Positions 1 through 47,572 of a stretch of DNA of 47,572 bases are shown here, piece after piece. The notes under the pieces are model-generated. The model was not told the DNA's origin. It saw nothing but the letters and a program-made list of their open reading frames with translations, and searched no databases. Each line of letters begins with the position of its first letter. The stretch's first letter is position 1. Origin of the DNA: Acidobacteriota bacterium (lineage in GTDB: Bacteria; Acidobacteriota; Thermoanaerobaculia; Thermoanaerobaculales; Sulfomarinibacteraceae); the NCBI GenBank assembly GCA_024641545.1, contig JAHECW010000018.1, positions 1 through 47,572 on the forward strand, written 5' to 3'. Position numbers and translations under genes: made by a program.

Positions 1-446
1 CCGGCGGAGCGCTTGACTCACGACGTTCACCCGATCCTCAGGTCTGCTGCGATCGATCCTGATCGTGGCGTCGGTCCCGTTCGTCATCTTCGACTCGCCG
101 CCCCGGACCGGCTGGTGGCGAATCCCCACAACGTCCGGCTGCCGGCGGGTTGACGGTTGGGCGTTTCAACAAAAACGTCAAGACAGCGCGGAGGGACCCC
201 AGCTCAGCCTCCTGCAACACCCGGCAATCAGGAACGGCGGCTCACCGGCCCTCGACGACCTCAAGCCGGCGAGGGCGCCGGACCCCACGATGGACCTCGG
301 CCTCGTGCAGCGCCTGCGTCCCGACCGGTGAAACGGCCACAATCCAAGAGATTCCGAGAATCGCGATGCTGCGGGAAAATGAGCTCTGAGCCGTATCGCG
401 GCGCCGATCTCGATCCGCACCATGGCACCGAGGTGACGATGCGGGT
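1..446. other. Leading stretch without a recognisable gene
   Basis: Several short overlapping reading frames occur on both strands, but their translations are arginine- and proline-rich, low in hydrophobic pattern, and match no family I recognise. They look like the random open frames expected in GC-rich DNA. The stretch lies downstream of the DUF302 gene, so it may hold the end of a transcript from the left or part of a gene that begins outside the window. I see no strong hairpin with a T tract and no tRNA-like fold. Confidence 0.5.
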
Positions 447-845
447 TCAGATCGCGTCGACGACCCGTTGCAGTCGGGCGCGGACATCATCGGCGACACC
501 CGAGATCTCCGGGTTGTCGATGAGGGTGAACGCGGCCGCCGGGTTCATGGCTGCAACCCGGGTGCCGCCGCCGTCGCGTTCGCTGACGCAAACGTTGCAT
601 GGCAGGAGCACACCGATGTCCGGCTCCATGCTCAGCGCCCGGTGCGCCATGGGCGGGTTGCAGGCGCCGAGAATCACATAACGGCGGAATTCGACGTTGA
701 GCTTTTTCTTCAGCGTCGCCTTGACGTCGATCTCGGTCAGCACGCCGAAACCCTCACCGGAGAGAAGCTCGGTCACGCGGGAGACCACGTCGTCGTAGTC
801 CATTTCGGGCAGTTCACGAACCAGGGCGTAGTCGGCTTCGGTCAT
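447..845 (-). CDS. DUF302 family protein
   Basis: The 132-residue product carries the DUF302 pattern: an N-terminal beta strand leading to a helix with VVSRVTELLSGEGFGVLTEIDV, then LKKKLNVEFRRYVILGACNPPMAHRAL, then the IGVLLPCNVCV strand. DUF302 proteins are small cytoplasmic or periplasmic proteins of unknown function, often near metal, sulfur or redox genes. The start was placed at the internal ATG (complement of 843-845) because GGAGG lies about 6 nt upstream on the minus strand. A longer frame reaching 887 has no such site. The cysteines in ACNPP and PCNVC are visible. The product has no signal peptide and appears to be monocistronic. The family call is firm; the function is unknown. Confidence 0.85.
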   Translation of the reverse strand: MTEADYALVRELPEMDYDDVVSRVTELLSGEGFGVLTEIDVKATLKKKLNVEFRRYVILGACNPPMAHRALSMEPDIGVLLPCNVCVSERDGGGTRVAAMNPAAAFTLIDNPEISGVADDVRARLQRVVDAI

Positions 846-1015
846 GGTTTGCCTCCGCCGAAGATGATACTCGATGCAGGGGCTCAAGAGCGTGGCGGCG
901 TGAGGCGCCAGGAGTCATACCCGAGAGGTCAGACGAATCGGTTCAGCCTCATGCCCTCTCTTTAATTTTACCGAACCTCCCGCCCACAAATCCGTACAAT
1001 TTTCCGGACGGGCCC

Positions 1016-1043
1016 TTGACATTTCGGTTCTCGGTGCTAAATT
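1016..1043 (+). promoter_or_regulatory. Sigma-70-like promoter of the BlaI/BlaR-type operon
   Basis: TTGACA at 1016-1021 and TAAATT at 1038-1043 are separated by 16 nt. The -10 hexamer lies inside the left twin operator, so a bound repressor would block RNA polymerase directly. The surrounding bases are AT-rich compared with the rest of the window. The promoter is inferred from sequence alone. Confidence 0.6.
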
Positions 1044-1050
1044 TCTAGCA
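1035..1050. promoter_or_regulatory. Repressor operator 1 (inverted repeat)
   Basis: TGCTAAATTTCTAGCA is an inverted repeat with TGCTA/TAGCA arms. It overlaps the -10 region of the predicted promoter and lies just upstream of a BlaI/MecI-family repressor gene, the usual place for an autoregulatory operator. BlaI-family operators are typically TA-rich dyads with TACA/TGTA-type cores. The TGCTA arms here are a variant. Confidence 0.65.
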
Positions 1051-1053
1051 GAA

Positions 1054-1069
1054 TGCTAAATTCTTAGCA
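1054..1069. promoter_or_regulatory. Repressor operator 2 (inverted repeat)
   Basis: TGCTAAATTCTTAGCA is a perfect 6-nt-arm inverted repeat (TGCTAA/TTAGCA, 4-nt spacer). It is offset by 19 nt from operator 1 and differs from it at two positions. Two dimers on nearly the same helix face would fit the tandem-dyad arrangement seen at bla and mec promoters. Confidence 0.65.
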
Positions 1070-1112
1070 CAAACCGTCGATGGCCATCGACCCGAACCAC
1101 ATGGAGCACGAC

Positions 1113-1496
1113 ATGGGAACCGATCCAAACCAATTGAGCCGGCGGGAACGTCAAATCATGGAAGTGATCTACGCCCGCGGACGCGCCACCGCCGCCGAGG
1201 TCCTCGAGAGGCTCCCCGACCCACCGTCGTATTCGGCGGTCCGGGCGATGCTGAGGATCCTCGAGGGCAAAGGCCACCTCGTTCACGAATCCGACGGACC
1301 GCGGTACGTCTTTCTCCCGACGACTCCCAGGGAGCAGGCGAGGGAGACGGCGCTCCGCGGCATGATCCACACCTTCTTCGGCGGCTCGCCGGAGAACGCG
1401 GTCGCCGCCCTCCTCGACCTCGACGACGAGCTCGACGCCGACGCGCTCGAGCGACTCGCCGAGCGGATCGCGGACGCCCGAAAGGAAGGTCGCTGA
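1113..1496 (+). CDS. BlaI/MecI/CopY-family transcriptional repressor
   Basis: A dimeric winged-helix repressor of about 127 residues that is inactivated when its partner membrane peptidase is triggered. The winged-helix domain has the family signature LSRRERQIMEVIYARGRATAAEVLERL, with PPSYSAVRAMLRILEGKGHLVHE as recognition helix and wing and the RYVFLPTTPREQARETAL hinge. A C-terminal helical dimerisation region follows. The start at 1113 was chosen because GGAG lies 6 nt upstream and the protein then begins a few residues before the conserved domain; in-frame ATGs at 1080 and 1101 are alternatives. It ends in an ATGA overlap with the peptidase gene, so the two are translationally coupled. Twin dyads upstream suggest autoregulation. 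The inducing signal cannot be read from this gene. Confidence 0.9.
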   Translation: MGTDPNQLSRRERQIMEVIYARGRATAAEVLERLPDPPSYSAVRAMLRILEGKGHLVHESDGPRYVFLPTTPREQARETALRGMIHTFFGGSPENAVAALLDLDDELDADALERLAERIADARKEGR

Positions 1497-3412
1497 TGGA
1501 CGCCATCGTCATCTTCGGTCTCGGCTCGCTCAAGGCCCTCCTCATGCTGATCATCGCGGCAGGCGTCGCCCTCGCCCTGAAGGGCCGGTCGGCGCGGCTC
1601 CGCTCGGTGATCTGGGGAACGGCGCTCGTGGGGTCGCTCCTGATCCCCGTCGCGGCCATGGTGGTCCCTTCCGTCCCGGTGGTTCTGCCGATGGAGATCG
1701 CTCAGATCTCCAGCGGAACCTCGCGCCTGTCGACGGTCGATGAGCTGCCCGGCGCCCGCAGCGGTCCTTTCGCGCCGCCGGCCCAGTCGGACGAGAACCC
1801 GCAGCTTCCCGCGCCGTCCGCGCAGGACTGGGCGCTGCCATCCGTCGGTTCCGCGTTGATGACGATCTGGGCCGCGTTGGCGCTGGTGTTGTTCACCAAT
1901 CAGCTTTCCGGTCTGTGGCGGATGGCCGGAATCATCCGCCGGGCGCGACCCGTCACCGATGGAGCGACCCTCGCTGTGCTCGCCGATGTCCGCGCTCAGG
2001 TCGGCTGTCGCCGGCGGATCCGTCTCGTCACCACCTCGGAGCTCGACATTCCAGCGGTCTTCGGGCTCTTCCGTCCGGCGGTCATCCTTCCGATTCACTC
2101 CGGCACGTGGCTCGAGGATCGCCTCGCCGCGGTGCTCCAACACGAACTCATCCACGTCATCCGGTTGGACTGGCCGGTCCGCGTCGCCGCGCGCTTCGCG
2201 GCGACGATCTACTGGTTCAATCCCCTGGTGTGGTGGGCCAAGCGCCGCCTCGACCTCGAGCAGGAAATGGCCTGCGACGAAGAGGTCCTGGCGCTCGGTT
2301 CCCGCGCCTCGTCCTACGCCTGCCATCTCCTGGGCGTCGCCCGCACCGCGGTCCATCGCCCAGCACTTGCCGTCGCCGGTCTCGAAATGGCCAGGCGATC
2401 GGACCTGGAGGAACGCATCATGAGCATCTTGAATCGACCCAGACACCGCAAGGTCGGCCTCGCAGTCATTCTCCCCGCCGCCATTCTCACCGCAGCACTG
2501 GTTCCGGCCATCGCAGCGGTCCAACCCGCCGAGCCCGGTCCGAGAACAGCCAGCGCCGAGCTCAAAGCGGCCCTGATCGAGATGCAGGAAGCCGAAAAGC
2601 GCATCGAGCCTCACATCGAACGGATCACCGAGCACGAGTTCGAGCTGCAGCCGATTCTCGAGCAGATCAAGGACATCGAGATCGACATCGATCACGAGGC
2701 CATCGCTCGGATCGAAGCCGAGATGGAGCCCATTCTCGAGCAGATCGAGGCCATCCACATCGACATGGAACCCATGCACACCCAGATCGAGGCAATGCAC
2801 GAGTCGTTCGAAAACATCGAGCTCCACATCGAAGACGGGACCCTCGAACAGATCCAGGAACAGATCCACGCTCAGATGGAAGCACACCGGGCCCAGTTCG
2901 AGTCCGTTCAGATCGACATGGAACCGTTCCACGCACAGATGGAGGCCCTCCACGCTCAGCTCGAGCCGCTGCAGCGGAAAATGGAAGAGCTCCACCTCGA
3001 AGCCGTGCCCTCACACGAGGAAATGGAACGGATGCACGCCGAGATCGAGCCCTTCCAGCGGGAGATGGAACGCCTCCAAGAAGAGATGGAACCCTTCCAC
3101 GAAGAGATGGAGCTCCTCGGAGATCGCATCGAGGCCGCCCTCATCGGCGATGTCGCCGACGTCGTGCGTCAGCACCTGGGGCCGGTGACGGGACCCGACG
3201 CGCCATTCACCGAAGCAGCGGCCCGGATCATCGACGACGGGAACATCCACATCGATGACGATGTCATCAAACTCGATGTATCGCGCCGCGAGGTGAGGGA
3301 AATCCTCTCCGACCTCTTCACTCCGTCGCGGATCGGGACCCGGGACGCCTTCGACGATGCTCTGGAAGCTGCCATCGACGAGGTCTCGAATCTGGAGATC
3401 CGAACCGACTGA
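1496..3412 (+). CDS. M56 (BlaR1/MecR1-like) membrane metallopeptidase with long Met/His-rich heptad repeat
   Basis: The predicted sensor-protease partner of the upstream repressor, 638 residues. N-terminal membrane segments lie near residues 5-27, 36-62 and about 115-140. The zinc motif HELIH (216-220) is followed by FNPLVWWAKRRLDLEQEMACDEEVL, typical of peptidase M56. A last membrane segment spans about 320-342. BlaR1 has an extracellular penicillin-binding sensor at this point. Here there is instead a long acidic heptad region (about 365-547) with units such as MEPFHAQ, MEALHAQ and MERLQEE. From residue 410 to 547 I count 13 Met and 12 His. A roughly 90-residue tail follows. The family is certain; the sensor role of the coil, possibly for metal, envelope stress or protein contact, is inference. 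The gene overlaps the repressor gene by ATGA. Confidence 0.88.
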   Translation: MDAIVIFGLGSLKALLMLIIAAGVALALKGRSARLRSVIWGTALVGSLLIPVAAMVVPSVPVVLPMEIAQISSGTSRLSTVDELPGARSGPFAPPAQSDENPQLPAPSAQDWALPSVGSALMTIWAALALVLFTNQLSGLWRMAGIIRRARPVTDGATLAVLADVRAQVGCRRRIRLVTTSELDIPAVFGLFRPAVILPIHSGTWLEDRLAAVLQHELIHVIRLDWPVRVAARFAATIYWFNPLVWWAKRRLDLEQEMACDEEVLALGSRASSYACHLLGVARTAVHRPALAVAGLEMARRSDLEERIMSILNRPRHRKVGLAVILPAAILTAALVPAIAAVQPAEPGPRTASAELKAALIEMQEAEKRIEPHIERITEHEFELQPILEQIKDIEIDIDHEAIARIEAEMEPILEQIEAIHIDMEPMHTQIEAMHESFENIELHIEDGTLEQIQEQIHAQMEAHRAQFESVQIDMEPFHAQMEALHAQLEPLQRKMEELHLEAVPSHEEMERMHAEIEPFQREMERLQEEMEPFHEEMELLGDRIEAALIGDVADVVRQHLGPVTGPDAPFTEAAARIIDDGNIHIDDDVIKLDVSRREVREILSDLFTPSRIGTRDAFDDALEAAIDEVSNLEIRTD

Positions 3413-3436
3413 GGGCCGCGCGCTCAAAGCAAACGA

Positions 3437-3464
3437 ACCCGGGCCCTCTGGCCCGGGTATTTTC
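3437..3464 (+). terminator. Rho-independent terminator after the M56 gene
   Basis: ACCCGGGCC (3437-3445) pairs perfectly with GGCCCGGGT (3450-3458) around a 4-nt loop and is followed by ATTTTC. It lies 25 nt after the stop codon of the M56 peptidase gene. About 200 nt of unassigned sequence separate it from the convergent glycosylase gene. Confidence 0.8.
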
Positions 3465-3663
3465 TACCCGTTCCTGCCGTCCCGTGTCTCTGTTTCCCGT
3501 CACCGAAACCGATGGGAAAACGGGAGGCCGACCGTGATGAGACTCGCAACGACGGCCCTGCGCGCGAGACGCGCGCACCACAATTCGCCCGTGTTTCCTC
3601 GTTGAGGTGCCCTTGGACATTGTGGTGCGGGCGCCCCGCCCGCAGGAAACCGACCAGGGCAGC

Positions 3664-4860
3664 TCACCAGACGACGTCCATCCCGAGAAGCCGGCCGTGC
3701 CTCTCGACAGCGGTCCGCACCGCCTCTTGGTGGACCGATGAAGGCGGATCTTCTTCGAATCTGCTCGAGAGGACCTCGATGCGACCCGCCTTGCGCTCGC
3801 ACTTGAGGTCGACCCTCGCCACCAGCCCGTCGCCGGCGAGCACGGGAAGACAGTAGTAGCCGTAGACGCGGTCCTTTGCGGGCTTGTAGATCTCGAGAAC
3901 CTGGTCGAAACCGAAGAGCGACGCCACCCGCTGCCGGTCCCACAGCACCGGATCGAACGGCGACAGCAGGACGCCCCGGTCCGGCCGCGGCCGCAGCCGA
4001 TCCAAGCGACCGGCCAACTCGAGATCCCGGTTCCGGACCCACCCGGCGGTGCGTCCTCCCACCTCGTCGACCACCTCGCAGGCCGCAACCTCGCCCGCCT
4101 CTTCGAGCCGGCCCAGAGCCTCGGCGATCGAGGCACCGCAGCCCTTCAATCGCCAGGTGTCGGCGATGGTGCCCGGCCGCGCCCAGCCGTGCCCGTCGAG
4201 GGCCTTCAGAACGAGCTCCGGCAGCGCGCGGTCAAAGGTCATGGTCTGCGACCGGACGTCATCGGGAATGACCCGCTCGGTCAGATCGTAGACCCGCTGG
4301 AACGAACGCCGCTCGCGGATGGCGAGCTCGCCCATTCCCCACAGACCGCTCGCCACGAAGGTAGCCGTCTTGAGCTGCCAGTTGGTCCCGAACCGGCCGC
4401 TGTCGAAATCGAGCGATCGCAGCGGACCCTCGTCTTCGATTCGCCGGAGAATCTCCTCGGCCACATCGCGGTGGTCGGCGACGAACACCCCCCACCGCGG
4501 CACATCACGAAGCTCAGAGCGGCGGAATTCGAAGAGGGGCCAGTCTTCCATCGGCTGCCAGCACGCCTCGTGCCCGAGGTACTCGAAGAGCGGTTCACCG
4601 GGCTGCAGCAGCTCCTCGGCGAGCGACGGATCGAGACCGTCGAGCCGCGACATGAGCACCAAACCCTGGGTGCGGGCCCCGGCGACGCCGATGGAGTCGA
4701 GCTGGAGATAGCCGAATCGGCGGACGACCTCGAGGCACGCGCGGCGGGCGGATGGACCCCGTCCCCGGGCGGTCGTGGGCATCCCGGTCCACTCGGGCTT
4801 GAGCAGACCGGCGCGGGCGAGAGCCAGCCGGCGAGCCTGGCGCAGGGAAAGTGTCTCCAT
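3664..4860 (-). CDS. YcaQ/AlkX-like winged-helix DNA glycosylase (HTH_42 family)
   Basis: A 398-residue protein of the HTH_42/YcaQ family. Members unhook interstrand crosslinks and remove bulky alkylated bases. Visible family features are SLRQARRLALARAGL at the N terminus and YLQLDSIGV, where Gln53-Leu-Asp55 fits the QxD catalytic pattern of the YcaQ branch. Further features are the FEYLGHEACWQPMEDWPLF segment, tandem winged-helix modules, and a C-terminal LLSPFDPVLWDRQRV...YGYYCLPVL beta-barrel signature. The start at 4860 (METLSL) was preferred over a far longer open frame because the extension has no family pattern. No clear Shine-Dalgarno site precedes it. It is divergent from the HAD gene, with 118 nt between them. 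The family is firm; the exact substrate is inferred. Confidence 0.85.
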   Translation of the reverse strand: METLSLRQARRLALARAGLLKPEWTGMPTTARGRGPSARRACLEVVRRFGYLQLDSIGVAGARTQGLVLMSRLDGLDPSLAEELLQPGEPLFEYLGHEACWQPMEDWPLFEFRRSELRDVPRWGVFVADHRDVAEEILRRIEDEGPLRSLDFDSGRFGTNWQLKTATFVASGLWGMGELAIRERRSFQRVYDLTERVIPDDVRSQTMTFDRALPELVLKALDGHGWARPGTIADTWRLKGCGASIAEALGRLEEAGEVAACEVVDEVGGRTAGWVRNRDLELAGRLDRLRPRPDRGVLLSPFDPVLWDRQRVASLFGFDQVLEIYKPAKDRVYGYYCLPVLAGDGLVARVDLKCERKAGRIEVLSSRFEEDPPSSVHQEAVRTAVERHGRLLGMDVVW

Positions 4861-4978
4861 GGACGGTGATTCTACCGGTACCGGATCGAGGCCGCAGTTC
4901 GCAGGAAAAAGCTCACGCCCTGACGGCCCACCTATCCGGTCCGTCGTCACACCACGCTCTCCCGGGACAAGGCATAAT

Positions 4979-5722
4979 ATGCCCGTGCTCACGAACCACC
5001 CGCTCAAGGCGGTCTTTTGGGACTTCGACGGAACGCTGGCCGACACCCGGCTCCGCAACCTCAGCGTCAACCGCCGCATCGTCGAGGATGTCACCGACCG
5101 TCCGTGGCAGGATGTCGCCGCGTTGACCTCGGTGGAGGCCTACGTCGCCGCCTGGAACCGCGTCAGCAATTGGCAGGAGCTCTACACCTCATCCTTCGGC
5201 CTCAGCAAGCAGGAGTGCACGATCGCGGCCCAGCGCTGGGCCGTCTTCCAGCTCGACGACCCCACGCCGGTACCGCTCCTCAAAGGGATCGGCGACACCC
5301 TCGAGAAGCTGCGGCGGCTGCCCCAGGCGGTGGTGTCGCAGAACGAACGGGCCACCATCGCCCGGATCCTCAGAGACAATCGCGTCGATCACTACTTCAC
5401 CGCCATCGTCGGCTATGCCGAGGTCCCGCTGTATCGGCAGAAACCCGCACCGGACGGTCTTCTCAGCGCTCTCGACATCGTCGGCATCGAGGAACCCGCG
5501 ACCGTGCTCTACATCGGCGACCACGAGACCGACATCCTGTGCTCCGCCAACACCAACCGCGACCTCGTCGCCATGGGCCGGGAGTTCCGCTTTCGTTCGG
5601 TGGCCGCACTTTATCTCAGCGGCGATCACGGCGCGGACTGGTCGGTGGCGCCGGACTACCGGGTGTACTCTCCGCGCGAAATCGCTCAACTTGTCGATGG
5701 TCTCTGCGTACAAGAGTCGTGA
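4979..5722 (+). CDS. HAD-superfamily hydrolase, phosphoglycolate-phosphatase-like
   Basis: A 247-residue cytoplasmic phosphatase of the haloacid dehalogenase superfamily. Motif I is WDFDGTLADT with nucleophile Asp15 and acid/base Asp17. Motif II is the Ser in VVSQNE, motif III the Lys in RQKPAPDGL, and motif IV GDHETDILCA. The helical cap between motifs I and II is of C1 type, as in Gph and related phosphatases. The substrate cannot be read from sequence; a 2-phosphoglycolate or nucleotide role is possible. The ATG at 4979 starts four residues before a good hydrophobic strand; upstream in-frame sequence lies antisense to the glycosylase gene. It ends in an ATGA overlap with a zinc-ribbon gene, suggesting co-translation. 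Confidence 0.85.
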   Translation: MPVLTNHPLKAVFWDFDGTLADTRLRNLSVNRRIVEDVTDRPWQDVAALTSVEAYVAAWNRVSNWQELYTSSFGLSKQECTIAAQRWAVFQLDDPTPVPLLKGIGDTLEKLRRLPQAVVSQNERATIARILRDNRVDHYFTAIVGYAEVPLYRQKPAPDGLLSALDIVGIEEPATVLYIGDHETDILCSANTNRDLVAMGREFRFRSVAALYLSGDHGADWSVAPDYRVYSPREIAQLVDGLCVQES

Positions 5723-6114
5723 TGGCGGAAGCTGCCTCCCACCACTGTCCAAACTGCTCGGCCCCGGTCGAGGTCCCCCTCGGCGAGGTCGAGGTCTTCT
5801 GCGCCTACTGCGACTCACAGCTTCGTTTCATCCCCGAGGCCGAAGAGCTCGAGGTCGTCCGCACCCGCGAGGAGATGAAGTACCGCGAACGGGTCGCCGT
5901 CGAAAAGCAGATCCTGCGCAACAAGCTCCATCACGAAGAGATGAACCGCTGGCGCGAGACCGCGGCCAAGGTCGCCATCGCCGCCGTCCCGGTGGTCGGC
6001 CGATCGGCCGGTCGGGCCCTCTTCAACGCCTCGCTGCAGAAGGGCGGCGGCTGCGGCTGTGGTTGCCTCGCCCTCATCGCGGCCGTCCTCGGCTCGCTGT
6101 TGGCCGTTCTCTAG
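5722..6114 (+). CDS. Small zinc-ribbon protein with C-terminal membrane segment
   Basis: I recognise no named family. The 130-residue product has an N-terminal zinc ribbon, HHCPNC then CAYC about 17 residues later. A charged helical stretch (EEMKYRERVAVEKQILRNKLHHEEMNRWRE) likely forms a coiled coil. A hydrophobic Ala/Val segment follows, then a GGGCGCGC cluster and a terminal LALIAAVLGSLLAVL helix. It may be a tail-anchored protein with a cytoplasmic zinc head. Its ATG overlaps the HAD phosphatase stop (ATGA), so the two are probably made together. The terminal Cys/Gly cluster beside the membrane could bind metal or be modified. The function is unknown. Confidence 0.75.
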   Translation: MAEAASHHCPNCSAPVEVPLGEVEVFCAYCDSQLRFIPEAEELEVVRTREEMKYRERVAVEKQILRNKLHHEEMNRWRETAAKVAIAAVPVVGRSAGRALFNASLQKGGGCGCGCLALIAAVLGSLLAVL

Positions 6115-6263
6115 CCTCCGAGCATCAAGAGATCTCGTCCGAACAGTCGTCTCGATTCCCGGAGACGGATCCGATCGCTCGCCACCGCTCCCGTGTTACA
6201 TTCACATGTGCCTGATTCAGCAGTAGTTTGAATGTAGTCTCAGTCTCCCCAAAGGAGGAGTCC

Positions 6264-6893
6264 ATGGCGAAGAAGAAACCCATCAAGGACGCGGCTGAGA
6301 GCGGCGTCACCCGAAGAGGATTTCTCGGGTCCGTCGGCGCCGGGGCGGCGGCGGTCGCAGCCGGAGTTTCGACCCGAGCCGAAGCCATCCCCGAGATCAC
6401 CGACCCGGAGGAGATGGTTCAGATTGCGCTGACCGTCAACGGTCGCCTGCACCGTCTGCTGGTGGAACCGCGCTGGACCCTGCTCTTCGTGCTGCGCGAA
6501 CGCCTCGGGATCACGGGGACCAAGGCCGGTTGCGAGCGCGGCGAGTGCGGATCGTGCTCGGTCCTCATCGACGATCTTCCCCGCTATGCCTGCCTGACCC
6601 TGGCTCTCGAAGCCGAGGGAACCGAAATCACCACCATCGAGGGGCTCCTCGACGGCGAGGAGCTCGGCGACGTGCAGCGCGCTTTTGCCGAGCACGACGC
6701 GTTTCAGTGCGGCTACTGCACCCCCGGTCAGATCGTCGCCGCCGAGGGGCTCCTGCGGGCCAACCCGGCCCCGACGGACCACGAGATCCGGCACGGCATG
6801 AGCGGCAACCTCTGCCGCTGCGGCACCTATCAGCACATCGTCAACGCGGTGACGCACGCCGCTGACGGGCGCAGGAAGGGAGGTGGGTCATGA
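6264..6893 (+). CDS. Molybdenum hydroxylase [2Fe-2S] subunit with Tat signal (PaoA-like)
   Basis: The small electron-transfer subunit of a xanthine dehydrogenase-family enzyme, 209 residues. A twin-arginine signal, TRRGFLG (Arg17-Arg18) plus an Ala-rich core, implies export of the folded, cofactor-loaded enzyme. The plant-type ferredoxin domain has GCERGECGSCSVLIDD with a later YAC. The C-terminal all-helical cluster domain has CGYCTPGQ and LCRCGTY. The start at 6264 has an excellent AAAGGAGGAG 3 nt upstream. It ends in an ATGA overlap with the molybdenum subunit gene. Tat-bearing small subunits are typical of periplasmic aldehyde oxidoreductases (PaoA/YagT, IorA-like). The substrate is not readable. 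Confidence 0.93.
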   Translation: MAKKKPIKDAAESGVTRRGFLGSVGAGAAAVAAGVSTRAEAIPEITDPEEMVQIALTVNGRLHRLLVEPRWTLLFVLRERLGITGTKAGCERGECGSCSVLIDDLPRYACLTLALEAEGTEITTIEGLLDGEELGDVQRAFAEHDAFQCGYCTPGQIVAAEGLLRANPAPTDHEIRHGMSGNLCRCGTYQHIVNAVTHAADGRRKGGGS

Positions 6894-9190
6894 CCGACCG
6901 GCACGACTACCACGTCAACGGGCCGCTCCCCGAGACCCCGGACAACGACGCCACCGCCGGCGCCTGGCCGAAAACCACCGTGATCGGCAGCCGCCGTTCG
7001 CGGGTCGACGCCTACGAGCGGGTGAGCGGCACCGCGGTCTACCCGCACGACGTGTCGCTGCCCGGGATGCTGCACGGCGCGATCCTCCGCTGTCCCCACG
7101 CCCACGCGAAGGTCCTCTCGATCGACACGACGGCGGCCGAGAAGATGGCCGGTGTCCACGCCGTCATCACCCGCGCCACGCCGGGCACCGACATCCCGTG
7201 GTACGAGCGCGGCGGCACCTTCTCGAGCACGCTGTTCGATGCGACCTGCCGCTATGCCGGCGAAGAGGTCGCCGCCGTCGCCGCCGAGACCCCGCTCCAG
7301 GCCGCCGACGCCGTCCGCGCCATCGAGGTGACCTACGAGGTGCTGCCTTTCGTCATCGACGATGCCGAGGCGCTCGCGCCCGGCGCACCCGCGGTCCACG
7401 ACGGCGGCAACATGGTCGGCGAGCCCCGGCTCCGCGAGCGCGGCGACCTCGCCGCCGGCTTCGGGGAGGCAGACGCCGTGGTCGAGCGCACCTACCGCAC
7501 CGAGTGCCAGATCCACGCCCCGATGGAGCCGCACGGATCGGTGGCGCGGTGGGACGGCAACCGGCTCACCGTGTGGGACAGCACCCAGGGCGTCTTCCCG
7601 GTGCAAGAGACCCTTGCCCGGGTCTTCGCCCTGCCGATGTCGAACATCCGGGTCATCGGCCACTACATGGGCGGCGGTTTCGGCGCCAAGCTCGAGACCG
7701 GCAAGTACACCGTGATGGCCGCGATCATGGCGCGGATGACCGCCCGCCCGGTCAAGATCTTCCTGCCGCGGGAAGACTGCTTCACGGCCACCGGCAACCG
7801 GCCGGCAAACACGATGACGATCAAAATCGGCGCCCGCTCGGACGGCACCCTGACCGCCATCGACTACCACTCTCTGGGCGCCGCCGGCGCCTACGCCTAC
7901 GGCGCCGATACCAGCTCGCTCGCCGTCTACCTCTACCGCTGCCCCAACCTCCGTGCCGAGGACGTCACGGTGTACACCAACGCCGGCAAGGCGCGGCCGA
8001 TGCGGGCGCCCGGCTTTCCCCAGGGCGCGTGGGCGCTCGAGCAGGCGATGAACGAGCTCGCCGCCAAGGTCGGGATCGACCCCATCGCCTTCCGGCTGCA
8101 GAACCTCGCCACCGAACTCCAGAGTGATCCGCCGATGCCCTACACGTCGTACCAGCTCGCGGCCTGTCTCGAAAATGGCGCCGCGGCGTTCGGCTGGCAA
8201 GAGGCAGCCGAGCGCCGCGTCACCGAAGGCGACATCCGTCGGGGGGTGGGCGCCGCGGCCTGCTTCTGGGGCTACGCCGGCGGGCCGCCGTCGACCGTGG
8301 TGGTCAAGCTCTTCGCCGACGGCAGCGCCAACCTCAACCTCGGCGCCTCGGACATCGGCACCGGGACCAAGACCTGGGCGGCGATGATCGTCGCCGAGGA
8401 ACTCGGGGTGCCCGTCGACCGGATCCAGGTCGAGAACGCCGACACCGCCACCGGCCAGTACGCGACGCCGTCGGGCGGCAGCAAGACCGTCCCGTCGGAC
8501 TCGCCCGCGGTGCTCGCGGCGGCGGCCGCGGTCAAGCGCCAGCTGCTCGGATTCGCGGCCGAGCAGCTCGAGGTCGAGCCCGGAGACCTCGAGATCAGGG
8601 ACGGCGAGGTCGTCAGCCGTTCGGACGGCGAAAAGCACCTCGCCGTCACCGCTGTCGAGATGCTCGGGCGCCGCGGCCTCATCATGGGGACCGGATATCG
8701 CGATCCCAACCCCGAGGGGTCGGTCACCTTCCCCTGCGCCGCCCAGTTCTGCGAGGTCGAGGTCGACACCCGCACCGGCGAGATCCGGATCCTCCGGTTC
8801 CTCGGGGCGCACGACTCGGGCCGGGTGCTCAACCGGCTCACCTTCGACAACCAGGTCTTCGGCGGCATGGCCATGGGCATCGGACTCGGGGTCACGGAAG
8901 AAAGGGTGCTCGACCGCCGGACCGGCAGGATGGTCAACGCCAACTTCCACGACTACAAGGTCCCGACCATCCTCGATGTCGCCGACAGCCACGCCTGTCT
9001 TGCCATCGACGTGCCCGACGAAGCGTTCAACTCGACCGGCACCAAGGGCCTCGGCGAACCGGCGACGATTCCCACCGCCGCCGCCATCGCCAACGCGGTG
9101 GCGGACGCGCTCGGCATTCGCGTCACCGCTGCCCCTTTGACGCCGAGGGCGATTCTCGAGGCCGTCGGCTCGCAGGGAAAGGAGGCCTGA
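6890..9190 (+). CDS. Molybdenum hydroxylase large (molybdopterin-binding) subunit
   Basis: The catalytic subunit of the three-gene enzyme, 766 residues, the usual length for stand-alone aldehyde/xanthine oxidase large subunits. The N-terminal Ald_Xan_dh domain begins RVDAYERVSGTAVYPHDV. The molybdopterin-binding region shows HYMGGGFGAKLETGKY, RAPGFPQGAWALEQAMNELA and SDIGTGTKTW. The C-terminal KGLGEPATIPTAAAIANAV contains the Glu that acts as base in this family (GEP). No Tat signal is visible, so it would be carried out with the small subunit. The ATGA overlap with the upstream gene and the 1-nt gap before the FAD gene indicate one transcript. It likely oxidises an aldehyde or N-heterocycle; the exact substrate is unknown. 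Confidence 0.93.
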   Translation: MTDRHDYHVNGPLPETPDNDATAGAWPKTTVIGSRRSRVDAYERVSGTAVYPHDVSLPGMLHGAILRCPHAHAKVLSIDTTAAEKMAGVHAVITRATPGTDIPWYERGGTFSSTLFDATCRYAGEEVAAVAAETPLQAADAVRAIEVTYEVLPFVIDDAEALAPGAPAVHDGGNMVGEPRLRERGDLAAGFGEADAVVERTYRTECQIHAPMEPHGSVARWDGNRLTVWDSTQGVFPVQETLARVFALPMSNIRVIGHYMGGGFGAKLETGKYTVMAAIMARMTARPVKIFLPREDCFTATGNRPANTMTIKIGARSDGTLTAIDYHSLGAAGAYAYGADTSSLAVYLYRCPNLRAEDVTVYTNAGKARPMRAPGFPQGAWALEQAMNELAAKVGIDPIAFRLQNLATELQSDPPMPYTSYQLAACLENGAAAFGWQEAAERRVTEGDIRRGVGAAACFWGYAGGPPSTVVVKLFADGSANLNLGASDIGTGTKTWAAMIVAEELGVPVDRIQVENADTATGQYATPSGGSKTVPSDSPAVLAAAAAVKRQLLGFAAEQLEVEPGDLEIRDGEVVSRSDGEKHLAVTAVEMLGRRGLIMGTGYRDPNPEGSVTFPCAAQFCEVEVDTRTGEIRILRFLGAHDSGRVLNRLTFDNQVFGGMAMGIGLGVTEERVLDRRTGRMVNANFHDYKVPTILDVADSHACLAIDVPDEAFNSTGTKGLGEPATIPTAAAIANAVADALGIRVTAAPLTPRAILEAVGSQGKEA

Positions 9191-9191
9191 G

Positions 9192-10169
9192 ATGCTCCCC
9201 AAGTTCAGCTACGCCCGCCCCGACACGCTTCGCGCCGCGCTGGCGCTCCTCGACGAACGGAACGCGCGGATCCACGGCGGCGGCACCGATCTCCTGGGTT
9301 GTCTGCGAGACCGGGTCTTTGCGGCCGACACCGTGGTCTCCCTGGGCGCGATCGCCGAGCTTCGCGGGGTCGCCGCGACCGCCGACGGCGGTCTCCGCCT
9401 CGGCGCCATGACCCCGATCGTCGAGATCGCGGACAGCGGGTTGGTCGCCGAGCGTTACGGCGCCCTCGCCGACGCGGCAAGAGTCGTGGCGAGCCCACAA
9501 CTGCGCAACCAGGGGACCATCGCCGGCAACCTCTGCCAGAAGCCGCGCTGCTGGTACTACCGCGGCGACTTCCACTGTCTGCGCAAGGGCGGCGAGCTCT
9601 GCTACGCCTACGACGGCGAGAACCGGTTCCACTGCATCTTCGGCGGCGACATGTGCTACATCGTCCACCCGTCGGACACCGCCCCGGCGCTGGCCGCTCT
9701 CGGCGCCGTCTGCCGGGTCACCGGCCCATCCGCGACCCGGTCGGTGCCGGTGGCGGCGCTTCACGTCCCGCCGTCGGTGGACCCGCATCGGGAGACCGTT
9801 CTCGAGACCGACGAGGTCATCACCGACATCATCCTCCCGGCGCCGCCGGCGGGACTGCGTTCGTCGTACCGCAAGGTGCGCGCCCGGGCATCGTGGGACT
9901 TCGCCCTCGCCGGGGTCGCCCTCGCGCTGGTTTTCGACGGCGATGTCGTGACGTCGGCACGGGTCTTTCTCTCGGGCGCGGCGCCGATCCCGTGGCGCGC
10001 CGCCGGGGTCGAGGCCGCCGTCACCGGCAGGAAACTCGACCCCGAGATCATCGCCGCCGCCGCCGGGGCATCGGTGGCGGGCGCCGAACCTTTGGCCGGG
10101 AACAACTACAAGATCGAGCTTTTCAAAGGGCTGGTGGCCGAGCAGCTGGAGGCGATGGCACAAAGCTGA
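9192..10169 (+). CDS. Molybdenum hydroxylase FAD-binding subunit with extra Cys loop (PaoB/YagS-like)
   Basis: The FAD-binding middle subunit, 325 residues. FAD contacts are visible in HGGGTDLLGCLRD and in RNQGTIAGNLCQ. An inserted loop follows with cysteines in LCQKPRCWYY, FHCLRKGGELC, FHCIFGGDMC and then YIVHPSDTAPAL. Subunits with this insertion (4-hydroxybenzoyl-CoA reductase beta, E. coli PaoB) bind an additional [4Fe-4S] cluster, so one is inferred here. The start has AAAGGAGG about 8 nt upstream. The order is small, large, FAD, whereas E. coli paoABC runs small, FAD, large. Its last 47 nt overlap the 3' end of the convergent NRDE gene. Confidence 0.92.
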   Translation: MLPKFSYARPDTLRAALALLDERNARIHGGGTDLLGCLRDRVFAADTVVSLGAIAELRGVAATADGGLRLGAMTPIVEIADSGLVAERYGALADAARVVASPQLRNQGTIAGNLCQKPRCWYYRGDFHCLRKGGELCYAYDGENRFHCIFGGDMCYIVHPSDTAPALAALGAVCRVTGPSATRSVPVAALHVPPSVDPHRETVLETDEVITDIILPAPPAGLRSSYRKVRARASWDFALAGVALALVFDGDVVTSARVFLSGAAPIPWRAAGVEAAVTGRKLDPEIIAAAAGASVAGAEPLAGNNYKIELFKGLVAEQLEAMAQS

Positions 10170-10914
10170 ACCGCACGTCGCCCTCTGCCGTTCCTTTCGG
10201 GCCGAACGAGCGCTCCTGGAGTTCGTACCTCCCGCCGGCCCCGACCCGGACGATTGTGCTCACCCGGGTGCCGTAGCGCGAATCCACGATGAAAGCCGAG
10301 GACAGGAGGCGTTCCCAGTCGCGCGGCACGCCCGTGTCCGGCAGCTCCTCCTCGTCGGCTGGCCTGCGATCCGAGAGGATCTGCAGGAGCGCCTCGCTTT
10401 GCAGGCGATCCTCCTCGACACAACGCCGCAGTCCTTCACGGGCGGCCGTGACCTTGGGCCACGCGGTGTCGAGGCGGTGGTTGCTGAGACCGTAGATCCC
10501 GGGGTCGAGGAACCGCCGGCCCTCGCCGCGGTTGCTCAGATAGTGCATCTCTCCACCATCACCGATAATGAGGTTGAATCCGCCGTACTCGTCCCGAACT
10601 CCGGCACGTCCGTCCATCCACTCCCCGGTGGCGGCGGAGGACGAGAGGAAATCGACCACGAGCTCGCCGCGGGATCGTCGGCCGCTGGTCGCGGTTCCCG
10701 GTTCGCGATAGTTGGTCACCACCGCGAAACGGCCGCCGCTGCTGACGCCGAGCCACGAACCGCCGGCCTGCAGGTCCCTCCCCGCGAGGATCCCCTCGGG
10801 CTCGTCCCACCAGTGGGCGGCCGCGGCCGGCCGGTCGTGGAACTCGTCCCGGTTTCCCGCGAGGATCAGCGGAAACTCCGGGTGAACGCGCCAGGCAAAA
10901 ACGAGCAGGCACAT
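10123..10914 (-). CDS. NRDE (TANGO2-like) family protein
   Basis: A 263-residue member of the NRDE/TANGO2 family. It begins with MC (Cys2, conserved) and contains LILAGNRDEF (NRDE at 21-24). It also has the family elements WWDEPEGILAGRDLQAGGSWLGVSSGGRFAVVTNYRE and IYGLSNHRLDTAWPK. The N-terminal Cys and fold suggest an Ntn-hydrolase-like enzyme. TANGO2 homologues have been linked to haem or lipid handling, but no reaction is settled. The start at 10914 is chosen because the conserved MC must be N-terminal; the longer upstream frame shows no family pattern. Only a weak ribosome site precedes it. It is convergent with the FAD subunit gene, with a 47-bp overlap. Confidence 0.9.
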   Translation of the reverse strand: MCLLVFAWRVHPEFPLILAGNRDEFHDRPAAAAHWWDEPEGILAGRDLQAGGSWLGVSSGGRFAVVTNYREPGTATSGRRSRGELVVDFLSSSAATGEWMDGRAGVRDEYGGFNLIIGDGGEMHYLSNRGEGRRFLDPGIYGLSNHRLDTAWPKVTAAREGLRRCVEEDRLQSEALLQILSDRRPADEEELPDTGVPRDWERLLSSAFIVDSRYGTRVSTIVRVGAGGRYELQERSFGPKGTAEGDVRFSFVPSPPAARPPAL

Positions 10915-11524
10915 CTGTGGGTCAGTCCGAATCAGGTCGCGACCGGGTCGGGAAATCTCGATCGACAGGCACCGAGGAGCCCGGCGACAGCGGCCGGCGG
11001 AAGGCCCATCCATGGTGGGAGTAATGGTGGGCGCCGAGGCCGCCGGGCTCGCACCGCTCACCCTTGGGGGCCGACCCGGTCGGGGCCAACCCCAGGTTGA
11101 CGTACGATCGGAGAATCGTGTTCGCGGTCGACATCTGAGGCCCCAGCTTATCAATCCCGGCCTTTCGGGTCGGGAAAAGGCACGGCGAAGGCACTCTTAG
11201 ACCCGGTGATGCCCAGTGCCAGATCGTGGTTGACTGGCTGAATCCGGGCGGCAAACGGCTCGGGCTATGCCGCCGCCACTCACTATTATGACGGTGGGAT
11301 CGACTCCGCAACCGTCTGGCTCGGGATGAATTTTCACAACGGGATTTCTCTCCAGGCTGATCGCGACACTTTGATGGGCGCCGTCATCAACTACTTTCAG
11401 ACGGTTCCCGTCGAGCTCGTGAGCTTCAGCATCGAGTGGGCAACCACGACCCTCGTCCAACATCCGAAAAAACCGCCAAGCCCGACGGCGTGCCGGTTTT
11501 CTTCAATTCAGGATCCACTGGGGC
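10915..11524. other. Gene-poor gap containing a decayed fragment
   Basis: No intact gene is seen in this 610-nt gap. The right half (about 11202-11420) reads as a broken protein fragment, listed separately. The left half contains only weak open frames. The region has lower coding order than its surroundings and probably represents a degrading locus between the NRDE gene and the HExxH membrane protein gene. Confidence 0.55.
11202..11420 (+). pseudogene. Remnant of a secreted-protein C-terminal domain
   Basis: Two fragments in different frames resemble parts of one extracellular domain. The first reads CQIVVDWLNPGGK (about 11217-11255). The second reads GSGYAAATHYYDGGIDSATV then WLGMNFHNGI...ADRDTLMGAVINYF (about 11263-11405). 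The pattern 'VVDWLNxGG ... YxGG...VxLGMxF...DRxxLMxxVIxYF' is what I associate with the tail domain of secreted peptidases and glycosidases. The pieces are joined without the central part and with a frame change, and there is no start codon or ribosome site. A degraded gene is the simplest reading. The family assignment is tentative. Confidence 0.4.
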
Positions 11525-12112
11525 TCAAACGGTCTGATCGGGATACGGAAAGAGCAGCTCGAGCGCGGGGCTCCGGCTCGTGATCGCGTCGTGGACCCGC
11601 CGCTGGATCCGGGTCGGCAGCACGAAGTAGGTCCACCACAGCAGCCCGCCCAGCATGATCGCCACCCCGAGCCCATGGGTGAATCCCGAGACCCGCGCGA
11701 CCGATTCCTCGCCGAGCAGACCGAAGCGGTAGAAGAGCTCGTTCCAGTCGTGGTCGCCGCCGCCCACCAGGGGCAGGTTCAACTCCCGCGCGTCGGCCAT
11801 GTAGACCGAGACGTTCACCAGGTTCTCCCCCACCCACCACAAGCAGAAAGCGGACCCCGATGGTTCGGCCCTCCGGATCAGGAAGTACACCACCAGCATC
11901 GCCGGGACAAGGAGCTGGAAGAGCGTTCCGCCGAGATAGTGCAGCGTCATGCCCAACGGACGGAAGAGCAGATGACCGAACTCGTGGAACGCGAGATTCA
12001 CGAAGTCAACGAAACACCACGTTGCGGCTCCGCTGCCCAGGCGGATCGTCCACCAGCAAAGCAGCGCCAGGAGCGCTGCGCGGGGCCAGTGGATGCCGCG
12101 GTCGCGGGTCAT
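11525..12112 (-). CDS. Uncharacterised multi-pass membrane protein with HExxH motif
   Basis: The 195-residue product has four or five predicted membrane segments. HEFGH sits inside a hydrophobic helix (VNLAFHEFGHLLF). It is followed by LGGTLFQLLVPAMLVVYFLIRR, then WWVGENLVNVSVYMADARELNLPLVGGGDHDWNELFYRFGLL. I recognise this arrangement from conserved but unnamed membrane proteins across Acidobacteriota and others. The intramembrane HExxH with a later GDHDW hints at a site-2-type metal centre, although no protease activity is established. The gene is divergent from metH, with about 104 nt between the start codons. The start at 12112 precedes a basic N terminus. The function is unknown. Confidence 0.75.
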   Translation of the reverse strand: MTRDRGIHWPRAALLALLCWWTIRLGSGAATWCFVDFVNLAFHEFGHLLFRPLGMTLHYLGGTLFQLLVPAMLVVYFLIRRAEPSGSAFCLWWVGENLVNVSVYMADARELNLPLVGGGDHDWNELFYRFGLLGEESVARVSGFTHGLGVAIMLGGLLWWTYFVLPTRIQRRVHDAITSRSPALELLFPYPDQTV

Positions 12113-12216
12113 CGATCCACTTCACACCACGCGACGCGACCCTGTCAACGTCTTCGTTCATCGACGGGTTTGCAATCCGCTTCGCATTTGCGTACAAAGA
12201 CACCGGAGTTTGAGAG

Positions 12217-15200
12217 ATGGCAACCCGCGTTCCCGGACCCGACCGCACCGGCGAACTGCTCGCGCTCATGCGCGAGCGGATTCTCGTGTTCGACGGGGCG
12301 ATGGGGACCATGCTCCAGAGCAGAGACCTGGGTCCGGGTGATTTTGGCGGAGTCGAGCTCGAGGGATGCAACGAGAACCTTGTAATCACCCGGCCGGATG
12401 TCATCCTCGATGTCCACCGGGCCTATCTCGCGGCCGGGGCCGACCTCATCGAGACGGATACCTTCAGCGGGACGCCGGTTGTCCTTTCCGAGTACCGCCT
12501 GGCCGAGAAGGCGCGGGAGCTCAATCGGGTGGCGGCGGAACTCGCGGTGCGGGCGGTCGCCGACTTTCCTTCGACCGATCGACCGCGTTTTGTGGTCGGC
12601 TCCATTGGACCCACAAACAAGGCGATCAGCGTCACCGGCGGAATCACTTTTCCGGAGCTTGTTGCGGGCTTCTCCGAGCAGGCCGCCGGGCTGCTCGAAG
12701 GCGGGGTCGACCTCTTCGCCATCGAGACCTGCCAAGACACCCGCAACACCAAGGCGGCGCTCATCGCCGTCGAGGCGGTGTGCCGCGAAGCCGGCACCCG
12801 CCGGCCGGTGATCGTCTCCGGAACCATCGAGCTCAACGGCACCATGCTCGGCGGTCAGACCGCCGAGGCCTTTGTCGCCTCCATCGAGCACGCACGGCCG
12901 CTCGCCGTGGGACTCAACTGCGCCACCGGACCGGAGTTCATGACCGACCACCTCCGTTCGGTGCACGAGATGGCGGCGTGCGCGGTCGCGTGCTATCCCA
13001 ACGCCGGGCTGCCCGACGAGAACGGCCGCTATCCGGAAACGCCCGAAACCCTGGCCGGCAAGCTCGAGCGCTTCGCCGACGCCGGCTGGCTCAACTTCGT
13101 CGGCGGCTGCTGCGGCACCACCGAGAAGCATATTGCAGCGATCGCCGCGATGACCGACGGCAAGAAGCCGCGAACCCTGCCCACGGTGCGCTCGACCCGG
13201 GTCTTCTTCAGCGGCATCGACCTGGTTGAATCGACCCCGGAGAATCGTCCGCTGCTCGTCGGCGAACGCACCAACGTCCTCGGTTCGGCCAAGTTCCGCC
13301 GCCTCGTCACCGAGGAGCGCTGGGACGAAGCGGCCGAGATCGGCCGCGCCCAGGTCAAGGCGGGCGCGCAGATCGTCGATGTCTGCCTGACCACCACCGA
13401 GCGCGACGAACTCGCCGACATCCGCGAGTTCTACGATCGGCTGACCCGGTCGGTGAAGGCGCCGTTGATGATCGACGCAACCGACCCGGCGGCGGTGGCG
13501 CTCGCGCTGACCTACAGCCAGGGCCGCGCCATCGTCAACTCGATCAACCTCGAGGACGGTGAGGAACGGTTCGAGAGGATCTGCCCGCTGCTCCGGCGTT
13601 TCGGCGCCGCGGCCGTCGTCGGCACCATCGATGAAAACCTCGACGACGCCCAGGCGTTCTCGCGCGAACGCAAACTCGAGGTGGCGCTGCGCAGCCGCGA
13701 GCTGCTGGTCGGAAAATACGGACTTTCAGACCGCGACCTCGTCTTCGACCCGCTGGTCTTCCCGGCGGCGAGCGGCGACGCGGCCTACATCGGCGGCGCG
13801 GTGGAGACCATCGAGGGGCTGCGGCTCGTCAAGGAGGCGCTACCCAACTGCCGGACGGTGCTCGGCATCTCCAACGTCAGCTTCGGTCTGCCGCCGGCAG
13901 CGCGGGAGGTGGTCAACTCGGTCTTTCTCTACCACTGCACCAAGGCCGGGCTCGATCTCGCCATCGTCAACAGCCAGGGAATCGAGCGCTTCGCCAGTAT
14001 CCCCGACGAAGTTCGGCGCGAGGCGGAAGATCTGCTCTTCAACTATCCCGGCGGTGCCAGGTCAGACGATTCAGAGGATTCCACCGTAGCGGAATCGTCT
14101 GAATCGTCTGACCTGGCAACCATCCCGCGCGACTGGAGACGCCAGACCCCCGAACAGCGCGCCGTCATCAACCAGGCCAACATCGCCCGGCTCACCGAGC
14201 GCTTCCGCGGGGTCAAACGCGACCGCTCGCGACCCTCCGATGATCTTCCCCTCGATGAACGCCTCGCCCGTTACATCATCGACGGCACCCGCGACGGCCT
14301 CACCGACGATCTCGATCGCAAGCTCGCCGAAGGCGCGGCGCCGCTCGACATCATCAACGGCCCCCTGATGGCCGGGATGAGCGAGGTCGGGCGGCTTTTC
14401 AACGCCAACGAACTCATCGTCGCCGAGGTCCTGCAGTCGGCCGAGTCCATGAAGGCCGCGGTGTCGTATCTCGAGCCCCACATGGAGGCAGAGGACACGG
14501 CGGCCCGGGGCAAGGCCGTGCTCGCCACGGTCAAGGGCGATGTCCACGACATCGGCAAAAACCTGGTCGAGATCCTCCTCGCCAACAACGGCTTCGAGGT
14601 CGTGGATCTCGGCATCAAGGTCCCGCCCGAACGGATCGTCGAGGCCTGCCGCGAGCATCGCCCCGACGCCATCGGGCTCTCCGGTCTGCTGGTCAAGTCG
14701 GCGCACCAGATGGTGGTGACCGCCGACGACCTCAGGGCCGCGGGCATCGACGCGCCGATCCTCGTCGGCGGTGCGGCGCTGTCGAAGAAGTTCACCGATA
14801 CCCGCATCGCGCCCGCCTACGGCGGCCCGGTGATCTATTGCGGCGACGCCATGCAGGGGCTCGATGTGATGCAGAAGCTGGTGGACCCCGACCGACGTGG
14901 GACGCTGATCGAGAGCCTCGGCGGTGCCAGGTCAGACGATTCAGACGATTTCACTGAAGAGAAATCGTCTGAATCGTCTGACCCGGCGCCATCACGTTCG
15001 ACGAGGGTCGATCTCTCCGTTGCCTTGCCCGCCCCTCCCGATTTCGACCGGCACGTGGTCCGGCGCGTCGATGATCTGCCCGATGTCTGGCGCTACCTCA
15101 ACCCGCAGATGCTCTACGGCAAGCACCTGGGGATACGGGGCAGGGTCGAACGTTTGATCGACGAGGGCGATCCCAAGACCCTGAGCCTGATCGAGATGAT

Positions 15201-15828
15201 CAGCCGGCTTCAGGACGAAGCCCGGGAGTGGATGAGGGTCACCGAGGTCTGGCGTTTCTTCGAGGCCGCATCGGACGGCAATCGGCTCGATGTCTTCGAA
15301 CCCGGCGGCGCCGCGCCGATCCGGAGCTTCACCTTCCCGCGTCAGCCCAAGTCGGACGGGCTCTGCCTCGCCGACTACGTCCTGCCGCCGGCCGCCGGCA
15401 GGCGCGACACCGTGGCGATCTTTGTCGTCGGCGCCGGCGACGGTGTGCGCGAGCGGGCAACCGCCGACCGCGCCGCCGGAAAGTACCTCCGCAGCCACGC
15501 CATCCAGGCGCTCGCCATCGAGACCGCCGAGGCCGCCGCCGAACGGCTCCACCGCCGGCTCCGCGAAATGTGGGGCTTCCCGGACCCGGCCGGGACCACG
15601 ATGATGGACCGCTTCCGCGCCGACTACCGGGGCAAGCGCTACAGCCCGGGTTATCCGGCCTGCCCCGATCTCGACCAGCAGCAGGACATCTGGTCCCTCC
15701 TCGATCCCGACGAGATCGGCATCCGCCTCACCGACGGGATGATGATGGAGCCCGAGGCCAGCGTCTCGGCCATCGTCTTCCACCATCCGCAATGTGTATA
15801 TTTTTCAGCCGCTGGGACAAAACGGTAG
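12217..15828 (+). CDS. metH: Cobalamin-dependent methionine synthase
   Basis: It transfers the methyl group of 5-methyl-THF to homocysteine through cobalamin; 1203 residues against about 1227 in E. coli. The homocysteine module (1 to about 320) has zinc ligands Cys235 (GLNC) and Cys298-Cys299 (GGCCG). The pterin module (about 330-610) has LLVGERTNVLGSAKF and DVCLTTTERDE. The cobalamin module (about 640-900) has the GDVHDIGKN base-off motif with His777. The AdoMet activation module (about 920-1203) has RADYRGKRYSPGYPACPD. All four modules are intact. Two near-identical palindromic inserts encode Ser/Asp-rich linkers (GGARSDDS...) at the second and third module junctions. The start has GGAG 9 nt upstream. 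No cobalamin riboswitch was seen in the short upstream gap. Confidence 0.97.
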   Translation: MATRVPGPDRTGELLALMRERILVFDGAMGTMLQSRDLGPGDFGGVELEGCNENLVITRPDVILDVHRAYLAAGADLIETDTFSGTPVVLSEYRLAEKARELNRVAAELAVRAVADFPSTDRPRFVVGSIGPTNKAISVTGGITFPELVAGFSEQAAGLLEGGVDLFAIETCQDTRNTKAALIAVEAVCREAGTRRPVIVSGTIELNGTMLGGQTAEAFVASIEHARPLAVGLNCATGPEFMTDHLRSVHEMAACAVACYPNAGLPDENGRYPETPETLAGKLERFADAGWLNFVGGCCGTTEKHIAAIAAMTDGKKPRTLPTVRSTRVFFSGIDLVESTPENRPLLVGERTNVLGSAKFRRLVTEERWDEAAEIGRAQVKAGAQIVDVCLTTTERDELADIREFYDRLTRSVKAPLMIDATDPAAVALALTYSQGRAIVNSINLEDGEERFERICPLLRRFGAAAVVGTIDENLDDAQAFSRERKLEVALRSRELLVGKYGLSDRDLVFDPLVFPAASGDAAYIGGAVETIEGLRLVKEALPNCRTVLGISNVSFGLPPAAREVVNSVFLYHCTKAGLDLAIVNSQGIERFASIPDEVRREAEDLLFNYPGGARSDDSEDSTVAESSESSDLATIPRDWRRQTPEQRAVINQANIARLTERFRGVKRDRSRPSDDLPLDERLARYIIDGTRDGLTDDLDRKLAEGAAPLDIINGPLMAGMSEVGRLFNANELIVAEVLQSAESMKAAVSYLEPHMEAEDTAARGKAVLATVKGDVHDIGKNLVEILLANNGFEVVDLGIKVPPERIVEACREHRPDAIGLSGLLVKSAHQMVVTADDLRAAGIDAPILVGGAALSKKFTDTRIAPAYGGPVIYCGDAMQGLDVMQKLVDPDRRGTLIESLGGARSDDSDDFTEEKSSESSDPAPSRSTRVDLSVALPAPPDFDRHVVRRVDDLPDVWRYLNPQMLYGKHLGIRGRVERLIDEGDPKTLSLIEMISRLQDEAREWMRVTEVWRFFEAASDGNRLDVFEPGGAAPIRSFTFPRQPKSDGLCLADYVLPPAAGRRDTVAIFVVGAGDGVRERATADRAAGKYLRSHAIQALAIETAEAAAERLHRRLREMWGFPDPAGTTMMDRFRADYRGKRYSPGYPACPDLDQQQDIWSLLDPDEIGIRLTDGMMMEPEASVSAIVFHHPQCVYFSAAGTKR
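14055..14118. repeat. In-frame palindromic element, copy 1, in metH linker
   Basis: Arms 14055-14082 and 14091-14118 (28 nt each) are reverse complements with a single mismatch around an 8-nt loop. Each arm contains a tandem CAGACGATT/CAGAGGATT-type unit. The element is read as acidic Ser/Asp/Glu-rich peptide between the pterin and cobalamin modules of MetH. It shares its first 21 or more nt (TGCCAGGTCAGACGATTCAG onward) with copy 2, in the same reading phase. Confidence 0.9.
14925..14988. repeat. In-frame palindromic element, copy 2, in metH linker
   Basis: Arms 14925-14952 and 14961-14988 (28 nt each) pair with two mismatches around an 8-nt loop. It lies exactly 870 nt after copy 1, in the same phase and orientation. 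It encodes a Ser/Asp/Glu linker between the cobalamin and AdoMet-activation modules. The loop sequence differs from copy 1 while the arms are conserved, as expected of a spreading palindromic element. Confidence 0.9.
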
Positions 15829-15897
15829 CCGCCCGCGTGCCGTGTGGTTACCCGGAGCGCCGCTCCTTGGAATCGGAGCAGACAGCCGATCATTCCC

Positions 15898-18012
15898 CTA
15901 CCGCAACGTCGACGACCAGCTTGACGTGTTGCCGGACTCGAAGCCGTCGACGAACACCGCCATTCCGTCCATGCGCTGGATGAAGATCTCGTTCTCCCCC
16001 TGCACCAGGCTGCCCTCGTTGTCGGTGCCGTTCCAGGCGACCATGAACTGGCCGTTCCAGGTGTTGGCCGCCACCACCGGCTCGTAGGTCGTGAACGTGG
16101 TCACGCCGATCCCGCCGGCGTCGGAGATCCGCTCGTCGTTGGGGCCGATCCCGTCGCTGACGTCGCCGTTGAGCATCTGGGCGAAGATCTCATGCTCCCC
16201 GTCGACCAAGCCGCCGACGTTGTCCTCGCCGCACCAAACCACCATGTACTGGTCGAGGATCGGGCTGTAGGCCACCTCGGGTCCCGAAAGAACGTCGTAG
16301 TTCGGGTCGCCGAGGCCGCCGACGTCGCTGAGGCGGAGGTCGTTGGGGCCGAGACCGACAAGATCAGGGGTGAATCGCTGCGAGAAGACCTCGAACTCAT
16401 CCTCGACCAGGCCGCCGACGTTGTCGTCCCCTTGCCACACCACCAGGTACTCGTTGCGAAGCGGGTTGTACGCCGCGGACGGGTGAAGTGCATCGTAGGC
16501 GGGATCGCCGGTGCCGCCCATGTCGCTGATGCGGAAGTCGTTGGGCCCGGTCCCCACCCCCTGCCAGGTGATCAGTTGCCCGAAGATCTCCCTCTCGTCG
16601 TCGACCAGGCCGCCGGTGTTGTCGTCACCGTACCAGACGATGAGGTACTCGAAATTCCGGCTGTCGTACACCACGTCGGGGCGGTAGGCGTTGTACAGCG
16701 GGTCGCCGCTTCCGCCCATGTCGCTGATGCGCAGGTTGGAGCCGACCAGGGTGCCGGTGGAGGAGACCCGCTGGGCGAAGATCTCGCACTCGTTGTTCAC
16801 CATGCCCTGGACGGTGTCGTCAGCGTACCACGCCACCAGGTACTCGTCGGCGTCGGGGTTGAAGACCACCGCAGGGTGGTCGGCGCCAAAGGCGGCGTCC
16901 CCAGAGCCCCCGTTGAAGCTGATCCGGAAGTTGCCGCCGTAGAGCGGGAAGATGTACGGGTCGATCACCTGGCCCCAGATCTCGAACTCGTTGTCGACGC
17001 AGCCGTCCTCGGGGTTGTCCGCCGACCACACCACCAGAAACTCGTTGTAGGTGCTGTTGAAGGCCACGTCGGGGCGAAGGGTTCGGGTGACGAACGAGCC
17101 GGTTCCCCCGGCATAGCTGATGCGGAAGTCGTTGTAGCCGAGCTGGTTCCCGTTCGCGTCCAGGACCTGCCCGAAGATCTCGTACTCCTCGTCCACCAGG
17201 CCGCCCGGGGTGTCGTCCCCCGCCCACACCACCAGGTAGGTGTTGTTGACGGAGTTGTAGGCCACTGCGGCTTCGAAGGCGTCGTAGTCGGGGTCGCCGT
17301 CCGGCCCCAAGTCGCTGATCCGGTAATCGTTGGAGCCGATCTCGGGGTCCACCACCACCGGGTAGGCCGCGGTCAGCAGCGCGCTCCCGTCCACGACCAG
17401 GCGGGTCGAGGTCGCGGTGACCTCCAGGCGAGCCGGAATCGTCGAGCCGTCGGCGTCGATCACCGTCACCCGGCCCAGGGTGACCTCTCCCCGGTCGCCG
17501 CGCCAGGTCCAGCCCTGCCGGTCCCCGGAGAGCTCGCCGTCGCACGAGACGGTGCCTGTCACGATGAGGTCCTCGCCGCCCAGCGGCAGTGGCTCGGGGA
17601 TCACCAGCAGCTGCTCCACCGAGTTCTGCTTGAGACGGTAGTCCTCGTAGAGCAGGCAGCGGTCGTAGCGGATGAGCCCGCGCTCGACCTCGATCGGCCC
17701 CACCGGGCCGGTTTCGGCCAGCCGCCGGCCGGTCGAGGAGGCGATCGTCTCAAGCGTCCATCGCCACTCCGGCGCGCCGCGCTGTCCCACCACCCGGATC
17801 CCGTCCGGGGTGAGGTCGACCTGGCGGCGGGGGTGGACGACGCGGTAGCCCGCGCCGACCTCGGTCACGGGGTTGACCGCGAGCGCCGCCGCCCGGTCGG
17901 CGCTGATCCGACGCTGATCGACGGACGTCGGCGCCGGGTCCGCGAACGCCGGGATCGCCGCCAGAACGGTCATGGTCGCTGTGAGAACTACGGTAAAAGC
18001 CCTGCGAGTCAT
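15898..18012 (-). CDS. Secreted seven-repeat (probable beta-propeller) protein with C-terminal tag
   Basis: A 704-residue exported protein. The signal peptide runs from residue 1 to 24, with cleavage likely after PAFA. A beta-rich module of about 200 residues follows and ends LTAAYPVVVDPEIGS. Seven repeats of about 66 residues come next, each with NDxRISDxGGxGDPxYD, VAYNxxxNxYLVVWxGDDNxGGLVDxExEIFGQ. Seven such units fit a seven-bladed propeller. The protein ends in FVDGFESGNTSSWSSTLR, a tail I have seen on many secreted proteins of this kind and which may be an export or anchoring tag. The start at 18012 was chosen for GGAGGG 5 nt upstream, although an in-frame ATG exists at 18036. The protein is convergent with metH. 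The role is unknown. Confidence 0.85.
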   Translation of the reverse strand: MTRRAFTVVLTATMTVLAAIPAFADPAPTSVDQRRISADRAAALAVNPVTEVGAGYRVVHPRRQVDLTPDGIRVVGQRGAPEWRWTLETIASSTGRRLAETGPVGPIEVERGLIRYDRCLLYEDYRLKQNSVEQLLVIPEPLPLGGEDLIVTGTVSCDGELSGDRQGWTWRGDRGEVTLGRVTVIDADGSTIPARLEVTATSTRLVVDGSALLTAAYPVVVDPEIGSNDYRISDLGPDGDPDYDAFEAAVAYNSVNNTYLVVWAGDDTPGGLVDEEYEIFGQVLDANGNQLGYNDFRISYAGGTGSFVTRTLRPDVAFNSTYNEFLVVWSADNPEDGCVDNEFEIWGQVIDPYIFPLYGGNFRISFNGGSGDAAFGADHPAVVFNPDADEYLVAWYADDTVQGMVNNECEIFAQRVSSTGTLVGSNLRISDMGGSGDPLYNAYRPDVVYDSRNFEYLIVWYGDDNTGGLVDDEREIFGQLITWQGVGTGPNDFRISDMGGTGDPAYDALHPSAAYNPLRNEYLVVWQGDDNVGGLVEDEFEVFSQRFTPDLVGLGPNDLRLSDVGGLGDPNYDVLSGPEVAYSPILDQYMVVWCGEDNVGGLVDGEHEIFAQMLNGDVSDGIGPNDERISDAGGIGVTTFTTYEPVVAANTWNGQFMVAWNGTDNEGSLVQGENEIFIQRMDGMAVFVDGFESGNTSSWSSTLR

Positions 18013-18615
18013 CCTTTCCCTCCGATGTGCCCCCACGGGCGGCTGTTCTCCAAGGTTCTAATCGTCCTAAAAATAGGCCGGTTGAGCCCGCAAGGAAATG
18101 GACCGACGCGACAGGTTCATGGAGGATCGCGACAGTCGCTGTTGGTTGCCCACTTGGGAATGGTAGCTGGTTTGCACATTCGAAAATTCGGCGGGTCATT
18201 CGATCGACAATGAACGAGTGTATGAACGGCTACGAATTTCCTTTCATTCACCTCGAAAACACGACGTCCATCATCCCTCGAACCTATGCCACGTGAATTG
18301 GCTTGATCGACGTGCTCTGACGGCCGGAATCGGCTGACACGGGGACATCGGCGTCGGGTCGCCGGCTGATCGGCCCATCGGGCCTCCGATTCGTCAATTT
18401 CGCTCGCACCTCTTTCGGCCGCGATCCCGATCCGCGACTCCCCACTCCATCGTGTTCCCAAAGATCAAAGGAGCGCGTTCTCTCACCGAGCACCGGCTGA
18501 GGCGCGGCGCCTCATCCTGCACTCGCTGAGCTGAAGGAGAGCCGTTCAAAACAATCCTCATGTTCCGAGATCGGCCGGGGCGTCCGACGCCACGGTCGAG
18601 ATCGGAAAGAACGCC
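18013..18615. other. Intergenic gap of about 600 nt, no gene seen
   Basis: Open frames on both strands are short and compositionally random. The gap is locally more AT-rich around 18160-18290, which may hold the promoter of the leftward secreted-protein gene, but I could not place convincing -35 and -10 boxes. I see no tRNA fold and no hairpin with a T tract. The right end is downstream of the methyltransferase/reductase gene. Confidence 0.5.
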
Positions 18616-20454
18616 TCAGCTCATCGCCTCGTCGATGAGTGGAATCACGTTCTCCGGTTGTTTGAAGGGCGCGATGAGGTAGACGCCGTTGGCGTAGGTG
18701 GGTGCTTCGCGGAACAGTTTCAGGGCGCGCTCGCGACCCACCTGCTCGGCATCCGGCCCCGCGCTCTCCATGGCCGCGATCAGATCCTCGGGAACCTCGA
18801 TACCGGGCACCTCGTGGTGCAAACGCAGGGCCATCTTGAGCGACTGGACGGGCCAGACGGCGATCATCACCGGGATCGGCAGCTTACCGCCGAAGATCTC
18901 CAGGAAGCGCTCCCACGGCGGCCACTCGAAGAAGACCTGGGTCATGGCGAAGTGGGCGCCGTTGTCGATCTTGCGCTTGAGCCGATCGGCCTCGTGCTCG
19001 ATGTCATCCACCGCCGGGTTGACGGCGACTCCGGTGAAAAAGACCGGCGGGTCGCCGATCCGGTTGCCGGCGCAGTCATAGCCCTCGGCCATCCGCGAAA
19101 TCGCCCGCACGAGCTCGAAGATGTCGACGTGATAGACATCGTGGACACCCGGATAGTCGCCGAGCTGCGACGGATCGCCGGTGACCGCGAAGAGGTTGCG
19201 GACACCGTTGAGCCAGGCGCCCAGGAGCTGCGACTGGAGACCCATGAGGCTCGCATCGCGCGGGGTGATGTGGGGTACGGTCTCGAGCCCGGTGCGGCGC
19301 TGGATCTCGGCGGCCAGCGACAGCGAGTCCATGCGCAGCCGGGCCAGCGGGTTGGAGTTGATGTCGACGGCGTCCACCGCGGGGTGGCGCGCGAGCGCCG
19401 CGGCGGCGGACAGCACCGCCTCGGCGTTGGTCCCCTTGGGCGGATCGAGCTGCACGACCCGGACGAATTCGCCGGCCTCGAACTTGGCTGCCAGGCTCGA
19501 CTCGAGGCGACGACCGCGATCTTCGGGAATGTCGAGGTCGGAGACGGCCACAACCGTCGCGACGTGCGGCCGCGGCTTGAGCCCACCCACGGCTTCGGCG
19601 ATCGCCCTGATGTGTTCGGGACCGGTTCCGCAACAGCCGCCCACGAGCGAGGCGCCGAGCTCGACCGAGAGCCGTGCAAACCGCGCCAGATATGCCGGCG
19701 TCGCGGGTGGCATGTAGACCCGACCGTCCCGCCGTGAGAGCACACCCGCGTTGGGGAGGGCGGCCAGGGGCACCCTGGTCTGCCTGGTGTTGCGCAGAAT
19801 CTCGAGCGCTCCCATCGGCCCGGGCGCGCAGTTGACGCCGACGGCGAGCAGATCGAGGTCGGCGAGCTGGTCCACGACCCGGGCCTGTTCGGCGTACTGG
19901 TGAGGCGGCCGCTCGGTGGCGAAGGTCAGCAATCCGATCAACGGCAGGTCGCAGACCTCACGCACCGCCTTGACTGCCAGGGCGAGCTCGTCAAACCGGA
20001 AGAAGGTCTCGAGCATGAGCAGATCGGCGCCCCGCCCGGCGAGGATCTGCGCCTGCTCCGCGTGGGCTGCGGCGATGATCGACGGCCCTTCCGGCTCGTC
20101 GAGGTCGATCACCCCCGCCAACGGCCCGATGGCGCCGGCCACCAGGCAATCGACACCGGCGATCTCCCGTGCCTCGCGGGCCAGCTTGACCGCCGTCGAG
20201 TTGATGGTTTCGACTTGATCGCCGGCCCGGTCGCGCGCCAACCGAGTCCTCGACGCGCCGAAGGTCGCGGTCTCGATCAGCTCCGCACCCGCCCGGAGGT
20301 AGGCGAGATGGATGTCGAGAACCACCTCGGGGTGAGTGAGTATCGCCGACTCGAGAGCGGCGCCCGCCTCCATCCGACCGACGAGCTCGGAGCCCATCGA
20401 GCCATCGCCGACGACCACGCGATCGGCAAACCGACGGCGGATCGACTCGTTCAT
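18616..20454 (-). CDS. Bifunctional homocysteine S-methyltransferase / methylenetetrahydrofolate reductase (YitJ-like)
   Basis: A 612-residue fusion. Residues 1 to about 300 form a homocysteine S-methyltransferase barrel with VGDGSMGSEL, GVNCAPGP and VGGCCGTGPEHIRA; the Cys of GVNC and the CC pair are the zinc ligands. Residues about 315-612 form the methylene-THF reductase barrel with QLDPPKGTN, TPRDASLMGLQSQLLGAW, LFAVTGDPSQLGDYPG, HFAMTQVFFEW and the closing NGVYLIAPF. It should supply 5-methyl-THF and can also methylate homocysteine, so it works with the nearby MetH. The ATG overlaps the stop of the upstream secreted-protein gene (ATGA); GGGGGG lies before it. It is the last gene of a three-gene leftward operon. 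Confidence 0.94.
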   Translation of the reverse strand: MNESIRRRFADRVVVGDGSMGSELVGRMEAGAALESAILTHPEVVLDIHLAYLRAGAELIETATFGASRTRLARDRAGDQVETINSTAVKLAREAREIAGVDCLVAGAIGPLAGVIDLDEPEGPSIIAAAHAEQAQILAGRGADLLMLETFFRFDELALAVKAVREVCDLPLIGLLTFATERPPHQYAEQARVVDQLADLDLLAVGVNCAPGPMGALEILRNTRQTRVPLAALPNAGVLSRRDGRVYMPPATPAYLARFARLSVELGASLVGGCCGTGPEHIRAIAEAVGGLKPRPHVATVVAVSDLDIPEDRGRRLESSLAAKFEAGEFVRVVQLDPPKGTNAEAVLSAAAALARHPAVDAVDINSNPLARLRMDSLSLAAEIQRRTGLETVPHITPRDASLMGLQSQLLGAWLNGVRNLFAVTGDPSQLGDYPGVHDVYHVDIFELVRAISRMAEGYDCAGNRIGDPPVFFTGVAVNPAVDDIEHEADRLKRKIDNGAHFAMTQVFFEWPPWERFLEIFGGKLPIPVMIAVWPVQSLKMALRLHHEVPGIEVPEDLIAAMESAGPDAEQVGRERALKLFREAPTYANGVYLIAPFKQPENVIPLIDEAMS

Positions 20455-21290
20455 GGGGGGGGGAGAACGAGCTTGGACTCGGACATGACCGGAGAACCGC
20501 GCTCCGCCCGGTTGCGTTCCGGGAACCCGCCACCGAGGGTGCGGGTCACCGTCGCACCGACATGCCCCGCCGGAGTGGGCACCGGCGGCGGCACGAGCCC
20601 TCCACCGGAACTCCAGACATAGGCGGCGAAGTTCGCGAGATCCGTCAACCCGCGCGACAGCGACACGCCCGCGACGCCGAAAGCGACCGAACGATCATCG
20701 AGTTGACGCCACGTTCTCAGCGAACCGGTGCGGTAGAACTCGGCCCCGAGAAACGGGTAGAGGCTCCGCGATCGATCGAGGATCGCCGCGACGCTGGCGC
20801 TGACCTGCTTACCCCCGATGATTCGGGAATCCTGACCGTAGTAGACCAGACGGAGCCGGTCGCGCACCGAGTCGACATATGCCTGATAGGCGCCGGCGTA
20901 AGTCGGTTCCAGCGAATCGTCGTGGGCCGCGGCAAGGGGATCGTTGGCATCGAGGACCCGCACCGCGAGCACGCCCAGTTCCTCGACCAGATCCGCCATG
21001 GTGACCGGTGTTCTCAACGCCGCGGCGGCGTGGTGGATCTGTCCTTCGAGGGCGGCTTCGAGATTGCCCGGTGCGGCGGCGCGCCATGCCGGCGGCGCCG
21101 AGAGGCCGCGGCGGATCCCGGCATCGAACCGGTCCTCGTTGAGCCGAACCTGGCGTCTGAGATCGGGGGGGAAGAACCCGACCGAGTTCCAGGCGACCCA
21201 TGTCGTCGTGCTGCCGCTCCAGCCGATGCTGCAGATCGCGACAAGGGCGACGATGGTCACCCGCAAACCACGATGGGAACCGGTGGTCAT
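20451..21290 (-). CDS. Exported protein of unknown function, in operon with thioredoxin-like protein
   Basis: I do not recognise this 279-residue protein. An N-terminal hydrophobic segment (about 9-26) looks like a signal peptide or anchor. Then come WVAWNSVGFFPPDLRRQVRLNEDRFDAGIRRGL, a helical stretch IHHAAAALRTPVTMADLVEELGVLAVRVLDANDPLAAAH, and a region with conserved-looking aromatic residues (SLYPFLGAEFYRTGSL). The His/Asp-containing helices resemble, weakly, the phospholipase C/P1 nuclease helical fold, but I cannot identify the zinc ligands. It has ATGA overlaps at both ends: its start overlaps the stop of the TlpA-like gene and its stop overlaps the start of the YitJ-like gene. This is tight three-gene coupling. 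Confidence 0.7.
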   Translation of the reverse strand: MTTGSHRGLRVTIVALVAICSIGWSGSTTTWVAWNSVGFFPPDLRRQVRLNEDRFDAGIRRGLSAPPAWRAAAPGNLEAALEGQIHHAAAALRTPVTMADLVEELGVLAVRVLDANDPLAAAHDDSLEPTYAGAYQAYVDSVRDRLRLVYYGQDSRIIGGKQVSASVAAILDRSRSLYPFLGAEFYRTGSLRTWRQLDDRSVAFGVAGVSLSRGLTDLANFAAYVWSSGGGLVPPPVPTPAGHVGATVTRTLGGGFPERNRAERGSPVMSESKLVLPPP

Positions 21291-21796
21291 GGTTTCCCGG
21301 CGGCCGTCATTTCGAGCACCAGCCGGCGGACCTCTTCGACCACCACGGGGGTGTAGCCCTTGTAGTCGCGGACGAACCGGCCCTCGGTATCGAGCAGGAT
21401 ATTCGCCGGCAGTGCGTCGATGCCGAGAGCTCTCGTATCCCGCAGGTCCAGACGATAGACCGGGAGGCTCAAGCCGAGAGAATCGAGGTAGCGTCGCCCG
21501 GCCTCGGGGTTCTGATCGACATTGACGGTGATCAGGACAAAACCCGACCCGACCAGCTCGCCATAGAGCTTCGACAGCTCGGGGAGCTCGACCCGGCACG
21601 GCCCGCACCAGCTCGCCCAGAACGTCACCAGCACCGGGCGACCGCGAAACGACGAGATCTTCATCGCGGCGTTTCCGTCGAGGGAGGAAAAGACCACCTC
21701 GGGGAAGACCGGGTTGTCCGGCGCTTCCTCGGCCGTCAGGCCAGGACCCGCCACCAGAATCAATGCCAGGGCAGCAAGAAAAATTCGATTTCTCAT
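21287..21796 (-). CDS. TlpA/ResA-like exported thiol-disulfide oxidoreductase
   Basis: A 169-residue periplasmic thioredoxin-fold protein. The signal peptide covers residues 1-22 (MRNRIFLAALALILVAGPGLTA). The active site WCGPC has Cys64 and Cys67 within VLVTFWASWCGPCRVELPEL, and the later ALPANILLD carries the cis-Pro equivalent (LPA). Family members reduce disulfides in cytochrome c maturation or other exported proteins. The start at 21796 gives a canonical signal peptide; an ATG at 21808 is also in frame, and neither has a good ribosome site. It is the first gene of the operon with the unknown exported protein, which is a possible client, and the homocysteine methyltransferase/reductase. 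Confidence 0.88.
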   Translation of the reverse strand: MRNRIFLAALALILVAGPGLTAEEAPDNPVFPEVVFSSLDGNAAMKISSFRGRPVLVTFWASWCGPCRVELPELSKLYGELVGSGFVLITVNVDQNPEAGRRYLDSLGLSLPVYRLDLRDTRALGIDALPANILLDTEGRFVRDYKGYTPVVVEEVRRLVLEMTAAGKP

Positions 21797-22015
21797 CACG
21801 GCGCACATGATACACGTCTCTCGGCTCGGTTCATGCAGTCGCAATGTCGCGAGGCTGCGAAACCGAGTCAACCTGCAGGATCGATGAGACCGCTGCCACC
21901 GCCGCAGCCGGCGGCGTGGCCACCGGCAAGGGAGGAAGAGAGGGAGGGAGTCGGACGCGGACATTGACACGGACACGAACAAACGAATCACGATCACCCA
22001 GCGGTCCGCATTACT

Positions 22016-22033
22016 TTGTGAATTTCTACACAA
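22016..22033. promoter_or_regulatory. Rex-like operator upstream of 3-hydroxyacyl-CoA dehydrogenase
   Basis: TTGTGAATTTCTACACAA matches the redox-sensor Rex consensus TTGTGAANNNNTTCACAA at all but one defined position and is an inverted repeat (TTGTG/CACAA arms). It lies 43-60 nt before the start codon of the dehydrogenase gene, in a locally AT-rich stretch of otherwise GC-rich DNA. Rex senses NADH/NAD and controls fermentation and acyl-CoA genes in several phyla. No rex gene is in the window, so regulation is inferred from the site only. Confidence 0.5.
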
Positions 22034-22075
22034 ACAGTACGCAAAAGACCGACACATCTGTTAAACTCCCGCACC

Positions 22076-22984
22076 ATGAGCTGGGAACTTCATAACGTTG
22101 CAATCATCGGCGGCGGGATGATGGGTCGGTCCATCGCCACCAAGGTCGCCCAAGAGGGGCTCAACGTCTGCCTCAAGGAAATTTCCACCGAGGCAGCGGA
22201 GGCCAGTCGGACCGAGCTCGAGCAGTCGCTCGATCACGAAATCGCCCGGTTCGGCCTGACGAACTCGGAGAAGAAGGCGATCCTCTCACGGATCCGCTGG
22301 GTCACCCAGTTCGACTGCGCAGCGGACTGCGACCTCGCCATCGAGACCGTTCAGGAGGACTTCGGCGTCAAACGCCGGATCCTGCGAGAACTCGATCGCC
22401 GGATGGTCGAGGACCACCCCATCGTGATCAACACCTCGACCCTCTCCATCACCGAGCTCGCGGCGCAGAACTCCTGCCCCGAGAGAATCGTCGGAATGCA
22501 CTTCCTCTACCCCGTCACGACCACCCGGGTCGTCGAGGTGATCCGTGGTCAGCTGACGACCGACAGCGTTTACGAGCGGGCGGTGAAGTTCGCCCGCCTC
22601 CTCGGCAAGGTTCCGATCAAGGTTTTCGAGATGCCGGGTTTCGTCACCACCCGGGTGATCATGCCGCTCATCAACGAAGCCATGCACACGGTGATGGAGG
22701 GCGTTGCCCAGGCGGCCGAGGTCGATCTCGCCATCAAGCTCGGCTTCAACTTCACCATGGGCCCCCTCGAGTGGGCCGACCGGACCGGCCTCGATCGCGT
22801 CCTCACCTGGATGCAGCACCTGTACTCGGAAAGCGGTGAACCGAGATTCCGTCCCTGCCCGATGCTCAAACGTCTGGTTCGGGCCGGACTCTACGGCGCC
22901 AAGACCGGTCAGGGCTTTTTCTCCTATGACGCCAACCGCCGGCGCACCGACCGCCTGCCCGATGACAAACCGAGGCTCGCTTAG
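22076..22984 (+). CDS. 3-hydroxyacyl-CoA (3-hydroxybutyryl-CoA) dehydrogenase
   Basis: A 302-residue NAD-dependent dehydrogenase interconverting 3-hydroxyacyl-CoA and 3-ketoacyl-CoA. The Rossmann domain has VAIIGGGMMGRSIATKVAQEG. The catalytic-domain signature reads MHFLYPVTTTRVVEVIRG, with the catalytic His; the usual motif is HFFNP, so Leu-Tyr here is a variant. The C-terminal domain has GFVTTRVIMPLINEAMHTVMEGVA and LGFNFTMGPLEWADRTGLD, followed by KTGQGFFSYD. The length fits the stand-alone short type (Hbd/PaaH). No Shine-Dalgarno site is visible, so the transcript may be nearly leaderless. It is probably transcribed with the acetate kinase gene 41 nt downstream. A Rex-like site precedes it. 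Confidence 0.9.
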   Translation: MSWELHNVAIIGGGMMGRSIATKVAQEGLNVCLKEISTEAAEASRTELEQSLDHEIARFGLTNSEKKAILSRIRWVTQFDCAADCDLAIETVQEDFGVKRRILRELDRRMVEDHPIVINTSTLSITELAAQNSCPERIVGMHFLYPVTTTRVVEVIRGQLTTDSVYERAVKFARLLGKVPIKVFEMPGFVTTRVIMPLINEAMHTVMEGVAQAAEVDLAIKLGFNFTMGPLEWADRTGLDRVLTWMQHLYSESGEPRFRPCPMLKRLVRAGLYGAKTGQGFFSYDANRRRTDRLPDDKPRLA

Positions 22985-23025
22985 GCCGCATCATCTCGCC
23001 GCGACAGCGGCGATGGAGTGAACCA

Positions 23026-24285
23026 ATGAAAATCCTCGTTCTCAACAGTGGATCGTCTTCGGTCAAATTCCAGGTCATCGAAACCGACCTCGAACGGATG
23101 AACGCACACCAGGATCAGACCCTCGCCACCGGTCTGGTGGAGAAGATCGGCCTCTCCGACTCCCGTCTCGTGCTCAAGGTTCCCGACCGCAAGGCCTATA
23201 CCGACTACCGCGAGATCCTCGAGCACCGCGCCGCCATCGACTGGGTGCTGCGCATCCTCGCCGATCCCGAGGTCGGCATCCTCGGCGAGGTCGCCGAGGT
23301 CGGCGCCGTCGGCCACCGCGTGGTCCACGGCGGCGAGGCCTTCGCCTCGTCGGTCATCATCACCCCCGATGTGGTGCAGCAGATCGAGGATTGCTCGGTG
23401 CTGGCGCCGCTCCACAACCCGCCCAATCTGCGCGGTTACTACGCGGCCCACGCCGCGCTTCCCGATGTCCCGCACATCGCGGTCTTCGACACCGCGTTTC
23501 ACCAGACCATGGCGCCCCATTCCTTTCTCTACGGCATCCCGTTCCAGCTCTACACCAAGCATGCTCTTCGCAAGTACGGCTTCCACGGCACCTCGCACCG
23601 CTATGTCGCCTTCCGCGGCAGCCAGATTCTGGGTTGGGAGAAGGACGAGAAGAAGCTCATCACGGTCCACCTCGGCAACGGCTGCTCGGCGGCCGCCATC
23701 GACCGCGGCAAATCGGTGGACACCTCCATGGGCTTCACCCCCCTCGAGGGCCTGCTCATGGGCACCCGCAGCGGCGACATGGACCCGGCGATCGTTCCCT
23801 GGCTCATGGCCATGGAGGAGATGACTCTCCATCAGGTCAACACCATGATGAACAAGCACTCCGGTCTCTACGGCATCTCCGGGGTTTCGTCGGATATGCG
23901 CGAGATCATCGAGGCGAGAGCCGGAGGACACCAGCGCGCCGATGTCGCGTTCCGGATGTTCTGCTACCGGGTCAAGAAGTACATCGGCGCCTACGCCGCC
24001 GCCATGGGCGGGGTCGATGCCGTCTTCTTCACCGGCGGCATCGGTGAGAACTCGCCGGAGGTCCGCGAATGGGCTCTCAGCGGTCTCGAGTACATGGGGA
24101 TCGAGCTCGACCGGCACATCAACGACGGCCTGCGCGGCGGCGAGGGTGAGATCTCGAGCGACGGTTCAAAGGTCAAGGCGCTCGTGGTGCCCACGAACGA
24201 AGAAAAGACCATCGCCCGCGACGTCGTCAGAGTGCTCAACGGCATCATGCCGAGCTGGGAACCGCCGGAAACGGTGAGTCCGTAG
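23026..24285 (+). CDS. ackA: Acetate kinase
   Basis: A 419-residue ASKHA-fold kinase interconverting acetate plus ATP and acetyl phosphate. Family motifs in order are NSGSSSVKF, GHRVVHGGEAF, HNPPNL, FDTAFHQTM, YGFHGTSHRYV, HLGNGCSAAAIDRGKSVDTSMGFTPLEG, GTRSGDMDP and FTGGIGENSPEVRE. It appears complete and active. GGAG lies about 7 nt upstream of the ATG. No phosphotransacetylase gene adjoins it. Pairing with a 3-hydroxyacyl-CoA dehydrogenase suggests a fermentative or acyl-phosphate branch, but butyrate kinase is less likely because the sequence is of the longer AckA type. A heptanucleotide repeat follows the gene. Confidence 0.95.
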   Translation: MKILVLNSGSSSVKFQVIETDLERMNAHQDQTLATGLVEKIGLSDSRLVLKVPDRKAYTDYREILEHRAAIDWVLRILADPEVGILGEVAEVGAVGHRVVHGGEAFASSVIITPDVVQQIEDCSVLAPLHNPPNLRGYYAAHAALPDVPHIAVFDTAFHQTMAPHSFLYGIPFQLYTKHALRKYGFHGTSHRYVAFRGSQILGWEKDEKKLITVHLGNGCSAAAIDRGKSVDTSMGFTPLEGLLMGTRSGDMDPAIVPWLMAMEEMTLHQVNTMMNKHSGLYGISGVSSDMREIIEARAGGHQRADVAFRMFCYRVKKYIGAYAAAMGGVDAVFFTGGIGENSPEVREWALSGLEYMGIELDRHINDGLRGGEGEISSDGSKVKALVVPTNEEKTIARDVVRVLNGIMPSWEPPETVSP

Positions 24286-24292
24286 TTTGGAA

Positions 24293-24355
24293 GTTAGACG
24301 TTAGACGTTAGACGTTAGATGTTAGACGTTAGACGTTAGACGTTAGACGTTAGAC
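24293..24355. repeat. GTTAGAC heptanucleotide tandem repeat
   Basis: Nine contiguous copies of GTTAGAC; the fourth is GTTAGAT. They sit between the convergent ackA and pgsA genes. About 30 nt further on, 24386-24399 reads GTCTCACGTCTAAC, the complement of two repeat units with one mismatch. It is followed by a CT-rich stretch of degenerate CTCAC/CTAAC units reaching pgsA. The RNA could fold into a long hairpin on either strand. The 7-nt period is not a multiple of 3 and the stretch is non-coding. Confidence 0.95.
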
Positions 24356-24427
24356 GCCGAGAGGATCTCAGCTCTCACTCCTCACGTCTCACGTCTAACC
24401 CCTCACCTCGAACCCCTAACTCCTCAC

Positions 24428-25108
24428 TCATCTCCGCCGATCGCCGTACTGGTCGATCTCGGTATCCTCGACCGCCCCGCCCAGCCGCGCCTGGCGTTCG
24501 GCCTCGATCGCCTGGCTCGAACGATAGATGTAGCTGAAGCCCGACGCGATCACCATGACGAACGAGGCGTAGAAGCAGGTCCGGAGAACCACGTCCGGGA
24601 TCGCCACCACGTTGGCCAGGAGAACCAGACTGACGGTGACGACGTGCATCACCGTCGTCAGCTTGCCGGCCCAGGTCGGAGGAAAACTCTTGATCCCCTC
24701 GAACATGTAGAAGACGAAGGCCATGAGCATGATGACAAAGTCGCGGAAGAGGGTCAGGATCGCGAGCCAGAGCGGGATCACCACCGCCTGACCGTGGGGA
24801 ACCGCGAGCGAGATGTAGGCGGCCGTCAGGAGGACCTTGTCGGCCAGCGGATCGAGCAGCGCCCCGATCCTCGAGCGGAGATCGAAGGTGCGGGCGATCC
24901 ACCCGTCGAGCACATCGGTGAAACCGGAGATGACGAAGATCCAGACCGCGAGCCGAAACTCGTGGGCAAAGACCGCCAGCACGAAGAACGGCACGATGGC
25001 CATCCGGAGCAGGGTCAGGAAATTGGGCAGCGTCAGCGGCCGCAGCTTCTCCTCGACGGTTGCTCGAATCCGCTCGCGACGTTCGGTTGAAACCACCCTG
25101 TTCTTCAT
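24428..25108 (-). CDS. pgsA: CDP-diacylglycerol-glycerol-3-phosphate 3-phosphatidyltransferase
   Basis: An integral membrane enzyme making phosphatidylglycerol phosphate, 226 residues. The CDP-alcohol phosphotransferase motif D-G-x2-A-R-x8-G-x3-D-x3-D is complete (Asp68, Gly69, Ala72, Arg73, Gly82, Asp86, Asp90) within VLDGWIARTFDLRSRIGALL and the following DPLADK. Five or six hydrophobic segments surround it. A soluble, charged N-terminal extension of about 25 residues and a hydrophilic C-terminal tail are slightly unusual. It starts 6 nt after the coaX stop, so the two form an operon. PgsA is the best fit; another CDP-alcohol transferase such as a cardiolipin synthase is possible. Confidence 0.88.
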   Translation of the reverse strand: MKNRVVSTERRERIRATVEEKLRPLTLPNFLTLLRMAIVPFFVLAVFAHEFRLAVWIFVISGFTDVLDGWIARTFDLRSRIGALLDPLADKVLLTAAYISLAVPHGQAVVIPLWLAILTLFRDFVIMLMAFVFYMFEGIKSFPPTWAGKLTTVMHVVTVSLVLLANVVAIPDVVLRTCFYASFVMVIASGFSYIYRSSQAIEAERQARLGGAVEDTEIDQYGDRRR

Positions 25109-25114
25109 GCGCGC

Positions 25115-25885
25115 CTATCTATTCTTCTCCCACAGCAGCCGCAGACCGTGCAGCGTCAGATCGCTTTCCACCACGTCGATGAGCGGGGCGTGCTCCGCGA
25201 AAACCGGCGCGAATCCACCGGTGGCGATCACCTTCGCGCTGCCGAGCTCGTCCAGAATCCGCCGAGTCACGCCCTGGATCAGACCCAGATAACCATAGAA
25301 GAGACCGGACTGGATGCTGTCGATGGTCCCCTTGCCGATCACCCGCGGCGGCGGCGCCATGGCGACCTGGGGCAACTTGGCGGTCTTGCCTCCCAACGCC
25401 TCAGCGGTGATCCCCGGGCCCGGCGCGATGACGCCGCCGAGATACTCGCCCGCCGCCGAAACGACCTCCCAGGTCACGGCGGTGCCGAAGTCGATGACCA
25501 CGCACGGGCCGCCGTGTTCGGCATAGGCCGCGACCGCGTCGCAGAGACGGTCCGCACCCAGTTCCTGAGGAGCCTCGACCCTGAGGGGCATCCCGGTCTT
25601 GATGCCGGGTTCGACAAAGAACGGCGTCTGGTCGAGATACCGCCGAACGCCTTCGCGCAGCCTCGGATCCATCGGCGGCACCACCGAGGCGACCGCAACC
25701 CCGATGAGATCGGCCGGCGAGACCTTTTCCCACTGGAGAAGCTGACGCAGCCACATGCCGATTTCGTCGGCGGTTCGATCCGCGTGCGTCGTGAGCCGCC
25801 AGTGGCCGCGCAGCTCGTCGCCCGCGAAAAGACCGACGACGGTGTTGGTATTGCCCACGTCCACGGCCAGCAGCAGGTCGCTCAC
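25115..25885 (-). CDS. coaX: Type III pantothenate kinase
   Basis: The first enzyme of coenzyme A synthesis, phosphorylating pantothenate; 256 residues of the ASKHA fold. Type III motifs are LLLAVDVGNTNTVVGLF, ELGADRLCDAVAAYA, VVIDFGTAVTWEVV and LGGVIAPG. GTG at 25885 is chosen as start: GGAGGA lies 6 nt upstream and the protein then begins directly with the conserved strand. An ATG at 25906 would add seven residues and leave the ribosome site inside the gene. Type III kinases need a monovalent cation and are not inhibited by CoA. It is the first gene of a pair with pgsA. Confidence 0.94.
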   Translation of the reverse strand: MSDLLLAVDVGNTNTVVGLFAGDELRGHWRLTTHADRTADEIGMWLRQLLQWEKVSPADLIGVAVASVVPPMDPRLREGVRRYLDQTPFFVEPGIKTGMPLRVEAPQELGADRLCDAVAAYAEHGGPCVVIDFGTAVTWEVVSAAGEYLGGVIAPGPGITAEALGGKTAKLPQVAMAPPPRVIGKGTIDSIQSGLFYGYLGLIQGVTRRILDELGSAKVIATGGFAPVFAEHAPLIDVVESDLTLHGLRLLWEKNR

Positions 25886-25977
25886 GATGCTTCCTCCAGA
25901 TGCCAAACCCGGGATCCCTGAGTCCGGCTACAATGCCGAGGGCCTGCTCGAAAGATCACGGTAGGCGGGTATTCTAT

Positions 25978-26811
25978 ATGAACGACATCAACGTGTTCAC
26001 GATCGATGCGGCAAACGGCCCGGTCTCGGGATTCGAGGTCGGAAACGGGCCGCCGGTGGTCCTCATCGCCGGTCTCGGATCAACGACTCGAATCTGGGGA
26101 GATCTCCCGGCGGTCATGGGCCGTCGCTTCCGGGTCATCGTCGTCGACAACCGCGGCGTCGGTGGTTCGGCCGGCGGCGGTCGATTCACCCTGCGCGGCG
26201 CCGCCGAGGACCTCGAGGCCGTTCTTGATGCGCGGGAGGTGCGGCGCGCGGCCCTCCTCGGCGCCAGCATGGGTGGCGTCGTCGCCCTGACCACGGCGCT
26301 GGCGATTCCCCATCGGGTCTCCCGGCTCGTGGTCGTTTCATCCGCAGCGAGGCTGTCGATCCACGGACGACGATTGCTCGAGGTCCTCCAGGACCTGCTC
26401 CTCTACGCACCCCCCGACCGCGCCGGCGCCGCGCTTATGACCCTGGCGTTTTCTCCGTCCTTTCACGAGCGTTTCGCCCGATTCATCGAAAACGCGGACC
26501 GTCTCTACGGCCCCGAAGATTCCGACCTGCCGGGCATCCTGCTTCAGCTCGACCACCTTCTCCGCGGCTGGGATCTCCGCGGCGGTCTGCCTTCCATCGA
26601 CGTTCCGACCCTGGTGCTGTGCGGCGACCGCGACCCCGTGGTCGCGCCCGAGGACACCGCCGAACTCGCCGGGCTCATCCCCGGAGCCGAGCTCGTTCGG
26701 GTTCCCGGCGCCGCCCACTCGGTGCTCGCCGAGGGCGGCGAGGCGACGCTCGAGCGGGTGCTCGCCTTCTTGATCGAGGACGAAGAACCGGTTACGACCG
26801 CGTTCGTATAG
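25978..26811 (+). CDS. Alpha/beta hydrolase
   Basis: A 277-residue alpha/beta-fold hydrolase. The oxyanion region is PVVLIAGLGSTTRIW, the acid-turn strand is VVDNRGVGGSAG, and the nucleophile elbow GASMGG contains Ser97. The catalytic Asp lies in LVLCGDRDPVVAPED and the His in PGAAHSVLAEGG. It resembles small esterases, lactonases and 3-oxoadipate enol-lactonase-like proteins; the substrate is unknown. The ATG at 25978 is preferred because the conserved strand begins soon after; an upstream in-frame start at 25900 would overlap the coaX 5' end. It is divergent from coaX. Confidence 0.85.
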   Translation: MNDINVFTIDAANGPVSGFEVGNGPPVVLIAGLGSTTRIWGDLPAVMGRRFRVIVVDNRGVGGSAGGGRFTLRGAAEDLEAVLDAREVRRAALLGASMGGVVALTTALAIPHRVSRLVVVSSAARLSIHGRRLLEVLQDLLLYAPPDRAGAALMTLAFSPSFHERFARFIENADRLYGPEDSDLPGILLQLDHLLRGWDLRGGLPSIDVPTLVLCGDRDPVVAPEDTAELAGLIPGAELVRVPGAAHSVLAEGGEATLERVLAFLIEDEEPVTTAFV

Positions 26812-26832
26812 ACTGACACCCCGTTTGTTCGA

Positions 26833-26849
26833 GCCCCGGATTCCGGGGC
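26833..26849 (+). other. Short perfect hairpin between hydrolase and M16 protease genes
   Basis: GCCCCGG and CCGGGGC pair perfectly around a 3-nt loop. The hairpin sits 21 nt after the hydrolase stop and 66 nt before the protease start. No T tract follows, so it may be a weak terminator, an mRNA-stabilising structure or chance. Confidence 0.35.
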
Positions 26850-26914
26850 GCAACCAAGATTCGAGTAACAGGATGTGCAGTGGCACCTCAACTGAAACCC
26901 GAAAGGACACAACC

Positions 26915-28684
26915 ATGATCCTCCGACGCGCGTCGTTCGTCGCCGGGCTCGTCGCCCTGGTTCTGCTCACCGGTTCAGCACTCCAGGCTCAGGAGGCCAA
27001 CGTACCGGTCACCGAGATCACCCTGGAAAACGGGATGAAGCTGCTCCTGGTCGAGCGCCACGAGTCCCCCCGGGTCGCGGCCGGGTGGGCCGCCCACGCC
27101 GGCTCGGTCAACGAGGAGTCCGGCGTCACCGGCATCGCCCACCTCTTCGAGCACATGATGTTCAAGGGCACCACGACCATCGGGACCACCGACCACAAGG
27201 CCGAGATGGCGATCATGGCGCAGCTCGATCAGATCAGATCCGAGATGGATGTCGAGTACACCGCGCTTCGCGAGGCCAAACGGCGCGGCGAGGTCACCGG
27301 GAGCATCTATCTGCCCGAGAACCAGACCCCGCGCCTGGCCGAGCTCCGCGAGAAGATGAAGGAGCTTCAGGAGGCGCAGCGGAAGTACATCGTCAATAAC
27401 GAGTACGACAAAATCTACACCAATCAGGGGGCGACCGGGCTCAACGCCGGCACCAACAACGACGCCACCGTCTATTTCATCGATGTCCCTTCCAACCGGC
27501 TCGAGCTCTGGTTCTGGATGGAATCAGACCGGCTGCTCAACGCCGTTTTCCGTGAGTTCTACTCCGAACGCGATGTGGTCCGCGAGGAGCGCAGGATGCG
27601 GGTCGAGTCCAACCCCACCGCCAAGTACGAGGAGCAGTTCGACTTCATGTTCTGGGGTTCGCTCCCATACCACCACCCGGTCGTCGGCTGGCCGTCGGAT
27701 GTCGAGTCCATCAACCGCGCCCAGGCGGAGCACTTCTTCTCGACGTTCTACGCCCCGAACAACATCACCGCCGCGCTGGTGGGCGACTTCCAAACCGACG
27801 AGGCCGTCGCGTTGGCGAAGAAGTACTTCGGCCGCATCCCCCGCGGCGAGAACGACCCCCCGGAGATCGTCACCGAGGAGATCGAACAGCTCCAGGAGCG
27901 CCGGATGACCGCGACCGCGGACACCAACCCGTCGGTCCAGATCCGCTGGCACGCGGTGCCCTTCGTCCACCGCGACAGCTTCGCCCTCGATGTCATGACC
28001 GACATTCTCAGCGGCCGCACCGGCCGACTCTACAAGGCGTTGGTGGAGGGCGAGGCCATCGCGACCGGAGAGCCCTACGCCTTCTTCTCGGCGAACAAGT
28101 ACGCCGGCAGCCTCGAGGTCGGCGCCGAACTCGCCGACGGGGTGAGCCACGAGCGGGCCGAAGCCGCCCTGCTCGCCGAACTCGAGCTGCTCAAGAAGCA
28201 GCCGGTTGCCGAACGCGAGCTCGCCAAGGTCAAGAACCAGAGTCTCGCCAACTCCTTCCGGCGGCTCCAGTCGAACTTCTACCTCCTGCTCCAACTTCTC
28301 TTCTACGACGTGCTCGGCGATTGGCAATACCTCAACACCTCGTCCGCCGCGATCCAGGCGGTGACCGCCGACGACGTCATGCGCGTCGCCAACACCTACT
28401 TCCCCGAGACCGGCAAGAACGTGCTCTGGTATTTCCGGAAGGAGGGAGCCGAAGAGGACCCCGAGCTCGCAGCCCTCTCGGGTCAGGCGAAAACGATGGC
28501 CAAACAGGCCATCGCCGAAATCAACCAAACCACCGACCCGGCCGAACTCCAGGGCATGCTGGCCCAGATCCAATCCATGAAGAGCCAGGCGCCGCCGGAG
28601 TTTCAAGCCGCATTGGAGCTGATCGCCCAACGAGCGCAGGAGCGGATCACCGCTCTCGCCGAGGGCATCGGGGAGGAGGAGTGA
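26915..28684 (+). CDS. M16 family zinc protease, catalytic member
   Basis: A 589-residue exported insulinase-family peptidase. The signal peptide covers about residues 1-26 (MILRRASFVAGLVALVLLTG...). The inverted zinc motif HLFEH (His76, Glu79, His80) and the later ligand region RDVVREERRMRVESNP are both present. It includes an unusual helical stretch near residues 95-150 between the zinc motif and the GTNNDATVYF strand, and a C-terminal helical tail. AAAGGA lies 8 nt before the ATG. It is followed after 1 nt by a second M16 gene. This catalytic/non-catalytic pairing matches bacterial M16B heterodimers and mitochondrial processing peptidase. Confidence 0.93.
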   Translation: MILRRASFVAGLVALVLLTGSALQAQEANVPVTEITLENGMKLLLVERHESPRVAAGWAAHAGSVNEESGVTGIAHLFEHMMFKGTTTIGTTDHKAEMAIMAQLDQIRSEMDVEYTALREAKRRGEVTGSIYLPENQTPRLAELREKMKELQEAQRKYIVNNEYDKIYTNQGATGLNAGTNNDATVYFIDVPSNRLELWFWMESDRLLNAVFREFYSERDVVREERRMRVESNPTAKYEEQFDFMFWGSLPYHHPVVGWPSDVESINRAQAEHFFSTFYAPNNITAALVGDFQTDEAVALAKKYFGRIPRGENDPPEIVTEEIEQLQERRMTATADTNPSVQIRWHAVPFVHRDSFALDVMTDILSGRTGRLYKALVEGEAIATGEPYAFFSANKYAGSLEVGAELADGVSHERAEAALLAELELLKKQPVAERELAKVKNQSLANSFRRLQSNFYLLLQLLFYDVLGDWQYLNTSSAAIQAVTADDVMRVANTYFPETGKNVLWYFRKEGAEEDPELAALSGQAKTMAKQAIAEINQTTDPAELQGMLAQIQSMKSQAPPEFQAALELIAQRAQERITALAEGIGEEE

Positions 28685-28685
28685 C

Positions 28686-30164
28686 ATGCGACACCCACTG
28701 ATTCTCACCATCGTCTGTGTTCTCGCCCTCGCCGGGCTCGCCTGGGCCGACAGCGAGATTCCGAAGCGGCCCGAGGAACTCGTCTTCGGCACCATCGACT
28801 GGAACATCCCCGATGCCGCCGGGCTCCGATCAGAGCTCAGCAACGGTACTCCGGTCTACGCCATGCCCGACCGTCAGTTCCCGCTTGTCAGCATCGCCGT
28901 CTATTTCCGCGGCGGCAGCTACCTGGTTCCGGTGGGTCAGGAGGGGCTCTCGACCCTGGCCGACGAAGTCTGGCGCACCGGCGGCGCCGGTGAACTCAGC
29001 GCCGGCGAACTCGACGAAGAGCTCGATTTCCTGGCAGCTGTCTTGCGCACCAACATCGGTGACGTCACCGGCTCGGTGAGCCTCAACGTGCTGTCCAAGG
29101 ATCTCGAGGCCGCCATGGCTCTGATGATGGACGTCCTGACCAAACCTCGCTTTCAGGAGGATCGTTTCGCCAAGGCCAAGGACGACCTCATCCAGGGGAT
29201 GAAGACCCGCAACGACAACATCGCCGGGATCGAGGGGCGGGAGTGGAATCGGCTCATCTATGGCGACGACTTCTTCCTCAACCGGCTCCCGACCAAATCA
29301 TCGGTCGACGCGATCACGGCCGAACAGGCCAAGAGCTTCGCCACGTCCCTCGTCCGGGCCGACAACATCATCGTCGCGGTCTCGGGAGATTTCGAGCCGG
29401 CCGCGATCACGGCCCTGTTGGAGCGGACCATCGGCACCCTGCCCAAGCTCGAGCAACCTCTGCCCGCGATTCCCCAGCCGGATCACACCCCCGCGCCCGG
29501 GGTCTACGTGGTCAACAAGGAGGATGTCAACCAGGGCCGCGTGAGCTATGGTCACATCGGCTACCGGCTCGGCGATCCCGATGAGTTCGCGCTGATGATC
29601 GGCAACGACATCCTCGGCGGCGGCGGCTTCACCGCGAGAATGATGAAGACCATCCGCTCCGACGAGGGCCTCGCCTACGGCGCCTACTCGAGCATGGGAT
29701 TCCCCACCAGCTACCCCGGGACCTTCCGGGCCCTCTTCCAGTCCAAGTCGTCCACCTGCGCCTATGCCGCCGAGCTCGGGTTCAAGATCATCAACGAGAT
29801 GCGCGCCGACAAGGTGACCGAGGAGGAGTTGACGGTTTCGAAAAACCAGTTCATCGAGACCTTCCCGAAGAGCTTCGCTTCGGCGGCCCAGACGGTTTCG
29901 GTTTTTGCCGTCGACGAACTCCTCGGCCGGTCGCACGACTACTGGATGACCTACCGCGACCATGTGACGGCGGTGAACGCCGAGGCCGTCAAGAAAGCCT
30001 TCGTGGCCAAAATCCAACCGGAGAAGATGATCGTCCTCGTAGTGGGCAACATCGCCGAGATCATGGCGGGGCACCCCGAGCATGACGCGAACTTCGCCGA
30101 GTTCGGCCCGATCACCAAGCTCCCGCTGCGCGACCCGATGACGCTGGAGCCCATCGCCGAATAG
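28686..30164 (+). CDS. M16 family protease-like partner lacking the zinc motif
   Basis: A 492-residue exported partner of the upstream protease. The signal peptide is MRHPLILTIVCVLALAGLAWA. The position of HxxEH reads GLSTLADEV, so no zinc site is present. The conserved Arg/Tyr substrate-binding pair is retained in FTARMMKTIRSDEGLAYGAYSS. In M16B pairs the non-catalytic subunit supplies this Arg/Tyr pair and shapes the chamber. GAGGAGGA precedes the start, which follows the upstream stop by one base. A strong terminator follows the gene. Assignment as the regulatory half of a heterodimer is by family analogy. Confidence 0.92.
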   Translation: MRHPLILTIVCVLALAGLAWADSEIPKRPEELVFGTIDWNIPDAAGLRSELSNGTPVYAMPDRQFPLVSIAVYFRGGSYLVPVGQEGLSTLADEVWRTGGAGELSAGELDEELDFLAAVLRTNIGDVTGSVSLNVLSKDLEAAMALMMDVLTKPRFQEDRFAKAKDDLIQGMKTRNDNIAGIEGREWNRLIYGDDFFLNRLPTKSSVDAITAEQAKSFATSLVRADNIIVAVSGDFEPAAITALLERTIGTLPKLEQPLPAIPQPDHTPAPGVYVVNKEDVNQGRVSYGHIGYRLGDPDEFALMIGNDILGGGGFTARMMKTIRSDEGLAYGAYSSMGFPTSYPGTFRALFQSKSSTCAYAAELGFKIINEMRADKVTEEELTVSKNQFIETFPKSFASAAQTVSVFAVDELLGRSHDYWMTYRDHVTAVNAEAVKKAFVAKIQPEKMIVLVVGNIAEIMAGHPEHDANFAEFGPITKLPLRDPMTLEPIAE

Positions 30165-30186
30165 ATCGATCGGTTCTTCGAACCGC

Positions 30187-30216
30187 GAGCCCGGGCCGAC
30201 GCCCGGGCTCGTTTTT
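30187..30216 (+). terminator. Rho-independent terminator of the M16 operon
   Basis: GAGCCCGGGC (30187-30196) pairs perfectly with GCCCGGGCTC (30201-30210) around CGAC and is followed by GTTTTTC. It lies 22 nt after the second protease stop. Confidence 0.9.
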
Positions 30217-30468
30217 CGTCCCCTCTCCGCGCCCGTGCCCCCGGCCCTCGATTCCCCTTCCCCGCTCCCCCTTCCAAAAACCATCATCCGCAGGCTCACC
30301 GGCGACGACCTTCGGTGATTCCATCTTCGCCGTTTTGTCGTCTGTACCCATTGGATCGGCCGGAGACGGCGCGCTGCCTCGGACGAAGGATCGATCGACG
30401 CCGGCCGGACTGCGGCGCGGCATCCGTTCATTGGACGGCGAGGGCGCACCACCGAAAAGGAGCATCAG
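30217..30468. other. Intergenic gap before the CSLREAI remnant
   Basis: Beyond the terminator I see no gene in this stretch. It is C-rich at first (30220-30275) and more mixed later. The only clear signal is AAAAGGAG at 30455-30462, the ribosome site of the following gene. No promoter could be placed with confidence. Confidence 0.45.
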
Positions 30469-30957
30469 ATGGGCTCCCGCGAAAGTCACGGTTCGATTTC
30501 AACCGCCATCCTCACCGCGATCCGCGGCAAAAGATCCCGGTTCATCGTTTGCGGGGTTGCCGTCGCCCTCCTGTGCTGGCTGCCCGCTCGGCCGCTGATT
30601 GCCGCGGTGTTCACGGTGGACAGTACGATCGACGCGACGGACGCCGTCCCCGGCGACGGCCTGTGCGACAACGGGACCCGCGACATCGGGCGCTGCAGCC
30701 TGCGCGAAGCGATCCTCGCCTCCAACGCCACGAGCACCGTCATCGACACCATCGCCTTCGACATCGCGGGCGCTGGTCCGCACCTCATCTTCGACAATCA
30801 GTCGCTCGCGATCGATCTCGGCACCGACGGCGTCACCGCCAACGACCCCGGCGACGGCGACGCCGGCGCCAACGGCGCCGATCCGGCGCCTGTCACGTTT
30901 TTTCAACCGGCCCTTCTTCGACCCACTTCACCTCTCTCCATCCCTGAACCGAGTTGA
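30469..30957 (+). pseudogene. Truncated CSLREAI-domain secreted protein gene
   Basis: The 162-residue frame starts with a good ribosome site (AAAAGGAG, 6 nt before ATG) and a long signal peptide (RFIVCGVAVALLCWLPARPL). It then has the CSLREA domain: FTVDSTIDATDAVPGDGLCD and RCSLREAILASNA. Full-length proteins of this type run hundreds to thousands of residues with parallel beta-helix repeats. Here DTIAFDIAGAGPH jumps directly to IDLGTDGVTANDPGDGDAGANG, a segment normally found far downstream, after the repeats. The frame then runs antisense over the end of the pabB-pabC gene. An internal deletion plus C-terminal loss is inferred. The remnant could still make a short secreted peptide. Confidence 0.65.
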
Positions 30958-32707
30958 TGAGACAGAGTGCCTCGGCGCGACCGAGATCCTCGACGCGGAT
31001 GATGCGCTCGACGATCTCGCCTCGTTCGAGCAGTTCCGCTCTGAAGGTCCCGGCGAGGAGGCCGCACTCCACCGACGGGGTCACGAGCTTGCCGTCGATC
31101 TTCACAACCAGATTGGCGATGGTGCTCTCGGTGGCCTCGCCCCCCTCATTCCAGAGCAGGACATCGTCGCATTCGGGGCGCGACGCTCGCGCTCGGTCAT
31201 AGACTGTTCGGTTGGTCGTCTTGAAGTGGAGAAAGGGCTCCTCCCGCCTGACGGCCGATCCGGCAAGACCGAGTCGTACCGGCGCCGCTGCCGACTCCGG
31301 TTCGAGACGGGACGCCTCGATCCGATGGGAGCCACCGGCGTCAACCAGGAGACGTACGCGATGTCGTTTGCGTCCGAAGCGTTCCGAACGGGACTCGAGA
31401 TCCGATCGAATCCGGGTCAGGTCGATCTCCCGGTCGAAGTACTCGGCGGCGTCCGCGAGCCGATCGAGGTGTCGATCGAGCAGGGAGAACCCGCCGGAGG
31501 GTTCCCAGAGCATGGTCTCGAGCAGCTCGAACTCGGGCACGGGCTCGGAGAGGATCTTCGCTTTGGCGGCGCACTCGCGGTACTCATCCTCGAACTCGGA
31601 GTCCCACACGACGCCGCTGCCGACGCCGTACTCGACCCGCCCCGCGTCCCGGTCCACCACCGCGGTGCGGATGGCCACCGAGAACCTCGCCCGGCGACCG
31701 GGTCCGACCACGCCGATGGCCCCGGTGTAAACTCCCCGCGGATCGGCTTCGAGCTCGTTGATGATCTCCATCGTTCGCACCTTGGGCGCGCCGGTCACGG
31801 AGGCGGGCGGAAAGAGCGCGGCGATGACCTCGGAGACCGGCACCGTCGTCCTTGCTTCCACGGTCGAGGTCAGCTGAAAAACCGTCGGGTGGCGTTCGAC
31901 GTCGAAGGTCCTCGTCACCGCCACGGATCCCACGCGGGCGACACGCCCGAGGTCGTTGCGCACCATATCGGTGATCATGGCGTTCTCGGCCCGGTTCTTG
32001 GGCGACTGCACGAGCCATGAACCGCGTTCCCGGTCCGAACGAAGATCAAAACCCCGGTCGATCGTGCCCTTCATCGGCCGCGAGACAACACGATCCCCGT
32101 CGAGCTGGAAAAACAACTCGGGCGACGCCGAGCAGATCACCCGGTCTTTGATGTCGAGGTAGGCGGCGAAGGGGGTCGGCTGTGATCGAACCAGGTCGAG
32201 GAAGAGAACCCTGGGGTCCCCGTCGAAGGAACCCCGGAGCCGAAAGGTGTGGTTGACCTGGTAGGTTTCGCCCCTCGCGATCAGGTCGCGAACACTGCCG
32301 ATGGAACGGTGGTACTCCTCCTCGCTCAGCGATGCCGACAATTCACCGACGGCGCAGGAGCCGAGATTCCCGAAACGAGGCTGGGGTCCCCGGGTCACTT
32401 CCTCGAAGAGCCCGAACTGAAGCAGCGGCATGCCGTCGATCGGTCGATGAACGCGGAAGGCGCCGTCAAACGCCGGCGCGGCTTCGAAGGTCAAAAAACC
32501 CACGGCGAAGAGACCCCGTCGCCCCGTCGTCGCTTCGTCGATCCGGGCCAAAACCTCCGCCACACCGCCGGCTGTGAAGGTCGAAACCACCTCGACCGGG
32601 CGATGGAAGTGCAGCCACCCACCGGATTCAGGATCACGGATCAGCGCGAAGTCGACCACGATCGATGCATCATACGGCGTTCTCCGGGTTCCCGACGTTT
32701 CAGCCAA
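30893..32707 (-). CDS. pabB: Aminodeoxychorismate synthase component I fused to aminodeoxychorismate lyase (PabB-PabC)
   Basis: A 604-residue bifunctional enzyme of folate synthesis, converting chorismate plus ammonia to 4-amino-4-deoxychorismate and then p-aminobenzoate. The PabB half (1 to about 375) shows GETYQVNHTFRL, SASPELFF, RPMKGTIDRG, NRAENAMITDMVRNDLGRV, PPASVTGAPKVRTMEII and YTGAIGVVGPG. The PabC half (about 380-604) is a PLP fold-type IV lyase with LLETMLWEPSGGFSLLDRHLDRL, the Lys in LHFKTTNRTVYDRA, and ESTIANLVVKIDGKLVTP. The best 5' start at 32707 is TTG; GTG at 32659 is an alternative and neither has a strong ribosome site. Its 3' end overlaps the CSLREAI remnant by 65 bp. The PabA glutaminase is not in the window. 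Confidence 0.93.
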   Translation of the reverse strand: MAETSGTRRTPYDASIVVDFALIRDPESGGWLHFHRPVEVVSTFTAGGVAEVLARIDEATTGRRGLFAVGFLTFEAAPAFDGAFRVHRPIDGMPLLQFGLFEEVTRGPQPRFGNLGSCAVGELSASLSEEEYHRSIGSVRDLIARGETYQVNHTFRLRGSFDGDPRVLFLDLVRSQPTPFAAYLDIKDRVICSASPELFFQLDGDRVVSRPMKGTIDRGFDLRSDRERGSWLVQSPKNRAENAMITDMVRNDLGRVARVGSVAVTRTFDVERHPTVFQLTSTVEARTTVPVSEVIAALFPPASVTGAPKVRTMEIINELEADPRGVYTGAIGVVGPGRRARFSVAIRTAVVDRDAGRVEYGVGSGVVWDSEFEDEYRECAAKAKILSEPVPEFELLETMLWEPSGGFSLLDRHLDRLADAAEYFDREIDLTRIRSDLESRSERFGRKRHRVRLLVDAGGSHRIEASRLEPESAAAPVRLGLAGSAVRREEPFLHFKTTNRTVYDRARASRPECDDVLLWNEGGEATESTIANLVVKIDGKLVTPSVECGLLAGTFRAELLERGEIVERIIRVEDLGRAEALCLINSVQGWREVKWVEEGPVEKT

Positions 32708-32759
32708 GGGTGAAAGGGTGCTACCGTAACGTTCCTCACGAGCGGTCGACGGAGGTCAT

Positions 32760-34553
32760 GTGTTTCGCATCCGCAGGGTCTACGACAACATTCTCTCGCC
32801 GGATCGGGTCGCCATCGAGCAGGTCCAGGCGATGCTCAGCGAACGCATTCCCGGGCTCAACGAGAAGGATGTCGCCGGGCTCCCGGGGAAACTCCGACAC
32901 CCCGTCCGACACGGATTCCGGGCCTTCCTCTACGTCGTGGAAAACCAGCGCCGGACGGTCAAGGCCTTCGCCCTCGTCTACCACGAGGCCGAGATCGGCT
33001 TTGTCTGGCTCGAGTACCTCGCCAGTGGTTCGGGTTCGGGCGGCCGCGGCATCGGCGGCACGCTCTACGAGCGGGTCCGCAGGGACGCCCTCGAGCTCGG
33101 CGCGTGGGGTGTTCTCTTCGAGTGCCTCCCCGACGACCCGGCGCTCTGCAGGGACCCCTCCCGTCGGCGCCAGAACGCCGCCAGGCTCCGGTTCTACGAG
33201 GGCTTCGGCGCGCGCCCGGTCATCGGCACCGAGTACGAGACACCGCTCTCCGCCGACGACGATGAGCCGCCCTACCTGGTGGTCGACACCCTCGGTTCGG
33301 AGCGGCCGCCCGCGAGCAAGAATGTGCGCGCCGCGGCCCGGGCGATACTCGACCGCAAGTACGGCGACCTCTGTCCGCCGGAGTATGTCGAAAAGGTGAC
33401 GTCCTCGTTCAAGGACGACCCGGTCCGCCTCCGGCCCTTCCGCTACGTCGACCAGCCGGCCCGCGCCGCGGTCGCCGAAGCCGAACAACCACCACCCGAC
33501 CAGAGAATCGCGCTCGTGGTCAACGACCTCCACCTCATCCACCACGTTCGCCAGCGCGGCTATGTCGAGTCGCCGGTGCGGATCGCGACCATCCGCCGCG
33601 AGATCGACCCGACCCGCATCTTCGAAGAGATCCCTCCCCGCGAGTTCCCGGATCGCCACATCCTCTCGGTCCACGATCGAGGCTACGTCCGCTATCTCGA
33701 ACGGGTCTGCGCCCGGGTCGGCGACGGGCGCGCGGTCTATCCGTACGTCTTTCCCATCCGCAACAACGCCCGCCCGCCCAAAGAGCTCGAGATGCGAGCC
33801 GGCTACTACTGCATCGACACCTTCACTCCGCTCGACGGGAACGCATTCCGAGCCGCCCGACGCGCGGTCGATTGCGCCCTGACCGCCGCCCACGCCGTGC
33901 TCGACGGACGCCGGCTCGCCTACGCGCTGGTCCGCCCGCCGGGCCACCACGCCGAGAGCCGCGCGTTCGGCGGGTTCTGCTATTTCAACAACACCGCCAT
34001 CGCCGCCCAAGAGCTTGCCCGCCACGCCCGGGTCGCGATCCTCGACCTCGACTATCACCACGGCAACGGCCAGCAGGAGATCTTCTGGGAGCGCGGCGAC
34101 GTGCTGACGCTTTCGATCCACGGCCACCCCAACTTCGCCTACCCCTACTTCAGCGGCTTTGCCGACGAACGGGGCGCCTCCGCCGGGCTCGGCGCCAACC
34201 GCAACTACCCGCTCGAGGAGAAGGTCGAAGGCACCCGTTATCGCGAGGTCCTGACCCGGGCGCTACGCCGGGTCGAGAAGCACGGCACCGAGATTCTGGT
34301 GGTCGCCCTCGGCCTCGACACCGGACGCAAGGACCCAACCGGAACCTGGGACCTCACAGCCGCCGATTTCGCCGAGAACGGGCGAATGGTGAGCGCTCTC
34401 AAACTGCCGACACTGGTGATCCAGGAGGGCGGTTACCGGGTTCGCAGCCTCGGCGTGAACGCCCGGAGTTTCTTCACCGGGATGTGGCAGGAAGCGTTCG
34501 GTCCCGGCTCCGGACAGGCCGGGTGGAAAAAAAATTTCCCGTTACAGTCATGA
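32760..34553 (+). CDS. GNAT acetyltransferase-histone deacetylase family (APAH-like) fusion
   Basis: A 597-residue two-domain protein. Residues 1 to about 190 resemble a GNAT N-acetyltransferase, with FALVYHEAEIGFVWLEYLAS and the acetyl-CoA loop GGRGIGGTLYERVRR, then RLRFYEGFGARPV. Residues about 245-590 form a class II histone deacetylase/acetylpolyamine amidohydrolase domain. RPPGHHAES carries His396-His397; DLDYHHGNGQ carries zinc ligands Asp431 and His433; GLDTGRKDP carries the third ligand Asp520; EGGY carries the oxyanion Tyr559. Both active sites look intact. The start is GTG at 32760 with GGAGG 4 nt upstream; an overlapping ATG two bases earlier is in another frame. It lies upstream of, and in line with, the lysine 2,3-aminomutase group. 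An acetyl-amine substrate is inferred. Confidence 0.88.
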   Translation: MFRIRRVYDNILSPDRVAIEQVQAMLSERIPGLNEKDVAGLPGKLRHPVRHGFRAFLYVVENQRRTVKAFALVYHEAEIGFVWLEYLASGSGSGGRGIGGTLYERVRRDALELGAWGVLFECLPDDPALCRDPSRRRQNAARLRFYEGFGARPVIGTEYETPLSADDDEPPYLVVDTLGSERPPASKNVRAAARAILDRKYGDLCPPEYVEKVTSSFKDDPVRLRPFRYVDQPARAAVAEAEQPPPDQRIALVVNDLHLIHHVRQRGYVESPVRIATIRREIDPTRIFEEIPPREFPDRHILSVHDRGYVRYLERVCARVGDGRAVYPYVFPIRNNARPPKELEMRAGYYCIDTFTPLDGNAFRAARRAVDCALTAAHAVLDGRRLAYALVRPPGHHAESRAFGGFCYFNNTAIAAQELARHARVAILDLDYHHGNGQQEIFWERGDVLTLSIHGHPNFAYPYFSGFADERGASAGLGANRNYPLEEKVEGTRYREVLTRALRRVEKHGTEILVVALGLDTGRKDPTGTWDLTAADFAENGRMVSALKLPTLVIQEGGYRVRSLGVNARSFFTGMWQEAFGPGSGQAGWKKNFPLQS

Positions 34554-34913
34554 ACCCCTTGACACACCGTCAAAAAGACGTACTTTCAAGGCGTGAACGA
34601 GGAAATCGCATCCGACGAGCCTCCGAGTAGGCAGGAGCCCATCACCCGACGTCAGTCTCGACTCCGGGAGAAGGGTTCCGTTCCACGTCGGCGATCGCCC
34701 TCACCGCGCTGCTCCACTTTCTCCGAGCGCGCCACAACCGGGCTGCATCCGCGGCTCCCGGGAATTCACTCCCAGCAGTAATCCACCATGCTCACGCTCC
34801 CTTCGGGGTCTTTTTCGCGCGCGGCGTCGTCGCTGGCGGACCAACCTGGTGATCAGGTTGATGTCTCGTTGATTCTTCATCTCAATTCAGGAAAGACAAG
34901 GGAAATTTAAACC
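34554..34913. other. Long leader region before the aminomutase gene
   Basis: This 360-nt gap begins with a promoter-like pair (listed separately) and otherwise shows no gene. A GTG-initiated 62-residue frame at 34593 has random composition. A small hairpin with a T run (CCCTTCGGGG then TCTTTTT, near 34799-34815) could act as an attenuator. I compared the leader by eye with lysine riboswitch features and did not find them. The ribosome site of the next gene is AAGGGA near 34898. Confidence 0.45.
34559..34586 (+). promoter_or_regulatory. Predicted promoter of the aminomutase-ligase operon
   Basis: TTGACA (34559-34564) and TACTTT (34581-34586) are spaced by 16 nt. They lie just after the GNAT-HDAC stop and about 330 nt before the aminomutase start. 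The surrounding sequence is unusually A-rich. It implies a separate promoter and a long 5' leader. Confidence 0.5.
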
Positions 34914-36077
<1,164 letters not shown>

Positions 36078-36082
36078 ATGCA

Positions 36083-37159
36083 ATGAATCTCTCGATCGCA
36101 CTGTGTTACGACAGCAAAGAGGAATACCTGGCCGCCGGCCACAGCAAGCTCGAGGTGGCGGAGTTCGACGATGAAGGCGTGATCGCCGGGCTCGAGGGCG
36201 CTCTCACCCGTCTCGGCAACCGGGTCGAACGCGTCGGCCGCGGCCGGTCGCTGGCCGCCAGGCTGGTTGCCGGCCAACGCTGGGACCTCGTCTTCAACTT
36301 CACCGAGGGTCTTCGCGGCCGCGCCCGCGAAGCTCAGGTTCCCGCTTTGTGCGAGCTCTTTGATCAGCCGTACACCTTCTCCGACCCGGTGACCTGCGGC
36401 CTCACCCTCGACAAGGCTATCGCCAAACGCATCGTGCGCGACGCCGGCCTGCCCACTCCCGGGTTCATGGTCGTCCGCACGCCGGCCGACGCCGAGGTCA
36501 TCCGCATCGACGGCCCCATGTTCGTCAAGCCGCTCGCGGAGGGCAGCTCGAAGGGCGTCGGTGCGTACTCGATCGTCAACCGGTCCCGCGACCTGGTCAA
36601 AACCTGCGCCAAGCTGCTCCCGGATTTCCCGGCCGGCCTGCTGGTCGAGGAGCTCCTGCCCGGCCGCGAGGTCACCGTCGGCATCACCGGCAACGGCGAC
36701 CGCGCGCGCGTCGTCGGCGTCATGGAGGTGGTGTGGACCAAACGCTCCGAGGTCGAGGCCTACACCCAGCTCAACAAGGACGAATACCTGGACCGGATGG
36801 AGTACCGTCTGATCAAGGGCGAACCGCTGGCCGATGAGGCGACCGAGCTGGCGCTGGCGGTTGCCGCGGCGCTGGAGTGCAGGGACGCCAGCCGCGTCGA
36901 CCTTCGCTGCGACCTCTCGGGGCGGCTTCAGTTCCTCGAGGTCAACCCGCTGCCCGGACTCCACCCGGTGCGCTCCGATCTGCCGATCATGGCCCGCATG
37001 GCGGGTCTCGCTTACGACGATCTCCTCGGCGAGATCGTTCTCGCAGCCAAAGAAAGGTACGACCTCGATACATGCGCGACATCCTGGTTGCCCACAATGC
37101 AGTCTCGTCCGACGACGACCCATCGACGCAAGACGTTCTCGCCCAGGTCGATTTCGTAA
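36083..37159 (+). CDS. D-Ala-D-Ala ligase-like ATP-grasp enzyme 1
   Basis: A 358-residue ATP-grasp ligase forming an amide or peptide bond via an acyl phosphate. The N-terminal domain begins MNLSIALCYDSKEE, with WDLVFNFTEGLRG. The ATP-binding parts are FVKPLAEGSSKGVGAYSI (Gly-Ser loop) and LVEELLPGREVTVGITG. The metal and catalytic segment reads RVDLRCDLSGRLQFLEVNPLPGLHPVRSDLPIM, very close to Ddl (EVNxxPGxxxxSxxP). A Ddl role in cell wall synthesis is less likely because the gene sits between an aminomutase and a second ATP-grasp. It begins 5 nt after the kamA stop with GGGGTGA upstream; an in-frame GTG at 36074 is an alternative. The 3' end overlaps the next gene by 88 nt. Confidence 0.88.
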   Translation: MNLSIALCYDSKEEYLAAGHSKLEVAEFDDEGVIAGLEGALTRLGNRVERVGRGRSLAARLVAGQRWDLVFNFTEGLRGRAREAQVPALCELFDQPYTFSDPVTCGLTLDKAIAKRIVRDAGLPTPGFMVVRTPADAEVIRIDGPMFVKPLAEGSSKGVGAYSIVNRSRDLVKTCAKLLPDFPAGLLVEELLPGREVTVGITGNGDRARVVGVMEVVWTKRSEVEAYTQLNKDEYLDRMEYRLIKGEPLADEATELALAVAAALECRDASRVDLRCDLSGRLQFLEVNPLPGLHPVRSDLPIMARMAGLAYDDLLGEIVLAAKERYDLDTCATSWLPTMQSRPTTTHRRKTFSPRSIS

Positions 37160-38052
37160 CCGGCGCGCTCGACGCTCTGAAAGCCCCGTATCGCGTCTTG
37201 GCGGTCGGCGCAGCAGGAGTCGAGGTCGCGTCGATCAACGGCGCCGACACCGTCGTCAACCTCGTCGAGTCGCCGCCGGGCCTGCCCGGCTTCCAGTGCG
37301 AGGCGGCGGAGGCTTTCGAACGCCTCGGTCTCAGAATCACCGGCTCGCCCGCCGCAGTCATCCGCGCCACCACGGACAAGGAGGCGACCCGACGAACGCT
37401 CGCCGGGCACGGGGTGGCGGTGGCCCCCGGCGGGCTGATCGACCCTGACAACCCCGCGGCACTCGACACCGTGCCGCCGCCGTGGATCCTCAAGCCCGCG
37501 CTCGAGGACGCCTCCCTCGGTCTCGACGACGGCGCGGTGACCTCCGATCGGGCGCAGGCCGCTGCCCGCGCCCGCGATCTCCGGCGTCGCTTCGGCGGCC
37601 AGGACGTGCTCGTCGAGCACCTCCTGCCGGGCCGCGAATTCAACATCGCGATTCTCGCCGGCGCCTCCGGCCCCGAGGTCCTGCCGCCGGCGGAGATGAC
37701 GTTTGTCGATTTCCCTCCCGATCGTCCGCGGATCCTCGGCTGGGAGGCGAAGTGGGACCAGTCCTCGTTCGCCTACCGGAACACGGTGCGCGTCTTTCTC
37801 GACGGCGCCGAACCCGAGCTCGGCGAGGACCTCGCACGCATCGCCCGGCGGGCATGGGCGGCCTGCGGGCTCGCCGGCTACGGCCGGGTCGACATCCGCC
37901 TCGACGACGACGGAACGCCGTGCGTTCTCGAGGTCAACGCCAACCCCTGCATCTCACCCGACGCCGGCTTCGCCGCCGCGACTGCCGCCGCCGGCATCGA
38001 ACCGGCCGAGGTCGTGCGCCGGATTCTCACCGCCGCTGGATGGAGCCAATGA
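37072..38052 (+). CDS. D-Ala-D-Ala ligase-like ATP-grasp enzyme 2
   Basis: A 326-residue second ATP-grasp, divergent from the first. The N-terminal region is MRDILVAHNAV...GADTVVNLVESPPGLPGFQCEAAEAFERLGLRITGSP. The ATP-binding Lys lies in WILKPALEDASLGLDD, followed by VEHLLPGREFNIAIL. The metal-binding end is YGRVDIRLDDDGTPCVLEVNANPCISPDAG. The C-terminal loop lacks the PGxxxxSxxP of Ddl and of enzyme 1, suggesting another acceptor amine. The first 88 nt overlap the upstream ligase in a different frame; only a distant AAAGG (14 nt) precedes the ATG, so translation is probably coupled. It ends in an ATGA overlap with the GNAT gene. Confidence 0.87.
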   Translation: MRDILVAHNAVSSDDDPSTQDVLAQVDFVTGALDALKAPYRVLAVGAAGVEVASINGADTVVNLVESPPGLPGFQCEAAEAFERLGLRITGSPAAVIRATTDKEATRRTLAGHGVAVAPGGLIDPDNPAALDTVPPPWILKPALEDASLGLDDGAVTSDRAQAAARARDLRRRFGGQDVLVEHLLPGREFNIAILAGASGPEVLPPAEMTFVDFPPDRPRILGWEAKWDQSSFAYRNTVRVFLDGAEPELGEDLARIARRAWAACGLAGYGRVDIRLDDDGTPCVLEVNANPCISPDAGFAAATAAAGIEPAEVVRRILTAAGWSQ

Positions 38053-38561
38053 CAACCGCCACCGACCGCAACGCTGTTTCCGTTCGCCGCGAACTCCGCG
38101 CCACCGACCGCTCCTCGATCGAGCGACTGCTCACCGCGACCGGCTTTTTCAACCCTGAAGAACTCGCCGTCGCGATGGAGCTGGTCGATGACCGCCTCAT
38201 CGAAGGCCAGGAAAGCCACTATCGCTTTCTCGTCGCCGAGCACCGCAGCCGGGTCGCGGGCTACGCCTGCTGGGGGCCGATCCTCGGCACCGCCGAGTCC
38301 GCCGACCTCTACTGGATCGCCGTCGATCCCGCGTGCCAGGGTCTCGGCGTCGGGCGCGCCCTGCTCGCCGAAGCGGAGCGGTGGCTGGCCGAGTCCGGTC
38401 GGCTGCGGGTCTGGGTCGAGACCGCCGGTCGGCCGCAGTACCAGCCCACCCGCGCCTTCTACCTCGGCTGCGGCTACCGCATCGCGGCCGAGCTCGAGAG
38501 CTTCTACGGCCCAGGTGACGACAAGGTCGTTTTTCTCAAGGTGCTCGAAGAGAACGACTGA
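38049..38561 (+). CDS. GNAT-family N-acetyltransferase
   Basis: A 170-residue acetyl-CoA-dependent transferase. Motif A reads DLYWIAVDPACQGLGVGRALLAEAERWL, with the QGLGVG pyrophosphate loop; the C-terminal part shows TRAFYLGCGYR, the usual Y-x-x-x-G-F-like close. It is shorter than the beta-lysine acetyltransferase AblB (about 270 residues) and not clearly that family. Its ATG overlaps the stop of ATP-grasp 2 (ATGA), with GGAG 3 nt upstream. As the last gene of the kamA operon, it may acetylate beta-lysine or the ligation product. The deacetylase domain encoded upstream could reverse this. Confidence 0.88.
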   Translation: MTTATDRNAVSVRRELRATDRSSIERLLTATGFFNPEELAVAMELVDDRLIEGQESHYRFLVAEHRSRVAGYACWGPILGTAESADLYWIAVDPACQGLGVGRALLAEAERWLAESGRLRVWVETAGRPQYQPTRAFYLGCGYRIAAELESFYGPGDDKVVFLKVLEEND

Positions 38562-38594
38562 CGCTCGGCCGCATGTGAATTTTCTCACTGACCC

Positions 38595-38623
38595 TTGCCC
38601 CGTCGGGGCGGACACGTCACAAT
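38595..38623 (+). promoter_or_regulatory. Possible sucCD promoter
   Basis: TTGCCC (38595-38600) and CACAAT (38618-38623) are spaced by 17 nt and end 45 nt before the sucC start. The match is partial. It is offered because the gap between the kamA operon and sucC contains no clear terminator and sucC needs its own expression. Confidence 0.3.
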
Positions 38624-38668
38624 GACGCGACTCGGCAAGACCGGGGTCAACTCCAAAGGGGAGGCAAG

Positions 38669-39831
<1,163 letters not shown>

Positions 39832-39835
<4 letters not shown>

Positions 39836-40719
39836 GTATTTGGGTCAACTCCGATACCAAAGTCGTTGTTCAGGGTCTCACCGGCAAAGAAGGCCGCTTC
39901 CACGCTCAGAAGTGCCTCGAGTACGGCACCAAGATCGTCGCCGGCGTCACACCCGGCAAAGCGGGCGAGGATGTCGACGGCGTCCCGGTCTTCAACACCG
40001 TCGACGACGCGGTCAAGGCGACCGGCGCCAACGCGTCGCTGATCTTCGTCCCACCGCCGTTCGCCGCCGATGCGATCCTCGAGGCGGCCGACGCCGGCAT
40101 CGAAATCGTCATCTGCATCACCGAGGGCATCCCGGCCCGCGACATGATCCAGGTCCAACGCATTCTCCAGGGTCTTCCGACCCGTCTCATCGGCGGCAAC
40201 TGCCCCGGCATCATCACCCCGGGCGAGTGCAAGCTCGGGATCATGCCGGGCCACATCTCGATCCCCGGGCCGATCGGCGTCGTCTCGCGATCCGGCACCT
40301 TGACCTACGAGGCCATCGGTCAGCTCACCGCCCTCGAGCTCGGTCAGTCGACCTGCGTCGGGATCGGCGGCGACGCCCTGCCCGGCACCAATTTCATCGA
40401 CTGCCTGGAGGCCTTCGCGGCCGACTACGACACCGAGGGCATCGTCATGATCGGCGAGATCGGCGGCAACGCCGAAGAGGAAGCGGCGGCCTTCATCACC
40501 CAGTTCGTCGACAAGCCCGTCGTCGCCTTCATCGCCGGCCAGACTGCCCCTCCGGGCCGCCGGATGGGTCATGCCGGAGCGATCATTTCGGGAGGCAAGG
40601 GCACCGCGGCGGACAAGATCGCGGCCCTCGAGGCGGCCGGGATCGCCGTCGCCAGGACCCCGGCCGAGATCGGCATCACCATGAAGCTGGCGCTGGAAAA
40701 TCAGTCCCTCCTCGACTGA
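39832..40719 (+). CDS. sucD: Succinyl-CoA ligase alpha subunit
   Basis: The CoA-binding alpha subunit, 295 residues. Motifs are [42 protein letters not shown] and [33 protein letters not shown] contains the phosphorylated active-site His. Translation is coupled to sucC by an ATGA overlap. A hairpin terminator lies about 78 nt downstream, with a promoter-like sequence in between. Confidence 0.97.
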
Positions 40720-40727
40720 CGGAAGGC

Positions 40728-40754
40728 TTGACATTTCCGGGAATCGTGTAGAAT
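40728..40754 (+). promoter_or_regulatory. Promoter-like sequence after sucD
   Basis: TTGACA (40728-40733) and TAGAAT (40749-40754), the latter preceded by TG, are separated by 15 nt. The spacing is short but both hexamers are near consensus and unusual in this GC-rich DNA. It points toward a terminator about 45-70 nt downstream with no open frame between. Confidence 0.45.
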
Positions 40755-40760
40755 TCCGGA

Positions 40761-40827
40761 GTTCGCAGTTGGGGGAGGAGCCTGAGCTGTGAGGGGGCCC
40801 GGCGGTTTACCGCCGGGCGTTTTCTTT
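40761..40827 (+). ncRNA. Candidate small RNA between sucD and addA
   Basis: A transcript from the preceding promoter would start near 40761 and stop at the terminator at 40797-40827, giving about 65 nt. Its 5' half is purine-rich (GGGGGAGGAG near 40771-40780) and lacks a start codon with an open frame. The alternative is that this is simply the sucCD 3' untranslated region. No known RNA family was recognised. Confidence 0.3.
40797..40827 (+). terminator. Rho-independent terminator after sucCD
   Basis: GCCCGGCGG (40797-40805) pairs perfectly with CCGCCGGGC (40810-40818) around TTTA, followed by GTTTTCTTTT. It would end sucCD transcripts and the candidate small RNA. Confidence 0.88.
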
Positions 40828-40985
40828 TCCCGGGAGTCACCAGAACGCCGAGACAGCGGCGGGGACAGCGCCGAAAACACGCGGGGCGCGCCGGGCACGG
40901 CATTGTGCGTCACCACCACCCATCAGGCGGCGCAGAGCCCCGAGCACAATGCCGACGCCGGGCAACCAAACCAGAATACCCGGGG

Positions 40986-43900
40986 TCAGGAGAGGCGGAC
41001 GACGCGATCCGCGTGCAGAAACCACAGCTCGATGTGCGGCGGCTCGGCGAGGCCGAGGGCCTGCTCCAACGCCCTTGCATAGGTCGCGAGCTGCGGACGG
41101 TAGCGGTCCACCCGCTCCGCGATCTCGGCTTCGCTCGTCAGCCGGTCGGTCTTGTAGTCGGCGACGACGAGGCCTGCGTCGTCGGGATCGCGGTAGACGA
41201 GATCGACGGCGCCGCTGATCACCGAGGTCCCGTTGTCCTCCGCGGGACGCAGGAAGACCGCCAGTTCACGGACGATGATCGCCGGCGCCAGCTGCCCGAG
41301 CCGGCGGAGACTCTCACTCTCCGCCAGCCGATCCAGCACCTCTTCCAGCCTGCCGGTCGCCTCGACGGCGATCTTCGGCTCGAGGCCGGCGACAGCGCCC
41401 TCGATCACCGCGCCCCGCCGCTTGTTCACCTCGGCCGCGAGATCGCTCGCAAGATCGAGATTCTCGAGCAGGTGGTGGACGGCGGTTCCCACCGCAGCCG
41501 CGGCGCTTCGACCCAGCGGCGGTGGTGCGTACGCCGCGCCTTCGTCACTCTCGGCCTCCATCCGCCCGATTGACCGATGGGCGGCATCGGAGGCAGGAGT
41601 GGTCCAGCCGGCCGCCATCCTCTCGGCCGCAACAGCTCTGGCTTCGGCGATGGCATCGGCATCGGCCGCTACGGTTGCGTCATCGGCCACTGCGAGACCC
41701 CGTTCAACGACCACCCTACCTGACACCGTTTTCCCATCCCTGAGAGCCGGAATCACCCAGGTCACCCCGGACTCCACGCCGGCCGCACGATTTGCACCAC
41801 GCTCGATGAGATCGCCGATAACCGCAGGATCGCCCCGGTGCGCGATCACCTCCGCGAGGGTCGAAGACTCGAGCGGATCGGTTGCTTTCCCCGGTGTGGC
41901 CCAGCCGCCCGAGACCACGAGCCGCTGTTTCGCCCGGGTCATGGCGACATAGAGCAGCCGCACCCGTTCGGCGCGGGCCTGGAGCTCGCGGCGATCCTCG
42001 GCCGCACCGAGATTCGGCGTCGGCCAGCCGAAGAGTCGGAGTTCCGCCGAGCCTTCATAGCGCCGCAGAACCGCCTGCGGGCCCGAACCGAACCCACCGG
42101 TGCGCTTGTGGATCTGGGCGAGATAGACGTGCTCGAAATCGAGGCCCTTGGCGCCGTAGATTGTCATGACGTGCACCGCATCGGCATCGCGATCGGGCTC
42201 CGACACCGTCGGCGCCTCCCTCCCCTCCTCCACCGCCCGGCGGAGAAAACGCGCGAGTTCGGCCGAACCGCCCGAACTCCGGCTCAGGGTCTGCTCGAGA
42301 TCGGTGTAAAAACCATCGAGACGGGATTGCCGGAAGCGGCCGAGGCGACGGGCGCCGGCAGCAACCTCGGCCAGCCACAGGGTGCGCAGCCGCTCGACAA
42401 AATCACCCGGCGGGTCCTCGCGCATGGATCGCCTGAGCTCGTCGAGGTTGTCCAGGGCTCCGGCAAGCGAATCGGGCCAGCTCGGAAGCAGCTCCGACCC
42501 AGGCGCCGGTTCGACCCGGGTCGCCGCAACCTCCACGATCCGCCGGGCCACGGCCAGCGCCGCGCCGCCGGCGCCGTCCAGCGCCGCGGCTGCCGCCGGG
42601 AGACCCGCGTCCCACAACGGCGCGAGCGCGACATCGGGCACACCGACCGCGTCGGAGCGCAGAACCGTGAGCAGGGCGAGGGTGTCGGCCGGTTCGAGCA
42701 GCGCGCGGACGAGGGCCGCTGCTTCGATGATCTCGCGCTGCCGGAAGTACTCTCGCTCGCGCGCCACTTCGAACGGGACGCCCTGTTCGCGGAACGCCTC
42801 GAGGATTTCGCCCTGAGCGGTGGTCGCGCGCAGGAGAACCGCGCAATCGCCGAACGGGACCCCGGCCTCATCGTGCAATCGGCGGATGTCGGCGGCGATG
42901 GCCTCGGCTTCGAGCGTCGTGGTCGGTCCGGTCACTTGCTTGTCCGGTCGAAGGACTCCGTCCTCGTTTGAATGCCAGCAGACCCAGTGCTCGACCGCAG
43001 ACCAGGGTGGTGTGTCGAAACCCGGAGAATCAATCCGCGAACCGGTGGCCTCGAGGGACTCGAAAGCCGGTTGGAAGCCCGGTTTCCGGTGCATCACGGG
43101 CGCAACGACCCGTTCGACCTCGTCGAGGATCGGCTGCACCGAACGGAAGTTGCGGGTCAGTGGGCCGAGGACGCCGCCACTTTCCAATACGCGATCGACA
43201 AAGCCGTCGTAGGCGGCGAGATCGGCACTCCGCCAGGCATAGATGGACTGTTTCGGATCGCCGACGACAAAGAGACCGGGTCGTTCCTCCTCGGCGCCCT
43301 CGAGCGCGAGGCGTTCGACCATCCGGCACTGGACATCGTCGGTGTCCTGGAATTCATCCACCAGGAGCTGATCCATCCGCCGGCGCTCGGAACGGCAGAC
43401 CTCCTCGTGAGATTCGAAAACCCGGGCGGTGAGTTCGAGCAGATCGCTGAAGGTGACGAGACCTCGCACCCGGCGCCGGCCGTCGACCTCGGCCAGGAGC
43501 GAAAGGAGCAGCGCGCGCGCCGCACCGAAGCCCCCGAGATCGAGGTCGGTGAGCGACTTCAGTCGGGTCACCAGCCGCTTCGACGCCGCGACGACCGCGT
43601 CCAGATCATCACCGACGGAGGCCTCTTCCTTCTTGGTCCAGTCGTCCTTCGACCACTTCTTGAGCCGCTCCAGGGCCGGCCGGTCGATCGCCTTCACCGC
43701 CTCGACAAGATCGGCGAATTCGGGCGGCGCCGGAACGGCGTCCACGAGCTCGGCCAACCTCGCCACCGACTCGCGGGCGTGATCGGCCAGCTTGACCCCA
43801 GGCACCTCCGCGAGCCGACCCTGCTCAGCGGAAAAAAACGCGCCGAGGTCCTCCGCCAGCCCGCGGGCGAGTGACGTTGCGGCGGCACGGTCGAACGGGT

Positions 43901-44576
43901 CTCGTTCGAGGTCGGCGGCGTTCGCCCCGGCGGCGACGAGCCCGCGCAGCGCTTCGGCGATCTTTGCCGGTCCGATCCCGCGCACCGCAAGCCGTTCCCA
44001 GTCGTCCCGGAGGGGGCTGTCGTCGAGCTCGCGCAGCGCCTCCTCCACCACCTCGTCGACGAGCGCCTCGAGCTGGGCGCCGTCGGCGTCGATCTCGAAG
44101 TGCGGGTGGAGACCGGCCTCGAAAGGGTGTGCCGCGAGCACACGCTGGCAGAACGAGTGGATCGTGGTCACCGAGAGCCGGTGGATCTCGGCACAGAGGT
44201 CGATCGCGCGGGCGGCGACCTCCTGATCCGAGAGATCCTCGAGTCCGCGCCCGGGAACCCAGCCGACGGGCTCTTCACCGCGCGCGAGACCGGCCAGCGC
44301 CTCGCCGATGCGGGTCGCCATCTCGGCCGCGGCGGCCTCGGTGAAGGTGATGGCCACAACGCCCTCGAGGACCCGCCGCGCGATGCCCCCACGATCATCC
44401 CCGTCGTCGTGACGCTGCCAACCGGCGCCGACACACCATGCGGCGACCCGCGCGACGAGCAGCGCGGTCTTGCCGGTCCCGGCGCCGGCCTCGACAACCA
44501 CGGGCCTCGTGAACTCACTCTGGGCGAGCTCCCGGGTGGCCCCATCGTCAAGCGGAGCGACGTGCGAGCCGTTCAT
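40986..44576 (-). CDS. addA: ATP-dependent helicase/nuclease, AddA (RecB-like)
   Basis: The UvrD/RecB-type helicase-nuclease subunit of the double-strand-break end-processing complex, 1196 residues. Motif I is AGAGTGKT (30-37), motif II LLVDEFQDTDDVQ, motif III VVGDPKQSIYAWR, motif V VMTIYGAKGLDFEHVYL and motif VI RLLYVAMTRAKQRLVVSGG. The C-terminal nuclease domain has HHLLENLDL and the GAVDLVYRDPDDAGLVVADYKTD active-site pattern. Length and partner identify AddA rather than RecB. The start at 44576 has AAAGG about 7 nt upstream; a longer frame to 44609 would run into the upstream gene's coding sequence. The ATG overlaps the addB stop (ATGA), so the two subunits are coupled. Confidence 0.93.
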   Translation of the reverse strand: MNGSHVAPLDDGATRELAQSEFTRPVVVEAGAGTGKTALLVARVAAWCVGAGWQRHDDGDDRGGIARRVLEGVVAITFTEAAAAEMATRIGEALAGLARGEEPVGWVPGRGLEDLSDQEVAARAIDLCAEIHRLSVTTIHSFCQRVLAAHPFEAGLHPHFEIDADGAQLEALVDEVVEEALRELDDSPLRDDWERLAVRGIGPAKIAEALRGLVAAGANAADLERDPFDRAAATSLARGLAEDLGAFFSAEQGRLAEVPGVKLADHARESVARLAELVDAVPAPPEFADLVEAVKAIDRPALERLKKWSKDDWTKKEEASVGDDLDAVVAASKRLVTRLKSLTDLDLGGFGAARALLLSLLAEVDGRRRVRGLVTFSDLLELTARVFESHEEVCRSERRRMDQLLVDEFQDTDDVQCRMVERLALEGAEEERPGLFVVGDPKQSIYAWRSADLAAYDGFVDRVLESGGVLGPLTRNFRSVQPILDEVERVVAPVMHRKPGFQPAFESLEATGSRIDSPGFDTPPWSAVEHWVCWHSNEDGVLRPDKQVTGPTTTLEAEAIAADIRRLHDEAGVPFGDCAVLLRATTAQGEILEAFREQGVPFEVAREREYFRQREIIEAAALVRALLEPADTLALLTVLRSDAVGVPDVALAPLWDAGLPAAAAALDGAGGAALAVARRIVEVAATRVEPAPGSELLPSWPDSLAGALDNLDELRRSMREDPPGDFVERLRTLWLAEVAAGARRLGRFRQSRLDGFYTDLEQTLSRSSGGSAELARFLRRAVEEGREAPTVSEPDRDADAVHVMTIYGAKGLDFEHVYLAQIHKRTGGFGSGPQAVLRRYEGSAELRLFGWPTPNLGAAEDRRELQARAERVRLLYVAMTRAKQRLVVSGGWATPGKATDPLESSTLAEVIAHRGDPAVIGDLIERGANRAAGVESGVTWVIPALRDGKTVSGRVVVERGLAVADDATVAADADAIAEARAVAAERMAAGWTTPASDAAHRSIGRMEAESDEGAAYAPPPLGRSAAAAVGTAVHHLLENLDLASDLAAEVNKRRGAVIEGAVAGLEPKIAVEATGRLEEVLDRLAESESLRRLGQLAPAIIVRELAVFLRPAEDNGTSVISGAVDLVYRDPDDAGLVVADYKTDRLTSEAEIAERVDRYRPQLATYARALEQALGLAEPPHIELWFLHADRVVRLS

Positions 44577-47572
44577 CCGTCGGCCTTTCGTTCGACACCG
44601 AGCCACCACAATCCTCGCGCCGCGGTCAGAACTTCATCGGCCGGCCCGTCCTCGGCCTCCATGAGTTCCACCAGGGTCTGAGTGAACCGGGAGTCATCGC
44701 GGCGGCAGGCTTCGGAAACCTCGCAGAAGCCGCAGTGCTCACTGTTCTTTCGATTTGGCTCCTCGACTCTCGGGAAAGCCGACCCCGCCGTCAACGAGCC
44801 ATCGATGGCCTTCACGGCGGAGTCGAAGGCCGCGATGAGCTCAGGGTCCCGACCTGAGACCTCGACCAGCCGCGATTCCGGCGGTGCGTCGCCGATGTCG
44901 GGCCGGAGATAGAGATAACGGCCGGTGCCGGCGCCCGCCGGCGCGGCGAGCGCGTAGGCCACCGCCTGCAGCACCCTGCCGGTGCTCACCGCCGTCAGCA
45001 GATGCGCCTCCCTGGTCGACGGCCGCTTCGCCGTCGACCGGGGTTTGCCCGTCTTGTAGTCGGTGGCGATCCCGCCGTCGTCGAGCCGGTCGGCGCGGAA
45101 GGCGATGGTCCGCCCGGACGCCCCGGATCGGATCTCACCCTCGACTTCGGCGGCGAGAACGCTGACGAGCCTGCCCGACGGACCCCACTCGACCGTTCGG
45201 GCGACTGCCAGCACCGGCCTCGCCTGCGCCGCCAGCAAACGGGCTAGACCAAAGCCGCTGAGGCCTTCGTCGAAGACCACTCGGGCGGCCGCCGCCACGA
45301 GCAGGCTCTCGAGTTCCTCTTCCGTCGGCCACGGCACCATCACCGGCTCTCGCTCGAGGGCCTCGGCGTAGCCCGTTTTCCCACCGGTCACGCCGCCGGT
45401 GACGATGCTCTCAAGAACCTCGTGGACCACGGTTCCGAGAAGCCTCTGATCGAGATCCGGCAACCCGAGGTGGGGATCCGGAAGCGGCCGCACCCCGAGC
45501 CGACGGCCGACAAAGGCGCGCCACGGACAGGTGGCCACGCTTTCGAGGTGGGTCACCCAGAGGCGGGGGCCGGGTTCCGCCGCCGAACCGACACTGCCGA
45601 ACCACGGCCCCATTACCGGTGAGGGCCCGCCGGTTTCCGCGGCATCGACAACCTCGAGTCGTGCCGTCGCCAGCCGTTTCGTCGCGACCGACCACCCCGC
45701 GCCCGGCGATCCCCGGCGCCCCTCGGCGATGGCCCGATCCAGCCGCGGCCCGAGCGCGGCTTCGGTCCGGTCCACCGCCGCCAGGATGGTGTGCTCGTAG
45801 GCCGGCCGCGGTCCGGGGCGGGGCTCGCTCACCGCCCAAAGCGCCGGCACCGTTGTGGCAGCCCCAACGCCGTTCACGGCCGTGAGCCGTTCGACAAATG
45901 GCGACGGCGCCATCCTCCGCCCATCGGCGCGAAGATGCCAGCTCAGATCCACCACCGGCGCGGCCGAAACCAGCTGGGCGAAGAGGTAGCGTTCCTCGTC
46001 CGCCGACCGGGCCTTGACGGACATCTCGGGCAGGACATCGAGCGCCAAACGCGCGCGCACGAGATCGGGGAGCAGCGGGTCGTCGACCGCCTGGCGCGGG
46101 AAAACCCCTCGCACGAGACCGCAGAGCACCAGATGATCGAAGGTCCGCGCCCGCGCCTCAGTCACGGTCAGCACCTGGACACCGCCGCCGTCGCCGCCGA
46201 TGGGAACCTCGCCGAGACCATCGAGCCGTTTGACCAGCGCCGAGATCCACTCGATCCGATCAAGAAGGAAGCCGGCCGGGAACTCCCTGGCCAGGTCATC
46301 AACCGCTTCACGCGCCGCCGCCGCGCACTCGATTTTTTCGTCCCACCCGAGGGCTCGGAGGACCCGCTCGGTTTGGGCGCGGTGCGCCGGCGCCGCCGCA
46401 GACGACGGCCAGCCTTCAAGAACCTCGATCAGAGTCCGGGCGCCGACGACAGCTGCCGCCACCCGCGAAGGCTCGAGCCGCGCCGAAATGCCGCCACCGG
46501 AAACCCCGTCCTCCGCAACGACGGCGCTCTTGCCGAGAGGCAGAGGCACACCGCCGGCGACCCGGCGATCATCGGGGCGAAGCACAGCGAGATCCCGCAA
46601 CCGGGCCAGGGAGAGCACGCGCAATCCGAGGAGCAGGCCGGCGCCGCCGCCGAGACCTTCGGCAACCTCGAGCCAGAGATCGAGCTCGGCTTCGCCGCCG
46701 CGGCGCAGCAGATCGGCCAGCCGCCGGGACTTGCGGCGAAGCAGGCCGCCGGGCACCTGCCCGCCGACCCCGGAGAATGGGACCCCGAGGCGGCCGAGAT
46801 GGCGGCGGAGGGCCGGCCCGAGCCCATCGAGCCGGCGGGCGACGATGCCGATGGCCTCGGGTTGAACGCCCGAGGCGATCGCGGCGCGGACCGACTCGGC
46901 CGCCCATCGAGCCTCCACCTCGCGGTCCGGCGCCTCGAACAGACTCATGGCTGGGCGCTCGACGGAGGCAATATCGGTATCGAACTCGATGCCGCCGAGC
47001 CGTTCGGTCAGCCGCTGGAGAAAGCAGTTGCCCGCGTCGTCGACGGCCGGGGCCGACGGATCCGGCGCCCGATCGACCAGCACGATGCCGCCGATTTCCT
47101 GGAGGATCGCCGCCACCAGATCGGTGGCGACGCCGGTGAGATCGGCAAAGCCGTGGATCAACACCCGGCGCGAGGGCAGCGCGGGAGCGCCGGTCACCCG
47201 AAGCGCGTCGACGGCGCGCTGGAAGCCTGCCGCCAGGGGATGGGCGCCGGTGATCTCGGCGGCCTCGACCGCGCGGGCCGCGACCCGAACCAGGGCGGCC
47301 GCGCGAGCTTGGTTGGCGATGGGCACCGCCGGGGCGAGCTCGTCGACCCGCTCGAGCACGGCCTCTTCGTGATCCGGGCCGAACCCGGCATCGATGAGGT
47401 CCCGAATGGCCCCGAGCACCACATCGTAGCCGTCGCTGAGATCGTCGAGCTCGGACGCCAGCGCCCTTTCACCGCGGGCGAGCCGGCGCACGATCGCTTC
47501 GAATCCGGAAACCCCGATGAACGGCCCGCCACCGCTGCGTTCGGAGATCTCGCGCACCGCGCCGCCGAGGGT
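44573..47572 (-). CDS. addB: ATP-dependent nuclease subunit AddB (5' end beyond the window)
   Basis: The second subunit of the AddAB complex; about 999 residues are visible and the frame stays open to the window edge, so the N terminus is missing. The helicase-like part includes SVERPAMSLFEAPDREVEARWAAESVR and VQVLTVTEARARTFDHLVLCGLVRGVFP. The C-terminal nuclease has FRADRLDDGGIATDYKTGKPRS. Iron-sulfur ligands are the Cys of TCPWRAFVGRRL and the C-x2-C-x5-C of CGFCEVSEAC, the AddB cluster arrangement. The Walker A region would lie in the missing part. A GTG at 47557 is in frame but is not proposed as the true start. It ends in an ATGA overlap with addA. Confidence 0.88.
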   Translation of the reverse strand, partial: TLGGAVREISERSGGGPFIGVSGFEAIVRRLARGERALASELDDLSDGYDVVLGAIRDLIDAGFGPDHEEAVLERVDELAPAVPIANQARAAALVRVAARAVEAAEITGAHPLAAGFQRAVDALRVTGAPALPSRRVLIHGFADLTGVATDLVAAILQEIGGIVLVDRAPDPSAPAVDDAGNCFLQRLTERLGGIEFDTDIASVERPAMSLFEAPDREVEARWAAESVRAAIASGVQPEAIGIVARRLDGLGPALRRHLGRLGVPFSGVGGQVPGGLLRRKSRRLADLLRRGGEAELDLWLEVAEGLGGGAGLLLGLRVLSLARLRDLAVLRPDDRRVAGGVPLPLGKSAVVAEDGVSGGGISARLEPSRVAAAVVGARTLIEVLEGWPSSAAAPAHRAQTERVLRALGWDEKIECAAAAREAVDDLAREFPAGFLLDRIEWISALVKRLDGLGEVPIGGDGGGVQVLTVTEARARTFDHLVLCGLVRGVFPRQAVDDPLLPDLVRARLALDVLPEMSVKARSADEERYLFAQLVSAAPVVDLSWHLRADGRRMAPSPFVERLTAVNGVGAATTVPALWAVSEPRPGPRPAYEHTILAAVDRTEAALGPRLDRAIAEGRRGSPGAGWSVATKRLATARLEVVDAAETGGPSPVMGPWFGSVGSAAEPGPRLWVTHLESVATCPWRAFVGRRLGVRPLPDPHLGLPDLDQRLLGTVVHEVLESIVTGGVTGGKTGYAEALEREPVMVPWPTEEELESLLVAAAARVVFDEGLSGFGLARLLAAQARPVLAVARTVEWGPSGRLVSVLAAEVEGEIRSGASGRTIAFRADRLDDGGIATDYKTGKPRSTAKRPSTREAHLLTAVSTGRVLQAVAYALAAPAGAGTGRYLYLRPDIGDAPPESRLVEVSGRDPELIAAFDSAVKAIDGSLTAGSAFPRVEEPNRKNSEHCGFCEVSEACRRDDSRFTQTLVELMEAEDGPADEVLTAARGLWWLGVERKADG

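What the first reader, a model, noticed from the sequence alone, without database searches (positions are those of the whole stretch)
32760..38561. Candidate beta-lysine peptide system: GNAT-HDAC fusion, lysine 2,3-aminomutase, two ATP-grasp ligases, GNAT
Seen: five same-strand genes, the last four tightly packed or overlapping. Known: KamA-type enzymes make beta-lysine, Ddl-like ATP-grasp enzymes join amino acids, GNATs acetylate amines and HDAC/APAH enzymes remove acetyl groups. Inference: lysine becomes beta-lysine, is condensed by two successive ligations and N-acetylated, with the fusion protein adding or removing acetyl groups. The product could be a compatible solute, as N-epsilon-acetyl-beta-lysine is, or a self-protected specialised metabolite. 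I know of no described pathway with this gene set.
Basis: partly seen in the sequence, partly recalled or inferred. Interest (0 to 1): 0.85.

Follow-up and report, generated by a model that had tools for sequence, protein, structure and literature searches.

The report
Widespread beta-lysine peptide biosynthesis operon
A compact set of genes, found together in at least ten bacterial phyla, appears to turn lysine into beta-lysine, join it to other amino acids and cap the product with acetyl groups; we found no description of this pathway, and it may make an unknown protective small molecule.

Summary
The five genes are there as described, and comparative evidence makes them one real, very widespread system. 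The core kamA–ligase1–ligase2–GNAT recurs across Acidobacteriota, Thermodesulfobacteriota, Myxococcota, Bacteroidota, Nitrospirota, Planctomycetota, Pseudomonadota and others; 47 of 50 fully testable named loci hold all four genes. The GNAT–HDAC fusion is optional: often inside the operon, sometimes fused to the second GNAT, and in 247 Acidobacteriota genomes found only with the operon (8 of 8, P about 7e-7). Ligase 2 is fused to the GNAT in 12 loci. KamA keeps the lysine-specific residues. Both ligases keep the D-Ala–D-Ala ligase catalytic residues but not its D-Ala pocket. The same genome separately encodes true AblA/AblB, EpmB and Ddl, so the operon is none of those. Best reading: an intracellular pathway making a small N-acetylated beta-lysine peptide, organised like the NAGGN osmolyte pathway, with the APAH-like deacetylase for turnover or deprotection. 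The product, the partner amino acids and an osmolyte role are inferred. I found no published description, but the library is limited.

The parts
32760..34553 (+). GNAT–HDAC (acetylpolyamine-amidohydrolase-like) fusion protein, 597 aa; optional component
   Evidence: Pfam Hist_deacetyl E 1.8e-71; closest solved relatives are acetylpolyamine amidohydrolases; Zn/catalytic residues H396, H397, D431, H433, D520, Y559 invariant in 20 relatives; N-terminal GNAT by Pfam in 17-18 of 20 relatives and by predicted topology
34914..36077 (+). KamA: lysine 2,3-aminomutase-like radical SAM/PLP enzyme, 387 aa, without the C-terminal region of AblA
   Evidence: CxxxCxxC, Arg134, Asp293, Asp330 and Lys337 equivalents kept in essentially all of about 71 operon KamAs; clade apart from AblA
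36083..37159 (+). ATP-grasp ligase 1 (Ddl fold), 358 aa; about the last 30 residues are a low-confidence tail overlapping the next gene
   Evidence: Pfam Dala_Dala_lig_C; predicted model pLDDT 91.9, best match P. aeruginosa DdlB Z 32.5; catalytic residues invariant, D-Ala pocket changed
37072..38052 (+). ATP-grasp ligase 2 (Ddl-like), 326 aa; fused to the GNAT in 12 relatives
   Evidence: Pfam Dala_Dala_lig_C; catalytic residues invariant, Y216->W, S281->A, L282->G; fusions
38049..38561 (+). GNAT N-acetyltransferase, 170 aa, family of PDB 2r7h
   Evidence: Pfam Acetyltransf_7/1; PDB 2r7h 'putative D-alanine N-acetyltransferase' E 1.1e-36

Best explanation
A self-contained intracellular biosynthetic operon. 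KamA isomerises L-lysine to beta-lysine. Two Ddl-like ATP-grasp ligases then form peptide bonds, activating a carboxylate as acyl phosphate, between beta-lysine and one or two further amino acids. The small GNAT, which in several phyla is fused to ligase 2, acetylates an amine of the product. The optional GNAT–HDAC protein acetylates and deacetylates an amine of the pathway, for protection during synthesis or for turnover. The product is a small N-acetylated beta-lysine peptide kept in the cytoplasm, most likely a compatible solute or stress metabolite, built on the same logic as NAGGN. Shown here by sequence: the genes, their conserved linkage, the fusions and the catalytic residues. Inferred: substrates, order of steps, product and physiological role.
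For: Order conserved over many phyla: of 50 fully testable loci 34 are kamA-L1-L2-GNAT, 10 kamA-L1-L2-fusion-GNAT, and 2 kamA-L1-L2-fusion in which the GNAT is the C-terminal domain of the fusion. Of 16 further Acidobacteriota loci picked from ligase-1 hits, 12 hold all four core genes and the other 4 hold three, some in the order L1-L2-GNAT-kamA. L2–GNAT single-ORF fusions in 12 loci and GNAT–HDAC–GNAT in 6. The fusion gene occurs only with the operon: 8 of 8 among 45 of 247 genomes, P about 7e-7, 5 of the 8 on another contig. Lysine-specific residues of KamA. Ligase catalytic residues 36/36, D-Ala pocket replaced, with acidic residues at two pocket positions of ligase 1. Pairwise distances of the four core proteins correlate, r 0.40-0.68, above all 999 permutations. 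No recurrent transporter, regulator or carrier protein next to the operon. Separate true ablA-ablB, epmB and ddl in the same genome.
Against: No biochemical or metabolite data. Ligase substrates cannot be read from sequence. The operon occurs in freshwater, groundwater and soil MAGs as well as marine ones, so it is not confined to saline habitats. The host already has ablA-ablB, so a second lysine-derived osmolyte would be partly redundant. No salt-responsive element was identified.
Confidence: 0.6

Rival explanations
1. The operon makes an exported or self-protected specialised metabolite (beta-lysine peptide antibiotic or signal), with GNAT/HDAC as self-resistance and activation.
For: A KamA-like protein stands next to an L-amino-acid ligase in the Pbo natural-product cluster (PMC8473136); acetylation/deacetylation can protect a producer.
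Against: No conserved exporter, regulator, carrier protein or tailoring enzyme at the operon; spread over at least ten phyla with correlated core-gene distances; ligase 1 has no match on plasmids.
Confidence: 0.12
2. The ligases transfer beta-lysine (or lysine) to a macromolecule: a protein (as in EF-P beta-lysylation) or a peptidoglycan precursor.
For: KamA relatives feed EF-P modification; Ddl-like enzymes work on cell-wall peptides (established knowledge).
Against: The genome has its own EpmB (433 bits, cutoff 369) and its own Ddl; the operon holds no EpmA-like or Mur-like gene; a GNAT fused to ligase 2 points to a small acetylated product.
Confidence: 0.1
3. The GNAT–HDAC fusion is a regulator that reversibly acetylates the operon's own enzymes, not the metabolite.
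For: An acetyltransferase and a deacetylase regulate AMP-forming acetyl-CoA synthetase in Bacillus (PMC11532494); both activities in one chain suit a switch.
Against: The HDAC domain is closest to small-molecule acetylpolyamine amidohydrolases; it is fused to the operon's GNAT in six loci.
Confidence: 0.1
4. The operon is a variant abl system making N-epsilon-acetyl-beta-lysine, the ligases being incidental.
For: KamA plus an acetyltransferase is the abl recipe (PMC1224877).
Against: Both ligases are constant parts of the operon and catalytically intact; a true ablA-ablB pair exists in the same genome; operon KamA falls below the AblA cutoff and in another clade.
Confidence: 0.05

Closest known systems
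N-acetylglutaminylglutamine amide (NAGGN) pathway, AsnO–Ngg plus peptidase
   Same: Small operon conserved across distant bacteria; one protein both N-acetylates and forms the peptide bond of a non-ribosomal peptide; accompanied by a hydrolase gene (PMC8070244)
   Different: No KamA in NAGGN and no AsnO here; two Ddl-like ligases, lysine rather than glutamine as inferred precursor, and an HDAC-type amidohydrolase instead of a peptidase
AblA–AblB (N-epsilon-acetyl-beta-lysine)
   Same: KamA-type lysine 2,3-aminomutase followed by acetylation; compatible solute in methanogens (PMC1224877)
   Different: Operon KamA is below the AblA cutoff, lacks the C-terminal region and forms another clade; the GNAT is not AblB; two ligases added; true ablAB is elsewhere in the same genome
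D-Ala–D-Ala ligase (Ddl)
   Same: Fold and all ATP/Mg/transition-state residues
   Different: D-Ala recognition residues replaced; scores far below Ddl cutoffs; a true Ddl elsewhere in the genome
Acetylpolyamine amidohydrolase (APAH)
   Same: HDAC fold and catalytic residues, best structural match Z 33
   Different: N-terminal GNAT domain; the position of M. ramosa Glu117 is an invariant Phe
Pbo cluster of Pseudomonas syringae
   Same: KamA-like enzyme next to an ATP-grasp L-amino-acid ligase (PMC8473136)
   Different: Larger toxin-associated cluster with ketosynthase, carrier protein, dioxygenase and transporters; no HDAC or tandem Ddl-like ligases

Membership tests
AblA lysine 2,3-aminomutase (TIGR03820) | Score above the curated cutoff of 525 bits | tested here: not met
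   P0002 459 bits; the genome's other KamA scores 575
AblA lysine 2,3-aminomutase (TIGR03820) | Residues for Fe-S/SAM, PLP lysine and lysine binding (Cys x3, Lys337, Arg134, Asp293, Asp330) | tested here: met
   Present in the window protein and essentially all of about 71 relatives
AblA–AblB system | AblB-type acetyltransferase (TIGR03827) beside it | tested here: not met
   P0005 has no hit to TIGR03827; the true pair is at G000:C262
EpmB (EF-P beta-lysylation) | TIGR03821 cutoff of 369 bits | tested here: not met
   P0002 257 bits; the separate paralogue at G000:C19 scores 433
Glutamate 2,3-aminomutase | TIGR04368 cutoff of 650 bits | tested here: not met
   398 bits; Asp at both lysine-binding positions
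D-Ala–D-Ala ligase | ATP/Mg/transition-state residues (K97, K144, E180, E187, K215, R255, D257, E270, N272) | tested here: met
   Invariant, 36/36 in each ligase family
D-Ala–D-Ala ligase | D-Ala pocket (E15, Y216, S281, L282) and the TIGR01205 cutoff of 245.65 bits | tested here: not met
   L1: E15->L/S, Y216->E/D, L282->D; L2: Y216->W, S281->A, L282->G; scores 105 and 66 bits
NAGGN pathway (AsnO–Ngg) | AsnO-type amidotransferase and Ngg-type protein | tested here: not met
   No NCBIfam hit of this kind for the five proteins; no amidotransferase among recurrent neighbours
Acetylpolyamine amidohydrolase | HDAC-fold catalytic residues (His-His, Asp/His/Asp zinc site, Tyr) | tested here: met
   H396, H397, D431, H433, D520, Y559 invariant
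Acetylpolyamine amidohydrolase | Polyamine-recognition glutamates (M. ramosa Glu106/Glu117, from memory) | tested here: inconclusive
   Glu117 position is invariant Phe and Glu106 variable, but ApaH 9gkz also lacks Glu117
Any of the above | Measured substrate and product | not testable with these tools
   Needs biochemistry

The most novel reading that the evidence does not exclude
A previously undescribed class of small metabolite, an N-acetylated beta-lysine peptide made by a conserved 4-5 gene operon in at least ten bacterial phyla, serves as a widespread compatible solute or stress protectant, with a dedicated acetylase–deacetylase fusion enzyme controlling its pool.
Probability: 0.35. Interest if true: 0.85.

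Novelty: new variant of a known kind. Interest (0 to 1): 0.7.

Why it matters
The enzymes are of known types, but the combination is an apparently uncharacterised pathway present in about 18% of sampled Acidobacteriota genomes and in many environmentally important bacteria, including sulfate reducers. Its genes are probably annotated today as cell-wall ligases, lysine aminomutases or histone deacetylases. Naming it would correct many annotations and predicts a new metabolite that can be sought directly by mass spectrometry. The GNAT–HDAC single-chain enzyme, tied to a metabolite pathway rather than to proteins, would be a new role for HDAC-fold enzymes.

Tried and rejected
At first the fusion looked unrelated: it is adjacent only in the window's genus within its order. 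The wider search overturned this. Glutamate or arginine aminomutase, EpmB, AblA and Ddl identities were tested and rejected by scores, residues and separate true paralogues. No Rfam match in the window, and promoter/terminator scans no better than shuffles. Neighbour analysis gave no recurrent sixth gene. Plasmid searches found no operon, only other KamA or HDAC contexts. Literature searches found no description; a 2009 review of ATP-grasp/GNAT gene neighbourhoods that I recall was not held, so partial prior notice cannot be excluded. The fold search with the fusion was filled by HDAC chains, so its GNAT domain rests on Pfam and topology, not on a structural match.
Full report
WHAT IS THERE. 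The window lies in a genome assembly of the Acidobacteriota order Thermoanaerobaculales (closest named relative L074; G000:C15). All five genes exist at the stated coordinates on the + strand. The four-gene part is packed: kamA 34914-36077, ligase 1 36083-37159, ligase 2 37072-38052, GNAT 38049-38561. The GNAT–HDAC gene ends 360 nt upstream of kamA. The GNAT domain of the fusion is not found by Pfam in the window protein itself, but is found in 17-18 of 20 relatives, and the predicted structure has the GNAT order of strands and helices.

IT IS A CONSERVED SYSTEM. Among 60 relatives, ligase 1 scores strongly in 16 of 17 genomes of the sister family and in 4 of 19 other genomes of the window's own family; where the contig allows it is beside kamA, ligase 2 and GNAT in that order. 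Mapping with family HMMs puts kamA upstream in 61 of 63 testable loci and ligase 1 in 65 of 71. In 50 loci with both flanks the orders are K-1-2-A 34, K-1-2-F-A 10, K-1-2-F 2, K-1-2 2, F-K-1-2-A 1 and K-2-A 1 (K kamA, 1 and 2 ligases, F fusion, A GNAT). These 80 loci were chosen by ligase 2, so the figures describe its neighbourhood, not a random sample of genomes.

GENE FUSIONS. Continuous ORFs join ligase 2 to the GNAT in 12 loci and GNAT–HDAC to the GNAT in 6 loci. In the two 'K-1-2-F' loci the GNAT is therefore present as the C-terminal domain, so 47 of the 50 loci hold all four core genes. In one Bacteroidales genome the fusion is split into two adjacent genes overlapping by 8 nt.

THE FUSION BELONGS BUT IS OPTIONAL. 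In 247 Acidobacteriota genomes ligase 1 was found in 45 and the fusion in 8; all 8 are among the 45 (probability by chance 7e-7), although in 5 the two lie on different contigs. Sixteen of the ligase-1 loci, mostly the weaker ones, were checked: 12 hold all four core genes and the other 4 hold three, several with the order 1-2-A-K. Of 32 named genomes with an operon but no fusion in it, 5 carry a full fusion elsewhere and one a split version.

NO CONSTANT SIXTH GENE. Clustering of all ORFs and Pfam scans of 96 flanking genes show nothing recurrent beyond what related genomes share. Flanking genes face either way. There is no conserved transporter, carrier protein or regulator.

WHAT THE ENZYMES CAN DO. 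KamA: the three cluster cysteines, the PLP lysine and the equivalents of Arg134, Asp293 and Asp330 of the clostridial enzyme are kept across the family. Asp293 and Asp330 are the lysine side-chain ligands in the clostridial enzyme (established knowledge), so lysine is the likely substrate. Most operon KamAs end 32-50 residues after the PLP motif, without the longer C-terminal region of AblA. They form a clade apart from AblA (99/98 support), with one long-branch Nitrospirota exception outside and one long-branch plasmid KamA inside. Ligases: all Ddl residues that bind ATP, magnesium and the transition state are invariant, while residues that hold D-alanine are replaced. In ligase 1 two of them become acidic (Y216 to Glu/Asp, L282 to Asp), which would suit a cationic substrate (the last step is inference). 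The ligase 1 model (pLDDT 91.9) matches Ddl structures, best Z 32.5. The HDAC domain has the full HDAC catalytic set and is closest to acetylpolyamine amidohydrolases. The small GNAT belongs to the family of PDB 2r7h, labelled 'putative D-alanine N-acetyltransferase'.

WHY IT IS NOT A KNOWN SYSTEM. The same genome has a true ablA-ablB pair (575 and 290 bits, above cutoffs), a true EpmB (433 bits) and a true Ddl. The operon proteins score below all these cutoffs. N-epsilon-acetyl-beta-lysine, EF-P beta-lysylation and cell-wall D-Ala-D-Ala thus each have their own genes, and the operon has another role.

MOST LIKELY MECHANISM. Lysine to beta-lysine (KamA), two ATP-dependent ligations, N-acetylation by the GNAT, and reversible acetylation by the GNAT–HDAC fusion. 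The nearest known logic is NAGGN, in which Ngg both N-acetylates and forms the peptide bond, AsnO amidates and a peptidase gene accompanies the operon (PMC8070244). beta-Amino acids suit compatible solutes because they are not incorporated into proteins (PMC1224877). I hold that the genes are one pathway at about 0.95, lysine as KamA substrate at about 0.8, an acetylated beta-lysine peptide at about 0.6, and an osmolyte role at about 0.35-0.4. Presence in freshwater and soil MAGs argues for a general stress role or another function.

LIMITS. No metabolite or enzyme data; ligase substrates cannot be deduced; most genomes are MAGs; literature was limited to open-licence full texts and no description was found. 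The distance correlations among core genes also reflect species relatedness, so they show co-inheritance, not function.

Noticed in passing
L053:7053-10212 (same-family genome G009): An ATP-grasp (Ddl-like) fused to a family S58 peptidase lies next to a stand-alone HDAC/APAH-like gene: a second, different ligase–amidohydrolase pairing.
   Followed up: partly
L155:4959-10440 (Thioflavicoccus mobilis plasmid pTHIMO01): A KamA-family gene beside a Ddl-like ATP-grasp and genes for 2,3-diaminopropionate and diaminobutyrate: another small KamA–ligase cluster.
   Followed up: partly
L163:4431-6153 (Bacteroidales genome G301): The GNAT–HDAC fusion occurs as two adjacent, slightly overlapping genes, away from the core operon.
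   Followed up: yes
L050 / L097 (same-family genome G009): This operon's KamA groups with sequences of other phyla rather than with the other Thermoanaerobaculales operons, suggesting horizontal transfer.
   Followed up: partly
window 36083-37159 and 37072-38052: Ligases 1 and 2 overlap by 88 nt in the window; the overlap encodes a low-confidence tail of ligase 1 beyond the conserved family domain.
   Followed up: partly
window 30893-32707 (-): A divergent gene upstream of the fusion that looks, by eye, like a PabB–PabC type aminodeoxychorismate synthase/lyase fusion; it is also upstream of the fusion in the sister genome G002.
   Followed up: no
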